Shown piece after piece: positions 1-64,000 of a stretch of DNA of 64,000 bases. The DNA lies in the NCBI RefSeq assembly GCF_947487605.1, contig NZ_CANKXK010000002.1, positions 124,001 to 188,000 of the forward strand, in the 5' to 3' direction. The position numbers and the translations under genes were made by a program. The stretch is from an uncultured Algibacter sp. (lineage in GTDB: Bacteria > Bacteroidota > Bacteroidia > Flavobacteriales > Flavobacteriaceae). The notes beneath the pieces were generated by a model that did not search any database, was not told the DNA's origin, and saw nothing but the letters and a program-made list of their open reading frames with translations. How positions within the stretch are numbered: the stretch's first letter is position 1; each line of letters starts with the position of its first letter.

Positions 1-181
1 CTTTAAAAATAGAAGTTATTGTCTTTTCGTCTAAAATGTCTATGTTTTTCCAAAAATCAATATGATCTTTATTTCTAGGGCTACAACAATCAATATTAAG
101 AACCTCAAAATTATCTTTATAAAATTCAATGATATTTGTGCCAATAAATCCTGAACCACCAGTAATTATTATTTTTTTCAT
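1..181 (-). CDS. NAD-dependent epimerase/dehydratase (partial, N-terminus only)
   Basis: This gene is cut by the left edge of the window; only its first 60 or so codons are present, reading leftward from an ATG at 179-181. The translation begins MKKIIITGGSGFIGTNIIEF, which is the classic N-terminal beta-strand plus TGGxGFIG dinucleotide-binding loop of extended short-chain dehydrogenases that modify nucleotide sugars. It follows the O-antigen polymerase-like gene by 68 bp in the same direction, so it is probably part of the polysaccharide operon. The exact substrate cannot be told from the Rossmann start alone. Confidence 0.8.
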   Translation of the reverse strand, partial: MKKIIITGGSGFIGTNIIEFYKDNFEVLNIDCCSPRNKDHIDFWKNIDILDEKTITSIFK

Positions 182-249
182 TTATTTTTTTTAATATAGA
201 CTTTAATGAAAATCATGAAACAAAAATACCTTTAATGCAATTAATTACA

Positions 250-1488
250 CTAATTGATTCTAATATTTTTTTTAGATTGAGAAAACAAGCAAACAAAAAA
301 ATAAAATAGCATAATTCCATTTTGTCTCTCTAATATATTTTCTGTCATCATATTAAGAGAATAAAACAACAATATATAAATATAAGTCTCATCTTTAAGT
401 TTTAGTGATTTTCTGTAATTGAAAAATAAAAAAAATAAAAAAAACATTAACCCAATTACACCTGTGGCAATAAAGACACTTAAATATTGATTATGTATAT
501 TAAAATTGTTATCAACTAAATAATATGAAAAACCTTCATAACAACTATTTAGCTCTTCTTGAACATCACCAACTCCAGTTCCAATAGCTATGTTTTTATC
601 TATTACCTGTATACCGCATTTATAAATAGCAACTCTGATACTAGTAGATTTGCTTCTATCAAATTTCTCATAAGTTTCTTTGTTAAAAAGTTCATTAAAA
701 CGATATTTCAAAGGAGAAAACTTCAAAGACAAGAAAATTAGTATTAGAATTGAGGCAATAACCTTAATTTTTATAGATTTGCTGTATGTCTTACTTTTTA
801 ATAAATAAACAAAACCAGTAAGTAAGAGTGATATTATAACCATTTTACTACTTAATAATAATAACGTAATAACAAAAACTAAAAAAAATAAGAACTCAAT
901 TTTTTTACTTTTTTTATTTAAAAACTTAAATGGTTTTAAAAAAATAATTGCTATTCCTAAATAAATAGAACTATAAATGGGGTGATTCCCTATAACAGGA
1001 ATGTCAATCATAGTATTTCTGGTAAAAACAAAAGTTGGTAAAATTGAGACAGAATTAAAAGAACTCTGCTGATAAATCAACAGAAATAAATAAAAAATGA
1101 AACAATATAATAAACAAGAAATTATATATATGCGCTTCACCTTTCGAATGACTTGATTATTTAGGATATCTTTTCTATTAGAAATAAATAAAAAGATAAG
1201 TGGAAAAATAATACTAGATATTCTTGTTTCAAAAACAAACTTAAATCCTCTAGATATATTATTAGTATACACTAGAGAGATAGCTAATACAAAAAACAAA
1301 CTTGAATTAATTAAAAAAGTTTGATAATTAATTTTTTTAAACTTAGTATTAATTGCTAGAATCATACTAAAAACAACTAAGTAACCTGTTAGAATAACTT
1401 TGAGCCTATCCGGTAACAATGGAAAAGTGCCAAAAGATATAATTCCATAAACAAGTAAATTATTAACATTAAGTTTTAAAATATTCAT
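250..1488 (-). CDS. O-antigen ligase/polymerase family membrane protein
   Basis: A 412-residue polytopic membrane protein with about ten to twelve hydrophobic segments and a long periplasmic loop around residues 265-330. The segments VIGNHPIYSSIY (about residue 165) and NIHNQYLSVFIATG (about 330) are characteristic of the Wzy_C/WaaL superfamily, which polymerises undecaprenyl-linked repeat units or ligates them to lipid A core. It lies 17 bp downstream of a glycosyltransferase gene in the same operon. A second Wzy-like gene lies nearby at 2605-3756, so one may be the polymerase and the other a ligase. Sequence alone does not decide which, and no gene symbol is assigned. Confidence 0.8.
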   Translation of the reverse strand: MNILKLNVNNLLVYGIISFGTFPLLPDRLKVILTGYLVVFSMILAINTKFKKINYQTFLINSSLFFVLAISLVYTNNISRGFKFVFETRISSIIFPLIFLFISNRKDILNNQVIRKVKRIYIISCLLYCFIFYLFLLIYQQSSFNSVSILPTFVFTRNTMIDIPVIGNHPIYSSIYLGIAIIFLKPFKFLNKKSKKIEFLFFLVFVITLLLLSSKMVIISLLLTGFVYLLKSKTYSKSIKIKVIASILILIFLSLKFSPLKYRFNELFNKETYEKFDRSKSTSIRVAIYKCGIQVIDKNIAIGTGVGDVQEELNSCYEGFSYYLVDNNFNIHNQYLSVFIATGVIGLMFFLFFLFFNYRKSLKLKDETYIYILLFYSLNMMTENILERQNGIMLFYFFVCLFSQSKKNIRIN

Positions 1489-1505
1489 AAAATAAATTGC
1501 TTATT

Positions 1506-2591
1506 TTAATGATTTAAATTGTTATATAATTCAACCCATTTGTTTTTATTTTTCTCCCAACTATAATTTTCAAAAGTAAATTTATATAACGCTTCTCCCC
1601 TACTATCTCTCTCTTTTTTAGACCAAGCAAAAACATTTATTAATGCTTTTTCTAGTTCTTCTCTTACTGGGTTAATTAAAAGACCTCCTTCTTGATTCCA
1701 TTTTGGCAACAAACCAGTTGAATATGTAGTTAATACTGGTGTTTTGGCAATGGCAGCTTCTAAATTAACCATCCCTATTACCTCAGAAAAAGAGGGCGTT
1801 ATCAAAGCCTTAGCGTTCTTTAAAAGATTTAATTTTTCTTCGCCTTGAACAAACCCTAAGAATTCTATTTCTTTTTGTGTGTCTAATTTACTAGTTAATT
1901 CTATTAATTCTAATTTATATATGTTATCAGGTCCAGCAATTTTAAGCTTAGGCTTTTTTCCTTTAATTTTGGAATAAACCTCTATCAACATTTTTATCCC
2001 TTTTTTTGGATCAATTCGCCCTAAAAAAAGTATATATTCATCATCATCAGTATTAATTTCATTAATAGGCTTGAATTCTTTAAAAGAAATTAAATTAGGA
2101 ATAACCTCTATCCTTGTTTTGTTTTTAAAAATTTTTTTAAACTGATTTGCCTCATCATTAGTTATTGCATGTAAAACATTTGCTTTAGAAAAATTATTCT
2201 TAACTAAAAATTCAAAATATACTTTTTTTTTAATATATCCCTCTTGCCACAACCAAGGTTCATACATACCATGTATTGTTAAAACAAATGCTATTTTGTT
2301 TTTTATAGCAGTTTTAGCAGCTATATACTGCGGATACATCCAAGCTCCATGTATATGATATATTGAATCTCTATTTGAAGAAATAGTTTTTAAATGGTTT
2401 TTAAATGGTTTTGAGAATTTCCAACCATTATCAGAATTAAAGCTTTTTAAATAGTCGAAATTGTCTTCTAAATCTTTTTTTGTAGTTATAACTTCTTTGT
2501 CAAAAGGTAAATGATGAATTAAATCATTTACTACAGTTCTTACACCTCCACTTCTTTTTGAATAATCTTCTAAAATGTGATAAACTTTCAT
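1506..2591 (-). CDS. Family 4 glycosyltransferase (GT-B fold)
   Basis: A 361-residue cytoplasmic glycosyltransferase. The N-terminal half has the glycine/serine-rich acceptor loop KRSGGVRTVV near residue 13 and HIHGAWM near 100. The C-terminal half has the usual donor-binding region, with FLGRIDPKKGI near residue 190 and SFSEVIGMVNLEAAIAKTPV near 270. The second stretch carries the E(x7)E-type nucleotide-sugar contact of GT4 enzymes. It probably adds one sugar to the lipid-linked repeat unit of the surface polysaccharide encoded around it. The gene is 13 bp after a Wzy-like gene and 17 bp before an O-antigen ligase-like gene. Donor and acceptor are not predictable from sequence. Confidence 0.88.
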   Translation of the reverse strand: MKVYHILEDYSKRSGGVRTVVNDLIHHLPFDKEVITTKKDLEDNFDYLKSFNSDNGWKFSKPFKNHLKTISSNRDSIYHIHGAWMYPQYIAAKTAIKNKIAFVLTIHGMYEPWLWQEGYIKKKVYFEFLVKNNFSKANVLHAITNDEANQFKKIFKNKTRIEVIPNLISFKEFKPINEINTDDDEYILFLGRIDPKKGIKMLIEVYSKIKGKKPKLKIAGPDNIYKLELIELTSKLDTQKEIEFLGFVQGEEKLNLLKNAKALITPSFSEVIGMVNLEAAIAKTPVLTTYSTGLLPKWNQEGGLLINPVREELEKALINVFAWSKKERDSRGEALYKFTFENYSWEKNKNKWVELYNNLNH

Positions 2592-2604
2592 TATAAAATA
2601 TAAA

Positions 2605-3756
2605 TTATTTTAAACTACTTTTTAAATCTTTAATGTAAAATATAAAAATAAACAGGAAAAAATAAAATTCTGGGGGGAAGTAATGACCTTGCCTCAATAG
2701 TTTTAATAAGAAGTAAACGGTTATCCCATAAACTATTGTTAAATCCTTATTTTTATTCTTAATTACTTGAAAAAACTTATAAGAGCAATAAATTAAAATT
2801 ATTAGTCCAAAAATCCCTAAATCTGATAGTATTCTTAAAAAAAGAGAGTTTGCATCAGCTTTATTAATATCTTGACTATTATTTGCTGAAATATTATAAG
2901 GTAAAATTAAATCAGATAAATATTTGTCATGCATGGTCTCAAAAGCACCTAAACCTGTTCCTAGAAAATGATCTTTAAACGAACTGTAAGAGACATATGT
3001 GTTACTAATTAATGCATAAGAGCTTAAATTTACAGTTCTATCAAATTTTTGAGTAGAAAAAACACTTAGAGAAGACATCGTTTCATTATATCTTATTTGA
3101 AAATGTTCATTCTTTGATATAAAAAAAATTAAAATGATAAAAATCGGTATATATTTTAATGATTTTTTAATGAGCCCTAGATTAGGAATAATGATAAGTA
3201 AAAGTAATCCAATTAAACCAATAGATGATTGAGATAAAATAATTGAAAATAATATGACAGAAAACTTTAGGTATGATTTATTCTTTATAAAATAATATAA
3301 TGATGGTAATAGAATTATTGCAAAACGAGACGGCTCGCTTAAAATACTGTGTAATCGATATGGATCCCATAAAGTAATATTACAATAAAACATTAAAAGA
3401 CCTAAAACCGCTACCACAAAAGAAAATTCACTGTAATACATAAAAATCTTAATGGCACCAACATATCTAACAGCATTATAATAATAAAAAGAGCATATTG
3501 AAATTCCTATTATTTGAGAAATTAAACTTGTAAAAGGATACCCAATTATAAACACAGCAATTACTCCGTGAATAAATAAAAACATAATTAATAGTAAATG
3601 ATATTTGTTGATTTTAAATTCATTAACTATAGTGAGTAAAATTGAGTTTATTATAACTATTAAATAAAAAAGTTTTAAGTCAATTATCCAATGATAATTA
3701 ATCGATTCAGAAAAAATTGCAACTATAGTTGAATATGTCAAATATTTCTTAAACAA
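2605..3756 (-). CDS. O-antigen polymerase-like membrane protein (Wzy type)
   Basis: A 383-residue integral membrane protein with roughly ten hydrophobic helices. The RLHSILSEPSRFAIILLPSL stretch near residue 135 and GTGLGAFETMHDKYL near 260 match the pattern of bacterial polysaccharide polymerases, where a Glu-Pro-(Ser)-Arg/His motif is common. The expected role is joining undecaprenyl-diphosphate repeat units on the periplasmic face. Its start overlaps the 3' end of the family 2 glycosyltransferase gene by 8 bp, which indicates translational coupling. Wzy proteins diverge quickly, so the call rests on topology, those motifs and location beside a flippase, Wzz-like proteins and glycosyltransferases. 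Confidence 0.75.
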   Translation of the reverse strand: MFKKYLTYSTIVAIFSESINYHWIIDLKLFYLIVIINSILLTIVNEFKINKYHLLLIMFLFIHGVIAVFIIGYPFTSLISQIIGISICSFYYYNAVRYVGAIKIFMYYSEFSFVVAVLGLLMFYCNITLWDPYRLHSILSEPSRFAIILLPSLYYFIKNKSYLKFSVILFSIILSQSSIGLIGLLLLIIIPNLGLIKKSLKYIPIFIILIFFISKNEHFQIRYNETMSSLSVFSTQKFDRTVNLSSYALISNTYVSYSSFKDHFLGTGLGAFETMHDKYLSDLILPYNISANNSQDINKADANSLFLRILSDLGIFGLIILIYCSYKFFQVIKNKNKDLTIVYGITVYFLLKLLRQGHYFPPEFYFFLFIFIFYIKDLKSSLK

Positions 3757-4504
3757 ATTTTAATATTTTTTTTATTTTAATCTTTAAAAATGCTATAACA
3801 AAATCCATATTCGCAATTATTATATTAACTTTTCCTGATTTATTTTTAGCCAATCTAGTTTCTAACATAACTTGCTTCACTAGACTGTTACTTAACCCTC
3901 CTGCTTCCATTTCTGCAGTAAACTCGTCCATGAACAAGTATTTTAAAGAGTCTTGAGATCTTAATAACATTTCATAATCTCCAGCTATTTTGTATTTAGT
4001 GTTATAAATACCATACTTCTTATAATAATTAGCTGAATGTAAAGAACCAACATGTGCAACATTCATATAATGCTTGAAAATTTTCCATTGCCATTTTCCT
4101 GAAATTATTCTCAATAATTTACCTTTATTTACAAGTCTAACTTTTGAGCTTACATAATCAATATTTGGATGGGACTTTAATATATTTTCATATTTTTCTA
4201 AAGCATCTGGATAATAAACATCATCAGACCCTAAAAACCCGATCCAATTTCCTTTAGCATAACTAATTCCTTTATTCCAAGCATCGTAAATTCCCTTATC
4301 TGGTTCGCTTACCCATTTAAATCTTATACCTTTTTTAATAAAGTCTTTTTCGTGTTTTTCTATAATTGATAATGTGTTGTCTTTTGAATTCCCATCAATT
4401 ATTATGTATTCAAAATTACTTGATGATTGGTTTAAAATTGAATTTATTGTCTTTCCTATTGTTTTTTCGCTATTATAAGAAGCTGTAATTATTGAAATCA
4501 ACAT
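3749..4504 (-). CDS. Family 2 glycosyltransferase (GT-A fold)
   Basis: A 251-residue enzyme that begins directly with the GT2 nucleotide-binding strand (ISIITASYNSEKTIGKTINS, residues 3-22). It continues with YIIIDGNSKDNT, WVSEPDKGIYDAWNKGI and the metal-binding FLGSDDVYYPDA, in which the DD pair is the DXD equivalent. The KGIYDAWNKGI pattern is typical of the WcaA/WcaE-like group acting on colanic-acid-type repeats. No membrane helix is evident, so it should be cytosolic or peripheral. The gene lies 10 bp after a small lipoprotein gene and overlaps the following Wzy-like gene, supporting a single operon for repeat-unit assembly. Confidence 0.88.
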   Translation of the reverse strand: MLISIITASYNSEKTIGKTINSILNQSSSNFEYIIIDGNSKDNTLSIIEKHEKDFIKKGIRFKWVSEPDKGIYDAWNKGISYAKGNWIGFLGSDDVYYPDALEKYENILKSHPNIDYVSSKVRLVNKGKLLRIISGKWQWKIFKHYMNVAHVGSLHSANYYKKYGIYNTKYKIAGDYEMLLRSQDSLKYLFMDEFTAEMEAGGLSNSLVKQVMLETRLAKNKSGKVNIIIANMDFVIAFLKIKIKKILKFV

Positions 4505-4514
4505 TTATTATTAC

Positions 4515-5060
4515 TTATAAATATAAATCCATCTCGCCTGTTAATAATGGGCGAGAAACAAAATATGGCGAAAATGCATTGTCTTTAACTTGGAAATTAA
4601 ACTCTCCTAAATTTAATCCATATTTTATAAATTTATTTGGTGAAAAATATTTTGAAAATGTTGAATCTTTAACCAAAAAAGAATCTCCTTTATACTTTAG
4701 CTCAATAGATTTTATAATAACTTGTTTTTCATTTCGGTTAGAAAAATGTAGTCTTAAACGGCTTGGAAATATTTTAGGGTCTTTTATTTTAAATTCTATA
4801 TCCTGGAAAACATCCGTACCTTGTACTTTCTTAAAGAGTCTGTTTTTTTCATTAAACTTATCATTAGGATTTTCTTCATAATATAAAGATAGTTTATGAT
4901 CTAAACTTAACTTTGCGCTTAATATTAAAGTAAAATTACTATCGCCTTGAATTTTATTAGTTTCTTTTGACGGATTTTTAAACTCTTCTTGAACCTTTTC
5001 TTTTTTATTACTATTACATGATATTAATATCAAAACAATAACTATTAAAACTTTTTTCAT
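4515..5060 (-). CDS. Small lipoprotein of unknown function in the sulfated-polysaccharide cluster
   Basis: A 181-residue protein starting MKKVLIVIVLILISCNSN, a clear type II signal peptide with the lipidated Cys at residue 15. I use this start at 5060, not the longer frame beginning at 5108, because the longer one would put 16 charged residues before the signal peptide and overlap the upstream sulfotransferase. The mature part is rich in alternating hydrophobic/charged strands (LYYEENPNDKFNEKNRLF near residue 60, then a VIIKSIELKY strand near 120). This resembles the beta-sandwich domain attached to some large membrane glycosyltransferases. Gaps of 25 bp upstream and 10 bp downstream place it in the operon. 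I do not recognise a function. Confidence 0.7.
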   Translation of the reverse strand: MKKVLIVIVLILISCNSNKKEKVQEEFKNPSKETNKIQGDSNFTLILSAKLSLDHKLSLYYEENPNDKFNEKNRLFKKVQGTDVFQDIEFKIKDPKIFPSRLRLHFSNRNEKQVIIKSIELKYKGDSFLVKDSTFSKYFSPNKFIKYGLNLGEFNFQVKDNAFSPYFVSRPLLTGEMDLYL

Positions 5061-5085
5061 TTTATTACTATTTAAATTAAACTTT

Positions 5086-6009
5086 TTACTTCCAAATTTT
5101 GAGATCAATGTTCAATAATTCCTCCAGTTTTAAAATTTCTTTATTAAATACCTCTTTTAGATATTTTTGACTCTCATTGCACATTTTTGGTTTTGAATCG
5201 TTTTTAAAAAAAACCCTTTCTTTTATACTATTTCTTAAAGATATCGGCACCAAATTTTTAAAACTTCCAGCTTTGTTTATTATTTGCAACATTGTTCTGC
5301 TTAAATCAGATTTATGAGCTAAAAACTGGTTGTGTTTTCTGTTAAAATCCACCTCTTCTATTTTTGACTCGTCAATCTGTAAAAATTGAAACACATCCAA
5401 CAATCCTTTTTTTGCGTTTTCAACAAAATCTTCAAAAATAATTACCTTGATATTCTCCTTTTTAAATACCTTATAATACCTTTCAATCTGTGTATAGTAA
5501 AATCCTAAATCTTCGTATAAAAAAGCTCCTTTACCCCAAAATTTTGGTTCTCTTTTTTTATCTGTTTTAAGTGCTTCATAAAAGTCAGTCTCTTTTTCTT
5601 GACCAGATTTTCGCAACATTAAATAATGAGAAAATGCTCTTTTTATAGGATTTCTAAGCATTATTATAATTTTAGCTTCTGGAAAATCATTATGAATATT
5701 TAGGGCTGCATCTTTATCCCACAAATAGGATGTGCTTGACTCCCCTACAATTTTATGGATTTTGGATTCGTCAAATAATGAAAAATAAATTTCTGGAGAC
5801 CTGATAATTTTATACTGATAAAATTTTTGGGGTCTTGGCTTAATATAATGTTCCTTAATTCTGGATTCAACACTTGAATAATAATTTGGTTCCTTTACTT
5901 GTGGAAAGAAAACCTCCTGATGCTGAGCTAAATAATTGTAAAGGGATGTGGTGCCGCATTTTGCTGCACCAACTATAAAAAGGTTAATGTTTGCTTTCTT
6001 CATGTTCAA
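5086..6009 (-). CDS. PAPS-dependent sulfotransferase
   Basis: A 307-residue carbohydrate-type sulfotransferase. The N-terminal LFIVGAAKCGTTSLYNYL (about residues 10-27) is the 5'-phosphosulfate-binding loop. The IIMLRNPIKRAFSHYLMLRK segment near residue 115 is the 3'-phosphate-binding motif, with the expected Arg and Ser. No signal peptide is visible, so it should act in the cytosol on lipid-linked intermediates using PAPS. The PAPS would come from the CysD/CysN/CysC proteins encoded 3-5 kb upstream in the same direction. A second sulfotransferase-like gene precedes it by 76 bp. Its acceptor sugar is unknown; a fucose or amino-sugar hydroxyl in the local polysaccharide is the natural inference. 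Confidence 0.9.
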   Translation of the reverse strand: MNMKKANINLFIVGAAKCGTTSLYNYLAQHQEVFFPQVKEPNYYSSVESRIKEHYIKPRPQKFYQYKIIRSPEIYFSLFDESKIHKIVGESSTSYLWDKDAALNIHNDFPEAKIIIMLRNPIKRAFSHYLMLRKSGQEKETDFYEALKTDKKREPKFWGKGAFLYEDLGFYYTQIERYYKVFKKENIKVIIFEDFVENAKKGLLDVFQFLQIDESKIEEVDFNRKHNQFLAHKSDLSRTMLQIINKAGSFKNLVPISLRNSIKERVFFKNDSKPKMCNESQKYLKEVFNKEILKLEELLNIDLKIWK

Positions 6010-6085
6010 TTGGTTACAAAAAAATTAGTTTACTAAAATCTATAGTAAAAAACCATGATTCTTAATATTCATTTTATGGCTTAAA

Positions 6086-6901
6086 CTAAATATTCACTTT
6101 TATATTTAATTCATTGTCTAATTCTGTCCAATTTTTAAAGTTGTTTTTAATTAACAACATTTCTTCATTATCTAAAATTTCTATCCATTTACCATTTTTT
6201 CCTAAATCTTTTGAGATATGATTTAAATGAAGTAATGAATCTTTATCGTGTGGAAATAATTTAAACTTTATTTTATTAACTAAATTTCTTCCAAGAACAA
6301 ATAAAAATACAATTTTAATATTTTTATTCAATGACAACATTCCTTCTAACAAGGAATCTTTTATTCTTTTTAAAAATTGATTTTTGTTTTGAATCTTTAT
6401 AATATTTTCAGCGGAATTATTTTTAACAATTGACTCAATTATTTTTTGGTCTCCATCTAAATCTAGAAATGTGTAAATTTCTTTAATACAGACTTCTAAA
6501 GAATCTAATAATTTATCATAATCCTGCACCAATAGTGTTTTCGATGTAACTATTTTCTTGTATTCGTTCATGCCTTTTTCTAAACCAATTAGCAATTCTT
6601 CATTTTTTCTTCCAAATTTTCTTTTTAAAGAGCCAGCAATATCCATAAGATTTCTATGTGAGTATATTATAAAAGTATTTGGTAATTCATTTAATTTACT
6701 AAACTCATGCGACTTAATAAGATAGATTATCTCGTCACTTTTGGAGTACTTGGTTAAGGAGTCTATATCATTTTCAATTGCTTCTAAATTAAAAAAACCT
6801 AAAGTTTTAAAATTGACATTTTCATGCCTGAATATATCCTTTACAATATTGTATTGTAAAGTGGATCCTGAGCGAATCATACCATTACATATTACTAACA
6901 T
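6086..6901 (-). CDS. Divergent sulfotransferase-family protein
   Basis: A 271-residue protein that starts with VICNGMIRSGSTLQYNIV, a sulfotransferase-type P-loop in which RSGST takes the place of the more common PKSGTT. Near residue 80 the segment FIIYSHRNLMDIAGSLKRKF matches the 3'-phosphoadenosine binding region. The C-terminal HLNHISKDLGKNGKWIEIL stretch is also typical of the family's PAPS-contacting end. It shares little overall similarity with the neighbouring enzyme at 5086-6009, so it is probably a second, separately acquired sulfotransferase with another acceptor. It lies between the flippase gene (39 bp upstream) and the first sulfotransferase. Confidence 0.75.
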   Translation of the reverse strand: MLVICNGMIRSGSTLQYNIVKDIFRHENVNFKTLGFFNLEAIENDIDSLTKYSKSDEIIYLIKSHEFSKLNELPNTFIIYSHRNLMDIAGSLKRKFGRKNEELLIGLEKGMNEYKKIVTSKTLLVQDYDKLLDSLEVCIKEIYTFLDLDGDQKIIESIVKNNSAENIIKIQNKNQFLKRIKDSLLEGMLSLNKNIKIVFLFVLGRNLVNKIKFKLFPHDKDSLLHLNHISKDLGKNGKWIEILDNEEMLLIKNNFKNWTELDNELNIKVNI

Positions 6902-6940
6902 ATACTTTTAATTAATTTGTTTATAACAAGTTTTTGTTCC

Positions 6941-8245
6941 CTAAAATTTAAAAATTGTTGATATTTTTGTCTTTCTTTTTGACAGAACAACTTTAGATAT
7001 ATTTGAAGATGTAACAACTATTGCTGTAGCAATTGCGGCTCCTATCATTCCAAAATAGTTTATTAAAAGATAATTTAATATAACATTTAATATAACAGTA
7101 AAAATCGAAATATAAGCATGCTCTCTCTCATATCCACACATAATTAACAGGTATCCTGAACATCCTGTGCCTATATTAAAAAACTGTCCTATGCTCAAAA
7201 TTACTAAAACCCAATAACCTTCCATAAATTCCTCACCCCAAAACTCTAATAAAAATCTACCAAAAGAGAAAAAAAACAGTGTAGATGTTATTCCAATAAT
7301 AATCAATACCAATGTTACCCTTTGGGTCATTTTATTAATGTCCTCTATTTTATTTTCAGCAAACATGGATGCCAGTTTAGGAGAAATAGCAGAATTTGTA
7401 ATTTGTAAAAAAAAACTAGTTAAAAAAGCCAATCTTGATGCTACAGCGTACAGACCAACACTTCGAATGTCTGTTAACAAACCCAACATCAATAAATCAA
7501 CATTTGACGAAATGACACCAGTTGCATTAACTAGAAAAAAAGGTGAGGCTTTTTTTAACAAATTAGGTATTTTCTCCTTTTTATCGGTAACCTTAAAAGC
7601 TAATTTGTTCCAATATAATCCACTGGTTAAAAAAGCTATTATGCGCGACACCATGTAACATAGGGCAACGTTAATTATTGTAATATTTACATTTAATAGT
7701 GCTAATGTTAATACTCCTAAAGTAGTAAGCACAATACTCAACACCTCATTAGTCAAATTACTTTGCCAAATTTTTTTTAATCCTACTAACGAAAAGGAAA
7801 ATAGGTTAGTAAAAGCTTGTGGTATTAAGGCAATTAAAAAAATTATGAAGGGAATTTTTAATTTAGATTCATTGAAAATATTTTCAGATAAATGTGGTGC
7901 CAATGTGAAAAACAATATAAATAGAATAACAGATGCCTTACCTACTAACCAGTAAGAGGAATGCGTGTAATTCGAAATTGCCTTCCAATCATTTTTTTGA
8001 TAGGCAATTGCAACCTTTTTAAGCAATAATTGAGAAACTCCTAATAAAGAGACAATTAACAACACTTGAACAATTTGATTGGATAAATTTATAATACCCA
8101 ACCCTTCGGCGCCTAATTTTCTTCCTAAAAAAACACTAAGTAAAAAAGAAAAAACCATTCCAAGCAATTTAACAATCATAGAGGCTCCAGATTTTTGAAA
8201 CACCTCTAAAGTATGCTTGTCTAGAAGTTTTAGTTTTTCAAACAC
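6941..8245 (-). CDS. wzx: Polysaccharide flippase (Wzx, MOP superfamily)
   Basis: A 434-residue integral membrane protein with about twelve to fourteen helices. It has the family's N-terminal pattern (SGASMIVKLLGMVFSFLLSV, then GRKLGAEGLGIINLS near residue 40) and conserved small-residue-rich helices throughout. MOP-superfamily Wzx proteins move undecaprenyl-diphosphate repeat units from the cytosolic to the periplasmic face. It sits 23 bp after cysN and 39 bp before a sulfotransferase gene. That position is consistent with sulfation occurring before export. Substrate range cannot be read from the sequence; the gene symbol is given in the generic sense. Confidence 0.88.
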   Translation of the reverse strand: MFEKLKLLDKHTLEVFQKSGASMIVKLLGMVFSFLLSVFLGRKLGAEGLGIINLSNQIVQVLLIVSLLGVSQLLLKKVAIAYQKNDWKAISNYTHSSYWLVGKASVILFILFFTLAPHLSENIFNESKLKIPFIIFLIALIPQAFTNLFSFSLVGLKKIWQSNLTNEVLSIVLTTLGVLTLALLNVNITIINVALCYMVSRIIAFLTSGLYWNKLAFKVTDKKEKIPNLLKKASPFFLVNATGVISSNVDLLMLGLLTDIRSVGLYAVASRLAFLTSFFLQITNSAISPKLASMFAENKIEDINKMTQRVTLVLIIIGITSTLFFFSFGRFLLEFWGEEFMEGYWVLVILSIGQFFNIGTGCSGYLLIMCGYEREHAYISIFTVILNVILNYLLINYFGMIGAAIATAIVVTSSNISKVVLSKRKTKISTIFKF

Positions 8246-8268
8246 AAAAAAAGAATTAAAATTATATT

Positions 8269-9522
8269 TTAAACAATCATCCCAGCTGCAACAGTTTCGT
8301 TAGTTGCATCATCTACTAAAATTATACTTCCTGTTATTCTGTTTTCTCTATAAGAGTCTATCATTAAGGGTTTTGTGGTTCTGATTTTAACTTTAGAAAT
8401 ATCATTCATCTTAAGATCTTTATCATTACTGTTGCGTTCTAAAGTATTAATATCGTATTTATAAACCACTTCCTTTATCATTGCTTTTTGCTCATTGGAA
8501 GTGTGTCTAATGCTATACTTTGCTCTAGGTTTCGCAGAGTCATTATGCAACCAACATAGCATGACCTCTATATCTTGTGACGCTTCTGGTTTATTGTTAG
8601 AACGCACAATCATATCTCCACGACTAATATCTATATCATCTTCTAACGTTATTGAAACAGACATTGGTGCATAAGCTTCTTCTAGTTCTTTATCTAGCGT
8701 GTCAATACTTTTAATTTTAGATGTAAATCCTGATGGCATAACTGTTACTTCATCTCCTTTTCTAAAAATACCACTTGCAACACGTCCTGCGTAGCCTCTA
8801 TAATCAATGAAGCCTTCTCTCTGAGGTCTTAATACCGTTTGCACAGGAAAGCGAGCATCAACCTTATTGATATCGCTACTAATATGCATGGTTTCTAAGG
8901 TATGTAACATTGGTGCTCCTTGATACCAAGGCATATTCTCTGATTTATTTACTACATTATCACCATTTAATGCACTCATAGGTATAAAACGAACATCTGT
9001 TACCAACATTTTTGAAGAAATATCTTCAAATTGCCTTATAATGTCATTGTAAACGTCTTCAGAATAATCTACCAAATCCATTTTGTTTATACAAACAATA
9101 ATATGAGGTATTTGCAATAAAGAAGCAATAAATGCATGTCTTTTAGTTTGCTCAATAACCCCATGTCTTGCATCAATTAATATCGTTGCAACGTTTGCTG
9201 TCGATGCACCAGTTATCATATTTCTAGTATATTGTATATGGCCTGGAGTATCTGCAATTATAAACTTACGCTTAGGTGTTGTAAAATAACGATATGCTAC
9301 ATCTATTGTTATTCCTTGCTCGCGTTCGTCTTTTAAACCATCTGTAAATAAAGCCAAATCTACCCCATCATGACCTTTTTTCTTACTAGTATTCTCTATA
9401 GCTGCTAATTGATCTTCAAATATAGACTTTGAATCATACAGTAATCTTCCAATAAGTGTACTTTTTCCATCATCTACACTTCCTGCTGTTGTGAATCTTA
9501 ACAATTGGTTATTATCTAACAT
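8269..9522 (-). CDS. cysN: Sulfate adenylyltransferase subunit 1 (GTPase subunit CysN)
   Basis: A 417-residue GTPase that with CysD couples GTP hydrolysis to formation of APS from ATP and sulfate. The G1 loop GSVDDGKST is at residues 14-22, the G3 DTPGH at 91-95 and the G4 NKMD at 146-149. These are followed by the two beta-barrel domains usual for the EF-Tu-like family. At 417 residues it is the form lacking a fused APS kinase domain, which agrees with a separate cysC nearby. The gene follows cysD by 38 bp. No cysH or cysI reductase genes are adjacent, so in this setting APS appears destined for PAPS and sulfotransfer and not for cysteine synthesis. Confidence 0.96.
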   Translation of the reverse strand: MLDNNQLLRFTTAGSVDDGKSTLIGRLLYDSKSIFEDQLAAIENTSKKKGHDGVDLALFTDGLKDEREQGITIDVAYRYFTTPKRKFIIADTPGHIQYTRNMITGASTANVATILIDARHGVIEQTKRHAFIASLLQIPHIIVCINKMDLVDYSEDVYNDIIRQFEDISSKMLVTDVRFIPMSALNGDNVVNKSENMPWYQGAPMLHTLETMHISSDINKVDARFPVQTVLRPQREGFIDYRGYAGRVASGIFRKGDEVTVMPSGFTSKIKSIDTLDKELEEAYAPMSVSITLEDDIDISRGDMIVRSNNKPEASQDIEVMLCWLHNDSAKPRAKYSIRHTSNEQKAMIKEVVYKYDINTLERNSNDKDLKMNDISKVKIRTTKPLMIDSYRENRITGSIILVDDATNETVAAGMIV

Positions 9523-9560
9523 CTTTTTATTTGTATATTTTTGAAATTGATATTTTTATC

Positions 9561-10466
9561 CTAAAAATATCCTTGTCTTTTTCTGTCTTCCATGGCAGAT
9601 TCAGAACGCTTATCATCACTTCTGTTCCCTCGTTCTGTATTACGCATTCCTGCAACTTCAGCAGCAATTTTTTCTAGCGTATCTGCATCTGATTCATCTC
9701 CTCCTGTTATAGTAATATCCCCTAAGGTTCTAAATCGTATTTTTTTAGTAACTACTTCTTCATGTTCTTCTAAAATTAAAAACTCAGAATTAGGAATCCA
9801 TGTCCCATCTCTACGTACAACTTCTCTTTCATGCGCAAAATATAAGGATGGTATAGCTATATTTTCTCTTTTTATGTAATTCCAAACATCCATTTCTGTC
9901 CAATTACTAATTGGAAATGCTCTAAAATGTTCGCCTTGAAAATGTTTCCCGTTAAGTATATTCCATAATTCAGGTCTTTGGTTTTTGGGATCCCATTGTC
10001 CAAAATCGTCTCTATGCGAAAAAAAACGTTCTTTTGCTCTTGCTTTTTCTTCGTCTCGTCTTCCTCCTCCAATAGCACAATCTACTTTGTTAGTTTCAAT
10101 AGCATCTAAAAGTGTTGTAATTTGTAAGGCATTACGTGTAGCGTTTTTGCCTTTTTCTTCAGCAACTCGACCATCATCTATAGATTCTTGAACAGAACCA
10201 ACAATTAATTGAGCATCTAAATCCTTTATAATATTGTCTCTAAACTGAATGGTTTCTGGGAAATTATGCCCCGTATCAACATGCATAAACGGGAATGGGA
10301 TTTTAGCAGGATAAAAGGCTTTTTTTGCTAAATGAGCGACTAGAATTGAATCTTTACCACCAGAAAATAAAATAACTGGATTTTGAAACTGTGCCCAAAC
10401 TTCTCGTAATATATAAATAGCTTCGCTTTCTAACTCATCCAAATAATTTAAATAATATTTACTCAT
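9561..10466 (-). CDS. cysD: Sulfate adenylyltransferase subunit 2 (CysD)
   Basis: A 301-residue ATP pyrophosphatase-family catalytic subunit, essentially the same length as the well-studied enterobacterial CysD. The PP-loop SGGKDS is at residues 35-40, followed by HVDTGHNFPETIQFRD and GGRRDEEKARAKER, both signature stretches of the family. The C-terminus ends in the expected RKRQGYF. It makes APS together with CysN. Its start overlaps the 3' end of cysC by 8 bp and cysN follows by 38 bp, so the three sulfate-activation genes form one transcriptional unit in the order cysC-cysD-cysN. Confidence 0.97.
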   Translation of the reverse strand: MSKYYLNYLDELESEAIYILREVWAQFQNPVILFSGGKDSILVAHLAKKAFYPAKIPFPFMHVDTGHNFPETIQFRDNIIKDLDAQLIVGSVQESIDDGRVAEEKGKNATRNALQITTLLDAIETNKVDCAIGGGRRDEEKARAKERFFSHRDDFGQWDPKNQRPELWNILNGKHFQGEHFRAFPISNWTEMDVWNYIKRENIAIPSLYFAHEREVVRRDGTWIPNSEFLILEEHEEVVTKKIRFRTLGDITITGGDESDADTLEKIAAEVAGMRNTERGNRSDDKRSESAMEDRKRQGYF

Positions 10467-11061
10467 CTTGTAGGCTTAATTTTCGTGTTATATAATCTAA
10501 AACTCTGTTAACTGCAACCTCAATAGCTTCTTGCTCAGTCCTAATTTCTATATTAGCATTCTCAGGAGCTTCATAAGGAGCTGATATCCCTGTAAAATTC
10601 TTAATCTCTCCTTTACGTGCCTTTTTATAAAGCCCTTTTACGTCTCTTCGTTCACATTCTTCTACACTTGTATTAACAAATACCTCTATAAAATTGTTTT
10701 CACCAACAATACTTTTAATATTAGCTCTGTCTTCTGCATATGGTGATACAAAAGCAGCAACCACAACCAAGCCTGCGTCGATCATTAGCTTTCCAATTTC
10801 TGCTACACGACGTATGTTTTCTGTTCTGTCTTCTGGTGAAAATGTTAGATTACAATTTATCCCATTTCTTACATTATCTCCATCAAGCAAATATGTTCTT
10901 ACTCCTAATTTGTGTAATTCCTGCTCAACAAGATTAGAAATCGTTGACTTCCCTGAACCAGATAGCCCTGTAAACCACAATAAAAAAGAATTGTGCTTAT
11001 TTAGTTTTCTACGATCTTTAACTGAAACAATGTGTTCGTGAGGGATAATATTTTCTTTCAT
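10459..11061 (-). CDS. cysC: Adenylyl-sulfate kinase (CysC)
   Basis: A 200-residue kinase that phosphorylates APS at the 3' position to give PAPS, the universal sulfate donor. The Walker A motif GLSGSGKST is at residues 32-40 and is followed by LLDGDNVRNGINCNLTFS, the APS-binding region of the family. The segments RRVAEIGKLMIDAGL and FVSPYAEDR also match. Full length and intact. It lies 8 bp after the DUF2061 gene and overlaps cysD by 8 bp. Its presence, with cysQ and two sulfotransferases in the same operon, shows that this locus makes and uses PAPS. Confidence 0.96.
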   Translation of the reverse strand: MKENIIPHEHIVSVKDRRKLNKHNSFLLWFTGLSGSGKSTISNLVEQELHKLGVRTYLLDGDNVRNGINCNLTFSPEDRTENIRRVAEIGKLMIDAGLVVVAAFVSPYAEDRANIKSIVGENNFIEVFVNTSVEECERRDVKGLYKKARKGEIKNFTGISAPYEAPENANIEIRTEQEAIEVAVNRVLDYITRKLSLQDE

Positions 11062-11068
11062 GTGTTTT

Positions 11069-11521
11069 TTATTGTCTTGAAAAATATCGTCTTATTTTTC
11101 CTAAAGGTAATTTTAACCATAATTTCTCATGTAAATAATAAAGCGCAAATTTAGTTACTAATTCTGAAATAGCAATAAATAAGGCTAATTCGTCAAAGGA
11201 TTCTAAAATTATTCCAGAAATAATGAATGTAGTTATAGTTGCTACAAATCTCCATGATATTGATTTAGATATTATTTCTTTGTTTGTTGTGGCTTGTTTT
11301 TTTAATATATTTAACCAAATCCTTTCGTGTATATAATAAATTGCCAATTTTATCAAAAACTCGGCAACTCCTATTTTTATAGCACTTTCAATACTTGGCT
11401 TTCCTAAAACAAAATATGTAATCAAATAGACAATAAATACCGTGTCCACGGTTGCTATAATACGCCATGACATCCCTTTTAGAACACTTCTTATATGAGA
11501 TGATGTTTTTAATGCTCTCAT
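11069..11521 (-). CDS. Tandem DUF2061 membrane protein
   Basis: A 150-residue membrane protein consisting of two head-to-tail DUF2061 repeats. The first runs from about residue 15 (KGMSWRIIATVDTVFIVYLI) to IYYIHERIW near 70. The second runs from KSISWRFVATITTFIISGII near 85 to LYYLHEKLW near 137. Each repeat gives two hydrophobic helices and ends in a conserved YY(I/L)HE(R/K)(I/L)W box. The gene is translationally coupled to cysQ (4-bp ATGA overlap) and lies 8 bp before cysC. DUF2061 proteins have no established biochemical role that I know of. The placement between PAPS-recycling and PAPS-making genes suggests a part in sulfate or PAPS metabolism, which is inference only. Confidence 0.85.
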   Translation of the reverse strand: MRALKTSSHIRSVLKGMSWRIIATVDTVFIVYLITYFVLGKPSIESAIKIGVAEFLIKLAIYYIHERIWLNILKKQATTNKEIISKSISWRFVATITTFIISGIILESFDELALFIAISELVTKFALYYLHEKLWLKLPLGKIRRYFSRQ

Positions 11522-12327
11522 TTAGTCTTAGCTACTAAAAACCATGGATTTAATAAGTCTTTCTTATTATAAAGTAAAGGTTGATTAGTCTTTTGTGAAA
11601 TCACCTCTATTCCTACAGCATTACAAATTGCTTGACCTGCCGCCGTATCCCATTCCATAGTTGGGGCAAAACGTGGATAAATATCGGCTTTACCTTCCGC
11701 TACTAGACAAAATTTTAAAGAGCTCCCTTTTGAAACTATTTCTACTTGATTTCCTTCTTCTCTCAAAATGTCACAATACTTTAAAGTTTCTTGACTCATA
11801 TGTGAGCGACTACCCACAACTTGCACAATGTTTGTTGAGTGTTTTTTCGGTTCTAATTTTTTTGCTAAGCTAAGTACTTCATCTATAGTGGTGCTATGAG
11901 ATTTTAGTTTGGCTTTAAAACCTGTATTACTGTTAACATCTGCAAAATAAATAATTTTTGCTGCTGGAACATAAATGACTCCGAGTTCTGGTTTTCCATT
12001 AGTAATAAAAGCTATATTAACTGTAAACTCTCCATTACGCTTAATGAATTCTTTGGTGCCGTCAACTGGATCTACAATCCAACAAGATTTCCATTTTTTT
12101 CTTATCGAATACTCAATTTGTTTGTTCTCCTCACTTATGATTGGAATATCTGTTTTCTTTAAATATGAATTAATTATGTTATTTGCTTTTTTATCTGCTT
12201 CGGTTAAAGGGGATTTGTCATCTTTAATTTCTACATTAAATGGTGAATTATAAACATCCATAATAACCTTTCCTGCATCAAGTGCGGCCTTTATTATAAG
12301 TTCTAGATGTTTACTTATTTCTAACAT
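11518..12327 (-). CDS. cysQ: 3'(2'),5'-bisphosphate nucleotidase (CysQ)
   Basis: A 269-residue member of the inositol monophosphatase superfamily. The metal-binding motif [12 protein letters not shown] has its key DPVDGT at residues 86-91. A Glu-Glu pair (SEEN near 65) and the C-terminal WDTAAGQ at 226-232 complete the metal site. CysQ dephosphorylates 3'-phosphoadenosine 5'-phosphate, the inhibitory by-product of sulfotransferases, so it is functionally matched to the two sulfotransferases and CysC of this locus. Its start overlaps the end of fcl by 17 bp and its end overlaps the DUF2061 gene by 4 bp, indicating tight co-translation. Confidence 0.93.
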
Positions 12328-13360
12328 ACCAATTATACATTTTTATTATCCCTTCTTCTAATTCAACTGTGTATTTCCATCCTAATTGATTTAACTTCGA
12401 AACATCTGTTAATTTTCGCATAGTTCCATCTGGCTTATCCATATTAAACACCAGACTACCATTAAATCCAATTACTCTTTGTATTGTTTTCGCCAATTCT
12501 TTTATTGAAACATCTTTTCCAGTGCCAATATTAATATGCGTATTTCTAATTTCATTTTGTTCTTTTGAAAAAGTGTCTTTAAAATCTCTTTGTTCCATTA
12601 TAAAAACACAGGCATCTGCCATATCTCGACTCCACAAAAATTCGCGTTTTGGTTTTCCAGAACCCCATATTTCTACACTACTCTTAGTAACACCAAATGA
12701 ATTTAAATAGGTTATAGCCTCTTCAATAGTTTGAACCCCTAAATCTTTTAGAACTTCATCATGTTTTTTTTCTGATAATAATTTAGCTAAATGAATCTTC
12801 CTTATTAATGCAGGCAACACATGTGATTTTTCTAAATCGAAATTATCATTAGGTCCATACAAATTTGTGGGCATTACCGAAATAAAGTTAGTTTCATACT
12901 GCAAATTATAGCTTTCACACATTTTTATCCCAGCTATTTTGGCTATGGCGTAAGGCTCGTTTGTATATTCTAGAGTATCAGTTAACAAACTGTCCTCTTT
13001 CATTGGTTGAGGTGTGTTTTTTGGATAAATACAGGTGCTTCCCAAAAACAATAGTTTCTTTACTTTATTTACATAACTTTGATGAATTACATTGTTTTGA
13101 ATCATAATGTTTTCATAAATAAAATCTGCTCGATACGTATTGTTAGCAACAATACCACCTACTTTAGCTGCAGCTAAAAAAACATACTCTGGTTTTTCAA
13201 TACTAAAAAACTTAGCGACATCTAGTTGATTTGCTAAATCTAGTTCTTTATGTGTTCGAGTAATTATATTAGAATAGCCTTTACTTTTTAGGTTATCTAA
13301 AATGGCGCTACCTACTAAGCCTCTATGCCCTGCAATATAAATTTTGGAATTCTTATTCAT
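12311..13360 (-). CDS. fcl: GDP-L-fucose synthase
   Basis: A 349-residue short-chain dehydrogenase that epimerises and reduces GDP-4-keto-6-deoxymannose to GDP-L-fucose. The nucleotide-binding loop GHRGLVG is at residues 11-17. The catalytic Ser lies in [10 protein letters not shown] near 108, and Tyr137 and Lys141 in [10 protein letters not shown]. The [10 protein letters not shown] segment is diagnostic. It is longer than the roughly 320-residue enterobacterial enzyme because of an insertion after residue 190, a form common in Bacteroidota. It follows gmd by only 5 bp and overlaps cysQ, linking fucose supply to sulfate activation. Confidence 0.95.
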
Positions 13361-13365
13361 GAAAT

Positions 13366-14484
13366 TTATTCGAAGTAATTCATGATTTTATAGCCTCCTT
13401 CTTTCAAGAAACTATCCTTCTCCATCAATTTAATATCACTTGACATCATATCATGCACTAAGGCTTGTAAATCGTATTTTGGCACCCACCCTAACTTTTC
13501 CTTAGCCTTGGTTGCATCGCCTATAAGTAATTCTACTTCGGTTGGTCTGAAGTATTTAGGATCAACAGCAACAACTTCTTTTCCGATTTCTAATTGATAT
13601 TTAGCGTTGTTACAACTTTTTATATAGCCTTTTTCTTCTTCGCCAGATCCCTTAAACTCTAATTCTACGCCAACATGTTCAAAACACATTTTTACAAAAT
13701 CTCTTACTGTAGTTGTTTTGTTGGTTGCTATTACCCAATCTTCAGGCTCATCTGCTTGAAGAATCATCCACATCATTCTTACATAATCCTTGGCATGCCC
13801 CCAATCTCTTTGTGCGTCAAGATTTCCTAAATATATTTTCTCTTGCAAACCCATTGCAATTTTTGATGTTGCTCTTGTAATTTTTCGAGTTACAAAAGTT
13901 TCTCCACGAATAGGTGATTCGTGGTTAAACAATATGCCGTTACAAGCAAACATGCCGTAAGCTTCTCTATAATTTACAGTAATCCAATAGGCATACATTT
14001 TTGCTACAGCGTAAGGACTTCTGGGATAAAAAGGTGTAGTTTCTGTTTGTGGTACTTCTTGAACCTTACCATATAATTCTGAGGTAGATGCTTGATATAT
14101 TCGCGTTTTCTTTTCTAAACCAAGTAATCTTAATGCTTCCAGCAACCTTAACGTTCCTATTCCATCTGCATTTGCCGTATATTCTGGCATTTCAAAAGAT
14201 ACATGGACATGACTCATAGCTGCTAAATTATAAATTTCGTCTGGTTGAACCTCTTGTATAATTCTTGTTAAGTTGGTACTATCTGTTAAATCGCCATAAT
14301 GCAAAAAGAAGTTTTGATTATCAACATGAGGGTCTTGATATAAATGATCTATTCTATCTGTATTAAATAATGATGAACGCCTTTTAACACCATGAACTTC
14401 ATACCCTTTTTTTAATAAAAATTCACTTAGATAAGCTCCATCTTGACCAGTTACACCAGTAATTAATGCTATTTTTTTTTGCAT
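13366..14484 (-). CDS. gmd: GDP-mannose 4,6-dehydratase
   Basis: A 372-residue enzyme that converts GDP-mannose to GDP-4-keto-6-deoxymannose, the precursor for the neighbouring GDP-fucose synthase. The [11 protein letters not shown] loop occupies residues 9-19, the [15 protein letters not shown] substrate/NADP region follows, the catalytic Thr/Ser/Glu lie in ASTSELYG near 133-136, and Tyr158 and Lys162 lie in [25 protein letters not shown] is also typical. It is full length. It is the first gene after a 111-bp gap that holds a well-formed flavobacterial promoter, so it probably heads the gmd-fcl-cysQ-DUF2061-cysCDN transcript. Confidence 0.97.
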
Positions 14485-14537
14485 TTTAAGTTTAAATATA
14501 TTTGTAATTTGCTAAAAAGCTACTTTTTTTGTGGTTA

Positions 14538-14567
14538 CAAAAGTAAGGTTTTTATAGTATTTAACAA
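14538..14567 (-). promoter_or_regulatory. Flavobacterial-type promoter upstream of gmd
   Basis: Reading leftward, a TTG element (CAA on the plus strand at 14565-14567) is followed after 19 bp by TACTTTTG (CAAAAGTA on the plus strand at 14538-14545). This fits the Bacteroidota sigma-factor consensus TTG-N17-23-TAnnTTTG. It lies 54 bp upstream of the gmd ATG in the longest gap of the polysaccharide region. It should drive gmd, fcl and the sulfate-activation genes. Confidence 0.7.
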
Positions 14568-14595
14568 GTCAAAGTTTTATTCTTTGTTAACATCA

Positions 14596-15594
14596 TTATT
14601 TCTGGTTTCTAATTAATGATTTTAAGCTATCAACTGTCTCCCAATCATTATTATCTCCAGAATTATAACTAAAACCTTCTTTTACTTTTTTTGCATCAAA
14701 AACCTTAATATAATTTTCTAAATTCCACATAGGTGTAGGAGGAAGTATTGTGAAGTGTGTGCCTAAATCATAAGTATAGAAAGAGTTAGATGATGAAATC
14801 ATTTCCTCATGAATTTTTTCACCTGGTCGAATTCCAATAATAGGTTTATCGCATTCAGGTCCAATTGCATTTGCAACATCCATAATTTTATACGATGCTA
14901 ATTTTGGTATCAAAATCTCGCCTCCCCATGCATATTCCAATGCGTGTAAAACCATTTTAACGCCATCTTCCAAAGAAATATTAAAGCGTGTCATACTAGA
15001 ATCTGTAATGGGTAAAATTCTATCTTCTTCTTTCTTTTTTAAAAAGAAAGGAATTACAGAGCCACTCGACCCCATCATGTTTCCATAGCGTACAACAGAA
15101 AACCTTATGGGTTCCTCTTTTTTAATATTATTCGCAGCAATAAAAAGTTTGTCTGAGGCCAACTTTGTTGCACCATATAAACTAATAGGAGCGCAAGCTT
15201 TATCTGTAGATAAGGCAACAACACGTTGCACATTATTTTGCAAACAAGCTTCAATAATATTTTGAGCACCACCAATGTTAGTTTTTATACATTCATCAGG
15301 ATTATTTTCGGCTGTATGAACATCTTTCATAGCGGCTGTATGAATAACATAATCAACACCATTAAAAACTCTAATCAATCTTTCTAGATCACGCACATCG
15401 CCAATGACAAATTTAATTTGAGGGAATTTTGTCTTGGGAAACTCTTGAGACATAAGCGCGTGCTTGCGTTCATCTCTTGAGTATATATATAAACATTTAA
15501 TCTCAGGATACTTTTTTAGGATATAGCTAGCGAGTGCTTTCCCTAAAGAGCCTGTTCCTCCGGTAATTAATATGTTTTTCCCTTTATATTCCAA
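14596..15594 (-). CDS. PseB-like UDP-GlcNAc 4,6-dehydratase (inverting type)
   Basis: A 332-residue soluble dehydratase related to PseB/FlaA1. The TGGTGSLG loop is at residues 11-18. YSRDERKHALM near 39 is the marker that separates this group from other extended SDRs. The catalytic STDKA is at 129-133, with Tyr140 and Lys144. The product would be a UDP-4-keto-6-deoxy-HexNAc, which the aminotransferase encoded 27 bp upstream could aminate. Length and lack of membrane helices fit the short, C5-inverting class and not the membrane-bound PglF/WbpM class. The final sugar is not determined by these two genes alone, so I leave the symbol empty. Confidence 0.88.
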   Translation of the reverse strand: MEYKGKNILITGGTGSLGKALASYILKKYPEIKCLYIYSRDERKHALMSQEFPKTKFPQIKFVIGDVRDLERLIRVFNGVDYVIHTAAMKDVHTAENNPDECIKTNIGGAQNIIEACLQNNVQRVVALSTDKACAPISLYGATKLASDKLFIAANNIKKEEPIRFSVVRYGNMMGSSGSVIPFFLKKKEEDRILPITDSSMTRFNISLEDGVKMVLHALEYAWGGEILIPKLASYKIMDVANAIGPECDKPIIGIRPGEKIHEEMISSSNSFYTYDLGTHFTILPPTPMWNLENYIKVFDAKKVKEGFSYNSGDNNDWETVDSLKSLIRNQK

Positions 15595-15621
15595 AATGTG
15601 AGTCTCTTTTAATGTCCAAAA

Positions 15622-16758
15622 CTAAGCATCTAAATAGTTTAAAACAACTTTTGCAATGGTGTCTTTATTTTCTGTTGTTAGATTAGAACCAGATGGTAAA
15701 CATAAACCTGTATTAAAAATAGTTTCCGCAATATTGTTGTCTCCATAAAACTCATTCTCTTTAAATATTGGCTGTAAATGTAAAGGTTTCCAGATAAATT
15801 TTGATTCTATATTATGTGCTTTTAAATGATTGAATAACCCTAGAGGATTTCTTTTGCTTTTTGAATTAAACAGGATACAAGACAACCAATGATTCGATTT
15901 TATTTTTGAGTTATATTCTGAAAATATTTTTACACTTTCAATTGGCTTGAACAATTTTTCATAAAATTGATGTATTTCCACACGCCTTCTAACGTGAGCA
16001 TGTAAGGTCTCCATTTGACCTCTACCAATGCCTGCTAATATATTACTCATTCTATAATTGTACCCTATATTACTATGTTCATACCAAAGTTCATCATCCT
16101 TAGATTGGGTTGCTAAAAAAATTGCTTTTTCTTTTAATGCCTGTTTTTTAGTTACTAATGCTCCTCCTCCAGAGGTTGTGATAATTTTGTTCCCGTTAAA
16201 TGAAAGTACACCAAAATCACCTAGTGTACCACATTTTTTTCCCTTATACTCTGAACCTAAAGCTTCGGCTGCATCTTCAATTATTGGGATTTCATATTTC
16301 TTCGCTAAAGAAACTATTTTATCCATCTTTGCGGGCATTCCAAAAATATGAACCAAAATAATTGCTTTTGGTTTTTTCCCTTTAGAGATTCTATCTATTA
16401 TTGCTTCTTCAAGGCATTTTGGACAGATATTCCAAGTGTCTTTTTCACTGTCAACAAATATAGGTGTAGCGCCTTGATACATTATTGGAAATGCTGAAGC
16501 GGCAAATGTTAAACTTTGACAAATTACTTCATCATTTTTTTTTACGCCTGCTAAAATTAAAGCTAAGTGAATTGCTGCCGTCCCAGACGACAAAGCAGTT
16601 ACTTTTAAGTTTTGACCTAAATATTCTTCTAAATTATTCTCAAAATAAGTTATATTTTCTCCAGCTGGAGCTACCCAATTGGTTTCTAAAGCCTCCTGAA
16701 TATACTTTAACTCTCCACCCCCCATATGTGGCGTAGATAATTTAATTTTTGAGCTCAT
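15622..16758 (-). CDS. DegT/DnrJ/EryC1/StrS family sugar aminotransferase
   Basis: A 378-residue PLP enzyme. The N-terminal LSTPHMGGGELKYIQEALET motif, ALSSGTAAIHLAL near 56-68, EDAAEALGSEYKGKKCG at 161-177 and SFNGNKIITTSGGG, with the PLP-binding Lys at 191, are all present. The family aminates 4-keto (or 3-keto) nucleotide sugars. With the PseB-like dehydratase just downstream and a PglC-like phosphosugar transferase overlapping by 4 bp upstream, it most likely makes a UDP-4-amino-4,6-dideoxy-HexNAc used as the first sugar of the repeat unit. This resembles the PglF-PglE-PglC logic of bacillosamine pathways; that parallel is inference. Confidence 0.9.
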   Translation of the reverse strand: MSSKIKLSTPHMGGGELKYIQEALETNWVAPAGENITYFENNLEEYLGQNLKVTALSSGTAAIHLALILAGVKKNDEVICQSLTFAASAFPIMYQGATPIFVDSEKDTWNICPKCLEEAIIDRISKGKKPKAIILVHIFGMPAKMDKIVSLAKKYEIPIIEDAAEALGSEYKGKKCGTLGDFGVLSFNGNKIITTSGGGALVTKKQALKEKAIFLATQSKDDELWYEHSNIGYNYRMSNILAGIGRGQMETLHAHVRRRVEIHQFYEKLFKPIESVKIFSEYNSKIKSNHWLSCILFNSKSKRNPLGLFNHLKAHNIESKFIWKPLHLQPIFKENEFYGDNNIAETIFNTGLCLPSGSNLTTENKDTIAKVVLNYLDA

Positions 16759-17342
16759 ATTCTAAAAATGGTTTTTAGAATTAATTTAATATCTTTTACA
16801 AAACTATATTCATTGATATAGTCTTTATTTAATGCTATCTTCTTAGGCCAAATAACATTTAAGTTATAGTTTTCTGGATTCTCTATATTTTTGAGAAGCA
16901 ATTCTTCATCTCTGAAATAAATTGTGGCAACACCCGTAATTCCAGGTTTTATGCTTAGTATAATTCTATCGTCACCTATTAATTTATCTGCAAATCCTTC
17001 AATATCAGGACGAGGCCCAACAAAACTCATGTCCCCTATTAATACATTAAAGAGTTGTGGTAATTCATCTAGTTTAGATTTTCTTAAAAATTTACCAACC
17101 GAAGTAATTATTTGTATTCCATTCATGTCTTCTTTAATAGTTCTTAACTTATAAATATTAAACAAAAAACCATGTTGGCCTACTCTTTTTTGTTTAAAAA
17201 TACCGCTTTGACCTGTATCCATTCTAGCAATAATTATAAGGAGTAAAATAAATAAGCCTAGCTCTAAAAGTGTAATTAGTGACAAGGTTACATCGAAAAT
17301 CCGTTTGATTATAGCGTCCTTTTTCTTCAATTTAAAGTTCAT
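16755..17342 (-). CDS. Initiating sugar-phosphate transferase (PglC/WcaJ type, short form)
   Basis: A 195-residue monotopic phosphoglycosyl transferase that would place the first sugar-1-phosphate on undecaprenyl phosphate. It has the short PglC-like architecture: a membrane helix at about 14-40, then FKQKRVGQHGFLFNIYKLRT, then the catalytic KLDELPQLFNVLIGDMSFVG with the Asp92-Glu93 dyad, then GPRP. Oddly, the membrane helix (ITLLELGLFILLLIIIAR) has no proline where most relatives carry a helix-breaking Pro, and the usual PGP before the FKQ motif is QSG. It overlaps the aminotransferase gene by 4 bp, which fits the idea that it uses the amino sugar made by that gene pair. Confidence 0.9.
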   Translation of the reverse strand: MNFKLKKKDAIIKRIFDVTLSLITLLELGLFILLLIIIARMDTGQSGIFKQKRVGQHGFLFNIYKLRTIKEDMNGIQIITSVGKFLRKSKLDELPQLFNVLIGDMSFVGPRPDIEGFADKLIGDDRIILSIKPGITGVATIYFRDEELLLKNIENPENYNLNVIWPKKIALNKDYINEYSFVKDIKLILKTIFRI

Positions 17343-17373
17343 TTAGAATGAAATAAAGAGTCTATTTATTTCC

Positions 17374-17440
17374 TTATTTAATTGGTAGCTCTACACTTAT
17401 TAATATAGAAAACCATCTACTTATAATCTCTAAGATTCTA
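17374..17440 (-). pseudogene. Probable out-of-frame C-terminal tail of rfbD
   Basis: Directly after the rfbD stop codon (17438-17440) the next frame stays open for about 22 codons to a TAA at 17374-17376. If one base of the GG at 17442-17443 (CC on the plus strand) were absent, rfbD would read on as SVLDRILEIISRWFSILISV and a few more residues. That brings the protein to about 282 residues, the normal RmlD length. The Trp followed by a hydrophobic helix resembles the usual RmlD terminus. Natural truncation or a base-call error cannot be excluded. Confidence 0.4.
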
Positions 17441-18220
17441 TCCTAACACACTATATTTAGGACGTTTAGCAACTGTTCTATAATTACTAGTAGCCTTAAG
17501 ATCGATTTTGCCTAACAACTTGTTTTCTTTCAATATTAGCTTCGCAAAATCGTACCAAGTCATAGGTTCAGAATTACAAAAGTGATAAATTCCATAATTG
17601 GTGTTTTTATCTGCTATTAACTCAACTAAATATTTAGACAAATCTTCGGCATCGGTTGGGCAACCTATTTGATCTGTTGTTATTGATAAGTCAATACCAT
17701 TTTTTGCGTTTTTTACGATAAATTTATAAAAATTATTGCCGTATTTTTTACTGTAAAGCCAAGAAGTTCTTATAATAAAATATTTACTTAAACTGCTCTG
17801 GATAAATTGTTCTCCTGCTAACTTAGATTTACCATATTCGTTTATGGGATTGGTTTTGTCTAATACTGTATAAGGTTTTGTTTTCTCCCCATCGAAAACA
17901 TAATCTGTTGAAATATGAATTAAGATAATATCATTTTCATTACACAATATAGCTAAATTTTGAACGCCTTGTGCGTTAACCTTGTAGGCTAGGTCTGGTG
18001 TTTTTTCAGATTGCTCTACATTAGTATAAGCTGAACAATTAATACAATAACTAAAATTGTTTAAGTTAAAATAACGTTTTAATTCAACCTTATTAGTAAT
18101 GTCTAACTCCTCCTTTACCGCAAAGATAAATTCAAGCCCTAAATTGTTAGTAGAAAATAATTCACGTATTGTTTCTCCCAACTGCCCATTAGCACCAGTT
18201 ACCAAAACCTTAGATTTCAT
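17438..18220 (-). CDS. rfbD: dTDP-4-dehydrorhamnose reductase, C-terminally truncated
   Basis: A 260-residue RmlD/RfbD, the last enzyme of dTDP-L-rhamnose synthesis. The loop TGANGQLG is at residues 8-15, HISTDYVFDG at 102-111, and the catalytic Tyr129/Lys133 lie in NEYGKSK. The reading frame ends abruptly at RPKYSVLG, whereas relatives continue for about 25 more residues after the SVL. The catalytic core is complete, so the protein may still work, but the missing terminal helix points to a frameshift (see the adjacent tail entry). It overlaps rfbC by 11 bp and is the last of the rfbB-rfbA-rfbC-rfbD run. Confidence 0.9.
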   Translation of the reverse strand: MKSKVLVTGANGQLGETIRELFSTNNLGLEFIFAVKEELDITNKVELKRYFNLNNFSYCINCSAYTNVEQSEKTPDLAYKVNAQGVQNLAILCNENDIILIHISTDYVFDGEKTKPYTVLDKTNPINEYGKSKLAGEQFIQSSLSKYFIIRTSWLYSKKYGNNFYKFIVKNAKNGIDLSITTDQIGCPTDAEDLSKYLVELIADKNTNYGIYHFCNSEPMTWYDFAKLILKENKLLGKIDLKATSNYRTVAKRPKYSVLG

Positions 18221-18761
18221 TAAGAAGTGTTTTTAACGACGGTAAGGCCAAATCTTTTTCAGAAATAATTAATTTCTCCTCAGGAAAATTCCAGTCAATA
18301 TTCAATGTGTCATCATTATATAAAATCCCTGACTCAGATTCTTTATTATAAAAATTATCGCATTTATATGAGAAAATAGTATCGTCTTCTAACACCAAAA
18401 ACCCATGTGCGAAACCTCGTGGGACATAAAACTGTTTATGTTGTTTATCATCTAATATAATAGAAAAATGTTCTCCGAATGTATCGGAATTTTTTCTTAA
18501 ATCTACACAAACATCTAATACTTTCCCTTTTATTACTCGAACCAGTTTTGCTTGAGAATGATTGCTTTTTTGAAAATGTAATCCACGTAAAACACCCATA
18601 GATGATTTTGATTGATTGTCTTGAACAAACTTTACCGACAATCCCGTTTGGCTTTTAAAGACGTTTTCATTAAAAGTCTCAAAAAAATACCCTCGCTCAT
18701 CTTCAAAAACCTTAGGAGATAAAATATAACAACCTTTTAAGTGTGTTTCTTCAATTATCAT
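18210..18761 (-). CDS. rfbC: dTDP-4-dehydrorhamnose 3,5-epimerase
   Basis: A 183-residue cupin-fold epimerase, the normal length for RmlC. Diagnostic segments are [14 protein letters not shown] near 19, [20 protein letters not shown] around 45-64 with the catalytic His62, and [16 protein letters not shown] at 111-126. Tyr138 in KCDNFYNKE is the second catalytic residue. It converts dTDP-4-keto-6-deoxyglucose to dTDP-4-keto-rhamnose. It overlaps rfbA upstream and rfbD downstream by 11 bp each, so the rhamnose genes are tightly coupled. Confidence 0.96.
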
Positions 18762-19620
18762 ATTTAGCTAAATTTTGAAGGTACTCACCATAACCGCTTT
18801 TAAGTAAAGGTTCAGCTAATTTACGTAGTTGGTCTTTATTAATATAGCCCATTTTATAGGCTATTTCTTCTATACATCCTATTTTTTGTCCTTGACGCTC
18901 TTCTATTACTTGTACAAACTGACTTGCCTGCATAAGGGACGTAAAAGTCCCTGTGTCTAACCATGCAGTACCTTTATCTAAAATTTGAACATTAAGCTTA
19001 CCAGCGTTTAAATAGACTTTGTTTACATCTGTAATTTCTAATTCACCTCTATCGCTTGGTTTGATATTCTTTGCAATTTCAACAACCTGATTATCATAAA
19101 AATATATCCCGGGAACAGCAAAATTAGATTTCGGATTTGTTGGTTTTTCTTCAATTGAAATTGCTTTGTTATCCTTGTCAAACTCAACGACCCCATAACG
19201 TTGAGGATCGTGAACATGATAAGCATAAATAATTCCTCCATCAGGATTATTGTTTGATTTTAATATTTGTTGTAGTCCTGATCCATAAAAAATATTATCT
19301 CCTAGTATAAGAGCCACTTTATCATCTCCAATAAAACGTTCGCCGATTATAAATGCCTCTGCAAGCCCATTTGGATTTTCTTGAATAGCATATTCAAATT
19401 TACATCCATAATTACCACCACTTCCTAAAAGATCTTTAAATAATGGCGTGTCTTTTGAGGTTGAAATAATTAGTATCTCTCTTATTCCTGCAGACATCAA
19501 AGTAGTTAAAGGATAGTATATCATGGGTTTATCATAAACAGGCATAAGTTGTTTACTTACAACTTTAGTAAGCGGATGTAATCTCGTTCCAGAACCTCCT
19601 GCCAATATAATTCCTTTCAT
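18751..19620 (-). CDS. rfbA: Glucose-1-phosphate thymidylyltransferase
   Basis: A 289-residue RmlA that makes dTDP-glucose from dTTP and glucose-1-phosphate. The nucleotide-binding loop [13 protein letters not shown] starts at residue 6, followed by [33 protein letters not shown] contains the metal-binding Asp, and [16 protein letters not shown] is the typical C-terminal signature. The protein is full length. Its ATG lies immediately before the rfbB stop on the same strand with no spacer, and its 3' end overlaps rfbC. It commits glucose-1-phosphate to rhamnose for the surface polysaccharide. Confidence 0.97.
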
Positions 19621-20664
19621 TTAACTATATTGTTTTTTATAGTATAGTTGATAATTCCCATTAGTAACATTTTCTAACCAAACTGTATTGTTTAAATACC
19701 AATCTATGGTTTTAGATAAGCCTTCTTCAAATTTTAAGGAGGGTTTCCACCCTAGTTTATTGTTTATTTTTGAAGCATCTATCGCATATCTCTTGTCATG
19801 CCCTGGTCTATCTTTTACATAGGTAATCAGTTTTTTTGAAGATCCCATAGGACGACCTAATTTTATATCCATTTGCTTACAAAGTAATTTAACCAAATCA
19901 ATGTTCTTCCATTCATTGAAGCCTCCAATGTTATATGTTTCTCTATTATCGCCCATATGAAAAACTAAGTCTATCGCCTTAGCATGGTCTTCGACGTACA
20001 ACCAATCTCTCGTATAATTTCCATCTCCATAAACTGGCAACGGTTTATTATTTATAATATTATTTATAAACAATGGGATAAGTTTTTCAGGAAATTGATT
20101 AGGCCCATAATTATTAGAGCAATTTGTTATAACATATGGCAAATTGAATGTTTCTCCATAAGCTCTAACAAAATGATCTGAACTTGCCTTTGAAGCAGAA
20201 TATGGTGAATTAGGGTCGTAAGAAGTAGTTTCTGTAAATAGCCCTGATTCACCTAAACTTCCATAAACCTCGTCGGTACTTATATGATAAAACAACTTGT
20301 TTTTAAAATTAGATTTATGACATTCTTTAAACGCATTAAGGAGGTTTAAAGTACCAATAACATTTGTTTTTACAAAAGCAACAGGGTCTTTTATGGATCT
20401 ATCGACATGAGATTCGGCTGCTAGATGAATAATCTTATCAAACTTATATTCTTTAAAAAGAGCGTTAATAGTTAGAGCATCTGTAATATCTTCTTTAATA
20501 AAAGTATAATTAGTTGCGTTTTCTAAATCTTTTAAATTTTCTAAATTACCTGCATAAGTTAAACAATCTAGATTATAAATCATATAATCTGGATATTTGT
20601 TCACAAATAAGCGTACAACATGAGAGCCAATAAACCCTGCGCCTCCTGTTATTAGAATATTCAT
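19621..20664 (-). CDS. rfbB: dTDP-glucose 4,6-dehydratase
   Basis: A 347-residue RmlB, an extended short-chain dehydrogenase. The NAD loop TGGAGFIG is at residues 6-13. DCLTYAGNLENL near 33 is a dTDP-sugar marker, FYHISTDEVYG carries the catalytic Thr/Asp/Glu at 130-132, and Tyr155/Lys159 lie in SPYSASKASSDH. It converts dTDP-glucose to the 4-keto-6-deoxy sugar. It follows the Wzz-like gene by 4 bp and adjoins rfbA, so the rhamnose genes are transcribed with the chain-length regulator. It is intact. Confidence 0.97.
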   Translation of the reverse strand: MNILITGGAGFIGSHVVRLFVNKYPDYMIYNLDCLTYAGNLENLKDLENATNYTFIKEDITDALTINALFKEYKFDKIIHLAAESHVDRSIKDPVAFVKTNVIGTLNLLNAFKECHKSNFKNKLFYHISTDEVYGSLGESGLFTETTSYDPNSPYSASKASSDHFVRAYGETFNLPYVITNCSNNYGPNQFPEKLIPLFINNIINNKPLPVYGDGNYTRDWLYVEDHAKAIDLVFHMGDNRETYNIGGFNEWKNIDLVKLLCKQMDIKLGRPMGSSKKLITYVKDRPGHDKRYAIDASKINNKLGWKPSLKFEEGLSKTIDWYLNNTVWLENVTNGNYQLYYKKQYS

Positions 20665-20668
20665 TTAT

Positions 20669-21742
20669 CTATACTTTTTCTTTAAAGCGTTCTAAAAACT
20701 TCAAAAAGTCTATTGCTAATAATAAAACAAAGATTAATATTGACAATAGACATGCATATACTATTGGCCTACTTAACTCCAATCCAAAAACATCAGTAGT
20801 ATCTTGTACTACACCTCGCTCTTTTTTTACAGATACAATTTCTATAATGTTTTCTATTTCTTCTTTAGTACGTTCAATTTCAACTAACTCTCTTCTTAAA
20901 ACCAAGTCACTTTGATATAATTCATATTCTTTGGTAATGCTTTTATCTTCAGTATTGTCTATAGTAATACTTGTTTGTCCAGCATTTTCAGGGTCGGTAG
21001 TTTTCAATAAAACCTCTTGATAAACCGCTTGTAAAGAATCTGATTTCTGTAATGTTTGTTTTAGCGCAATTTCACGTCCTCTCAGTTCATTTAAATCTCT
21101 CATTTGTGCATTAAGGAAATAAGGAGATGTTTTAACCTTATTCACTACTTCTATAATGACGTCCTCAAAAGATTCATTAGTATAAGAATGTAAATCTATT
21201 TTTTGAAAAGGTACGTCAAACTCTTTTGAAAATTCTAGGTAATTATCGTATGTGATTGTAGACGCCACAACAGAATCTAAGCTTTTGATATAAGTGTCAT
21301 AGCTCTTAATTCTATTGTTATCGTTTGTAACCGCCACTATAGAAAAACCTTTAATGGATGATGCTTTTGAAGAATTTATATTCAAATCATTGGCTAAAGT
21401 AATGGTGTCTACTTCAGCAACAAGTTTGTTATAGTACTCAACAGCCTCATAAAGCACTTCTCCAGTATTATAATTTTGCTTAATTATAGCCGAAGAACTA
21501 TAATATGGGTCTGATGTTTTTTCATTTATAAATCCTAAAGCAAAACCTATTACCCCTGCTAAGATGATTTTTATAAGATGCTTTTTTATAAAAAATATCA
21601 TCCAAACAAATACTAAAAAGAGCTTGTTAAAAATGCTTCCTATAAACTTAAAAAATCGATCAAAAGTGTTTCCTAATAATTTAAACAATTGTCCTAAATC
21701 TACTTCTTCAGATTGCTGTGGCTTCGGCAAATCTTTGCTCAT
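20669..21742 (-). CDS. Wzz-like chain-length determinant / polysaccharide copolymerase
   Basis: A 357-residue inner-membrane protein with the Wzz topology: a cytosolic N-terminus (residues 1-35), a first membrane region at about 37-75, a long periplasmic domain rich in predicted helices at about 80-325, and a second membrane helix near 328-348. The N-terminus carries SEEVDLGQLFKLLGNTFDRF, a segment almost identical to the one in the paralogue at 25062-26111. Wzz proteins set the modal length of O-antigen or capsule chains made by Wzy. It lies 12 bp after the DUF6909 gene and 4 bp before rfbB. There is no tyrosine-kinase domain fused. Confidence 0.8.
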   Translation of the reverse strand: MSKDLPKPQQSEEVDLGQLFKLLGNTFDRFFKFIGSIFNKLFLVFVWMIFFIKKHLIKIILAGVIGFALGFINEKTSDPYYSSSAIIKQNYNTGEVLYEAVEYYNKLVAEVDTITLANDLNINSSKASSIKGFSIVAVTNDNNRIKSYDTYIKSLDSVVASTITYDNYLEFSKEFDVPFQKIDLHSYTNESFEDVIIEVVNKVKTSPYFLNAQMRDLNELRGREIALKQTLQKSDSLQAVYQEVLLKTTDPENAGQTSITIDNTEDKSITKEYELYQSDLVLRRELVEIERTKEEIENIIEIVSVKKERGVVQDTTDVFGLELSRPIVYACLLSILIFVLLLAIDFLKFLERFKEKV

Positions 21743-21754
21743 AATCCTAAATTA

Positions 21755-23443
21755 TTAATTAAATATTTGTTCTAATATCTTTCTTGTTATTACATATGTG
21801 GGTCTAACACCAGATGTTCCTAACCCACCAGAAGCTAATGTGCTTCCTGTTTCTAATGGATTATCACTTGCATAATAAGCGTATCTCACTTTTACATCGG
21901 GGTTTATGCTACCTCTAACTTTTGCAGCTGCCTGAATTGCTTTTTGATAATGCGCACCCTCCATTTCTAATCCAATTACATTCCAAGTTGAGTTATAAAA
22001 GAACTTCAAAATATCCTTATTCTGTAAGGATGTACCAAGCACTGTAATCATGGTTCCTTCATAGACACCAACACCTTGACATTCTAAATCTTCTTTAGTC
22101 AATTCATTTTTAAAGGGGTAATTATCTGCTGTCCCTTCAAAAATATGCGCCGATGGAATCATTATATCTCCTTTACCCCCTTCTAAAATCCCAGCTTTTC
22201 CCATAATTGATAAAGATTTAACATCTAAATGAACCTTCTTGCCTTTTATTTTATAAGGCTTCAATAATTCATCAATCGTCTCGTAGGCTTGCTCTCCAAA
22301 AGCGTAATCCATGACTAATATAAGCGGTTTTTTCGACTTTAACACAGATTCATTTATATTAATATCTGTTTTTGAGTCGCCTAATAGTTGAGTATCAAAA
22401 ACTTGAACATCTATGTTTGCTCCAGAAGTATCTTTAATATAAATCATCCCCTTTTGCAACGCTTCTTTTGTAACTTTATTTCGAAGATCATTGTTTTCTT
22501 TATTGCTCAAAGCTTCATATACTTCAAAAATATCTTTTTTCGAAAGCAAAGTTTGTAATGCATTTGGGGCAAAAAGCGTATTCATAACACTATGCATGTT
22601 GGCGCTAATAATATGAATTTCCCTATCTAAAAGTGCTTTTTTATTAAGAATTTCTTTAATATTATTTGCCCATACTTCTCCATGTATATGGTGACCTATG
22701 CGTTCTCTTAACACAGGACTAAATGTTACTGTCCGCTTATTATCATTTATTTGCTCTTCAATTGCTAACTTTCCTAACCAATACACTATGTGTAATAAAC
22801 GTTCAGGCTTTGTTGGTGTTGAAAATTCGTTGTAAATATTTCTTAACTCGTTAAAAGTTCTACCAAGAATATACGCTGCATGTGTAATTGCAACTTCTCT
22901 TTCTTCTTGAGTGAGTTTCTTTTTTGATAAAACAGCTTTTTCCAATTTTATCCAATCTCTAGTAGTCGCACCGTCTTCATTAATCACTACGCGATTACTA
23001 ATTTTGTGAGATTCTACAAAAAGAAAAGTAAGATGTGTTAAAATATCATAGATTTCAGAACGTCCTCTGGTAATCTCAATATTCATTTGTTCATCATCAA
23101 TTCTATAGCAATTACGTCTTCTCTTTTCAGGAATAATTGGTTTAAAATGAGAATTGGCATAACCTTCGTCACTAGTTAAATTAATAAATCGACACTCTTC
23201 AATACCAATTGGAAGCCTATCCATGACATATAATAGACCTTCCAATTCTGCTTTTTCTTCGCCTATAGAACCATAGATTTCTGGTTTTAAAAGCAATAAA
23301 GCTTGCCTTAGTGTTTCTCCAGAAACCCCCATAGGTTTATAAAACCCTCTATTAAACAAATGACGCATAGTTATATACATCCGCTCAATAGCGTTCGAGC
23401 TTTCTTGAGCACGAGTTCTCTCATGATGTTTTTTACTGCGCAT
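21755..23443 (-). CDS. DUF6909-type conserved protein with a nucleoside-phosphorylase-like C-terminus
   Basis: A 562-residue cytosolic protein without signal peptide or membrane helices. I recognise it as the Bacteroidota family annotated as DUF6909, whose function is not established. The C-terminal third contains YEGTMITVLGTS, then GLEMEGAHYQKAIQAA near residue 495, and NPLETGSTLASGGLG. The EMEG box is like the ribose-binding ME motif of purine nucleoside phosphorylases and AMP nucleosidase. The N-terminal part is basic and helical. It has its own -7 element, is preceded by the GH3-family gene and is followed after 12 bp by a Wzz-like gene, so a role in envelope polymer supply or signalling is possible but unproven. 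Confidence 0.65.
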   Translation of the reverse strand: MRSKKHHERTRAQESSNAIERMYITMRHLFNRGFYKPMGVSGETLRQALLLLKPEIYGSIGEEKAELEGLLYVMDRLPIGIEECRFINLTSDEGYANSHFKPIIPEKRRRNCYRIDDEQMNIEITRGRSEIYDILTHLTFLFVESHKISNRVVINEDGATTRDWIKLEKAVLSKKKLTQEEREVAITHAAYILGRTFNELRNIYNEFSTPTKPERLLHIVYWLGKLAIEEQINDNKRTVTFSPVLRERIGHHIHGEVWANNIKEILNKKALLDREIHIISANMHSVMNTLFAPNALQTLLSKKDIFEVYEALSNKENNDLRNKVTKEALQKGMIYIKDTSGANIDVQVFDTQLLGDSKTDININESVLKSKKPLILVMDYAFGEQAYETIDELLKPYKIKGKKVHLDVKSLSIMGKAGILEGGKGDIMIPSAHIFEGTADNYPFKNELTKEDLECQGVGVYEGTMITVLGTSLQNKDILKFFYNSTWNVIGLEMEGAHYQKAIQAAAKVRGSINPDVKVRYAYYASDNPLETGSTLASGGLGTSGVRPTYVITRKILEQIFN

Positions 23444-23461
23444 AGTCTAGTTTGGTTGCAC

Positions 23462-23469
23462 CAAAGATA
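23462..23469 (-). promoter_or_regulatory. -7 promoter element upstream of the DUF6909-wzz-rfb operon
   Basis: On the minus strand the sequence reads TATCTTTG (CAAAGATA on the plus strand), a perfect TAnnTTTG element, 18 bp before the DUF6909 ATG. The nearest TTG lies 24 bp further upstream, slightly beyond the usual spacing and inside the end of the GH3 gene. It marks a likely transcription start for the DUF6909, wzz and rfbBACD genes. Confidence 0.5.
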
Positions 23470-23481
23470 CTATTATTTGTG

Positions 23482-24975
23482 TTAATTTTTATACAAAAAA
23501 CTATCAACAATTTTTCTGTCATTCGATAGTCTAGGAAGCTTATTTTGCCCCCCTAATTTACCAATGGATTTCATATAGTCTTGAAAACCGCCTTGCTTCA
23601 CTTTAGTTATTTTAAGTGGTTGTAGCACTTTACCTTGAATCAAATCAAAATAATAGGTGTTTTGTTTTTGAAGCGATTCGTCTATTTTTTTTGCTAAAGC
23701 GGAAAGATCTTTTGGTTCATTTTCAAATTCAATAAACCATTCATGATATGGCAACCCTTCTTTGGGATTTATTTGAGGGGCTACGGTAAATTCTGAAACT
23801 CTAATAGTAGAGTTTTCAGTGGCTTCTTGTATGGCCTGTTCTACTTCTTTGCCTATAACATGCTCACCAAAAGCAGAAATAAAATGTTTTATTCTTCCTG
23901 ATACTATAACTCGATAAGGTTTTGTTGAAGTAAACTGAACGGTATCTCCAATATTATATGCCCACAATCCAGCATTTGTTGAAATTATCATCACATAATT
24001 TACACCAACCTCAACAGATCCAATAGTTATTCGTTTTGGGTTTTCATCAAAAAATTCATCAGCTTTAATAAACTCATAAAAAATACCTGAATTTAATTGA
24101 AGTAACATTCCTTTTTCATCTTGTTTATCTTGAAAAGCAAAAAAGCCTTCACTTGCAGGGTATAACTCTATACTATCTACTTTTCTGCCAATAAGATTTT
24201 CAAATTTTGCTCGGTAAGGCTCGTAATTAACCCCTCCAAAAATGAATAGATTAAAATTTTTAAATATATCACCTACTTTCTTTCCTGTTCTCTCTTGAAG
24301 CTTTTCAAAATACATTTGAACCCAAGAGGGAATTCCAGAAATAATAGTCATGTTTTCAGGCAAAGTTTCTTCAACTATAGCATCTACTTTAGTTTCCCAA
24401 TCTTCAATACAATTGGTTTCCCAAGAAGGTAACCTGTTTTTTTGTAAATATTTAGGAACATAATGCGCGACAATCCCTGATAATCGTCCAAGTTGCACCC
24501 CGTTTTGTTCCTTTAAAATGGGGCTCCCTTGTAAAAAAATCATTTTACCATCTACAAATTTTGCATTCCCTGTTTCATAAATATACATTAGAATAGCATT
24601 TCTAGCCGCTTCAACGTGACTAGGCATACTCTCTTTTGTAATTGGAATATATTTTGAACCTGAAGTAGTTCCTGATGTTTTTGCAAAATAAATAGGCTTA
24701 CCTTTCCAAAGGATATCTTCTTCACCGGCTACTACTTTTTCAACATAAGGCTTTAACTCTTCATAGTCTCGAATAGGGACACGTTTTATAAAATCTGCAT
24801 AATTATTTATACTCACAAAATCATGATCTTTTCCAAATACAGTGCTAGTAGCTTCAGAAATTAATTCTTGAAAGATTTTGTTTTGAGTTTCAATGGGGCT
24901 ATTAGCCCATTTCTGAATTTTTTTATAAATACGTTTTGCAAAAGGTTTTGCTAAAGCAGATTTTAGTGATAGCAT
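23482..24975 (-). CDS. GH3 auxin-promoter family acyl-adenylating protein
   Basis: A 497-residue protein of the GH3 superfamily, the firefly-luciferase-fold enzymes that in plants adenylate carboxylic acids and conjugate them to amino acids. The ATP-binding loop YFAKTSGTTSGSKYIPIT spans about 96-113. LYPASEGFFAFQD near 280 and YNIGDTVQFTSTKPYRVIVSGR near 345 are the second and third adenylation motifs. Bacterial members have no settled substrate. It precedes the DUF6909 gene and follows a Wzz-like gene, an arrangement that seems to be a conserved envelope-related set in this group. Full length for the family. Confidence 0.85.
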   Translation of the reverse strand: MLSLKSALAKPFAKRIYKKIQKWANSPIETQNKIFQELISEATSTVFGKDHDFVSINNYADFIKRVPIRDYEELKPYVEKVVAGEEDILWKGKPIYFAKTSGTTSGSKYIPITKESMPSHVEAARNAILMYIYETGNAKFVDGKMIFLQGSPILKEQNGVQLGRLSGIVAHYVPKYLQKNRLPSWETNCIEDWETKVDAIVEETLPENMTIISGIPSWVQMYFEKLQERTGKKVGDIFKNFNLFIFGGVNYEPYRAKFENLIGRKVDSIELYPASEGFFAFQDKQDEKGMLLQLNSGIFYEFIKADEFFDENPKRITIGSVEVGVNYVMIISTNAGLWAYNIGDTVQFTSTKPYRVIVSGRIKHFISAFGEHVIGKEVEQAIQEATENSTIRVSEFTVAPQINPKEGLPYHEWFIEFENEPKDLSALAKKIDESLQKQNTYYFDLIQGKVLQPLKITKVKQGGFQDYMKSIGKLGGQNKLPRLSNDRKIVDSFLYKN

Positions 24976-25061
24976 ACGTTTTATTATTCTGTATTCTTTT
25001 TAAGATTCTATAATACGTGATGTTCAATTGAAAAAATTGCTATCTAAAACTTTAATTACAT

Positions 25062-26111
25062 TTAGTAACTCTTTACAAATAATATTAATTGCCTAAATAA
25101 AAAGCCAATACATAACAATACAAATGTTAAAGCAGGAAGAATCAAACTGTATCTTTCCCAAAGTTCTTTATCAATAAACCCTATTTCTTGAAAGCTTGAA
25201 ATAGTATCAAAATATTCATTCTCTTCTATTTGCTCAGAAGCAAGAGCAGTTAACTCTTTTCTTAAATCAAGCTCTTTTGTTAACAACTCATATTCCTTTG
25301 TTTGAACGCGTTCTTGAACAAGTGACATCCCATCTTTTAATGTAAGAGGTCCATTATTGCTGTTAGATTCAGACTGCATGACATTAATATAAACCCGTTT
25401 TAATGAATCTACTTGATTCAAAGAATTTTGAATTCTTTCTTTTTCAATTAATATAATAGAGTCTCGTTTCTTCATTTTTTTCATAGAATACTCATTTGAA
25501 AATGTAGAATTTAAACCTTTTTCTAAAAATTTAAAAATATCCTTTTTTGAAGACTTCACTTTAATTTCAAATAAATCTCCAGAATAAATACTTCTATTTT
25601 CCACAAAATCTTTAAAACTAAAATCTTCTCTTCTTATACTATCAATTCCTTTAAGAAAGTTTTCGTACTGAAGTGCCCTTTCATTTTCCGTTTCAGGTCC
25701 TGGATTCATTTCAAATTCTATTAAACCCTTCAATGCCTCTTCATCAATATTAAAAGCACTATTTAAACGTTTATAATCCTTATCCTTAATCAAGGCATTA
25801 TAATAGTCAATATTTGTAACTAATTGATATTTAGAGTCAAAATAAGGCTTAACAATCATTTGTGCTGTATAAACATCCTTACTCATTTTTTCTAGAGCAA
25901 ACCCTAAAACACCAGCCACAATAATGGAAAGTATAATAAGTTTATAATTATTTAATAAGGCTTTAACAAGAAAAACAAATACGTTTAAAATGGATTTGAA
26001 AATGGATTTGAAAAAATTAAAAAATCTTTCAAATGCACTTCCAATAAGTTTAAATAATTGACCTAAATCTACTTCTTCTTGATCGGGTTTTGGGGAATAA
26101 TTATTTGCCAT
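25062..26111 (-). CDS. Second Wzz-like chain-length determinant paralogue
   Basis: A 349-residue inner-membrane protein with the same layout as the protein at 20669-21742. It has a cytosolic N-terminus with EEVDLGQLFKLIGSAFERFF, a hydrophobic region at about 37-72, a helical periplasmic domain with the ALQYENFLKGIDSIRREDF stretch, and a final membrane helix near 322-342. The two proteins share the N-terminal box and topology but differ through most of the periplasmic domain, so they are old paralogues. They may set different chain lengths or act as a pair. It lies 39 bp after the M23 peptidase gene. Confidence 0.75.
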   Translation of the reverse strand: MANNYSPKPDQEEVDLGQLFKLIGSAFERFFNFFKSIFKSILNVFVFLVKALLNNYKLIILSIIVAGVLGFALEKMSKDVYTAQMIVKPYFDSKYQLVTNIDYYNALIKDKDYKRLNSAFNIDEEALKGLIEFEMNPGPETENERALQYENFLKGIDSIRREDFSFKDFVENRSIYSGDLFEIKVKSSKKDIFKFLEKGLNSTFSNEYSMKKMKKRDSIILIEKERIQNSLNQVDSLKRVYINVMQSESNSNNGPLTLKDGMSLVQERVQTKEYELLTKELDLRKELTALASEQIEENEYFDTISSFQEIGFIDKELWERYSLILPALTFVLLCIGFLFRQLILFVKSY

Positions 26112-26150
26112 ATTTTAGTTTTCTATTAATTAAATTTTATTGAATTATTC

Positions 26151-27020
26151 TTATTTAAAATCTATAAAGTTTGTTGGGTTAATTGGATAGCCGTCGTTCC
26201 ATAATTCGAAATGCAAATGTGGACCCGTAGAAAGCTCTCCCGAGTTACCTGCAGTTGCAATTACTTCTCCTGCTTTAACCAGATCGCCTTGAGATTTAAT
26301 TAGAGCTGCATTATGCTTATATGCAGAAATTAATCCGTAACTATGTTCTATAATTATCACATTTCCAGTGCTTGCAGTCCATTCGGAAAAAATTACAGTA
26401 CCATCAGCAGTTGCTTTAATAGGCGTGTCTTTTGTTACTGCAATATCAACAGCATAATGTTTTTCTTTTAAATTATATGGTTCACTAATGGTGCCACTAA
26501 CTGGTGGAAACAACACAAAATTAGTTGAAGATATCGCCGATTCAAACAAATTATATTTATCTTCTTTATCAACTTTCTCTCTAAGTAGCGAATCTTCAAT
26601 AATAGGTTTTAAATCCACTTCACTTGCTTCAAGTTTAGTAGCTTCAATAATGGAATCTTTATTAATGTTAGAGGCGCTAACATCTCCTTGTAACACTTTC
26701 TTTATAGATGTATAGTAACGTTCATTCAATGCTAATACCCGCTGAAGAGAATCTGTTTTATAACTTAAAGCTGTAGCCTGTTTTTTTAAAGCTGTAGACG
26801 AATAACCTGGAATATACTCTCTAAGAGAAGTGAAAGCAATGATGAAATAGGTAATCATAATTAACAATATAATTCCAGCAAAACCAAAAACAAATACGTT
26901 TAACCTATTTAATTTAAAGGCTATACGTTCCTCAAACGTGTTTTCATTAAGTATCACTAATCGATACTTATCGAGTAATTTATTCTTAATTTTACTTGAT
27001 CCTTTTTTCTTTTCACTCAT
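26151..27020 (-). CDS. M23 (LytM-type) metallopeptidase
   Basis: A 289-residue membrane-anchored protein. I use the ATG at 27020 (MSEKKKGSSKIKNKL), which matches the usual start of flavobacterial relatives; the frame extends 11 codons further upstream. One membrane helix lies at about residues 40-65, followed by a coiled-coil segment and a C-terminal M23 domain. That domain has the first zinc His in EKHYAVDIAV, an Asp four residues later, and the HLHFELW motif near 268. The active-site set is complete, so it may cut peptidoglycan cross-links, in contrast to degenerate LytM activators. It is followed by a Wzz-like gene. Confidence 0.9.
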   Translation of the reverse strand: MSEKKKGSSKIKNKLLDKYRLVILNENTFEERIAFKLNRLNVFVFGFAGIILLIMITYFIIAFTSLREYIPGYSSTALKKQATALSYKTDSLQRVLALNERYYTSIKKVLQGDVSASNINKDSIIEATKLEASEVDLKPIIEDSLLREKVDKEDKYNLFESAISSTNFVLFPPVSGTISEPYNLKEKHYAVDIAVTKDTPIKATADGTVIFSEWTASTGNVIIIEHSYGLISAYKHNAALIKSQGDLVKAGEVIATAGNSGELSTGPHLHFELWNDGYPINPTNFIDFK

Positions 27021-27110
27021 AACAAAAAACAAAAATAAACAAATTATTGTCAAGCTCTTTCTATTAATACTAAAGTTAGGCTATAAACGCTAATATTAAA
27101 CTTTAATTAT

Positions 27111-27118
27111 TAACTTTG
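27111..27118 (+). promoter_or_regulatory. -7 promoter element of tatA
   Basis: The octamer TAACTTTG is a perfect TAnnTTTG element 19 bp before the tatA ATG. No convincing TTG box is seen at the expected distance upstream. Position between divergent genes and the plus-strand orientation support it as the tatA promoter. Confidence 0.5.
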
Positions 27119-27137
27119 TAATCAAATTAAATTAATT

Positions 27138-27323
27138 ATGAGTTTATATATATTACCATTAGCAATTGGTCCATGGCAAATAGCTTTAATCGTTGTTGTT
27201 GTATTACTTTTATTTGGAGGAAAGAAAATTCCTGAATTAATGCGTGGCCTAGGTAGTGGAATAAAAGAGTTTAAAGATGCTAGTAAAGAAGAAGACACTA
27301 GTAAAGATGATAAAAAGGAATAA
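27138..27323 (+). CDS. tatA: Twin-arginine translocase subunit TatA/TatE
   Basis: A 61-residue TatA-family protein: a single N-terminal membrane helix (about residues 2-21, with [18 protein letters not shown]), the [14 protein letters not shown] hinge, and an amphipathic helix followed by an acidic/basic tail. The Phe-Gly-(Gly) and Lys-Lys-Pro hinge is diagnostic. TatA forms the variable-size pore through which folded proteins cross the inner membrane. TatB and TatC are not in this window. It is monocistronic, with its own -7 element and a strong terminator immediately downstream. Confidence 0.93.
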
Positions 27324-27340
27324 GTATCGTTCCTAAACTA

Positions 27341-27370
27341 AAAAAACCAGCACAATGTGCTGGTTTTTTT
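27341..27370 (+). terminator. Rho-independent terminator between tatA and the DUF4837 gene
   Basis: A perfect hairpin: AACCAGCAC, a three-base loop, then GTGCTGGTT, flanked by runs of A upstream and T downstream. The A and T runs on both sides mean it can stop tatA (plus strand) and the converging DUF4837 gene (minus strand) alike. Confidence 0.92.
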
Positions 27371-27377
27371 ATTGAAA

Positions 27378-28352
27378 TTATTCAAGTTTTATCGACTTAA
27401 TAATAGACTCAAGCTCAAACATATAATTTCGTTTTTCTACTGAAGGCGCAAAGGCAAACCCTTCTGCAATAACCCATCTATTATTAATTTTATCTTCTAT
27501 AGCGTAATTAATAAATGGGCCAGCCATAAAAGCATTTTTAACATCCCACATACCCTTTGTTTCTAGAGTAGGCTTGTTATCTAAAATTGTTTCAATATGA
27601 AAAGGCGTATAAGCCATTTCTGTTATCATATAAGATCCTTCTACTGGTCCTTCAATATGTGATTTGCCAATGGAGTCTCTAATAGCTATAATTTGATTTA
27701 TAATACTATCATTTCTCTTAATAGCATCTATGGGTAATTCGTAAATCAATAAATTTAAGGTACCTGTATTAACATCTTTTCTTAACCAAAAGAAATTATT
27801 ATCGTCCTTAGCAACCCTGTATGCTGTTGGGAATCTAATATTTAGTCCCATTTTTTCTTTTAAAAATGACGCATTATATAATGACTTTTTGATTAAACGC
27901 TGCTTTTCATAAATTTCGATATTTCTAAACGTTTCTATTATTCTTGATGCATTCTCCTTAAGTTGATTTATTACATCTTGTTTTGTTTCTCCTAAAACAA
28001 GAACCACCTTCTGTGGCTTTGCATATATGTTACTATGAAATTCGGTAGCAGTTTTTTTTCCCATTTCTACCTTTAAAATAGTACGATTTTTAGTAATAAA
28101 CCCCGAAAACACATTCGTTGGAATTTGGTTTATTGAAAACACGGGCTCGTCTTGAGGCAATCCATAAACTGGTGATGCTAAAACATCCCTTATTGCTTCA
28201 CCAACACTTCCCTTCCAAGATTCATTATCGATTACTACAGATACTTCATTAATGTTTCCAGTAGAGTCTAAAAGTATTTTTTCATCTGCTTTTCCCTCTC
28301 CACAAGACATAACAAGTAATAACAAGACTAAAAATAAAATTGATTTTTGCAT
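27378..28352 (-). CDS. DUF4837 family lipoprotein
   Basis: A 324-residue protein with a lipoprotein signal peptide (MQKSILFLVLLLLVMSCGEG, lipidated Cys at 17). The body matches the Bacteroidota DUF4837 family as I remember it, with the early VVIDNESWKGSVGEAIRDVL box and the GMWDVKNAFMAGPFINYAI segment near residue 265. No enzymatic motif is visible. It would be anchored in the outer or inner membrane facing the periplasm. It lies directly downstream of the MltD-like transglycosylase gene (22 bp) and ends at a shared terminator with tatA, a gene order found in many Flavobacteriaceae, so a cell-wall role is plausible. Confidence 0.8.
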   Translation of the reverse strand: MQKSILFLVLLLLVMSCGEGKADEKILLDSTGNINEVSVVIDNESWKGSVGEAIRDVLASPVYGLPQDEPVFSINQIPTNVFSGFITKNRTILKVEMGKKTATEFHSNIYAKPQKVVLVLGETKQDVINQLKENASRIIETFRNIEIYEKQRLIKKSLYNASFLKEKMGLNIRFPTAYRVAKDDNNFFWLRKDVNTGTLNLLIYELPIDAIKRNDSIINQIIAIRDSIGKSHIEGPVEGSYMITEMAYTPFHIETILDNKPTLETKGMWDVKNAFMAGPFINYAIEDKINNRWVIAEGFAFAPSVEKRNYMFELESIIKSIKLE

Positions 28353-28374
28353 AATTTATATGGTTTTTTAGTGC

Positions 28375-29928
28375 TTAACTTTTAGATATTTTAAGCGTCA
28401 TTCCAGGTTTTAATTTATTACTGCTAATATCGTTCCAATCTTTAATGTTTTGAACAGAAACTCCTGGGAATTTTTGAGATATACTCCAAAGTGAATCACC
28501 ACTCCTAACAGTATAGGTAGTTATATTTCCAGCTAATGGTTTTGAACTTGATTGTTTTTTGCTGGTTTTAGAAGCCTGAGCATAAGGCTTTCTTGGGTAA
28601 ATAGTTAGCCGTTGTCCAATTTTTAAGTCGTTACTTCTTAAACCATTCCATCGCTTTATATCACTTACTCTTACGGCGTATCTTCTTGCAATTCTACCTA
28701 GGTAATCGCCAGACCTTACAGTGTATCGTACTCGATCGTTAGCGTTAAAAAACTTAGGCAAGGGTTTTTCTCTTTTGGCAAATTCTTCTTTAACAAAAGC
28801 ATAAATAGCTTCTTCATTGTTCACAAAACTACCTACAACATCTCTTGGTAATCTTAACACATAATTCTCATCTTTTATAAATGGTATAATGTCTAATTTA
28901 TATGAAGGATTTAAAAATTGAAGCTCTTCAACAGGCGTTCCTGTAACTTCTGAAACTTGATCCAAAGTAATCATGCTTTTTACTCTTATTGTATCTGTTT
29001 CAACCAATGTTAGTTCTGGCTTTAATTTTTTAAAACCATGCGCTTCCGCATATTCAAAAATATACATATTAGCTAAAAAAGCAGGTAAATAACCAGCTGT
29101 TTCACGTGGTAAATTGTGTCTAATATTCCAATAATTTTTATAACCTCCAGAACGTCTAATAGCTTTAGAAACATTACCTGGGCCAGAATTATAGGCAGCT
29201 AAAGCTAAATCCCAATCGCCAAAAATTTCATATAGTTTTGCTAAATATTTTGATGCTGCTTCAGTGGATTTTATGGGGTCGCTACGCTCATCAACATAGC
29301 TACTTACATCTAACCCGTACATTTTTCCAGTAGCAAACATAAACTGCCATAAGCCTGTTGCTCCAACTCGCGACTTCGCTCTTGGTTTTAATGCAGATTC
29401 AACAATCGCTAAATACTTTATTTCGAGCGGTATATTATGGTTATCTAATTCGCGCTCAAACATAGGGAAATAGAACGCACTCAAGGTTATTAACTTTTGA
29501 ATAGACTTTCTTCTGTTTTTAAGGTAAGATTTAATAACACTTTCTAATGCTGGATTGTACTCTACATTAAAAGGTGTTCTTGCGTCTAATTCTTGTAATC
29601 TTGCCTTAAGTATGTCGGTAGATAACTCAGGATAATCAACTTCTTCGAATGTTAATTCTGTAACCGATTTATAAATGGTATCAAACAAATTGTTGCTATA
29701 CAATTCTTCATACCATGCCTCATCAAATTGTGCTGCTAATTTGTTATCCTCTAAAATTTTCTGAGAAGTACTATCTTTTAAAGCTTCAACAACTTTAACT
29801 ATTTGTGATGCCCCATCTACTATAGTGTCTTTAATAGGGGTATTTTGTACAGAAATAGTGTCTTGAACCTGTGAAAAACAAATTCCTATATTGAAAAGCA
29901 ATAATATTTTAAAAAAACGAATAGCCAT
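28375..29928 (-). CDS. MltD-like lytic transglycosylase with LysM domains
   Basis: A 517-residue secreted protein with a signal peptide (residues 1-19). The SLT domain spans about 150-290. The catalytic Glu177 is in YLAIVESALKPRAKS, followed by GATGLWQFMFATGKMYGL and LALAAYNSGPGNVSKAI, then the conserved LPRETAGYLPAFLA. Two clear LysM peptidoglycan-binding repeats follow (401-444 and 471-515, each starting YTVRSGD). A weaker LysM-like segment lies at about 312-361. The enzyme cleaves glycan strands to 1,6-anhydro-muramyl products in the periplasm. It is co-directional with the DUF4837 gene. Confidence 0.93.
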   Translation of the reverse strand: MAIRFFKILLLFNIGICFSQVQDTISVQNTPIKDTIVDGASQIVKVVEALKDSTSQKILEDNKLAAQFDEAWYEELYSNNLFDTIYKSVTELTFEEVDYPELSTDILKARLQELDARTPFNVEYNPALESVIKSYLKNRRKSIQKLITLSAFYFPMFERELDNHNIPLEIKYLAIVESALKPRAKSRVGATGLWQFMFATGKMYGLDVSSYVDERSDPIKSTEAASKYLAKLYEIFGDWDLALAAYNSGPGNVSKAIRRSGGYKNYWNIRHNLPRETAGYLPAFLANMYIFEYAEAHGFKKLKPELTLVETDTIRVKSMITLDQVSEVTGTPVEELQFLNPSYKLDIIPFIKDENYVLRLPRDVVGSFVNNEEAIYAFVKEEFAKREKPLPKFFNANDRVRYTVRSGDYLGRIARRYAVRVSDIKRWNGLRSNDLKIGQRLTIYPRKPYAQASKTSKKQSSSKPLAGNITTYTVRSGDSLWSISQKFPGVSVQNIKDWNDISSNKLKPGMTLKISKS

Positions 29929-30006
29929 AAAATCTGTTCGGTAGTTATTGAACGATAGTATGGCTAAAATCGTATTTTTTAAGCTAATTAGAAAACTTAA
30001 TTATGT

Positions 30007-31194
30007 TTATTCTAAAATTGCTGCAATTCCTGGCAACGTTTTTCCTTCTAAACTTTCTAGCATTGCACCTCCACCTGTACTTACATAACTCACTTTGTGT
30101 TCAAAACCAAACTGTTTTACTGCAGCTACTGAATCGCCTCCTCCAACTAATGAAAATGCGCCATTTTTTGTTGCTTCTGCAATAGAATTACCAAGTTCTA
30201 TTGTTCCATTAGCGAAACTTTCCATTTCAAAAACTCCAAGAGGACCATTCCAAAGAATTGTTTTAGATTCGTTTACAACCTTATCGAATATCTCAATAGA
30301 TTTTGGTCCTGCATCAACACCTTCCCACCCATTAGGGATTTGGTTAATATCAACTATTTGTGTATTAGCATCGTTACTAAAAGCATCTGCCGCTACTACA
30401 TCTACAGGAATATGAACTTGAACATTTTTAGCTTTAGCTTGATTTAAAATTTCTAATGCTAATTCCATTTTATCATCTTCACAAATTGAATTTCCTATTT
30501 TTCCTCCTTGAGCTTTCACAAATGTAAAAGACATTCCGCCACCAATTATTAAGTGGTCTACTTTATCTAAAATATTTTCAATTATTGTAATCTTCGAAGA
30601 TACTTTGGCCCCTCCTAGAACTGCTAGAACAGGTTTTTCTCCTGTTTCCATAACTTTTTTAATACTCTCAATTTCTTGTGCTAAAAGATTTCCAAAACAT
30701 TTTTTGTCTGGGAAAAATTGCGCTACAATGGTTGTTGAGGCATGTGCTCTATGCGCTGTACCAAAAGCATCATTAACATATATATCTCCTAACTTAGATA
30801 ACTGCTCTGCAAAGTCTTGATCGCCAGCAGTTTCTTCTTTATGAAAACGCAGGTTCTCTAACAGTAAAATTTCTCCTGGTTCAAGATTAGCTGCAGCTTC
30901 TATTGCTTTTTCTCCTACGCATTGGTCTACAAATTTTACACCCACACCTAATATATCCTCTACTTTTGCAGCAATATGTTTTAATGAAAACTCCTCCTGC
31001 ACACCTTTAGGGCGTCCTAAATGGGACATTAAAATACAACTTCCCCCATCTTCTAAAATTTTAATAATTGTTGGTTTAGCTGAAACAATTCTTGTTGCAT
31101 CAGTAACCTCAAAATTTTCATTTAAAGGCACATTAAAATCTACGCGAATTAGTGCTTTTTTGTTTTCGAAATTAAAATCGTTTATGGTTTTCAT
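30007..31194 (-). CDS. pgk: Phosphoglycerate kinase
   Basis: A 395-residue Pgk of normal bacterial length. The signature [20 protein letters not shown] is at about 18-37, followed by [29 protein letters not shown] and [11 protein letters not shown]. The C-terminal nucleotide-binding [13 protein letters not shown] and [18 protein letters not shown] complete the set. It transfers the acyl phosphate of 1,3-bisphosphoglycerate to ADP. The gene is monocistronic with its own -7 element; the MltD-like gene begins 78 bp downstream. Confidence 0.98.
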
Positions 31195-31229
31195 TAGTAT
31201 GTGTTTTTATATTTTAAGTAATTGATACA

Positions 31230-31237
31230 CAAATGTA
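31230..31237 (-). promoter_or_regulatory. -7 promoter element of pgk
   Basis: The minus strand reads TACATTTG here (CAAATGTA on the plus strand), a perfect TAnnTTTG element 35 bp upstream of the pgk ATG. No TTG box stands out at the normal distance. Confidence 0.5.
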
Positions 31238-31339
31238 ACTAATAAAGAAGAGCTAAAAAATGTGTTTTTTAACGAAAACGTTTGAAGTGATAAAGATTTT
31301 CAAGAAATCTTAAATTTTGTTGCTTAGTTTGGGTAAAAA

Positions 31340-31385
31340 ATAGAAAAAATAAAATCCGAGTAGCTTTTAATAAAGTACTCGGATT
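31340..31385 (-). terminator. Rho-independent terminator downstream of the T9SS cargo gene
   Basis: A perfect 10-bp stem (AATCCGAGTA at 31353-31362 pairing with TACTCGGATT at 31376-31385) around a 13-base loop. Read on the minus strand it is followed by a T-rich tract. It lies 25 bp past the stop of the gene at 31410-32258. Confidence 0.85.
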
Positions 31386-31409
31386 AATAAATCAATATAT
31401 ATGTTCGGA

Positions 31410-32258
31410 TTATTTCTTTATTATTTTTAATGTTTGTGTAATGCTTCCAGACTGTACTTTTGCTAAATAAATGCCACTGGAAAGGTTTGAAAGATTCATA
31501 GACACCTCTTTAGTATTTACTCTTTTCGTCATAACTTCCTTCCCTAATACATTGTAAAAGGAAATTTTGTCTAGTACAACATTTGCTTTAAAATTAATGC
31601 TTCCTCTAGTTGGATTTGGTCCAAATGAAAACCCTTCGATTAAATTGTTTTTATTTGATAACGTTGCTGTTTGAAGTTCAAAATTATCAAAACCTAAATA
31701 TTCATTTCCGTTTTGATAAACTATCAAACGCATTCTTACAAAGTTATGTCCTGATGGAATGCTATATGCAACTTCGTCCCAACCTACAGAATTAAAGTTA
31801 CCGTTTTGAGATGTTTTAAACACATCATAACTATAATCAGCTGTATTCCAGTCTGTAGCGTTATCGTATCGTAATTGAAATTTAATATAATCGCCTTTAT
31901 CTAAACCAATATATTGAACTCTAAAAGATAAATTCGCCTGTACTCCACCAATATTAAGTGTTTCAAAAGTAAGTATATGCTCTGGAGTATCTGTCTGTAA
32001 AACTTGCTCGGAATACGCATTGTCTAAATCGCGCCCAGCTAAAAAATCTGATCCAGAAAAAGGTCCTGGAATACGGCCATTGGCATTAGACCTCCTGCCC
32101 CAAATATCTGTATTGTTACTTTGTGAATAGAATAGAATATTAGATGTATAAGCCCAATTATCTTCGGCTTTATTATCAAAGCCTTGCTTTGCAGATTGTG
32201 CGCTTAAATAAAACACACTTAAAAACAGTGATGTAAGAATTAAAGTAGTTTTATTCAT
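31410..32258 (-). CDS. Secreted protein with T9SS type A sorting domain
   Basis: A 282-residue protein. I take the ATG at 32258 because it puts the signal peptide (MNKTTLILTSLFLSVFYLSA) at the N-terminus; an upstream ATG at 32276 is possible. Residues 25-190 form a beta-rich MAM/jelly-roll-like domain (TFETLNIGGVQANLSFRVQY, then HNFVRMRLIVYQNGNEYLGF). The last 75 residues are a typical type IX secretion sorting domain (FGPNPTRGSINF, FYNVLGKEV, LSSGIYLAKVQSG, ending in IIKK). It should be exported across the outer membrane and attached or released. No ligand is evident. It stands alone with its own terminator. Confidence 0.85.
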   Translation of the reverse strand: MNKTTLILTSLFLSVFYLSAQSAKQGFDNKAEDNWAYTSNILFYSQSNNTDIWGRRSNANGRIPGPFSGSDFLAGRDLDNAYSEQVLQTDTPEHILTFETLNIGGVQANLSFRVQYIGLDKGDYIKFQLRYDNATDWNTADYSYDVFKTSQNGNFNSVGWDEVAYSIPSGHNFVRMRLIVYQNGNEYLGFDNFELQTATLSNKNNLIEGFSFGPNPTRGSINFKANVVLDKISFYNVLGKEVMTKRVNTKEVSMNLSNLSSGIYLAKVQSGSITQTLKIIKK

Positions 32259-32369
32259 AATTTTAATTTTAAACAATTAAAAACTAATAGATTATAGAGG
32301 GACTCAAATCTATAATAAAAAATAGTAGATGCTATAAAAACTCGATAAGCAACCTTTTATTTAGCCTTA

Positions 32370-32401
32370 TTGCAATTACAATGCCAATTCTACTATATTT
32401 G
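32370..32401 (+). promoter_or_regulatory. Flavobacterial-type promoter immediately upstream of holB
   Basis: TTG at 32370-32372 and TATATTTG at 32394-32401 are separated by 21 bp, a good fit to TTG-N17-23-TAnnTTTG. The holB ATG begins only 5 bp after the -7 element, which implies a very short or absent 5' leader. Confidence 0.6.
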
Positions 32402-32405
32402 CTGC

Positions 32406-33560
32406 ATGTTATTTGCCGATATTTTAGGTCAGAATCATATAAAAACTCATTTAGCAAAGAGTGTCGATAATGGTAGAATACCTCATGCTCAGCTATTTGT
32501 AGGGAAAGAGGGGTGTGGCACGTTACCAACTGCCATTGCTTATGCACAGTATATATTGTGCAACAATATTAGTGCTGAAAACAATAATGGTAATGAGGCT
32601 TGTAATCTAAAATTCAAAAATTTTTCTCATCCAGATTTACATTTTGCTTTTCCTGTTATTACGAGCAGTAAAGCTAAGAGTCACCCTATCTCCAAACATT
32701 ATTTAGAAGAATGGCGTCAACTTTTAAAAGAACAACCTTACGGGAATTTATTCGATTGGTACAAACTACTAGGAGTAGACAACAAACAAGGTCAAATAGG
32801 TGTTGATGAAGCCTTAGATATAGTAAAATCATTAAGTTTAAAATCTTATGAAGGCGGTTATAAAGTAATGATTATATGGATGGCGGAAAAAATGAATACT
32901 GCCTGTGCTAACAAATTACTTAAGCTTATTGAAGAACCCCCTAATAAAACTATTTTCATTCTCATTGCCGAAGATGAAGAACAAATAATTAACACAATAA
33001 GATCACGCTGTCAAATACTACATTTTCCTCCTTTAGCAGAAGATGTAATAAAAAGCGCTCTAATTAAAGATTATAATTTAGACGCAACCGTAGCTGCAAA
33101 AATTGCACATCAAGCAAATGGTAACTATAACAAAGCTTGTGATTTAGTGTACCAAGATTCTGAAGATTTACAGTTTGAAGAATGGTTTGTTTTCTGGATA
33201 CGAAGTGCTTTTAAAGCAAAAGGAAACAAAAAGGCGATTCACGATTTAATTTCTTGGAGTGAAGATATTGCGAAAACAGGAAGAGAAACACAAAAACAAT
33301 TTTTACACTTTTGTATAAACTTTATAAGGCAAGCCTTGTTATTAAATTATGGAGCTAAAGATCTTGTTTTCTTAGAACCTAAATCTAAAAACTTTAAACT
33401 TGAAAATTTTGCGCCTTTTATACATAATAATAACATTTTGGAAATTAGTGAAGAGCTTCAAAATGCCATTTATCATATTGAGCGTAATGGGAATTCGAAA
33501 ATTATATTAACAGACTTATCTATTAAGCTTACTCGATTACTTCACAAAAAATCTGCTTGA
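32406..33560 (+). CDS. holB: DNA polymerase III delta' subunit
   Basis: A 384-residue clamp-loader subunit. I use the ATG at 32406 (MLFADILGQNHIKTHL), the conserved start in this group; the frame is open for 12 codons further upstream. RIPHAQLFVGKEGCGTLPTA (about 20-39) is the degenerate P-loop typical of delta', lacking the Walker lysine. EKMNTACANKLLKLIEEPPN near 165 and TIRSRCQILHFPPL near 205 are the sensor and SRC motifs. It helps load the sliding clamp with delta and tau/gamma. It is convergent with the TonB receptor gene, 19 bp apart. Confidence 0.93.
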   Translation: MLFADILGQNHIKTHLAKSVDNGRIPHAQLFVGKEGCGTLPTAIAYAQYILCNNISAENNNGNEACNLKFKNFSHPDLHFAFPVITSSKAKSHPISKHYLEEWRQLLKEQPYGNLFDWYKLLGVDNKQGQIGVDEALDIVKSLSLKSYEGGYKVMIIWMAEKMNTACANKLLKLIEEPPNKTIFILIAEDEEQIINTIRSRCQILHFPPLAEDVIKSALIKDYNLDATVAAKIAHQANGNYNKACDLVYQDSEDLQFEEWFVFWIRSAFKAKGNKKAIHDLISWSEDIAKTGRETQKQFLHFCINFIRQALLLNYGAKDLVFLEPKSKNFKLENFAPFIHNNNILEISEELQNAIYHIERNGNSKIILTDLSIKLTRLLHKKSA

Positions 33561-33579
33561 CCAAAAGAGTGTGGCTATT

Positions 33580-35931
33580 TTAGAATTCCAGTCTAAAAAC
33601 TACGTTTGGTGTTATTCCTAAAGAGGATCTATTTACCTCTCGTAACACTTCTCCAGTTTCAGTAGTGCTTTGCCTTTTTTCATAAGTTCTACTCAATATA
33701 TTCTCTTTATTATATAAATTCAAAAGAGAAACACCTAATTTTCCTTTCCATTTTTCATTTGTAGAAACATTAAACTTATACGTAGCAGAAATATCTACTC
33801 TATCATAATTAGGTAACCTGGCGCCATTTGTCTCTTTAAAATCAATAACGGTTCCATCTGGAGTATCTATTAAACCTGCAGCTTTGGTGTAAGGAATGCC
33901 TGTTCTTATATTCCACCCTAATGAAACATTAAAACGATTCCATTCATAGGTGTGAGACCATGTTAAATGATGCGTGATATCTGTATTACCCGAAAAACTT
34001 TCCCCATTATTAATATTGTCAAATGTAAAATCATTATTCATAATAGAATAACTTAACCACGTTCTGTAGTTTTGTATTTTCTTTTTTATGAGCACATCTA
34101 AACCAAATACATTACTTTTTCCTTTTGAGAAAAAATCGTCAATATTATCAAACCCTAGTGTGAAAGATGTTAAGCCTTGAATGTTTCTATAATATCCCTC
34201 GATATCAACATTCCAACCGCTATAATCTAATATAAACCCAGCTGTTAATTGTGCGCTTTCTAAAACTGGTATATTGACTCCATCTGAAAGTGCCCAAATT
34301 TGATTTTCCAATCCAAATTCTTGTGTGTTAAATTCCACAATCTGACTAACAGCCTGATGCAGGCTTTCTCCTGATATTTTAAACCTTAAACTTGAACTTA
34401 ATGCTCTTTCTATTTGCACGCGTGGTTCAACAAAGAGTTGATCGGATACCGAAAAATAATTAGTTCTTATTCCAGCATTTATAAACCATTTGTTTTTTGT
34501 TTTATATCGATATTCTAAATAAAGAGCCTGCGTGTTATTTGTGTCAATATTAGATTCGTCAAAATTTTCTTCTGGTGCTTCACTATCAATGAAATTTAAA
34601 CCGTAAGCGACTTTATTTGATGAAAATTGATAGCCCAAGCCTAAAGACTTTGTTGAATTAAGTTTCCAATCTGTATCAAATGAAAAACCCAAATCTTGAA
34701 TTTTGTTTTGTTTGTTAAGCGCATCACTAAACTCATCTGTTATGCTATTGCTTCCAATATAGTCTAACTCAAAATCGGAAATGTATACATTAAGCTCATG
34801 CGAAAATGACTCACTAGATTCATGATTCCAATTAAAACTTGTTCCTTGATTAATTATTTCTAATTTGTCCTGAGACGCTTCTTCAAACTCTTCAATTAAG
34901 AAACCATAATCAAGTTTGTTTTTAGTGTAAAGGCTACTTATTGTGAATTGGTTTTTTGCATTTGGTTTTAACATTGCTTTTACAGTAAAATCTGTAAAAT
35001 AAAATATGTCCTTAGTTGTTAAAAATTCATCATCCTCAAAAATCTTGTTCCCGTCAGAAATTTTTGTTTCCTGAAATACTCTTTGAGATAAATTACGAAA
35101 GGTTTCGGTATCAAAAGCATCTGTAATGGATCTTCTTGCTGAAACCATTACAGCAGATTTATTATCAAGAGGAGCTTTTAAATACGCATCTGCATGGGTC
35201 ATATTAAAACCAAAACCGCCATTAATTTCTTTAGGTATTTCGCTGTCTGATGTAATATCTATAACGCCCGAAATTCTATTACCATAACGTGCTTTAGTCC
35301 CGTTTTTATATACTTTTATTTCATCGGTTATATATGGGTTAAAGGCTGAAATTGTTCCGAAAAAATGCCCAGAATGGTACATTTTAATTCCATCCCAAAG
35401 AATTAGGTTTTGATCTGGAGTACCCCCTCTAATATATAACCCCGCTGCCGTTTCGGTGGGACTTTGTACGCCTGGAATCAATTGAATACTTTGTAAAACA
35501 TCTGGTTCGGTTAAACCTGGAAGAATTCCTAATTTTTGTGGAGAAAGGGAAATAGAAGCATCATCATTTTTTTTGCTAATACCCGTGGTTAAATATTCTT
35601 CTATTAAAACTTCATCTAACTCTTGTGTATCAGTTAAACGGAGTCGCCTGCTCTTAACTGTGTAATAACGTTCGGATTCTTTTTTAATTCTAATAGCTGC
35701 TTTTTCTTCTAAAAAAAACAAAATATCTTCAAGTAGGGCTTCTTTTAATTGAAGGGTTATAAACCTGTCATTTACTAATTCAGAATTATACGAAAACTTG
35801 ATATTAAATTTTTCTTCTAATTCCGAAAAAACAACACTTATTGGTTCGTTTAAATAGTTTAAGGTTGCCCTGTTTTGAGCTGTTACATATAACGAAAAGA
35901 AAAAAAAGAAAATCGCTATGTTAAATTTCAT
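33580..35931 (-). CDS. TonB-dependent outer-membrane receptor with N-terminal STN signalling domain
   Basis: A 783-residue receptor with a signal peptide (1-18). An STN domain occupies about 20-95 (ISVVFSELEEKFNIKFSYNS). The plug is at about 130-240 (QSIQLIPGVQSPTETAAGLY, then RGGTPDQNLILWDGIKMYHS). A C-terminal 22-strand barrel ends in VVFRLEF, with the final aromatic residue used by the BAM machinery. The STN domain is the part that talks to FecR-type anti-sigma factors, and the two genes upstream encode exactly such a pair. It has no CarboxypepD_reg domain and no SusD partner, so siderophore or other small-ligand uptake is more likely than glycan uptake. The ligand is unknown. Confidence 0.92.
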   Translation of the reverse strand: MKFNIAIFFFFFSLYVTAQNRATLNYLNEPISVVFSELEEKFNIKFSYNSELVNDRFITLQLKEALLEDILFFLEEKAAIRIKKESERYYTVKSRRLRLTDTQELDEVLIEEYLTTGISKKNDDASISLSPQKLGILPGLTEPDVLQSIQLIPGVQSPTETAAGLYIRGGTPDQNLILWDGIKMYHSGHFFGTISAFNPYITDEIKVYKNGTKARYGNRISGVIDITSDSEIPKEINGGFGFNMTHADAYLKAPLDNKSAVMVSARRSITDAFDTETFRNLSQRVFQETKISDGNKIFEDDEFLTTKDIFYFTDFTVKAMLKPNAKNQFTISSLYTKNKLDYGFLIEEFEEASQDKLEIINQGTSFNWNHESSESFSHELNVYISDFELDYIGSNSITDEFSDALNKQNKIQDLGFSFDTDWKLNSTKSLGLGYQFSSNKVAYGLNFIDSEAPEENFDESNIDTNNTQALYLEYRYKTKNKWFINAGIRTNYFSVSDQLFVEPRVQIERALSSSLRFKISGESLHQAVSQIVEFNTQEFGLENQIWALSDGVNIPVLESAQLTAGFILDYSGWNVDIEGYYRNIQGLTSFTLGFDNIDDFFSKGKSNVFGLDVLIKKKIQNYRTWLSYSIMNNDFTFDNINNGESFSGNTDITHHLTWSHTYEWNRFNVSLGWNIRTGIPYTKAAGLIDTPDGTVIDFKETNGARLPNYDRVDISATYKFNVSTNEKWKGKLGVSLLNLYNKENILSRTYEKRQSTTETGEVLREVNRSSLGITPNVVFRLEF

Positions 35932-35958
35932 TTACTATTCTTAAATTAATTCAAGTAG

Positions 35959-35975
35959 TACCCAAATTTAGGGTA
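35959..35975. repeat. Inverted repeat between fecR and the TonB receptor gene
   Basis: TACCC and GGGTA face each other across a 7-base AT-rich spacer in the 66-bp gap between the FecR-type gene and its receptor gene. It could form a small hairpin or bind a dimeric protein. The GGGT core echoes the promoter-like motifs at 36954-36985 and 37555-37590. Confidence 0.4.
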
Positions 35976-35997
35976 ATATAACTAAATAAAATAAAAT

Positions 35998-36933
35998 TTA
36001 GTTATTGTTATTTGAATTAAGAAGAATAATACCTGTTTCTTTATCAACAGAATACGATAACCCCATTGGCACAGAGATAGTTTTTAAGGCTAATTTTAAA
36101 TCTTTATGTGTGAAAGCTCCTGTAAAACGTTTATTACTATCTATGTTAGATTTATCAAGCGTAATATTGAATTGATTTTCTAAAGACATTAATACCTGAT
36201 TTATAGGTGTATTTTTAAACGTGCTTTCTCCTAAAGTCCAGTTTGATTCGGTTAAGGCAAAATCCCATTCTTCCAAACTGTTATTTACTACACGAACAGC
36301 GTCTCCAGGTAAAAGAATAACATTTTTCTTTAAAACGGTACTTGTTACTCTTACTTTACCTTCCATACACTGTACTTCAAAATAAGAATCACGAGAAATT
36401 ACATTAAATTCTGTACCTAGTACTTCTACCATTCCAACATCTGTAAAAACTTTAAAAGACTCTCCTTTTTCAACATCGAAAAAAGCTTCTCCATCTAATT
36501 GTAAAGCACGATTAGATTTCCATCCTAATGTTTTATAATCTAGATGACTATTTGCATTAAGCTTTACTTCAGAATTATCTGGAAGCACAACAGCCAATTG
36601 CTCACTAAATCCTGTTTCAAAATGCGATTTCATTGTCATTACATAAAATAAACCAAATGCAATAACTACTGCAGCGGCAGCATATGCCCAATTGGGTATA
36701 AGTTTAACAACTTTCCCTTTAGGTCTTGTTGATTGTAAATTATTTAGTTCTTGTAATTTGTTTAATAGTGCTTGATCGTTAAAAGTAGGTGCTTTTAGAT
36801 TTTGGGACGCATCATTAATTCTTTTAAGAACGGGATAATCATCAGATTTTTGAAACTTTTCTAGCTCTTGCGGAGATAAATCTCCCGCAATCCAACGTGC
36901 TAAAAAAGCATTGTCTTTAATATATTTCTCCAT
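35998..36933 (-). CDS. FecR family anti-sigma factor
   Basis: A 311-residue FecR-type regulator with one membrane helix at about 83-100 (PNWAYAAAAVVIAFGLFYVM). The cytosolic N-terminus contains the ARWIAGDLSPQELEKFQ sigma-binding segment. The periplasmic FecR domain follows, with VVLPDNSEVKLNANSHLDY and DGEAFFDVEKGESFKVFTDV. A C-terminal DUF4974-type domain carries TFKNTPINQVLMSLENQFNI. It transmits the signal from the receptor STN domain to the ECF sigma factor encoded upstream. It is spaced 52 bp from the sigma gene, and the gap contains a promoter-like motif. Confidence 0.93.
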   Translation of the reverse strand: MEKYIKDNAFLARWIAGDLSPQELEKFQKSDDYPVLKRINDASQNLKAPTFNDQALLNKLQELNNLQSTRPKGKVVKLIPNWAYAAAAVVIAFGLFYVMTMKSHFETGFSEQLAVVLPDNSEVKLNANSHLDYKTLGWKSNRALQLDGEAFFDVEKGESFKVFTDVGMVEVLGTEFNVISRDSYFEVQCMEGKVRVTSTVLKKNVILLPGDAVRVVNNSLEEWDFALTESNWTLGESTFKNTPINQVLMSLENQFNITLDKSNIDSNKRFTGAFTHKDLKLALKTISVPMGLSYSVDKETGIILLNSNNNN

Positions 36934-36953
36934 TATTTGTATGTTCTTATAAT

Positions 36954-36985
36954 ATATAAACAGTTGGAGTTCATTTTACCCTACT
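36954..36985 (-). promoter_or_regulatory. Candidate ECF-sigma promoter ahead of fecR (copy 1)
   Basis: Reading leftward from just after the sigma-factor stop codon: AGTAGGGT, 12 bases, then AACTGT and an AT stretch. The same two boxes with the same 12-base spacing occur on the other strand at 37555-37590. The two-box form with a G-rich upstream element suggests an ECF-type promoter recognised by the sigma factor encoded next to it. That assignment is inference. Confidence 0.5.
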
Positions 36986-37498
36986 TTAAATGTTACCTAA
37001 TTTTTCTCTTAATGTAATTAAAGCCAAACTCATACGTTTTTCAACTGCTTTAACTGAAACACCTACTATTTCAGAAATTTCAGAATATTTCTTTTTATCA
37101 ATTCTACTCAATAAGAATACTTCTCGTTGCTTTTCAGGCAAATCGGCAATTACTTTTTTTAGCTTTATCATAAACTCTTGCTCCTCCATTAAAAATTCTG
37201 GAGATTCATTTGTTCTATCATTAAAAGATAACGATTGATGTTGAAGCACTATTTTTTTATGAGCTACTTCATTTAAAAAAAGATTTCGGGCTACGGTATA
37301 TAAATAGGACTTTGCTTTATCAAATATTACTTTAGAGCAATTGTACCAAAGTTTAACAAATGTGTCTTGAACAATATCTTCTGCCTGCTGTCTATCGCCA
37401 CATTTGTAATACACAAAATTAAAAAGCGATTTAGAGTGAGTTCTAAATAGATGCTCGTAGTTTATTTCCTCACAGACAGATTTGGTTTCCTTATTCAT
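36986..37498 (-). CDS. FecI-like ECF RNA polymerase sigma factor
   Basis: A 170-residue sigma-70 family protein with regions 2 and 4 only. Region 2 contains LFNFVYYKCGDRQQAEDIVQ and DTFVKLWYNCSKVI. Region 4 contains VIADLPEKQREVFLLSRIDK and the helix-turn-helix KKYSEISEIVGVSVKAVEKR. This is the standard size of Bacteroidota FecI-type factors. It should direct transcription of the receptor locus when released by the FecR-like protein encoded downstream. It is the first gene of the fecI-fecR-receptor set. Confidence 0.93.
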   Translation of the reverse strand: MNKETKSVCEEINYEHLFRTHSKSLFNFVYYKCGDRQQAEDIVQDTFVKLWYNCSKVIFDKAKSYLYTVARNLFLNEVAHKKIVLQHQSLSFNDRTNESPEFLMEEQEFMIKLKKVIADLPEKQREVFLLSRIDKKKYSEISEIVGVSVKAVEKRMSLALITLREKLGNI

Positions 37499-37849
37499 AT
37501 ATGCATAAAAGTACGTAGGTCTTATTGTTCAAAATTAAAAAAATTAAACTAATAAGTAGGGTGTTTTCTTTTTTAACTGTTATACATATAAACGAAGTTG
37601 TTTAGCCCCAAATAACAAACGAGATTTTTTTAGCCCCAAGCTAAGCCCTTATTTACTTTTAACTTACCTACATTTTATGGATTTTCGCAATTCCATGTCT
37701 TAAAATAATATTTGAGATTTGGTTTAAATAGTAATGAAGAATTACATGGTATTGCATTCAGGTTTAATTACCTGAAAAGGTTGAGTTAGCTAATTTGCGC
37801 CAAAGCATGTCCCCAATCAATAAGACTTTGTCGCAAATTTGCAACTTAA
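37499..37849. other. 351-bp intergenic region between divergent sigma-factor and DUF6438 genes
   Basis: No gene is visible. It holds the second copy of the promoter-like motif (37555-37590, plus strand) and an 11-base direct repeat TTTAGCCCCAA at 37601-37611 and 37629-37639, 28 bp apart. The rest is AT-rich with no clear promoter for the sigma gene. A palindrome GCAAATTTGC lies at 37833-37842, shortly before the DUF6438 start. Confidence 0.6.
37555..37590 (+). promoter_or_regulatory. Candidate ECF-sigma promoter pointing toward the DUF6438 gene (copy 2)
   Basis: AGTAGGGT at 37555-37562, a 12-base spacer, and AACTGT at 37575-37580 followed by TATACATATA. Both boxes and the spacer length are identical to copy 1 at 36954-36985, but the orientation is rightward, away from the sigma gene and toward the DUF6438 gene 260 bp downstream. 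Confidence 0.45.
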
Positions 37850-38293
37850 ATGAAAAAGAATGTTGAACCGATAGACAAAGTTGCTATGACTTTATTAACG
37901 TCTTATTTTGTGAGTAAGCAAGAAAAATTAAAAGATACAAATGACGCCTTTTTAAGTTTGTCTAAAGGTAAATGTCAAAATAATTGCCCCGTTTACGATT
38001 TGTGGATTTTTGAAAACGGTCAAGTTATTTATAAAGGCATTGAGAATGTAATAAAATTAGGTGTTCACACAACCACTATATCGACAGATATTGTTAGACA
38101 AATGAACGATTTTATTTTAAACTCTAATTCAAGAGATATTGGTGATGCTAAGGGTAGAGACAACCCTTTAACTATAATAAAATTTAATAATAAAAAGATT
38201 GTGTTTCAATCGCAAAGAGCAAAAGGGAATTTATTAGAATTAAATAATCTGCTCGAGCATATTGCAAATATGATAAACGAAGACAACAATTAA
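37850..38293 (+). CDS. DUF6438-type small protein
   Basis: A 147-residue protein with no signal peptide or membrane segment. LSLSKGKCQNNCPVYDLWIF at about 36-55, followed by ENGQVIYKGIENV, matches the opening of the DUF6438 domain. In that domain a G-x-C-x-x-x-C-P-x-Y box precedes a beta-meander. The two Cys could form a disulfide or bind metal. Function is unknown. It is the only plus-strand gene near the sigma locus and is followed at once by a strong terminator, so it is monocistronic. Many relatives carry a lipoprotein signal; this one seems to lack it, which may mean a different start or a cytosolic form. Confidence 0.7.
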   Translation: MKKNVEPIDKVAMTLLTSYFVSKQEKLKDTNDAFLSLSKGKCQNNCPVYDLWIFENGQVIYKGIENVIKLGVHTTTISTDIVRQMNDFILNSNSRDIGDAKGRDNPLTIIKFNNKKIVFQSQRAKGNLLELNNLLEHIANMINEDNN

Positions 38294-38343
38294 AATATAA
38301 AAAAACAAATAAAAGAGAATGAGGGTTCAAGCTTTTATTGTGT

Positions 38344-38377
38344 ACCTCCGCTAAACCTTACTAGCGGAGGTTTTTTA
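38344..38377 (+). terminator. Rho-independent terminator of the DUF6438 gene
   Basis: A perfect 10-bp stem (ACCTCCGCTA pairing with TAGCGGAGGT) with an 8-base loop and a run of six T at 38371-38376. It lies 50 bp after the stop codon. Confidence 0.9.
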
Positions 38378-38400
38378 TTTAAAATCTTATCTACTTAAAA

Positions 38401-38435
38401 AATAAAAAAGCCTGCTCAATTATTTAAGCAGACTA
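38401..38435 (-). terminator. Probable terminator of the OmpH-like gene
   Basis: On the minus strand a short stem (GTCTGCT against AGCAGGC, one mismatch) around a 10-base AT-rich loop is followed by TTTTTTATT. It lies about 32 bp past the OmpH-like stop codon. Confidence 0.5.
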
Positions 38436-38466
38436 TTTAATGTTTTGTTTATTAGGTTGTTACGTG

Positions 38467-38985
38467 TTACTTCAACTCGTAATTAGCATTCAAAGCATCC
38501 AATATGGTTTGTGTTAAATCGTTCTCTTCAGCACCGTAAAGTACAGAAGCAGCTGCATCACTAGTCCCCAAGATATAGGTGTAATTATTTGTTTTACCGT
38601 AATCTTTTACAAAATCTTTCACTTTAATAATTAATGAATCGATTTCTGTTTGAAATGCTTGTCCTAGTTGTTGCTGTTCAAATTGCATTTGTTGTTGCAA
38701 TACTTGTTGCTTTTGTTGTAAACCAGACATTAATTCCTGAGCCTTTTTTTGACTAGAATTTCTAGCAGTAATTTGTGTTTGCTGAACTTCTAATTGAAAT
38801 GCTTGACTAATACTGTCTGCTTTTTTCTTCCAAACTTCTTCTTTAGCTTGAAACTTTGCTTCTACATCTTTCTTTTCTTGATACTCATTAATAACTGTTC
38901 CATTATCTACATAACCAATCTTTTTTTCTTTTTGGCAAGAAGTTATTATAACTGCAACTAATAGTAAGTAAATTATATTCTTCAT
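38467..38985 (-). CDS. OmpH/Skp family protein with lipoprotein signal
   Basis: A 172-residue protein with a lipobox (MKNIIYLLLVAVIITSCQKE, Cys at 17). After it comes the OmpH start KKIGYVDNGTVINEYQEKKD and a long Gln-rich coiled-coil at about 40-120 (QKKAQELMSGLQQKQQVLQQ). The C-terminal YILGTSDAAASVLYGAEEND is the usual second half of the Skp body. Skp trimers hold unfolded outer-membrane proteins like tentacles. A lipid anchor is unlike enterobacterial Skp, which is soluble, so this variant would be membrane-tethered. It is monocistronic, with a -7 element 23 bp upstream. Confidence 0.87.
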   Translation of the reverse strand: MKNIIYLLLVAVIITSCQKEKKIGYVDNGTVINEYQEKKDVEAKFQAKEEVWKKKADSISQAFQLEVQQTQITARNSSQKKAQELMSGLQQKQQVLQQQMQFEQQQLGQAFQTEIDSLIIKVKDFVKDYGKTNNYTYILGTSDAAASVLYGAEENDLTQTILDALNANYELK

Positions 38986-39007
38986 TTCTAAACATTTAAT
39001 ATTCCGA

Positions 39008-39015
39008 CAAAAGTA
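39008..39015 (-). promoter_or_regulatory. -7 promoter element of the OmpH-like gene
   Basis: The minus strand reads TACTTTTG (CAAAAGTA on the plus strand), a perfect TAnnTTTG element 22 bp upstream of the ATG. No TTG box is evident at the usual distance. Confidence 0.45.
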
Positions 39016-39211
39016 ACAAAGTAGGTCTTATTTTAAAATGGTTTTGCTTGGATTTTAACACATAAGAATTATTTATACTAAAACAACTTAAAATAGTTAA
39101 TATTTATAAAAATTGAATCGATTTAAGGCGCTTTAAGAGGTTTTTAAAAATAACCTAGGGTTGTTTATGTGTGTTCAATAAAAATTAAAATAAAGATTGT
39201 TATATTGAGTT

Positions 39212-40072
39212 TTAGCTGTTTCTAACTAAATAAATTAATGATGAGGCTTCTCTAGTTTTAATTGCTTTTATATTTGAAAGCAACCCAATCCAAAATCCAT
39301 TAATAGGATTTATTTTACCTGACCTATATTTTTCTGAAAGCATACATACATAAAAAGCATCAAACCACATGGGTTTTGTTTTAGTCACTTTCATGAGTTG
39401 CTTCAAAACTAATTTAGAAAGAGATTCTTTATTAAAATGCCAAAGGTGTCTTGGCACATCGTAAGCCGCCCAAAATTGTTTATAATGTTTAGCATCATAA
39501 CTTTTATAATTTGGAACAGCTATTATTAAAGTTCCTTTTGGCTTTAAAAGCTTTTTAAATATTGAAATGTGTTCTTCTAAATTTGGCAAATGCTCTAGGA
39601 CATGCCAAAGGGTAATCACATCAAAACTATTAGCTTCAAACTTTGAAAGCTGATCTACTTTGAAAACCGAATTATTTGTTTTTTTATTGGCTATTTTTCT
39701 GGCCTGATCATTTGGTTCTATGCCAAAAATATTCCAATTATTTTGTAACGCTATTTGTAAAAAATCTCCTGTGCCACATCCAACATCTAGAAGATTCTTT
39801 TCCTTTGATGAAAAAGAATTAATTAAGTTTAGTTTCTTTTTTAAAGAAATTATTCTAACTAAATGATATACTTTTTCGAATAGATTTCTTTTTGAATCTG
39901 TATGCGAAATATAGTCTTCACTTTTATAATATTCAGGCAATTTATCTGAAGATGGTTGTGGTGTGGTTTCCAAAAAACCGTGTTCTGAATTTCGGATTAA
40001 TTCGAATTCTTCTCCTGAAACCGAGTGGTCTTTTACTTTTAAATGAGTATGATTTGAGTTTTGTTTTACCAC
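39212..40072 (-). CDS. Class I SAM-dependent methyltransferase
   Basis: A 286-residue protein. The SAM-binding motif I is NLLDVGCGTGDFLQIALQNN at about 90-109, with IFGIEPNDQARKIA as the motif II Glu and FDVITLWHVLEHLPNLEEHI as motif IV/post-I. The N-terminal 80 residues are an accessory segment; the VKDHSVSGEEFELIRNSEHG stretch followed by TTPQPSSDKLPEYYKSEDY is typical of the Methyltransf_23-type proteins of Bacteroidota. The substrate is unknown; these enzymes often act on lipids, quinones or glycans. It lies downstream of mnmG but is separated from it by a palindromic repeat and a parS-like site. Confidence 0.85.
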   Translation of the reverse strand: MVKQNSNHTHLKVKDHSVSGEEFELIRNSEHGFLETTPQPSSDKLPEYYKSEDYISHTDSKRNLFEKVYHLVRIISLKKKLNLINSFSSKEKNLLDVGCGTGDFLQIALQNNWNIFGIEPNDQARKIANKKTNNSVFKVDQLSKFEANSFDVITLWHVLEHLPNLEEHISIFKKLLKPKGTLIIAVPNYKSYDAKHYKQFWAAYDVPRHLWHFNKESLSKLVLKQLMKVTKTKPMWFDAFYVCMLSEKYRSGKINPINGFWIGLLSNIKAIKTREASSLIYLVRNS

Positions 40073-40091
40073 TAATTCACTAATATTTTTC

Positions 40092-40128
40092 TAAGACCCA
40101 ACAGGTTTTTGAAACCTATCAGGTCTTA
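40092..40128. repeat. Two-step palindromic repeat (REP-like)
   Basis: TAAGACC, a 4-base bulge, AGGTTT, a 3-base loop, AAACCT, a 4-base bulge, GGTCTTA. The hairpin is symmetric about 40110. Palindromes of the form AGACC(T)..AGGTTTT..AACCT..GGTCT are, in my recollection, dispersed in Flavobacteriaceae genomes. It lies between mnmG and the methyltransferase gene, where it could also act as a transcription stop. Confidence 0.6.
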
Positions 40129-40149
40129 TTAAAAGAAACTTATTTTAGA

Positions 40150-40165
40150 CGTTCCACGTGGAACA
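40150..40165. promoter_or_regulatory. parS-type ParB-binding palindrome (left of mnmG)
   Basis: GTTCCACGTGGAAC, a perfect 14-bp palindrome at 40151-40164, in the 65-bp space before the methyltransferase-side repeat. The 16-bp consensus TGTTCCACGTGGAACA is matched at 15 positions (C instead of the first T). This is the established chromosomal centromere sequence of many bacteria, with Pseudomonas-type sites being identical. Confidence 0.75.
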
Positions 40166-40193
40166 TATTAAATTATAAATATTGGTTATCGAC

Positions 40194-42068
40194 TTATCTT
40201 CCCATATAAACCAACAAAACCGAAATATCGTTTGGTGAAACCCCACTAATTCTAGATGCTTGGGATACCGTTGTTGGTTGAATATTTTTTAGCTTTTCAC
40301 GTGCTTCAAAACTCATAGATTTGATTTGCGAATAATCAAAATTCTCTGGGATTTTCACATATTCTAAGCGCGTTAGTTTATCAGCATTATTCTTTTCCTT
40401 GGCAATATATCCTGCATACTTAACTTGAATTTCGGCTTGCTCAATAACTTCCCTATCCAAATTATTATCTTGAATATATGCCTCAACACTTTCTACTAGT
40501 CTAACATCATTCATCTCAATATTTGGTCTAGCAAATACTTTAAATAACTTTCCTGATTGCTTTACTGGAGATGAATTTTTACGCTCTAAAATGGGGTTTA
40601 TAACTTCGGGTTTTACACTTTGGGTTTCAAAAAAGTTAACAAATTTTTCGGCAGCTTCATGTTTTTCTTCCATACGTTTTAAACGTTTTTCAGAAGCCAA
40701 CCCTAATTCAAATCCCTTAGGTGTTAATCTTAAATCGGCATTATCCTGACGCAATAGCGTTCTATATTCTGCTCTTGATGTAAACATTCTATAAGGCTCT
40801 TCTGTACCTTTAGTAATTAAATCATCAATTAAAACACCAATATAAGCTTCATCCCTTTTTAAAGTAAACGCATCCTTTTCTTGAACTTTTAAACTCGCAT
40901 TTATACCAGCCATTAATCCTTGAGACGCTGCTTCTTCATAACCCGTAGTACCATTAATCTGTCCTGCAAAATACAAGCCTTCAACAAGCTTAGTTTCTAA
41001 AGTATGCTTTAACTGCGTTGGCGGAAAATAATCATATTCTATAGCATAACCTGGTCTGAAGAATTTTACGTTTTCAAAACCAACAACAGAACGTAGGGCT
41101 TTAAATTGAACATCTTCAGGTAAAGATGTAGAAAATCCATTTACATAAACTTCACACGTATTCCAACCTTCAGGCTCAATGAATAATTGATGTCTATCTT
41201 TATCAGCAAAACGATTAATTTTATCCTCTATTGATGGGCAATATCTCGGGCCTAAACTTTTAATTCTACCATTAAACATAGGCGACCTATCAAAACCTTC
41301 ACGAAGTAAATCATGCACCTCAAGACTAGTGTAAGTCATATAACAAGAACGTTGATTTGCTAATGGCTTTGTAATATCCAAATAAGAAAACTTTTCAGGA
41401 TCTTGATCTCCTGGTTGCTCTATCATTTTAGAATAATCTAAACTTCTTCCATCAACTCTAGGTGGTGTTCCCGTTTTCATTCTACCAGAATCAAAACCTA
41501 AACCCACAAGCTGTTCTGTAATTCCAGTTGCCGCTCTCTCACCTGCTCTTCCGCCACCAAAATTTTTATCCCCTATATGAATTAAGCCATTTAAAAAAGT
41601 ACCGTTTGTAAGGACAACAGACTTTGCCTTTATTTCAATTCCTAAAGAAGTTTTTACACCAACAACTTTATGATTTTCTATGATGAGACCAGAAACCATT
41701 TCTTGATAAAAATCAAGATTTGGAGTCCCCTCTAAAAGCAATCTCCAATCTTCTGCAAAACGCATTCTATCACTCTGCACTCTTGGGCTCCACATTGCAG
41801 GCCCTTTAGATTTATTTAGCATTTTAAACTGAATAGCTGATGTATCAGATACTATGCCGCTGTAACCCCCTAGTGCATCAATTTCTCGAACAATTTGGCC
41901 TTTAGCAATGCCTCCCATAGCGGGGTTACACGACATTTGAGCAATGTTTTGTAAGTTCATGGTAACAAGCAATGTTTTGCTTCCCATATTTGCAGCAGCA
42001 GCAGCAGCTTCACTACCAGCGTGACCTGCTCCAACTACTATAACATCATAAACCTCGTTAAACATCAT
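40194..42068 (-). CDS. mnmG: tRNA uridine 5-carboxymethylaminomethyl modification enzyme MnmG
   Basis: A 624-residue FAD protein (GidA) of normal length. The Rossmann loop VIVVGAGHAGSEAAAAAANM starts at residue 10 (GAGHAG 13-18). SCNPAMGGIAKGQIVREIDA follows, and GRAGERAATGITEQL and FKTG-like RMKTGTPPRVDGR are diagnostic. The C-terminal domain ends ASRISGVSPNDISVLLVY. With MnmE it modifies the wobble uridine of several tRNAs. The ATG could be either of two adjacent codons at 42068 or 42065. The gene is bracketed by two parS-type palindromes, which fits the classic gidA-near-origin arrangement. Confidence 0.97.
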   Translation of the reverse strand: MMFNEVYDVIVVGAGHAGSEAAAAAANMGSKTLLVTMNLQNIAQMSCNPAMGGIAKGQIVREIDALGGYSGIVSDTSAIQFKMLNKSKGPAMWSPRVQSDRMRFAEDWRLLLEGTPNLDFYQEMVSGLIIENHKVVGVKTSLGIEIKAKSVVLTNGTFLNGLIHIGDKNFGGGRAGERAATGITEQLVGLGFDSGRMKTGTPPRVDGRSLDYSKMIEQPGDQDPEKFSYLDITKPLANQRSCYMTYTSLEVHDLLREGFDRSPMFNGRIKSLGPRYCPSIEDKINRFADKDRHQLFIEPEGWNTCEVYVNGFSTSLPEDVQFKALRSVVGFENVKFFRPGYAIEYDYFPPTQLKHTLETKLVEGLYFAGQINGTTGYEEAASQGLMAGINASLKVQEKDAFTLKRDEAYIGVLIDDLITKGTEEPYRMFTSRAEYRTLLRQDNADLRLTPKGFELGLASEKRLKRMEEKHEAAEKFVNFFETQSVKPEVINPILERKNSSPVKQSGKLFKVFARPNIEMNDVRLVESVEAYIQDNNLDREVIEQAEIQVKYAGYIAKEKNNADKLTRLEYVKIPENFDYSQIKSMSFEAREKLKNIQPTTVSQASRISGVSPNDISVLLVYMGR

Positions 42069-42086
42069 TGTTCTTTTTAATTAAGC

Positions 42087-42104
42087 ATGTTCCACGTGGA
42101 ACAT
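42087..42104. promoter_or_regulatory. parS-type ParB-binding palindrome (mnmG 5' leader)
   Basis: ATGTTCCACGTGGAACAT, a perfect 18-bp palindrome containing the full 16-bp parS consensus TGTTCCACGTGGAACA. It lies between the mnmG -7 element (42122-42129) and the mnmG ATG (42068), that is, in the untranslated leader. It is the stronger of the two copies flanking mnmG. Confidence 0.85.
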
Positions 42105-42121
42105 TTAAATAATTAAGTTTG

Positions 42122-42129
42122 CAAATATA
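42122..42129 (-). promoter_or_regulatory. -7 promoter element of mnmG
   Basis: The minus strand reads TATATTTG followed by C (CAAATATA on the plus strand), a perfect TAnnTTTG element 53 bp upstream of the mnmG ATG. The parS palindrome sits just downstream of the predicted transcription start. Confidence 0.55.
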
Positions 42130-42140
42130 CGTTGAAATCT

Positions 42141-42557
42141 TTAATTCTTCTGAAGTATTGACAAGTAGTGATTTTCCTTTGCTCTCATGACTTCTGCATC
42201 TGAACTTGTTTTGTCTTTATAGCCACAATAATGCAACACACCATGAATGATAACACGGTTTAATTCTTCATCAAAAGAAACACCAAAATCTTTAGCATTA
42301 TCTCTAACCCTTTCTACAGAAATAAAAATATCGCCTTGTATTAATTTTCCCATAGAATAATCAAAGCTAATAATATCTGTAAGTGTGTCATGATTTAAGA
42401 ACTCAACGTTCAATTTATGCAAATATTCGTCATTGCAAAACACATAACTAATTTCTTCTAACTTAAATCCTTCAGAGGAAATAGCATTAGAAATCCATTT
42501 AGAAATCTCATCTTCTGTTTCTAACTTAAATGTTGTTTCGTAATTGAAATTAATCAT
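42141..42557 (-). CDS. ybeY: Endoribonuclease YbeY
   Basis: A 138-residue YbeY/UPF0054 protein involved in 16S rRNA maturation and ribosome quality control. The metal site HGVLHYCGYKDKT starts at His105, with His109 as the second ligand. The third ligand, a His in Proteobacteria (GYDH), is an Asp here (GYKD). I have seen this form in other Bacteroidota and it should still bind zinc. NVEFLNHDTLTDIISFDY is the family's upstream signature. It overlaps the DUF4175 gene by 8 bp, so the two are co-translated. Confidence 0.93.
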   Translation of the reverse strand: MINFNYETTFKLETEDEISKWISNAISSEGFKLEEISYVFCNDEYLHKLNVEFLNHDTLTDIISFDYSMGKLIQGDIFISVERVRDNAKDFGVSFDEELNRVIIHGVLHYCGYKDKTSSDAEVMRAKENHYLSILQKN

Positions 42558-45500
42558 TCGTTGTTTTAAAATACTCTTGTACTTTCTTTTTGTAAATCTG
42601 TTGCAAAGGTAATGCTTGCTTGTTCAATATTTCGGTAGTTTTAAAATATTGTTTTGCTGTTGGAATTTGATTATTAGAATTATTTTTAAATTGGTTTGTA
42701 TTCGTTTCAGACTCTCGTTTATTGTCATCTCCTTGCTGGAATGTTGCATTCTCTAGTTTTAGTAATTGATGCTGTAACTCCATCATTTTTTGTAATGTTT
42801 GATTGGTAAAACCCTTGTTAAGCAAATCTAACTCTACATCTTCCATTTTTTTAAGCAATTTATCTCCTTCTCCACCAATTCCATTTTTTTCGCGTTTGTC
42901 TAATGCATCTTTTAAAGCTTGACGCAATTGTTGTTGTTTCTGGTAAATCTCATACAACGCTCCATTTAATCCTTCTCCATTAGAATTACCATTATCGCCT
43001 TCACCAGTATTTTCACCTTCCTTACCTTCCTTACCGTTTTTACCTTTATCTCCATCCTTTTCTCCTTTACCTTCTTTCTCTCCTTCTCCTTCTTTTGGAT
43101 CTCCCTTTTTTCCATTTTTCAAACCTTCTTCCATCATTTTATTTAACTCTTCTTGACTCATAATTATATCGGGTAATTGCATATCTCCTTGGCCTTTTCC
43201 TGGTGACATACTCAAACTCTCTTGCATATTATCAAGAATGTTACTCAAAATATCTGCAAGATTATTTGCAGCAGTAATAGCAAATTGTTGGTTTGAAACT
43301 CCTTGATATAATTGATTTTCTGCAAGTAAATCCAGAGCTTTTTCAATATTAAAATAAACCTCTGTTATTTCTTTATTTACCCTTTCGGAAAGTTTAGGTT
43401 GTCTTAATGATAAGGCAAACAAACTATCATCTATATGTTCGAAATGTTCTCTTAAGTTATTCTGGTTTCTAAGATAATTAGCATATTTATTATTATTTAC
43501 CCCAATGGATCTAAATTTGTTCATTAACGCCTCCTCATCAAATGAAAAAAGCACCAAATTGTCTAATATTTGCCTAAGCATTTCCATGTCTTCTTGCATT
43601 TGCTCTCCGCCTCCACCTTGCATAGAGCTTTGCATTTTCTGACTCATATTCATCATTTTTTGAGCAGCCTTTTTTTGACTTTTTTGGGCATTTTTTAAAT
43701 TTTGATTCTGCTCATCTTTAGGTTTTGTTTTTTCTTCATCAGATACTTGTTCTTCATCCTTTTTGCCTAATTCTTCCGATGCATTCTGTTGTTCTTTTTC
43801 AATTTCTAATTCCTCTAACTCATCTTGTGGAATATCCAATGGCTTTTTTAATCCTTTATTATCTTGTTTAAGGTTGTCTAATTCTTGAGTAAACTTATCA
43901 AACTTTTTATTAAGCTCGTCTTGTTTGTCTCTCGTGTTGTTCTCTTCAGAATCATTTGATAACTTCTCTTGATCTATAGCTAGCTTCATTAAGTCCTCCT
44001 TAAGTTTTTCTAACTTCTTCTCAACATAATATCGTTTTGTTAATTCCAACAATTGCTGAAGGCTTCTTTTTTTATTTTTATTTTGTTTAGCTAACTCTTC
44101 TAGTTTTTTAACAAGCTCTTCTTTATTTATTTTTTCTTGTAGCTTTTTTAATTCTTCAAGAAGTTTTTCGTCTCTTTCTAATTGCTCTTCATTCTCCTTT
44201 AATCGTTCTTTTAAATCCTCTTTAAAAACATCTTTTTCTGGGTTTTCTTTTTGAAAATCTTCTAAATTATCTTTTAGTTTCTTATTGAAGTTTTTCATCA
44301 TTTCGTCCTGCTGTTTTTGGCGTTTTAAAAATGATTCTAGTTTCTTTTTATCATTAAAATTAAGATCTGATTTTTCCTTTTGAGTTCTGGTTAATTCTTC
44401 CAACTGCTTTTCTTGCTCATCATATTTTTTTAAAGACTTATTGAGATCTTTAATAGTTTCGCCTTGCTCTTGCAGCTTCTTTTGAGTTTCTTCTTCTTGT
44501 GTTCGTTTTCTATAAACAAATACATTGCTTTTAACGCTTTTATACTTGTTAACTACATCATTATCAAATACTTGAAAATACATTTCATAAGGTACTCCTT
44601 CAGCAACATCTAAATCATTGGGAAAAGCTGTTACAAAATCTGCAATATTTGATTTAGAAATTGGAATATTTTTATATTCTTTAAAATCATTACTTTCAAC
44701 TGGGTAATAAACTAGTTGTAGTTTTGTTAAACCATAGTCATCGCTCAATTGCCCATAAAAATAAAGTGACTGTAAATCCAAACTATCTTTTTGAACTTTA
44801 ATGTTTATTTCTGGGTATTCGTCCTTAACAACATCAATCTTAAAAGATAGATTCTCATAATCTTTTAAATTAACATTACTCGTGCTTAAACTATAATCTA
44901 AATCATTATAAAGGCGTTTAGAAGCGCTAAAACTATTTGGTTCTTCGGAAGAAAAAAGAAGTGTGTCTTTTGAAAAAAGTTTAACATTTTCTGTAGACTT
45001 TGTTTTAAGTAACCAAGTAATATTAGTTCCCTCTGGCACTATGGCGTTTCCTGTTCCCTTTAGTGTTTCATCTTTTTTCCTTGTGTGATTTGGATAGTCT
45101 AAAACCATGTCGAAACTAACAAGTGATGGTACTTGTAAAGTGCTTAAAGTATAAGGCTTAGAAATAACATTATTTGCTAATAATCGAAATTCCACATCTG
45201 TTTTTAACTTCGAAAAAACAAACTCAAATTCTCCCGAAGCTGTATTCTGTAAAAAATAAGTCTCGTTGTTATATTCAATTTCTGCATTTTCTGGCACAAC
45301 ATTGCCTACTGTCTTAACAATGAGCTTGAAATCTTCATTTTCAATAGCATTTAAGGTGTTATTTACAACAAAAAACCGAAATGGTGCTGGCGGCTCATAA
45401 GCTGTTTTATAATTAACTACGCGCGTGTAACTATCACTAAACCAATTAGAGTTTCCAGATAAAAAAGTTAATAAAAGAATAGCTACAGGAATAGCCGCAT

Positions 45501-45966
45501 ATTTTAGATACTTAATGTTTTTACTGAAGTTAATGGCAAGTTTAAAAGGAATGGGGTTTAGCTCGGTAGATTTTTGTTCAATACTTGCCAAAAGCAACTC
45601 TGATTGTTTTTCGCTTTGATTAAGCTGTAAAACATTAAGCAATTTATCGTTTACCTCTGAAAAATGTTGTCCAATAATTTTTGAAGCTTCTACATAATCA
45701 ATACCTTTTTGAAGTTTAAATAGCTTCAATAATGGCAAAGCGATAAATTTGGCGAATAAAACACTTTCTACAGCAATAAAAACCCAAAACAACACCGTTC
45801 TAGCTGATGAGGAGAGCCAAAGGATATACTCAACAAACAACGTAAACAACAAATACAAGAACCCTATTGCAAAAAACAAGATTGTGCCTTTTATTAGTTC
45901 ATTAGTGTAGTATTTTCTAATGAATTGCTCTAATTTACCTAATACATTATTAAAATTTTCTTGCAT
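42550..45966 (-). CDS. Giant DUF4175 family membrane protein
   Basis: A 1138-residue protein of the Bacteroidota DUF4175 family. Two hydrophobic segments lie near 22-70 and another near 150-168, followed by a beta-rich periplasmic-type domain (about 180-490). A very long, highly charged Lys/Glu/Gln coiled-coil follows (about 490-800), then a Met/Gln-rich stretch (KMMNMSQKMQSSMQGGGGEQ) and a Gly/Lys/Glu low-complexity region around 965-1010. It ends in another helical segment. Function is unknown; it looks like an envelope-spanning or scaffold protein. It overlaps ybeY and is divergent from gltX across a 234-bp gap. Confidence 0.85.
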   Translation of the reverse strand: MQENFNNVLGKLEQFIRKYYTNELIKGTILFFAIGFLYLLFTLFVEYILWLSSSARTVLFWVFIAVESVLFAKFIALPLLKLFKLQKGIDYVEASKIIGQHFSEVNDKLLNVLQLNQSEKQSELLLASIEQKSTELNPIPFKLAINFSKNIKYLKYAAIPVAILLLTFLSGNSNWFSDSYTRVVNYKTAYEPPAPFRFFVVNNTLNAIENEDFKLIVKTVGNVVPENAEIEYNNETYFLQNTASGEFEFVFSKLKTDVEFRLLANNVISKPYTLSTLQVPSLVSFDMVLDYPNHTRKKDETLKGTGNAIVPEGTNITWLLKTKSTENVKLFSKDTLLFSSEEPNSFSASKRLYNDLDYSLSTSNVNLKDYENLSFKIDVVKDEYPEINIKVQKDSLDLQSLYFYGQLSDDYGLTKLQLVYYPVESNDFKEYKNIPISKSNIADFVTAFPNDLDVAEGVPYEMYFQVFDNDVVNKYKSVKSNVFVYRKRTQEEETQKKLQEQGETIKDLNKSLKKYDEQEKQLEELTRTQKEKSDLNFNDKKKLESFLKRQKQQDEMMKNFNKKLKDNLEDFQKENPEKDVFKEDLKERLKENEEQLERDEKLLEELKKLQEKINKEELVKKLEELAKQNKNKKRSLQQLLELTKRYYVEKKLEKLKEDLMKLAIDQEKLSNDSEENNTRDKQDELNKKFDKFTQELDNLKQDNKGLKKPLDIPQDELEELEIEKEQQNASEELGKKDEEQVSDEEKTKPKDEQNQNLKNAQKSQKKAAQKMMNMSQKMQSSMQGGGGEQMQEDMEMLRQILDNLVLFSFDEEALMNKFRSIGVNNNKYANYLRNQNNLREHFEHIDDSLFALSLRQPKLSERVNKEITEVYFNIEKALDLLAENQLYQGVSNQQFAITAANNLADILSNILDNMQESLSMSPGKGQGDMQLPDIIMSQEELNKMMEEGLKNGKKGDPKEGEGEKEGKGEKDGDKGKNGKEGKEGENTGEGDNGNSNGEGLNGALYEIYQKQQQLRQALKDALDKREKNGIGGEGDKLLKKMEDVELDLLNKGFTNQTLQKMMELQHQLLKLENATFQQGDDNKRESETNTNQFKNNSNNQIPTAKQYFKTTEILNKQALPLQQIYKKKVQEYFKTTND

Positions 45967-46099
45967 TTCTTAATAGAATCTCTTCTTTTATAAGTTTCCC
46001 TTTCTTAAATGATTAAGCTATATTCAATTATAGCTGTGTAATTTAACTTACTAAACTACAATTTTATTTTTTACAAGGTTTATAATTAAGTGTTAATTG

Positions 46100-46107
46100 T
46101 ATCTTTG
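46100..46107 (+). promoter_or_regulatory. -7 promoter element of gltX
   Basis: TATCTTTG followed by C is a perfect TAnnTTTG element. It is 93 bp upstream of the gltX ATG, so the transcript would have a leader of about 85 bases. No TTG box is evident at 17-23 bp upstream. Confidence 0.55.
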
Positions 46108-46200
46108 CCCCAATTCTTGAAACAACTTTTCGATTACGCTCAATGTGACATTCGGAGTTATATTGTTGAAGGAATCAAAACATAAATTTTAATTACTAAC

Positions 46201-47721
46201 ATGACCAAAAAAGTTAGGGTGCGATTTGCGCCAAGCCCAACAGGACCTTTACATATTGGAGGCGTACGTACTGCCTTATTCAATTATTTATTTGCAAAAA
46301 AGCATCACGGTACTTTTGTTTTAAGAATTGAAGATACCGATCAAAACAGGTATGTTGGTGGTGCAGAAAAATATATTATTGATGCTTTAAATTGGTGCGG
46401 AATGCCTTATGATGAAGGCCCAGGAAAGAATGAAAAATTTGGTCCTTATAAGCAAAGTGAACGTAAGCATCTTTATAAACAATACGCAGATCAATTAATA
46501 GCTTCTGGTCAAGCTTACTATGCTTTTGATACTTATGAACAACTAGACTTTCATAGAAAAGACCATGAATCTAAAGGAAAAACTTTTATTTACAATTGGC
46601 ACAATAGAGAAAAGGGGCGTTTAGTAAATTCTCTAGTGCTTTCAGAAAAAGAAACACAAGCAAAAATTAATTCTGGTGAAGATTATGTAATTCGTTTTAA
46701 GTCACCACAAGACGAAACTCTAAATCTAAAAGATATCATCCGTGGCGATATAAAAATTGACACAAATATATTAGATGATAAAGTACTCTTTAAAAGCGAT
46801 GGCATGCCGACTTATCATTTAGCTAATATTGTAGACGACCACTTAATGGAAATTTCTCATGTAATACGTGGCGAAGAGTGGCTCCCTTCTTTAGCATTGC
46901 ACTATCAGTTATATAATGCTTTTGGTTGGGAAGCGCCTGAATTTGCACATTTGCCACTAATTTTAAAGCCAACAGGAAAAGGTAAACTAAGTAAGCGAGA
47001 TGGTGATAAATTAGGCTTTCCAGTTTTTCCTTTACAATGGGAAGACCCAAAAACTCATGATGTTTCAAGAGGATATAAAGAAGATGGTTATTTTCCAGAA
47101 GCTATGGTTAACTTTCTAGCCTTTCTTGGTTGGAACCCTGGTACCGAACAAGAAATTTTCTCATTAGACGCTTTAATAGATGCTTTTGATTTGAAAAAAG
47201 TAAATAAATCTGGAGCCCGATTCGACCCAGATAAAACTAAATGGTTTAACCATCATTATATGCAAGAACAAAGCAATGAAGTGCTTGCAGAAATGTTCAA
47301 GTCGTCGCATAAAGCATTAGCCGATATTGATGTGAATTACATAGCATTAGTTATTGGTTTAGTGAAGGAACGGGCTACTTTTGTAAGCGATTTTTGGGAT
47401 TTGACTTACTACTTTTTTCAAGCACCTAAAATGTATGATGAAAAAGCTTCCAAAAAAGCCTTTAAAGAGGATACTCCCGAGATAATGACCCAAGTAATCT
47501 CTTTAATTAAAGATATTGATGACTTTTCTGTTGAAAACCTTCAGAAGAATATTAAAGGCTGGATAACAGGTAATGAAATAGGTTTTGGGAAGGTTATGAT
47601 GCCATTGCGCTTATCTCTTGTAGGCGCTTTACAAGGTCCAGATGTTTTTGATATTATGTATATGATTGGGCAAACCGAAAGCGTTAAACGCATTCAGGCT
47701 ATGGTAAACACGTTGAAGTAG
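46201..47721 (+). CDS. gltX: Glutamyl-tRNA synthetase
   Basis: A 506-residue class I synthetase. The HIGH-type signature RFAPSPTGPLHIGGVRTALF is at 8-27, RIEDTDQNR follows at 42-50, and the KMSKS-type loop is KGKLSKRDG at 260-268. The C-terminal helical bundle carries the anticodon-binding region. It charges tRNA-Glu with glutamate. A separate glutaminyl-tRNA synthetase is encoded at 54508-56520, so this is expected to be a discriminating enzyme specific for tRNA-Glu. It is monocistronic and divergent from the DUF4175 gene. Confidence 0.97.
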   Translation: MTKKVRVRFAPSPTGPLHIGGVRTALFNYLFAKKHHGTFVLRIEDTDQNRYVGGAEKYIIDALNWCGMPYDEGPGKNEKFGPYKQSERKHLYKQYADQLIASGQAYYAFDTYEQLDFHRKDHESKGKTFIYNWHNREKGRLVNSLVLSEKETQAKINSGEDYVIRFKSPQDETLNLKDIIRGDIKIDTNILDDKVLFKSDGMPTYHLANIVDDHLMEISHVIRGEEWLPSLALHYQLYNAFGWEAPEFAHLPLILKPTGKGKLSKRDGDKLGFPVFPLQWEDPKTHDVSRGYKEDGYFPEAMVNFLAFLGWNPGTEQEIFSLDALIDAFDLKKVNKSGARFDPDKTKWFNHHYMQEQSNEVLAEMFKSSHKALADIDVNYIALVIGLVKERATFVSDFWDLTYYFFQAPKMYDEKASKKAFKEDTPEIMTQVISLIKDIDDFSVENLQKNIKGWITGNEIGFGKVMMPLRLSLVGALQGPDVFDIMYMIGQTESVKRIQAMVNTLK

Positions 47722-47780
47722 TTTAAGTTTACTGTTGAATCTTAAACCTCAAAAAAATTCAGGAGTGGTGCCAAAAGGCG

Positions 47781-48464
47781 TCAAAAAGAAATCATAGCTC
47801 CAAAAACTAACATGGATTGATTTCCTTCAAATCGTTCGTCTCCGCCTGCTGTATCTAGTGTTTGATCCTCTAATTTTCTCAATATATTGGTGAAACCATA
47901 AATATGTTGTGCTTTTAATCGGAAGAACTTATAGCCAACCGACGCTCCAATTAACCCATTAAAATTAAACCTAGAAATCTCTAAAATATCATTGGCTTGT
48001 AAATTGGTGTAGTTATTTATATAATACCCCTCTTGGTTGTTGTTTTCTAATTCAAACTTCCCGTTATATTGCAGCATAGGGCCAACATCTATAGTTAAAT
48101 AGCTTCCTATAAGCTTCACATGACCCAATAAAGCCAATTGTGCAGCGAACATTTTATACTCAATATATTCTTCTTGTGTACTAACCATATCTGGTCTTCC
48201 AGAAATGTTAATATAATTCTCCGATAATTGCATACCATAACTCATATTGTACCATCTATGAGGCAAATCTACCGTTGCAGACATTCCGAATAAAAAACCA
48301 TCTCCTTGCTCGGTTATAAAATTATCTGTTTCAATATCCAATTTGGTAATGCCGCCAAAAATTCCAATACCATTAGTGATGTCATAATTTCTGGGTTGTG
48401 CAAAACTTGTTGTAACAAAACATACAGTAATTGCTACTAATAAAAAGAGGCTATTAATTTTCAT
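47781..48464 (-). CDS. Outer-membrane beta-barrel-like protein
   Basis: A 227-residue protein with a signal peptide (MKINSLFLLVAITVCFVTTS, cleaved near 22). The rest alternates amphipathic strands and turns (GDGFLFGMSATVDLPHRWYN, then FNGLIGASVGYKFFRLKAQH) and ends with an aromatic C-terminal residue (MLVFGAMISF). This suggests a small eight- to ten-stranded outer-membrane barrel of the OmpW/PorT-like type. I do not recognise a named family. It is convergent with gltX (59 bp apart) and divergent from the band-7 gene. Confidence 0.65.
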   Translation of the reverse strand: MKINSLFLLVAITVCFVTTSFAQPRNYDITNGIGIFGGITKLDIETDNFITEQGDGFLFGMSATVDLPHRWYNMSYGMQLSENYINISGRPDMVSTQEEYIEYKMFAAQLALLGHVKLIGSYLTIDVGPMLQYNGKFELENNNQEGYYINNYTNLQANDILEISRFNFNGLIGASVGYKFFRLKAQHIYGFTNILRKLEDQTLDTAGGDERFEGNQSMLVFGAMISF

Positions 48465-48538
48465 AGTTAAGGTTATATGCTACCAAATATAATATAAATT
48501 TTGTATCTTAATTTTTCTAACATTTTTAAACAAAAACC

Positions 48539-49459
48539 ATGAGCTACTTATTATTTCCCTTTATTTTCATTGGATTAATTATTTTAATCTCCTCATTCTT
48601 TATCGTAAAGCAACAGACTGCTGCTATTATTGAGCGTTTTGGTAGGTTTCAAAGTATTCGTCACTCAGGCTTGCAATTAAAAATTCCTTTGGTTGATAGA
48701 GTTGCAGGCAGATTAAGTTTAAAGATTCAACAACTAGATGTTATTATCGAAACAAAGACATTGGATGATGTGTTTGTTCGCCTTAAAGTGTCTGTGCAAT
48801 ATAAAGTGATTCGCGACAAAGTATATGATGCTTTTTATAAACTAGACTATCCGCATGATCAAATTACCTCATATGTATTCGATGTTGTTCGTGCCGAGGT
48901 ACCAAAAATGAAGCTAGATGATGTATTTGTTAAAAAAGATGATATTGCTTTAGCGGTAAAAGCAGAACTTAATGATGCGATGTCAGACTATGGGTTTGAT
49001 ATTATTAAAACACTTGTTACAGATATTGATCCTGATGCACAGGTAAAAGAAGCCATGAACCGTATTAATGCCTCAGAACGCGAAAAAATAGCAGCACAAT
49101 TTGAAGGAGATGCTGCAAGAATTTTAATAGTTGAAAAAGCAAAAGCTGAAGCCGAAAGTAAGCGTTTACAAGGGCAAGGTATTGCAGATCAACGACGCGA
49201 AATTGCACGTGGATTAGAAGAGTCTGTAGAAGTATTAAACCGCGTTGGGATAAATTCACAAGAAGCCTCTGCTTTAATTGTTGTAACGCAACATTACGAT
49301 ACATTGCAGTCTTTAGGTGAAGAAACCAACAGTAATTTAATTCTACTACCAAATGCACCACAAGCGGGAAGCAATATGCTTAACGATATGGTTGCAAGTT
49401 TTGCAGCTAGTAATCAAATAGGTGAAGCTATGAAAAATGCCAAAAAGAATAAGGAGTAA
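48539..49459 (+). CDS. SPFH/band-7 (stomatin-like) membrane protein
   Basis: A 306-residue protein with an N-terminal membrane anchor at about 1-24 (MSYLLFPFIFIGLIILISSF). The SPFH domain covers about 25-200 (AAIIERFGRFQSIRHSGLQL, then ETKTLDDVFVRLKVSVQYKV). A helical region then runs to 255 (KAKAEAESKRLQGQGIADQR). This arrangement is that of the QmcA/YbbK group, which forms large membrane-bound oligomers that organise lipid domains and proteases. No NfeD partner is adjacent. It is monocistronic and is followed by a MITE-like inverted repeat. Confidence 0.9.
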   Translation: MSYLLFPFIFIGLIILISSFFIVKQQTAAIIERFGRFQSIRHSGLQLKIPLVDRVAGRLSLKIQQLDVIIETKTLDDVFVRLKVSVQYKVIRDKVYDAFYKLDYPHDQITSYVFDVVRAEVPKMKLDDVFVKKDDIALAVKAELNDAMSDYGFDIIKTLVTDIDPDAQVKEAMNRINASEREKIAAQFEGDAARILIVEKAKAEAESKRLQGQGIADQRREIARGLEESVEVLNRVGINSQEASALIVVTQHYDTLQSLGEETNSNLILLPNAPQAGSNMLNDMVASFAASNQIGEAMKNAKKNKE

Positions 49460-49480
49460 AACCCCCATCTTAATAATAAC

Positions 49481-49615
49481 AAGAGGCTGTCTAAAAAGTC
49501 ATTATAATTTCATTTGTCAGGTTGAGCCTGTCGAAACCGATATTGATTATCAGTAAGTTAAAAATATTTCGAGAAGCTCAATATGACATCGAACTTACTT
49601 TTTAGACAGCCTCTT
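49481..49615. mobile_element. MITE-like element with 19-bp perfect terminal inverted repeats
   Basis: The ends AAGAGGCTGTCTAAAAAGT (49481-49499) and ACTTTTTAGACAGCCTCTT (49597-49615) are exact inverted repeats. A second, imperfect inverted repeat is nested inside: GTCAGGTTGAGCCTGTCGAA from 49517, and its mirror ending near 49588, with about 17 of 21 positions matching. The 135-bp element has no coding capacity and lies between the convergent band-7 gene and the gene at 49627-50127. A T-run after the right end means it may also terminate transcription. No obvious target-site duplication is seen. Confidence 0.75.
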
Positions 49616-49626
49616 CTTTTTTAAAT

Positions 49627-50127
49627 CTACAACTTCTTAAAATTGGGGTTCTTTTTTTTCGGTTCCTCCTCTACTTCACTATTTATACTTCCTGGAAAAG
49701 ATAAAGATGTACTAGCAAAAGTAGACCCAAAATTAATATTTGCGTAATACACTTGGCTCACTGCGTCTTTTACTTGGTCTTCAGACAATTCCTTTAAAGG
49801 GTGAATAAATACAACCCATAAGACGCCATCTGAAACAGCATATTTAACATCTAGAGCTGTATGAAAGTTAGCAACTAGAGCAGCTTTAAGCAATTTGTCG
49901 CTTACACCATTTGAGTCTGCAATTGGAGAAATTATACGCATTCTATTGTGATTAGCATCAGTTATAGACATCATAGGGATATCTTGTATATAAAATTGCC
50001 ATGCACCCAGATTTCCATGAATAGAATCACTAACCGTAGTGTAAATGGTTTCTAGCTTTTCATTATCCATTTCTTGCGAAAAAAAGACCTGCGGTAAAAT
50101 TGCCAAAAGGAATAATAACTTCTTCAT
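49627..50127 (-). CDS. Secreted hypothetical protein
   Basis: A 166-residue protein with a signal peptide (MKKLLFLLAILPQVFFSQEM, cleaved near 18). The mature part is compact and acidic, with a stretch HNRMRIISPIADSNGVSDKL followed by LLKAALVANFHTALDVKYAV and VLWVVFIHPLKELSEDQVKD. It has a Lys-rich tail (EEEPKKKNPNFKKL). I do not recognise a family or function; the pattern suggests a small alpha/beta periplasmic domain. It follows the GNAT gene by 61 bp on the same strand. Confidence 0.65.
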   Translation of the reverse strand: MKKLLFLLAILPQVFFSQEMDNEKLETIYTTVSDSIHGNLGAWQFYIQDIPMMSITDANHNRMRIISPIADSNGVSDKLLKAALVANFHTALDVKYAVSDGVLWVVFIHPLKELSEDQVKDAVSQVYYANINFGSTFASTSLSFPGSINSEVEEEPKKKNPNFKKL

Positions 50128-50188
50128 AGTGTTTGATTTATATATTAAGTCGATAAAAACTAATAATCTAACAATACGCTAAGTCAAA

Positions 50189-51346
50189 TTAACTAAAAGG
50201 ATGCCTCTCCTCCCACTTTTGAATGGGGTTCATGTACTTGACTATACATCTTAAAATAGTGTTCGCTACAAAATTATTGGTGTGTTTCAAGTAAATGTGC
50301 ATGGTTTTGGGTTTAGCACCAATTGAACTTTTAATCTCCATGGCTGTTCTAGCATAAACAATAGATTTAAACTTGTTCTCAATACCAAAAAAGGCCATAT
50401 CAAATATCATGTTTAAATACATTTGATGCTGATTTTGTAAATTTTTATTATAACCTAAAAAATACGTTTCTAATATTTCATTATTAAGTATTAATGTATA
50501 AAAGCCAACCAATTCTTCATTTATAAAGTACCCAAACACTCTAAATCTATCTTTTAAATGGTTTTTTAGACATGTAAAATGATGTTTTTGAAGTTTAAAA
50601 GAATTTACCTTGGCATTATCTGAAACAGTCTCATATAACTCAAAAATAGTTTTAGAATTAGTTTCTATATATTCTGCATCTAACTCTCTGCTTTCAATGT
50701 TAGCAAACTTCTTTCTAGCAGTTTTATAGCGTCTCCTATATTTTTTATTAAAGGCCGTAATATAATCCTCTGGATGCTTCCATTCCTTATCAATTGACAA
50801 CACCATATTAGGCTGAACCATAGCCCTATAAAGATTATTTTTCTTGAAAAATTGATAACTTTTGTGAATATTATCGTCTTCAAAATAATCCTTAAAGGCT
50901 ATGATACGTATTTTTTTATTGAACCTTGTTCTAATATGCAACGTTAACTCTTGAATAGCTTTTTCAAGTGTATTTAAAAATTGATCTTGACTTAATTTTT
51001 CTATTTCGAAATAAAAACCATGCTGTCCAGTATGCATTAAATTACCAATTACTAATGCGTTTCCTTTTACTATTTTTGAAACCAACTGTTTAGCTAATTG
51101 TTTTAACCTATTATTTGAGCTTTTTCTAAATATATCGTCGGCATACATTTCAACTCGCTGGATAATCGCTACACCAACTAGCTCATTCGATTTAAAAATA
51201 CCAATGTAATATGAAGAAATGTTCTTAGGAGCCGATTTTTCGAGGCCTCCTAAAAAGCTGGTTTTTAAAAAAATGTCCCTTGTGGAAAGTTCATCCCATG
51301 ACACTGGAAGACTCTTAACTGTGTTATATATTTTATAATCTATCAA
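50189..51346 (-). CDS. GNAT-fold acyl/aminoacyl transferase (FemAB-like)
   Basis: A 385-residue protein with two GNAT-like halves. The second half contains FNKKYRRRYKTARKKFANIE (about 195-214), FGYFINEELVGFYTLILNNE (about 270-289) and an SIGAKPKTMHIYLKH end. This is the usual form of the Acetyltransf_6/FemAB superfamily, in which an acyl or aminoacyl group is moved to a cell-envelope acceptor. There is no signal peptide, so it acts in the cytosol. The substrate is not known. The gene lies between the hypothetical secreted protein and DUF1761 genes, preceded by a terminator. Confidence 0.75.
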   Translation of the reverse strand: MIDYKIYNTVKSLPVSWDELSTRDIFLKTSFLGGLEKSAPKNISSYYIGIFKSNELVGVAIIQRVEMYADDIFRKSSNNRLKQLAKQLVSKIVKGNALVIGNLMHTGQHGFYFEIEKLSQDQFLNTLEKAIQELTLHIRTRFNKKIRIIAFKDYFEDDNIHKSYQFFKKNNLYRAMVQPNMVLSIDKEWKHPEDYITAFNKKYRRRYKTARKKFANIESRELDAEYIETNSKTIFELYETVSDNAKVNSFKLQKHHFTCLKNHLKDRFRVFGYFINEELVGFYTLILNNEILETYFLGYNKNLQNQHQMYLNMIFDMAFFGIENKFKSIVYARTAMEIKSSIGAKPKTMHIYLKHTNNFVANTILRCIVKYMNPIQKWEERHPFS

Positions 51347-51348
51347 TA

Positions 51349-51385
51349 GAAAAAAGAAAAGACTGAAAATTACAATTCTCAGTCT
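51349..51385 (-). terminator. Rho-independent terminator of the DUF1761 gene
   Basis: The stem AGACTGA (51360-51366) pairs with TCAGTCT (51379-51385) around a 12-base loop. On the minus strand it is followed by TTTTCTTTTTTC. It lies 28 bp past the DUF1761 stop and overlaps the start region of the GNAT gene leader. Confidence 0.75.
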
Positions 51386-51413
51386 CTAAATATGTTAAAA
51401 GTTTACAAAAAGT

Positions 51414-51899
51414 TTATTTCCATCCACAAATTATAGTTCCCATTACACCAAGGGTAACAACCCAGTAACCTGCATTTATAAATATATACTTCGCTCCTTT
51501 TCTCTCAAACAAAGCATTTGTGCCAATAATAGGTAGTGCTATAAAAACTCCTGCTAATACACCATGTAATGCCCCATGCTTGAAGGTTCTAAACGCGTCA
51601 CCATAATCAGCCATAAATGCAGCATAGGAAGGAAGTGCCTTAGTAGAATCGCCCCCAACTAAACTTAAAGCTCCTGTTTGATGAATACTCATCTGCATCA
51701 TAGTCATAGCAAGTAGAAAAGCAAAAATAAAGGCAAGAATAAAGATTTTTGCCATGTTACCTCCTTTAACCTGTTCATCTGTCATGCCTGCCGCTTTCAT
51801 CCAAGCGGTCCCAAATACCTTTGGGTTATACCAAATAAAACCGACAACTAGTGCCGAAACTGCTGCAACAAGAATTGCAGGAAAATTCAAAAAATCCAT
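51414..51899 (-). CDS. DUF1761 family membrane protein
   Basis: A 161-residue integral membrane protein with four hydrophobic helices. It matches the DUF1761 pattern: FPAILVAAVSALVVGFIWYN at 5-24, KVFGTAWMKAAGMTDEQVKG after it, then a helix at 50-70, HGALHGVLAGVFIALPIIGT near 107-126, and a final helix ending in ICGWK. The function of the family is unknown. It is a single gene with its own terminator. Confidence 0.85.
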   Translation of the reverse strand: MDFLNFPAILVAAVSALVVGFIWYNPKVFGTAWMKAAGMTDEQVKGGNMAKIFILAFIFAFLLAMTMMQMSIHQTGALSLVGGDSTKALPSYAAFMADYGDAFRTFKHGALHGVLAGVFIALPIIGTNALFERKGAKYIFINAGYWVVTLGVMGTIICGWK

Positions 51900-51989
51900 A
51901 TTAATTAGTTTTAGGTTGAAGTTAAATATAATTAAAATACCAATAAAACTTGTTTTTTTAACATTATGATTAATGGTAGAATCTTTTAA

Positions 51990-53540
51990 TTACTCATCCA
52001 TAATTTGAAAAAAAACACTTTTGCTTTTATTGTAATAAATATTTTTAACCTCTAATAAATCCAATAAACTATGATACAATAAATCAGTTGTAAACCGTTT
52101 ATTTTTATTATTCTTTAAGGCTTTTATCTTATTTGGAAATCTCTTTTGAAACTCATCAGAATACCATACTATTGCAGCAGGATTTTTACTAAATTCACTC
52201 TCTTGAGCATGTAACCATTTCCCTTCTTCTCCTAAAACCTCTCCATGATCTGATAAGTAAATTAAAATAGATGGATAGTTCTTTCTATCCTGAATTTCTA
52301 TGACTTGATTTAGAAAATTATCGAGATAATATATAGTGTTGTCATAAGAATTTATTATTTCTTCCTTACTTAAGGAAGGGATGTACTTAGAGTCAATAAC
52401 TGGCTTAAACTTTCTATGCGACGGTGAATATCTATTTTCATACCACCAGTGGCTTCCCAACATATGTAACGAATACAATGCATTAGCTTCATTTTCTAAA
52501 AAACTGTTTTTAAAAGGAACCAAAAGTTCTTCATCTAAAACTTTTTTAAAGCTCATATAAGACCTCAAACTATCTATTAACACTATCTGTTTATTTGTTC
52601 TTGTAATGCTTTCAAAACTGATTTCCAATTCTTGATTTCCAAACCAAATGGTTTCATATTTACAAGCATTAAATACATCAAAAACTGAAGTTATCTCTTT
52701 TAAATTTTCATCTTCAACACTTGCATTAGTCATAATTCTGGGCAAACTAGCCCCTGTGTATGTGTATGGTGTAAAAACATTTGGAAAACTCACGATTTTG
52801 TTTCGTTTACTTAATAAAGGGGTTGTTTCTCTACTATATCCATTTATTTGTAAATGATCCGCCCTCACTGTTTCTCCTAAAACAAAAACAATTTTTAAAC
52901 TATCAATAGGGCTGTATACTGTTTTAGGTATTTCATTTAAATTATATTTATCGGAGACTAAATATTCCTTAATGCCAAAAAATACACTATATGGTAATCT
53001 CGTTTTTAGTGTATTTGGTCTTCGGCTTTCTATTGTATTATATAAAAAAATAGATGCCATAGTTAAAACAATAAATGGGATATTAATCTTAACTGGCAAA
53101 ATTGCTTTATACATTTTAGCTATCACAAATAACATAATTATAACAAAAAAAATAAAGATTATATAGTGAACTGACAATAGATCAAAGACAATTGATGATT
53201 TCGTTTCAATAACAGCTTGTATTAAAGATTTAGTGACTGAAATATCTTGTACATAAACCCAAAAAGAAAACAATGAAAGGATAAAAAAACAAGGAATAAA
53301 AAGAAACCTAAACAACCATTTATTAAGTGTTAATATGTAAATATACCCAGCAATTGATGTTTGTAGTAGAATAAGGTGGGCTGCATATAAAAAACGATCC
53401 TTATAACCAGAAAGAGGTATGTGTATGTATGAAGAAAAAGTAATAAATAGGACAAAAAAAGTATTTAAAAACAAATAGAATATTATTTGTTTTTTATTGT
53501 CTTTTATAAAAAATCTTACGCTATTTTTTATTCCTACCAT
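51990..53540 (-). CDS. Phosphoethanolamine transferase-type sulfatase (EptA family)
   Basis: A 516-residue inner-membrane enzyme with about five N-terminal helices (residues 18-170) and a periplasmic alkaline-phosphatase-fold domain. The metal-site Glu223 is in FVLGETVRADHLQINGYSRE. The likely catalytic Thr262 lies in YTYTGASLPRIM, and the second metal motif LSDHGEVLG is at 429-437. EptA-type enzymes move phosphoethanolamine from phosphatidylethanolamine to lipid A or core sugars, lowering surface charge. It overlaps the acyltransferase gene by 20 bp, so the two envelope-modifying enzymes are translationally coupled behind glnS. The exact acceptor is inference. Confidence 0.88.
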   Translation of the reverse strand: MVGIKNSVRFFIKDNKKQIIFYLFLNTFFVLFITFSSYIHIPLSGYKDRFLYAAHLILLQTSIAGYIYILTLNKWLFRFLFIPCFFILSLFSFWVYVQDISVTKSLIQAVIETKSSIVFDLLSVHYIIFIFFVIIMLFVIAKMYKAILPVKINIPFIVLTMASIFLYNTIESRRPNTLKTRLPYSVFFGIKEYLVSDKYNLNEIPKTVYSPIDSLKIVFVLGETVRADHLQINGYSRETTPLLSKRNKIVSFPNVFTPYTYTGASLPRIMTNASVEDENLKEITSVFDVFNACKYETIWFGNQELEISFESITRTNKQIVLIDSLRSYMSFKKVLDEELLVPFKNSFLENEANALYSLHMLGSHWWYENRYSPSHRKFKPVIDSKYIPSLSKEEIINSYDNTIYYLDNFLNQVIEIQDRKNYPSILIYLSDHGEVLGEEGKWLHAQESEFSKNPAAIVWYSDEFQKRFPNKIKALKNNKNKRFTTDLLYHSLLDLLEVKNIYYNKSKSVFFQIMDE

Positions 53541-54507
53541 TCAATATTGGCATATATTTATTTACAAAAATAATAACAGGTATAATTAATAATACTTGCA
53601 CAAATGCTAATATAAGTTTTATAGGTTCGCTAAATGTAAAAGTATTAATTCCTATAACTATCAATATAAGCTTTATAATGGTTAAAGATCTAAACTGAAG
53701 AGCCAATAAAGGAATTGTATTTCTTCCTAAAAAAGCTACTATTTTAGGGAATTTAACCCATTTAAAAAGAAATAGCACAAACAATGTTCCCATAAAACCA
53801 TTTAAAATGAATAGTGCTATATTTCCATACTGTGATCTATACATATCAATCTTTGAATTAACCATAGACATTGAAACACTTAATAATAAGCAACAAACCG
53901 TTAGTAGAAATAATTTCTTAGCTGAACGGAGTTCTATTAATCTATTTTTAAGAAAGCTCCCTGCCGAATAAAAAATTAATGAAACACAGGCAACATCTAT
54001 ACTCCAAGGTAATTTAAATTCGAAAAAAACAGGGTAAACAAGACCTAATGTTACTAAAATTATTAAAACAAAACCCTTTAGCATATCGAATCTAATTTTG
54101 TTTACAAACGAAAAGAGCAAAAAGGTTAAAAATATACAAGGCAAAAACCACATAGGAATTCCCCAATCCATAAACTGAACATCCCCTTGCGCATAAAAAA
54201 CACCTATAAACCCTTGTAATGGATCTAAATTATAATTTGTACTGTTTCCAAAATGTCTGCCTAAAAACAGCCAAAATATATATAACAATAAACTCCATAT
54301 AAAATAAGGTATTAAAATACTTTTTGCGCGTTTAACAATTGAATATTTAGTAATATTTTTTGGGTGAAACATTCCTGCTATAAAGAAAAATAGCGGCATA
54401 TGAAAACTATAAATATACGATTCCAAAAAGGGGTAATTATGCCCATATATAACTAAAAAGATACCTAAACCTCTAGCTTGATCTACCCATTCGTACCTAT
54501 CGTTCAT
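53521..54507 (-). CDS. Acyltransferase 3 (OafA-like) membrane protein
   Basis: A 328-residue polytopic protein with about ten helices. The N-terminus RYEWVDQARGLGIFLVIYGH (4-23) carries the conserved Arg and His, and YIYSFHMPLFFFIAGMF (residues 31-47) is the next family signature. Members O-acylate sugars or lipids at the inner membrane, for example O-antigen acetylation. The ATG lies directly after the glnS stop with no spacer, and the EptA-like gene overlaps its end by 20 bp. The acyl acceptor is not predictable. Confidence 0.88.
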   Translation of the reverse strand: MNDRYEWVDQARGLGIFLVIYGHNYPFLESYIYSFHMPLFFFIAGMFHPKNITKYSIVKRAKSILIPYFIWSLLLYIFWLFLGRHFGNSTNYNLDPLQGFIGVFYAQGDVQFMDWGIPMWFLPCIFLTFLLFSFVNKIRFDMLKGFVLIILVTLGLVYPVFFEFKLPWSIDVACVSLIFYSAGSFLKNRLIELRSAKKLFLLTVCCLLLSVSMSMVNSKIDMYRSQYGNIALFILNGFMGTLFVLFLFKWVKFPKIVAFLGRNTIPLLALQFRSLTIIKLILIVIGINTFTFSEPIKLILAFVQVLLIIPVIIFVNKYMPILNGRNKK

Positions 54508-56520
54508 TTAATTTCTCGATTTAAGCTGGCTAACCTCAGCAACCAATAAATCGTTTTTGTCCTCTAAGGCTTTATTTATAAACGCATTTATTTTATCATT
54601 TTTTGTTAGCCCGTTCTGCAACAACACATTTAATGTAAGTACAACAGCAATGCGTGTTCCAACCTTTTTTACAGCCGTATTAAATAAAGGCTCTAAGTCA
54701 ATATAACTTACATCTTTTGCAAGTTCTTGTATTTCAGCTTTTACCTTTTGTTGTTTTGGCTCAGGTAAATTTGTGTATTTCTTACCTAGTTTCTGAATAA
54801 CATCAATAGCCTTTCTTTGTGGTTGTTGCTTGGGTTTTTGCAGATTATTATTCTGATTTGGTTGTTGTTTTGGTTTAACCTTAGCCCAAGAATCTCTAAG
54901 TCCAACCGTTTTATTAAACACTAATTTATCTGAAGATGAATCGTCATCCACATTAAAATATCCTAAACGTTGAAATTGAAACCTCTCGCCTGCTTTAGCA
55001 TTTTGTAAACTAGGTTCTAAATATGCTTCAATAATTTTTAAGGAATTCGGATTGATAAAATCCATAAAGTCCTTGTCTTGGTGGCTATCTGGAGCTTCAT
55101 CCATAAACAACCTATCATATTCTCTAACTTTAGCTTTTATAGCATGTTTAATGGATACCCAATGTAGCGTCCCTTTTATTCGTCTTGAAGTATCTTCAGA
55201 ATAAGTACAGTGAATTTCTTTTACCTCCCCTTTTTCATCCTTTATTACACTCTCTGCTTTAATTATATAAGCGTTTTTTAATCTTACTTCTCCGCCAAGT
55301 TTCAGTCTAAAAAACTTATTACCAGCTTCCTCTTTAAAATCTTCCTTTTCAATATATAATTCGCGTGAAAAAGGCACTTTTCTAAATCCTGCACTTGCAT
55401 CTTCTTGATTATTCTCGGCTTCTAACCATTCTTCTTTCCCCTCTGGGTAATTAGTGATAACCAATTTTACTGGATCTAAAACCGCCATAACACGAGGTGC
55501 CGTTTTATTTAAATCTTCACGAATGCAAAATTCTAAAAGCGATACGTCTATTACATTATCTCTCTTAGCAACACCAACGGTTTCAACAAACTTCCTAATT
55601 GCTGTTGGTGTGTACCCTCTTCGTCTTAAACCAGAAATTGTCGGCATTCTGGGGTCGTCCCACCCATTAACAATACCATCTTCTACAAGTTTTAAGAGCT
55701 TCCGCTTGCTCATAATGGTATAGCTTAAGTTTAAACGCGCAAACTCGCGTTGTTTAGGTCTAAGCAGAGTTGGATTAATAACTTGATCTAAAAACCAATT
55801 GTATAACTCTCTATGGGGTTTAAACTCTAAAGAACAAAGCGAATGTGAGATTTGCTCTATATAATCGCTTTCGCCGTGTGTCCAATCGTACATAGGGTAA
55901 ATACACCAGTCGTTTCCTGTTCTATGATGATGTTTCTTTAAAACACGATACATAATAGGGTCACGCATTAACATATTGGTGTGTTGCATATTAATTTTTG
56001 CACGCAAAATATGTTCTCCTTCGTCAAACTCTCCTTCTTTCATACGTTCAAATAAATCAAGGTTCTCAACAATACTCCTGTTTCTAAATGGGCCATCAAC
56101 CCCGGGTTGGGTTGGTGTTCCTTTCTGTTCAGCCATAGCTTCGCTAGATTGTGAGTCTACATAAGCTTTTCCTTCTTTTATAAGTTGAATCGCCCAATCA
56201 TACAGCTGTTGAAAATAATCTGAAGAAAACAATTCCTTATCCCATTTATATCCTAACCAAGCAATATCGCGTTTAATAGCATCTACATATTCTTGTTCTT
56301 CTTTAGCTGGGTTGGTATCATCAAATCTAAGGTTTACTGGTGCATTGTAATATTCGCCTAGACCAAAACTAATTCCAATAGCCTTTGTATGTCCTATATG
56401 CAAGTACCCGTTTGGCTCTGGCGGAAACCTAAAACGCAGTTCGTTTTTAGACATTCCATTTGCCAAATCCTCCTCAATAATTTGTTCAATAAAATTTAAT
56501 GATTTTCTATCTTCAGACAT
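54508..56520 (-). CDS. glnS: Glutaminyl-tRNA synthetase with C-terminal extension
   Basis: A 670-residue class I synthetase. FPPEPNGYLHIGHTKAIGIS at 32-51 has the HIGH motif at 41-44, and NLSYTIMSKRKLLKLV near 270 is the MSK loop. Anticodon-binding beta-barrels run to about 555. After a Gln/Lys/Asn-rich linker (QQPNQNNNLQKPKQQPQRK) a further helical domain of about 90 residues follows (AEIQELAKDVSYIDLEPLFN, then VLTLNVLLQNGLTKNDKINA). This tail is absent from the 554-residue enterobacterial enzyme and may help bind tRNA. It heads an operon with the acyltransferase and EptA-like genes. Confidence 0.96.
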   Translation of the reverse strand: MSEDRKSLNFIEQIIEEDLANGMSKNELRFRFPPEPNGYLHIGHTKAIGISFGLGEYYNAPVNLRFDDTNPAKEEQEYVDAIKRDIAWLGYKWDKELFSSDYFQQLYDWAIQLIKEGKAYVDSQSSEAMAEQKGTPTQPGVDGPFRNRSIVENLDLFERMKEGEFDEGEHILRAKINMQHTNMLMRDPIMYRVLKKHHHRTGNDWCIYPMYDWTHGESDYIEQISHSLCSLEFKPHRELYNWFLDQVINPTLLRPKQREFARLNLSYTIMSKRKLLKLVEDGIVNGWDDPRMPTISGLRRRGYTPTAIRKFVETVGVAKRDNVIDVSLLEFCIREDLNKTAPRVMAVLDPVKLVITNYPEGKEEWLEAENNQEDASAGFRKVPFSRELYIEKEDFKEEAGNKFFRLKLGGEVRLKNAYIIKAESVIKDEKGEVKEIHCTYSEDTSRRIKGTLHWVSIKHAIKAKVREYDRLFMDEAPDSHQDKDFMDFINPNSLKIIEAYLEPSLQNAKAGERFQFQRLGYFNVDDDSSSDKLVFNKTVGLRDSWAKVKPKQQPNQNNNLQKPKQQPQRKAIDVIQKLGKKYTNLPEPKQQKVKAEIQELAKDVSYIDLEPLFNTAVKKVGTRIAVVLTLNVLLQNGLTKNDKINAFINKALEDKNDLLVAEVSQLKSRN

Positions 56521-56662
56521 TCTATTCTTTGTTTCATCAAAATAAGCCTCAAAATTACGGAAATTCCATTTATTTTATCATAATAACTTGAATAAGCGTA
56601 ACAAATAATAATTGAAAATGACTTATATATTAAAAGTTACAAATCTTTAAAATATTTATAAT

Positions 56663-56872
56663 ATGCAAAAAATAAAATATGTCTGTCCTAAATGTGCTAA
56701 TACGACATGTGAGGTTGGTGAAATGCGTGCTACAGGCGGTACACTTTCTAAGATATTCGATGTTCAAAATAAAAAATTTACATCGGTAACATGCTTAAGA
56801 TGTACTTATACCGAATTTTATAAAACAAAAACTAGTGCTATTAGCAATATTTTTGATTTCTTTACAGGCTAA
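56663..56872 (+). CDS. Small zinc-ribbon protein (DUF2082 type)
   Basis: A 69-residue protein with two CxxC pairs, YVCPKCANTTCE at 6-17 and TCLRCTYTEFYK at 43-54, around the conserved MRATGGTLSKIFDVQNKKFT segment. The four Cys should bind one zinc in a rubredoxin-like knuckle. Relatives are annotated only as nucleic-acid-binding zinc-ribbon proteins, and direct function is unknown. Its TAA overlaps the folB ATG by one base, so the two genes are translationally coupled. Confidence 0.85.
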   Translation: MQKIKYVCPKCANTTCEVGEMRATGGTLSKIFDVQNKKFTSVTCLRCTYTEFYKTKTSAISNIFDFFTG

Positions 56873-57234
56873 TGGGAACAATTAAAGTTGAAAATATTCG
56901 CGTATTTGCCTATCATGGTTGCTTAAAAGAAGAAACCAAAATAGGCAGTGATTATCGTGTTGATTTAGAGGTGAAAGCAAACTTGCAAGCATCTGCAGTG
57001 TCTGATAAACTAACAGATACTGTTGATTATGTTTTTTTAAATCGCATTATAAAGGAGGAGATGAATACCCCTTCTCATCTACTTGAAACAGTATGTAGGC
57101 GTATCCTTGATAGGATTTTTAATGAAGATGATTTAGTAAAAAAAGCTACTGTTTGTGTGAGCAAATTAAACCCCCCTATTGGTGGTGATGTAGAACGGGT
57201 AACTATAAAAATGAGTGATAAACGTAAAAAATAG
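56872..57234 (+). CDS. folB: Dihydroneopterin aldolase
   Basis: A 120-residue FolB of normal size, forming the octameric T-fold enzyme that splits dihydroneopterin to 6-hydroxymethyl-dihydropterin in folate synthesis. IRVFAYHGCLKEETKIGSDY at 9-28 has the conserved Glu and Tyr. LTDTVDYVFLNRIIKEEMNT is the middle signature, and SKLNPPIGGDVERVTI near 97 carries the catalytic Lys. It follows the zinc-ribbon gene with a one-base overlap and precedes tRNA-Cys. Confidence 0.94.
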   Translation: MGTIKVENIRVFAYHGCLKEETKIGSDYRVDLEVKANLQASAVSDKLTDTVDYVFLNRIIKEEMNTPSHLLETVCRRILDRIFNEDDLVKKATVCVSKLNPPIGGDVERVTIKMSDKRKK

Positions 57235-57264
57235 TTTTAAGGCTTAAAAAGTGTTATTTTTTTT

Positions 57265-57272
57265 TACATTTG
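57265..57272 (+). promoter_or_regulatory. -7 promoter element ahead of the tRNA-Cys leader
   Basis: TACATTTG followed by C is a perfect TAnnTTTG element 84 bp before the tRNA-Cys 5' end. It predicts a transcription start near 57280, so the primary transcript would begin with about 70 bases of leader containing two hairpins. Confidence 0.55.
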
Positions 57273-57278
57273 CACTAG

Positions 57279-57296
57279 TTTCCCGATGTCTCGGGA
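57279..57296 (+). other. Hairpin in the tRNA-Cys leader
   Basis: TTCCCGA and TCGGGAA pair across TGTC to form a 7-bp stem with a tetraloop. There is no T-run after it, so it is not a terminator by itself. Confidence 0.5.
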
Positions 57297-57312
57297 ATAA
57301 CAAATTTAAATG

Positions 57313-57343
57313 ATACATCAAAGCTTACTTTGATGTATTTTTT
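57313..57343 (+). terminator. Terminator-like hairpin directly upstream of tRNA-Cys
   Basis: A perfect 11-bp stem (ATACATCAAAG with CTTTGATGTAT), CTTA loop and five T at 57339-57343. The tRNA begins only 5 bp later, and the nearest promoter is upstream of this structure. Transcription of the tRNA must therefore either pass through it or start within it. Confidence 0.7.
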
Positions 57344-57348
57344 CAAAA

Positions 57349-57419
57349 GGCGTCATGGCCGAGTGGCTAGGCAGAGGTCTGCAAAACCTTCTACAGCGGT
57401 TCGAATCCGCTTGACGCCT
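57349..57419 (+). tRNA. tRNA-Cys (GCA anticodon)
   Basis: A complete 71-base cloverleaf without encoded CCA. The acceptor stem is GGCGTCA pairing with TGACGCC. The D arm GCC..GGC is followed by an anticodon stem around CTGCAAA (GCA anticodon, Cys), and the T arm is AGCGG-TTCGAAT-CCGCT. The discriminator base is T, which is the identity base for cysteine. A terminator follows at 57421. Confidence 0.97.
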
Positions 57420-57420
57420 C

Positions 57421-57456
57421 AAAAAAGAGATACTATTTTAGTGTCTCTTTTTTTTG
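57421..57456 (+). terminator. Rho-independent terminator of tRNA-Cys
   Basis: AAAAAAGAGATAC and GTGTCTCTTTTTTTT pair around a 7-base loop, giving a stem of more than 10 bp followed by an 8-T run. The A run on the left means it could also stop leftward transcription. Confidence 0.88.
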
Positions 57457-57524
57457 TTTTTTTTTAAAAATTATTAAACTTGTTGTAGCGATTGGAATTA
57501 AGGCAGCGCCTCAAAATAAGCTTC

Positions 57525-58205
57525 TTATTTTATTGGGTTTATTTGCTCTAACTTCTCTTTGTTTTTCTCGTATACATCAGGAAATAACCCTTGTACAAAA
57601 AGTAAAACACCAAAACCTAGTATTACCATAGCAATTACTTTCTTTGTTTTAAATATAAGTCTTGGGGTTAATTTTGCTTTAAGCTTTTTGGCAACTACTA
57701 TTTTAAATAAATCAGTTACAAAATAAGCTGTCAACATTGCTATAATAAATATGATATCGCCATTTTTTGAAGTGGTAAGCGAGTCTCCAAGAACCATAAA
57801 CCCTAGCCAACCTAACAATACACCAATATTTATAAAATTAAGTAAAAAGCCTTTTACAAAAAGCTTCCCATAGTCTTTTTGTATTTCTACCTTATGATAC
57901 TCCTTAACAATAGCTCTAAAAGATTTTGATGTTTTTATAAATGAAATAACACCATACACCATCAATAAAACACCTCCAAAAATTAAAAAATTAGGGTCGT
58001 TCCCTATTTTGCCTCTAAGGTTATTTGTACTATAGAATGCAATAATAATAAAGATAATATCTGCTAGAATAACACCCAAATCAAATATTAAAGCGCTTCT
58101 AAAACCTTTTGTTGCGCTTGTCTCTAAAAGTACAAAAAAGACTGGACCTATTGTAAATGCTAGAATAATACCAAAAGGAATGGCTGTTAAAATATCGTCA
58201 AACAT
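57525..58205 (-). CDS. LysE family translocator
   Basis: A 226-residue polytopic inner-membrane protein with six helices. The N-terminal AIPFGIILAFTIGPVFFVLL (residues 8-27) contains the conserved G-P of the LysE/RhtB family, and LLNFINIGVLLGWLGFMVLG near 120 is the matching second half. Members export amino acids or related small molecules; the substrate here is unknown. A basic tail at the C-terminus lies in the cytosol. The gene is isolated. Confidence 0.88.
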   Translation of the reverse strand: MFDDILTAIPFGIILAFTIGPVFFVLLETSATKGFRSALIFDLGVILADIIFIIIAFYSTNNLRGKIGNDPNFLIFGGVLLMVYGVISFIKTSKSFRAIVKEYHKVEIQKDYGKLFVKGFLLNFINIGVLLGWLGFMVLGDSLTTSKNGDIIFIIAMLTAYFVTDLFKIVVAKKLKAKLTPRLIFKTKKVIAMVILGFGVLLFVQGLFPDVYEKNKEKLEQINPIK

Positions 58206-58269
58206 AAATTTGTGATGCTTTTCACAAAGTAAAGAAATATTTTAAAATAGGGGAGAGTCTTTATAAAGT

Positions 58270-58376
58270 AAAAAACCTCGGAGCAAGCCACGAAGTATTT
58301 AACCTGAGATCCCGCTATAAAAGCGGGATTAGTTCAAATAACTATTTTAAGCTTGTTGCTTTGCAACTTTTAAAAC
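58270..58376. repeat. Cluster of hairpins and a possible dispersed repeat
   Basis: The 243-bp space between the LysE gene and the T9SS gene holds successive inverted repeats. ATCCCGCT with AGCGGGAT lies at 58309-58329. A longer composite follows, with TTTTAA, GTTGC, a three-base loop, GCAAC and TTAAAA at 58345-58375. The preceding CCTCGGAGCAAGCCACG stretch resembles sequences I recall as dispersed in marine Flavobacteriaceae. No coding potential is seen. Confidence 0.5.
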
Positions 58377-58390
58377 AGAGTTTCTCTAAT

Positions 58391-58425
58391 AAAAAAAGGC
58401 GCTTTTATAAATAAAAACGCCTTTT
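58391..58425 (-). terminator. Rho-independent terminator of the T9SS multidomain gene
   Basis: AAAGGCG and CGCCTTTT form the outer stem and TTTTAT with ATAAAA the inner one, with one mismatch between. On the minus strand the hairpin is followed by TTTTTTTATT. It lies 24 bp past the stop codon at 58449. Confidence 0.88.
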
Positions 58426-58448
58426 GCAAACAACTAAACTAAACAGTT

Positions 58449-59909
58449 TTACTGCTTAATAAGTTTTAAACTACTTATACCAGAAGCTGTTTTAATTTGA
58501 GCAAAATATAAACCTTTATTTAAACTAGCTCCGTCTATTGTTGCTTCGCTTGTATTAGGTGATAACGACAATACATTTTTACCTAATACGTCGAATACTT
58601 TAATGGAAGAGATATTAGCACTCTGTGTTTTTACTGTCCAACTATCTTGAGTTGGATTAGGAAAGATTTTAAATGAAGCTTTCGCTACGTCGTCTATACC
58701 TAAAACACATTCTTCGCCTACTGTATAAACAAAATCTTCAGTCACACCAAATCCACCATCTGCCCATACAAATTTAGCTCCATATGTAATATCAACGCCA
58801 GGTGTAGGTGCTATAATCGTTTTCGTATATGCTTGTCCTACGTTGCTATCAAAATTACCTTCTGAAAAAGGATCTCTATTTTGAATATAAGCAACTAGTC
58901 CAGCTACAGGATCACCTAACAAGGTGAATGTGATTTCTACATCTCCATTACCTAAAGTCTCAAACTTATATGCGTAACCATTTGGAAATGTTCCTTCTTT
59001 AACACCAAAAGACTGTCCTTCACACTCATTACTTGGATCTGCAATTGTAGTACCTCCCACTGTAATAGCATTATTTGCTGCAGAGTTTCCCGATGCATCA
59101 CTAGCTGAGACATCAAAACTATACATAGTTTCAGGTGTTAGTCCACTTATTATATAGGAAGTTTCAACTCCTGAAGCTCCTATTGTTTGTGCGGTAACAT
59201 CCCCTGCTATATCATAAGTTATATTGGCCGATGTTTCATCGGTAGCTGTTAACAACAATTCAATTGAAAACGGGTCAATGGCACCTATTGTTGCAGTAAA
59301 ACCTGATGGTGCTGTAACATCGCAAGGAGCACAGACACCGCCACAATCAACTCCTGTTTCGTCTTGATTTTCAATACCATCAGAGCAGGTTTCAGGGTCT
59401 GGGCCAGGTGCAGAGATACTATGAACCCAATAAGTGCCTGTACTTTGATTATTACTACTACCATCACCAAAAGTGCCACTATCTGTGTAAAGTTTCATAT
59501 TTCCATAACTACCAAGGTTAGACGGGAAATTTAATTCTACAGTTGTTAGTTCTTTACCAACTGTTTCAAAATTTACCTCCGCAACATTACTCTGAAAACC
59601 CAAACCATGTTGACGTACTTCAAGATCAGGGCAATCTCTACATTCCATAACTACAGTAATTGTATTGTTCACACTATTACTTAAATCAACAGGTACGGGA
59701 AAATTTATTTGTGCGTTATCCCAGTTGTTGGAAGCACCTACAATTTGTAGAACATCATTAGTTGTACTGCCATCGTCAATAATTGTAACAGTTGCTCCGC
59801 CATCACCTAACATTAACTGATTTGGATTTTCAAAATCAAACGGTAATTCTTGAGAATATCCTAATGATACAACCAAAAGGAAAAATAATAAAGTAATTTT
59901 TTTCATCAT
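58449..59909 (-). CDS. Secreted multidomain protein with FN3 and T9SS sorting domains
   Basis: A 486-residue secreted protein with a signal peptide (1-19). Residues 20-170 form a beta-jelly-roll-like domain that begins LPFDFENPNQLMLGDGG. A Cys-rich linker at about 172-198 (CSDGIENQDETGVDCGGVCA) joins it to an FN3-type domain (about 200-285) and then to another beta domain (NECEGQSFGVKEGTFPNGYA). The last 80 residues are a type A T9SS signal (FKIFPNPTQDSW, FDVLGKNVLSL, LNKGLYFAQIKTASG). It has no catalytic motif and is probably a glycan-binding surface protein. It neighbours the FG-GAP lipoprotein and GH17 genes, suggesting beta-glucan capture. Confidence 0.85.
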   Translation of the reverse strand: MMKKITLLFFLLVVSLGYSQELPFDFENPNQLMLGDGGATVTIIDDGSTTNDVLQIVGASNNWDNAQINFPVPVDLSNSVNNTITVVMECRDCPDLEVRQHGLGFQSNVAEVNFETVGKELTTVELNFPSNLGSYGNMKLYTDSGTFGDGSSNNQSTGTYWVHSISAPGPDPETCSDGIENQDETGVDCGGVCAPCDVTAPSGFTATIGAIDPFSIELLLTATDETSANITYDIAGDVTAQTIGASGVETSYIISGLTPETMYSFDVSASDASGNSAANNAITVGGTTIADPSNECEGQSFGVKEGTFPNGYAYKFETLGNGDVEITFTLLGDPVAGLVAYIQNRDPFSEGNFDSNVGQAYTKTIIAPTPGVDITYGAKFVWADGGFGVTEDFVYTVGEECVLGIDDVAKASFKIFPNPTQDSWTVKTQSANISSIKVFDVLGKNVLSLSPNTSEATIDGASLNKGLYFAQIKTASGISSLKLIKQ

Positions 59910-60251
59910 AAAATTGTTTTAACCAATAATTTAAATACTAAATTATTTCGTAGTTTCTTCAAGGTAGAGCCAATCCTTGTTAAATCGCTAACAACGACCC
60001 ATACAAGAAACATACACTAGGAAATTATAATGTTTCGTTAGTTGTTTTATAAAAGAGTGAGTGATACCAGCACTTCTAACGTTATCTTGTAACCAAAACA
60101 ATATTAGAGAAATTAGGAAACTTAGAAATGTAGGGGTAATGTAGTGGTGCGGTCTCTAAGTTTAATGATTATTTAAAAAACTCTAGGGCAATCTAGCAGC
60201 TATTGAGTCAGAATGACTCAAGAAAAACAAAGAATAAGCAATGAAAATCAG
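59910..60251. other. 342-bp intergenic region upstream of the T9SS multidomain gene
   Basis: No gene is visible. Near the right end a perfect hairpin, TTGAGTCA-GAA-TGACTCAA (60203-60221), lies 31 bp past the stop codon of the FG-GAP gene. It lacks a T-run on either strand. No clear TAnnTTTG element was found for the leftward gene. Confidence 0.55.
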
Positions 60252-63200
60252 TTATTTCTCCAGCCTAAAGGTAGATAAAGGATGGTTGTTATTAGCAACA
60301 AGAATAATGCTCTTGTTCCCCGAACTTAAATACTTAACATCTCTACTATCGAAAGGAACATAAAATCCGCTTTGTAAAGCATCTAAATATTTAAAATTAT
60401 TATTACCATCACCTAACAATACGGCTCCAATGCCAGCATCATAACGTGTGGTTTCAACCTCAACACCAAAATGATTGCCTACGGTAATAATATCCTTATT
60501 ACCATCGCCATTAACATCCAAAACTAAAGCAGACTTAATTGGGGCAATTTGTAATTCGTTGGGCAATACTACCTTCTTTAAACTACCATTATCGTTAATC
60601 AATAAAATACTTTCAAAACTTTTTATTTCACGTACAACGGCATCCTCAACTTTGTCTTCTGGTAGTATTTCAACCAATTTAGAAGATGCAAATGTGTGAT
60701 AGTCTTTAAATTTTTCGGCTACATAAGGCATCTGCTGACTTGTACATTCACGGCCTCTTACAGGCACATAATCGTCCTTATAAAACTTTGCTAAAACGAC
60801 GTCATTCGTGCCATTGTCATCAAAGTCGTTCACATATAATTTAAAAGGATGTTCTTCTGAAGCTTTAAATTTATTATTTAAACCTAAGTTACCTATAATA
60901 TAATCGTCGTCCCCATCATTGTCAAGGTCGCTAGCGGTAATAGACCACCAGATACCTGTTGAATCTTGAAGTCCAAATTTGGCTGTACTATTTTTAAAAA
61001 TCCCATCTTCATTAATTAACACTTCAATGCCCATCCATTCGCCGACTATCATAAGATCTTCGTCTTCATCATTATCAATATCCGTAAAAACAGCATCTGT
61101 TACCATCCCTTTATTTTCTAGACTTGGTGCGATATTAGAAGGGGCTTTGGTAAACCTACCAGCGTTATTAATAAGTAAATAACTGGTAGGAGGGAAGCCA
61201 TACTTTCCAGATATTAAACGTGTGCCAACAAAGACATCTAAATCGCCATCTTTATCAATATCTGCTGTTTTGATGCATTGCGAGCTTTCAAAAATATTAG
61301 GCAAGGCATTGGCACTTTTTGTAAATGAGCCCGTGCCATCGTTTAGGTACAGCCTATCTTTTAACAACACATTACCTCTTTTATATTCGCTTCCTCCACT
61401 AGCCACATACAAGTCTAAATCGCTATCCTTATCGGCATCAAAAAATAGGGCTTGTAAATCTTCTGAATCTTTATCTGATTCCCATGGTTGCGATTTTGCT
61501 TCAACAAAACCACCGTCCTGGTTTTGTAGATATAAAATTCCGCTTTGTCCCGCGGCTCCACCTATAAACATGTCTTGCAAACCATCATTATTAACATCTT
61601 CAACAGCCATAAATGGTCCGTTTTGAGATATGTTATGTGGTAACAGTATTTCATCTTGATATTCTTCAAAAGGATTTTCTTTGTGTGTAAAATTTATTCC
61701 TAAATCTTCTGGTTTTGCATGTAATAGGAGCGTAGTAGAAGTAGTTTCATTTTTATTAGCCTGAACCGCCTTGGAGTACTTTGCTTCTAACTCAATATTA
61801 GCGCTCACATTTTCAAAAATATTTGATTTGCCATCAGGCCAAATGACTTCAACTTTATCAACTGTTGTTTCCTTGCCCAACCCAAAAAACAACCCTGGTT
61901 CTACAGAAGATAAATAACCTCGGCTAACTGTGTGGTTTGCTATTTGCTTCTTTCCGTTATAATGAATTACAGCCTTTGCACCGTATCCAAACCTATTATT
62001 TTGAGATCCTTCTAAATCAATTTTCAAAAAGTTTCCAGTGGCATTATTTTCATAAACAAAAGCAGCAGACTCCATATTATTGATGACAATGTCTAAATCG
62101 CCATCATTATCTAAATCGCCATAGGCCATTCCGCTCGAAAAACTAGGCATATCGAAACCCCAATCTTTTGTTACTTTCTCAAATTTTAAATCACCGGTGT
62201 TCTTAAAGGCATAATTTGCAAGTGGTACAGAAGGTGCTTTTTTAGCAATGGCATAAAAATCTTGAGAACCCTCTGCAAGTTTTGCATTCACGCCTGTTAA
62301 AAAATCATTATTCCTAACATCCTTCTTAACACCATTTGAAATTATAATATCTCTATTTCCATCATTATTCAAGTCTACCAGAAGTCCCGCCCAACTCCAA
62401 TCTGTTTTTGCAATACCAGCAATATTAGAAATGTCTGAAAAACTTTTGCCACCTATATTAATTTGTAAGGTGTTTGTCATGTATTGGTGGTGATCACCAA
62501 TAGAAACCATTTCATTAAATTTTTCTGAGCTCATAGAACCCATATTAGTTTTAGATCTGTAATGGTCTGCAGCAGCCATATCTAAAGTAATGAAGTCTGT
62601 AAAGCCATCGTTATTAATATCTCCAGTATCTGTTCCCATACTAAACTGCGAAATGTGTTTTACTTTTTCGTGAATCACATTTCTAAATGTTCCGTCCCCA
62701 TTATTGTAATACAAGAAATCTGGATCATCGTAATCGTTGGCTATGTAAAGGTCTTCCCATCCGTCATTATTAAAATCGTCTGCACTAACACTTAAGCCAT
62801 AAGACAACTCTCTAGAAATACCTGATACCGCGGAAACATCAACATACCTACCCCTTTCATTTTTGTACAGCTTATCGGAATAATACTTTTCACGCTCCTT
62901 AGGAATGTTTATATACCGACTAAAAAGTCTTGCATCTGGAAGCTGATTTACTTGGTACATGTCTAAATCGCCATCATTATCCATATCGAAAAATACAGCC
63001 TGTGAAGAGAACCCAGCATCGGCTAGCCCATAAGCCATAGCAGATTCCGTAAAAGTAAGATCTTGATTATTGATATATAATTGATTTTTTCGCTCTTCAG
63101 GTACCATAGACTCACCGTTTCTTGAAACATATATATCTAAATAACCATCTGAATTTACATCTGCCATGGTAACGCCCCAAGACCAACCTGAGTTTCTTGC

Positions 63201-63545
63201 TGCTCTTGATTTTTTTGTGATGTCTTCAAACTGAAAATTTCCTTTATTTAAGTATAATCTATCTGACACCTGATTTCCGCAGAAAAAAATATCTGATAAG
63301 CCATCATTATTGATGTCACCAATGGCTACGCCCGCGCCACTATATATTTGATTATAATAGAGATGATTTACTTTTTCAGACTCCACAATGGCATTATTGA
63401 AGTCGATTCCAGTATGCTTTGAATCGTGTAAAGTGAATCCTTCGACAAGAGTTTCTGGGTATAAATCGCGTATTGGCCCTTCACAAGAACTTAAAAAAAG
63501 AACTAATAATACACCTATTTTGTATTGAATGCTATTCATCTTCAT
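60252..63545 (-). CDS. Large FG-GAP/VCBS repeat lipoprotein with ASPIC/UnbV domain
   Basis: A 1097-residue surface lipoprotein (lipobox LFLSSC, Cys at 21). It has at least thirteen calcium-type FG-GAP loops, such as GDINNDGLSDIFF, DMDNDGDLDMYQ, DLDNDGDLDIVI, DVNNDGLQDMFI, DIDKDGDLDVFV and DVNGDGNKDIIT. The arrangement suggests two seven-bladed beta-propellers separated by an ASPIC/UnbV-like segment around 500-590 (GYGAKAVIHYNGKKQIANHT). Such CRTAC1-like lipoproteins are frequent near SusC/SusD glycan-uptake genes, where they may bind the substrate. It sits between the T9SS protein and GH17 genes. A -7 element precedes it. Confidence 0.88.
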   Translation of the reverse strand: MKMNSIQYKIGVLLVLFLSSCEGPIRDLYPETLVEGFTLHDSKHTGIDFNNAIVESEKVNHLYYNQIYSGAGVAIGDINNDGLSDIFFCGNQVSDRLYLNKGNFQFEDITKKSRAARNSGWSWGVTMADVNSDGYLDIYVSRNGESMVPEERKNQLYINNQDLTFTESAMAYGLADAGFSSQAVFFDMDNDGDLDMYQVNQLPDARLFSRYINIPKEREKYYSDKLYKNERGRYVDVSAVSGISRELSYGLSVSADDFNNDGWEDLYIANDYDDPDFLYYNNGDGTFRNVIHEKVKHISQFSMGTDTGDINNDGFTDFITLDMAAADHYRSKTNMGSMSSEKFNEMVSIGDHHQYMTNTLQINIGGKSFSDISNIAGIAKTDWSWAGLLVDLNNDGNRDIIISNGVKKDVRNNDFLTGVNAKLAEGSQDFYAIAKKAPSVPLANYAFKNTGDLKFEKVTKDWGFDMPSFSSGMAYGDLDNDGDLDIVINNMESAAFVYENNATGNFLKIDLEGSQNNRFGYGAKAVIHYNGKKQIANHTVSRGYLSSVEPGLFFGLGKETTVDKVEVIWPDGKSNIFENVSANIELEAKYSKAVQANKNETTSTTLLLHAKPEDLGINFTHKENPFEEYQDEILLPHNISQNGPFMAVEDVNNDGLQDMFIGGAAGQSGILYLQNQDGGFVEAKSQPWESDKDSEDLQALFFDADKDSDLDLYVASGGSEYKRGNVLLKDRLYLNDGTGSFTKSANALPNIFESSQCIKTADIDKDGDLDVFVGTRLISGKYGFPPTSYLLINNAGRFTKAPSNIAPSLENKGMVTDAVFTDIDNDEDEDLMIVGEWMGIEVLINEDGIFKNSTAKFGLQDSTGIWWSITASDLDNDGDDDYIIGNLGLNNKFKASEEHPFKLYVNDFDDNGTNDVVLAKFYKDDYVPVRGRECTSQQMPYVAEKFKDYHTFASSKLVEILPEDKVEDAVVREIKSFESILLINDNGSLKKVVLPNELQIAPIKSALVLDVNGDGNKDIITVGNHFGVEVETTRYDAGIGAVLLGDGNNNFKYLDALQSGFYVPFDSRDVKYLSSGNKSIILVANNNHPLSTFRLEK

Positions 63546-63619
63546 TTTTAAGGTTTAATTGAAAATTAGGCTATTTATAATATTAAAATAATCCGAATAA
63601 AACCATAAAGGTTATGAGG

Positions 63620-63627
63620 CAAAAGTA
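63620..63627 (-). promoter_or_regulatory. -7 promoter element of the FG-GAP lipoprotein gene
   Basis: The minus strand reads TACTTTTG followed by C (CAAAAGTA on the plus strand), a perfect TAnnTTTG element. It lies just after the GH17 stop codon and 75 bp before the lipoprotein ATG, so the lipoprotein can be transcribed separately from the GH17 gene. Confidence 0.5.
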
Positions 63628-63630
63628 CTC

Positions 63631-64000
63631 TTAAAGAAATAATTTGCTGCCTTTTAATTTAAGTCGATTTGTATAAAACTTAGGGTTTTCATCTTTATCC
63701 CAAATACCCCAATATGCCCCTACATCTCCCTCGGTTCCAACTTTCCATGACTCATCAAAAGATGAAAAGTAAAAAACGTCTATCTCTTCTTCTTTGGACC
63801 ATAACTGCGTATTGATAAAATACTTTATGGCGTTTTCTTTTGAAGGAAATGCGCCATTTAAACCTTCTCCTTCACTAGGCCACCCTGTTTCGGTGATAAT
63901 AACCTTTTTACCTTTTCCTGCCTTAACCGCTTGGTGGTACATATCCTTCATGTAGATTAGGGAATATTCGATACTGCAACCTTCCCAATATGGATAACAG
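63631..64000 (-). CDS. Family GH17 beta-1,3-glucanase (partial, C-terminal end)
   Basis: The gene runs off the right edge of the window; only the last 122 or so codons are present. The frame is open to position 64000, well beyond the first visible Met at 63951. Reading leftward, CYPYWEGCSIEYSLIYMKDM is followed by KKVIITETGWPSEGEGLNGA, the GH17 signature carrying the catalytic nucleophile Glu, then FYFSSFDESWKVGTEGDVGA and YWGIWDKDENPKFY. GH17 enzymes of marine Bacteroidota cut laminarin-type beta-1,3-glucan. It precedes the FG-GAP lipoprotein gene in the same direction. Confidence 0.85.
   Translation of the reverse strand, partial: CYPYWEGCSIEYSLIYMKDMYHQAVKAGKGKKVIITETGWPSEGEGLNGAFPSKENAIKYFINTQLWSKEEEIDVFYFSSFDESWKVGTEGDVGAYWGIWDKDENPKFYTNRLKLKGSKLFL

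Follow-up and report, generated by a model that had tools for sequence, protein, structure and literature searches.

Within the window, by which we mean the whole stretch of 64,000 nucleotides of Algibacter sp. DNA that was analysed, genes for a sigma factor, a FecR-type regulator and a TonB receptor follow one another, in this order, on the minus strand, and a DUF6438 gene lies divergently on the plus strand. The features of the locus are as follows:

33580..35931, minus: TonB-dependent receptor gene, 783 aa; Pfam Plug, TonB_dep_Rec_b-barrel and FecR_C
35998..36933, minus: fecR-type anti-sigma gene, 311 aa; Pfam FecR and FecR_C
36960..36985, minus: putative promoter copy 1, AGTAGGGT-N12-AACTGT, exact match, upstream of fecR and the receptor gene
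36986..37498, minus: ECF (FecI-like) sigma factor gene, 170 aa; Pfam Sigma70_r2 and Sigma70_r4_2
37531..37549, plus: conserved A/T tract upstream of copy 2 (alignment of 10 loci)
37555..37580, plus: putative promoter copy 2, AGTAGGGT-N12-AACTGT, exact match, pointing away from the sigma gene
37604..37611, plus: first AGCCCCAA leader element, CCCC-A-rich and varied, in most of the 10 aligned loci and in L291, L292, L294 and L326
37632..37639, plus: second AGCCCCAA leader element (alignment of 10 loci and the same named loci)
37782..37848, plus: leader hairpin with GTCCCCAA in its loop at 37809-37816, a third CCCCAA-type element
37886..38293, plus: DUF6438 gene (Pfam DUF6438), encoding 135 aa when read from the probable start; the listed ORF opens at 37850
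38307..38372, plus: 3' element, consisting of an invariant ATGAGGGTT followed by an intrinsic terminator (stem at about 38344-38371, T run)

The ECF sigma, fecR and TonB receptor genes are adjacent, and the receptor possesses an N-terminal match to FecR_C (residues 26-89, 26.9 bits against the Pfam cut-off of 24.4), which we read as an STN-like signalling domain. Such is the composition of FecI/FecR/TonB-receptor systems, and by its gene content the locus is a cell-surface-signalling system. No SusD was found among the four locus proteins scanned with Pfam. The best NCBIfam model for the sigma factor was TIGR02985 (Sig70_bacteroi1), with a score of 125.6 bits, slightly below the cut-off of 126.4; the closest named relative, as judged by the sigma factor among the best 80 of 541 matches, is Hyunsoonleella aestuarii (L284), 89% identical, which by this measure would probably place the DNA in or near that genus. 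The identities of the four neighbours, proposed in an earlier sequence-only reading of this DNA, were borne out by Pfam, with the start of the DUF6438 gene moved. Comparison of 10 loci favoured the ATG at 37886 over the start of the longest ORF at 37850, which is probably wrong; the aligned counterpart of the stretch before 37886 contains stop codons in some relatives. The distance from box 2 of the second promoter copy to the DUF6438 gene is therefore 305 nt.

Two outward copies of one promoter-like motif

The same reading had placed two exact copies of a two-box motif around the sigma gene, at 36985-36960 on the minus strand and at 37555-37580 on the plus strand, and both were found there without a mismatch. 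In copy 1, box 1 starts immediately after the sigma stop codon, and 26 nt separate box 2 from the FecR ATG. Transcription would start at about 36950 from copy 1 and at about 37588 from copy 2, and the A/T tract preceding the latter may be UP-element-like. In the whole genome (3,375,942 bases), AGTAGGGT-N12-AACTGT occurs exactly twice, with 0 matches for a control read backwards, and these two copies are also the only zero-mismatch matches in the window. When one mismatch was allowed in a 13-position form of the motif, 3 more places appeared in the genome against 2 in the control; thus, nothing further stands out, and the idea of a regulon scattered over this genome was abandoned. No site of the same type serving the sigma gene in its own direction was found at the window locus, where the best match has 6 mismatches in 13 positions.

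The full motif is present in 5 of 60 genomes (own included), and in G000, G001 and G025 the same gene is flanked by such a divergent pair. The 13-base form, used for the search of the family, was found at 126 places in 82 of 397 family genomes, against 22 for the backwards control. Among the 120 of these places that were read (the other six are in G273, G259 and G410), 34 lie 7-31 nt upstream of a FecR homologue, with 28 of the 34 at 20-28 nt, and another 16 precede a sigma homologue by 35-62 nt, facing away from it. Some of the remaining places precede unrelated genes, and some, chance-like, are located within long ORFs.

Two sets of loci chosen by their sigma factors were scanned for a core of 10 positions, GTAGGGT-N15-TGT. 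In the first set, for which likeness of the sigma factor was the sole criterion (the best 80 of 541 matches), the exact core was present in the sigma-fecR gap of 65/80 loci and in the divergent position of 48/80. In the second, comprising 30 automatically chosen and 60 hand-picked sigma matches, the respective numbers were 44/90 and 47/90, which are probably under-counts, since several loci already found through the motif were omitted from this set. On the opposite strand, the exact core was found 0 and 0 times in each set. With one mismatch, this control gave 5/80 and 2/90 matches upstream of the sigma gene and 0/80 and 0/90 in the gap, and four of the control-strand matches upstream of sigma look like genuine own-direction sites. 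These control counts indicate that the sigma gene is usually flanked by a site facing outward on either side and has no site of its own. The proposal, made from the window, that two ECF-type promoters flank the sigma gene is thus supported by both sets: the motif is not scattered at random, its placement being tied to the starts of fecR and sigma genes, and it is not missing upstream of fecR in relatives. As the opposite-strand controls were clean in both sets, we conclude that modules composed of ECF sigma, FecR and TonB receptor bear a pair of putative sigma-type promoters facing outward; as far as comparison of sequences can tell, this pair of putative promoters is a general design of the sigma group.

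It might be argued that the sites are operators of a DNA-binding regulator and that the sigma factor uses other sequences nearby, and in our judgement box 1 is indeed unusually G-rich for a -35 element. We regard such an explanation as very unlikely, given that the sites have a single orientation, lie at a short and similar distance from the next start codon in many loci, and are tied in their placement to sigma genes while being absent from the opposite strand. Two conserved boxes with fixed spacing, located upstream of sigma-linked genes, are what marks ECF promoters, and the promoter reading is well supported by the comparison, with the sites presumably being read by this sigma factor.

Neither outward site was seen at one mismatch or less in 8/80 and 25/90 loci. 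Four of the 8 (L327, L336, L360 and L363) have a one-mismatch copy 21-61 nt ahead of the sigma gene in its own direction. It looks as if the promoter had been moved rather than lost in these four loci, and the sigma factor may possibly be autoregulated there. L169, from the 90-locus set, has such a one-mismatch copy 98 nt before sigma. Among 16 loci with Tenacibaculum in their titles, 12 are devoid of the divergent site and 10 have the fecR site only. Beyond the family, sigma matches (E <= 1e-30) were found in 7/119 genomes of the class, 3 of the 7 belonging to the family itself. The five beyond-family matches come from four genomes: L369 has the pair, with one mismatch in the divergent site, L367 has a pair of the GGTAGGAG variant, two have neither site, and one is only partly readable.

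Two side observations concern sites in other genomes. In G385 (L062-L067) there are 8 matches, five of them 31-55 nt upstream of genes for exported proteins, in which Pfam found Peptidase_S8, Reprolysin_4, Peptidase_M43 plus Por_Secre_tail, Peptidase_M14 or BNR_2; these sites could perhaps form a secreted-protease regulon. A paralogous sigma gene in one genome (L196/L370, G000:C1:224662-225147) is preceded by a GGTAGGAATTTTT-like sequence, which suggests a possible second specificity of the same design.

The letters of the boxes tend to agree within a locus, a sign that one sigma factor may read both sites. In 40 two-site loci, 12.13 of 14 box letters were shared within the locus against 11.46 across loci, a value reached by 0/5000 shuffles. 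The spacers matched at 5.2 of 12 positions against 4.5 after shuffling (p 0.0024), so ancestry may contribute to this likeness. In 3 loci both copies read GGAA in box 1 where GGGT is usual, and in 4 loci both read CGGT in box 2 instead of CTGT or TTGT. The final letters of box 2, T, G and T, occur in 95, 100 and 100% of 144 fecR-side sites and in 93, 97 and 99% of 143 divergent sites, percentages that refer to sites accepted by a scan favouring those same letters. The base after box 2 is T in 95/115 and 91/105 sites and C in 18 and 12, giving cTGTT. Pairing of sigma residues with box letters at the divergent site (box 1 with region 4, 0.161 vs 0.117 bits; box 2 with region 2, 0.189 vs 0.160) showed a trend too weak to be used as evidence. 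Among individual loci, L149, L162 and L168 have AATAGGGT boxes at both sites and a thioredoxin-like divergent gene (Pfam was run on L162 only). In L328, L332, L337, L339, L342-L345, L348-L350, L352, L356 and L362, mostly Aquimarina, box 2 is followed after 22-23 nt by the start of the divergent ORF, whose product looks similar, by eye, to the L153 7TM transglutaminase protein; in some of them, both sites have the CGGT box 2.

In L286, the copies at G025:C2:3392467-3392492 and 3393064-3393089 agree in all 26 bases, boxes and spacer alike, and form an inverted repeat around the sigma gene, which gene conversion or inversion could explain. Such identity would fit recombination sites inverting the sigma gene, the two outward sites being inverted repeats. 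We find this most improbable: in the other two-site loci, among those listed, the spacers differ, the sigma gene points to a FecR homologue in most loci, and single sites are found upstream of other genes too.

In the light of these results, we propose, with a probability of roughly 0.84, a surface-signalling module in which the sigma factor fires two outward promoters, one for fecR and the receptor and the other for the output of the module. The receptor would sense its ligand and then free the ECF sigma factor through FecR, and RNA polymerase with this sigma would start at both identical promoters flanking the sigma gene and run outward. The minus-strand transcript would yield fecR and the receptor, so that feedback would pass through the anti-sigma factor and the sensor and not through sigma, itself presumably made from a housekeeping promoter. 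The plus-strand transcript would be the output, which in the window clade would be about 800 nt long and extend from a structured leader through DUF6438 to a conserved terminator.

The output of the divergent promoter

A divergent site with at most one mismatch is present in 105 of 165 pooled loci, a pool that contains some genomes twice (e.g. L124/L293, L130/L311 and L137/L359). Classes of cargo were assigned by simple text tests, which misfiled some loci: a lipoprotein-like ORF follows in 47 cases after a leader of at most 70 nt and in 7 after a longer one, another ORF in 21 (short leader) and 4 (longer leader), a thioredoxin-like ORF in 1 and DUF6438 in 9, with L292, filed as other, making the tenth, and no ORF of at least 70 aa lies within 330 nt in 16. 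The putative divergent output thus changes between lineages, and a lipoprotein is the most frequent predicted one. When ten divergent proteins were scanned with Pfam, one matched Thioredoxin_7 and one was a 7TM transglutaminase protein; for the lipoproteins among them no clear function emerged, apart from weak matches to DUF7767 in two.

DUF6438 homologues were found in 20/395 genomes, and in the 17 of them that were examined (all except G019, G073 and G292) the gene diverges from a sigma gene of the related kind. This synteny supports the early suggestion that DUF6438 belongs to the regulon; against it, in three of the 17 (G100, G119 and G310) the divergent core site was not seen within one mismatch. 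In G350, G263, G414, G143, G100, G342 and G310, a gene for a lipoprotein of 331-364 aa lies between sigma and DUF6438, and in these seven genomes as well as in G171 and G119 (nine in all) DUF6438 has a lipobox-like Cys. The window clade (10 loci) has no such lipoprotein gene, and its DUF6438 leader is 242-305 nt long; the protein begins with MTLLTSYF or similar, at the place taken in relatives by a signal peptide with its lipobox Cys. The simplest reading would be a loss in this clade.

The long leader contains a hairpin that occurs once in this genome and has a z-score of -4.66; 4/13 of its consensus pairs show two-sided changes with pairing kept (10 sequences), and G178 breaks five pairs. 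The 3' element has a z-score of -5.06, and kept two-sided changes in 8/14 consensus pairs (9 sequences). Models of the 3' element (R1) and the hairpin (R2), built from 9 and 10 sequences, gave strong hits, with strict filters on, at this locus only, in 9 and 10 of 395 genomes; these being the genomes from which the models were built, the search demonstrates restriction to the locus and not new finds. R1 also matched weakly, with 28-33 bits, in five further genomes. In new loci, R1 was found in L288, L289, L291 and L292, and R2 in L288, L289, L291, L294 and L326. Rfam at the gathering score recognised only tRNA, one in the window and one in six related loci, and below that score the locus gave weak matches to assorted, unrelated families.

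Other candidates for the content of this region were rejected or not found. No conserved small ORF was noticed by eye in the leader in the alignment of 10 loci. ATGAGGGTT is not taken as a peptide start: its first three codons are invariant, those beyond them vary, and in L215 a stop follows the third. Pairing of CCCCAA with the receptor leader was dismissed as well, TTTGGG being present in the fecR-receptor gap of the window and of L289 and not of most others listed. In L307, at about 3540-3800 on the minus strand, three tandem similar hairpins (TTAGTTGGTTATAATTTGCGGCAAAG-like) stand behind the divergent site, with no ORF of at least 70 aa.

One explanation of these elements is that the leader is no more than the untranslated 5' part of the DUF6438 mRNA, perhaps including a hairpin that acts in cis, and that loci devoid of the ORF are relics or assembly faults; we give it close to an even chance. 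In G350 the hairpin lies between the lipoprotein gene and DUF6438, that is, it stays with DUF6438 and not with the promoter, and purifying selection acts on the DUF6438 gene (dN 0.22 vs dS 1.05 for L285/L289). In L292, DUF6438 and the 3' element (76.2 bits) are retained with next to no match to the hairpin (20.7 bits), so loss of the hairpin does occur. On the other hand, both RNA elements are kept in L293, from the same contig as G071, where DUF6438 is absent and the 3' element follows about 32 nt past the hairpin (R2 81.0 and R1 70.7 bits). L294 and L326 show the same less strongly, each having the hairpin (R2 44.1 bits in both) and a weak 3' element (R1 20.9 and 24.0) without an ORF; the hairpin of L294 alone has a z-score of -1.0, barely better than shuffles. 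All three ORF-less loci come from MAGs, which is in line with assembly faults.

The second set of data weighing against a mere untranslated region comes from Kordia. In five of eight Kordia loci, a stretch of about 330 nt with an apparent intrinsic terminator at its end lies behind the divergent promoter; L310 and L321 have no divergent site, and L338 was left out of the alignment. The 410 bases including the promoter are 88.7-97.6% identical, against 81.3-95.1% for the sigma genes (gap columns excluded), and this stretch is more conserved than the sigma gene in 10/10 pairs. An ORF of 35-62 codons is open in 5/5, and is unlikely to encode a small protein: its variable sites are evenly spread over the codon positions (5, 4 and 3) and 7/8 variable codons are non-synonymous, thus the region looks non-coding. 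Folding gave 93 predicted pairs, none with two-sided changes; the Kordia case therefore rests on sequence conservation.

A sigma-dependent RNA is a plausible candidate product of the second promoter; in the window clade, the module may deliver DUF6438, this RNA or both. The stronger proposal, that the main product of this promoter would be a structured regulatory RNA, with DUF6438 as a passenger in the window clade and no ORF in Kordia, Aestuariibaculum and some MAGs, is one we put forward tentatively, at somewhat worse than even odds. The repeated CCCCAA elements of such an RNA would be sites of pairing or protein binding.

Relation to known systems

The locus resembles the ferric citrate system of E. 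coli, FecI/FecR/FecA, in combining an ECF sigma factor, a FecR-type regulator and a TonB receptor with a signalling domain. According to the available portion of PMC9249621, fecIR forms one transcript that is not autoregulated, and FecI reads fecA. Here, too, the layout leaves sigma out of its own feedback loop; unlike in the E. coli system as described there, the gap between sigma and fecR holds a putative sigma-type promoter, and another faces the opposite way (PMC9249621). The same kinds of genes occur, in the same phylum, in the ECF sigma/anti-sigma pairs of Bacteroidota polysaccharide utilisation loci (PMC11501099, in excerpt). By the description given in that excerpt, our locus differs from them in having no SusD among its four scanned proteins and in its putative divergent output of a lipoprotein, DUF6438 or RNA (PMC11501099).

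As for the promoter itself, TGTT near -10 is shared with two SigW-1 promoters of B. thetaiotaomicron, where, in the excerpted text, the motif search was not significant (PMC12596196). PM2 of the same species is reported in part of PMC7366714 as a non-canonical promoter with elements at -10 and -30; it differs, when compared by description, in being near-palindromic and tied to oxidative stress. SM6 of Flavobacterium psychrophilum, a species of the same family, is an ECF-type promoter inferred from mapped start sites, and has a CGT box, whereas the window copies have TGT and GTAGGGT; further ECF-controlled starts may remain to be found in that species (PMC9723704, in excerpt). The excerpted sources count 7 ECF sigma factors in F. 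psychrophilum (PMC9723704) and 50 in B. thetaiotaomicron (PMC12596196), and, judging from these excerpts, few promoter sequences have been assigned to Bacteroidota ECF sigma factors. A readable promoter signature of this sigma group makes its targets predictable from sequence. Among the matches listed, the open literature gave no description of GTAGGGT-N12-AACTGT, the outward pair, the candidate RNA or DUF6438, and an earlier account in print is possible.

Enterobacterial MicA and RybB are Sigma-E dependent small RNAs. By analogy, they would be the nearest functional parallel of the candidate RNA, in that a sigma factor responding to an envelope signal drives a small RNA; unlike them, the predicted unit in the window is longer and stands back-to-back with the sigma gene. 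The DonS family of antisense RNAs in Bacteroides, as presented in part of PMC7366714, offers another likeness, a non-coding RNA beside TonB/SusC-type genes, with the difference that DonS is antisense to susC and the candidate RNA is divergent from the sigma gene. If the regulatory RNA proposed here is real, the Bacteroidota would have an equivalent of the non-coding branch of the sigma-E response, and the candidate sigma-driven RNA would make an RNA output of Bacteroidota surface signalling directly testable.
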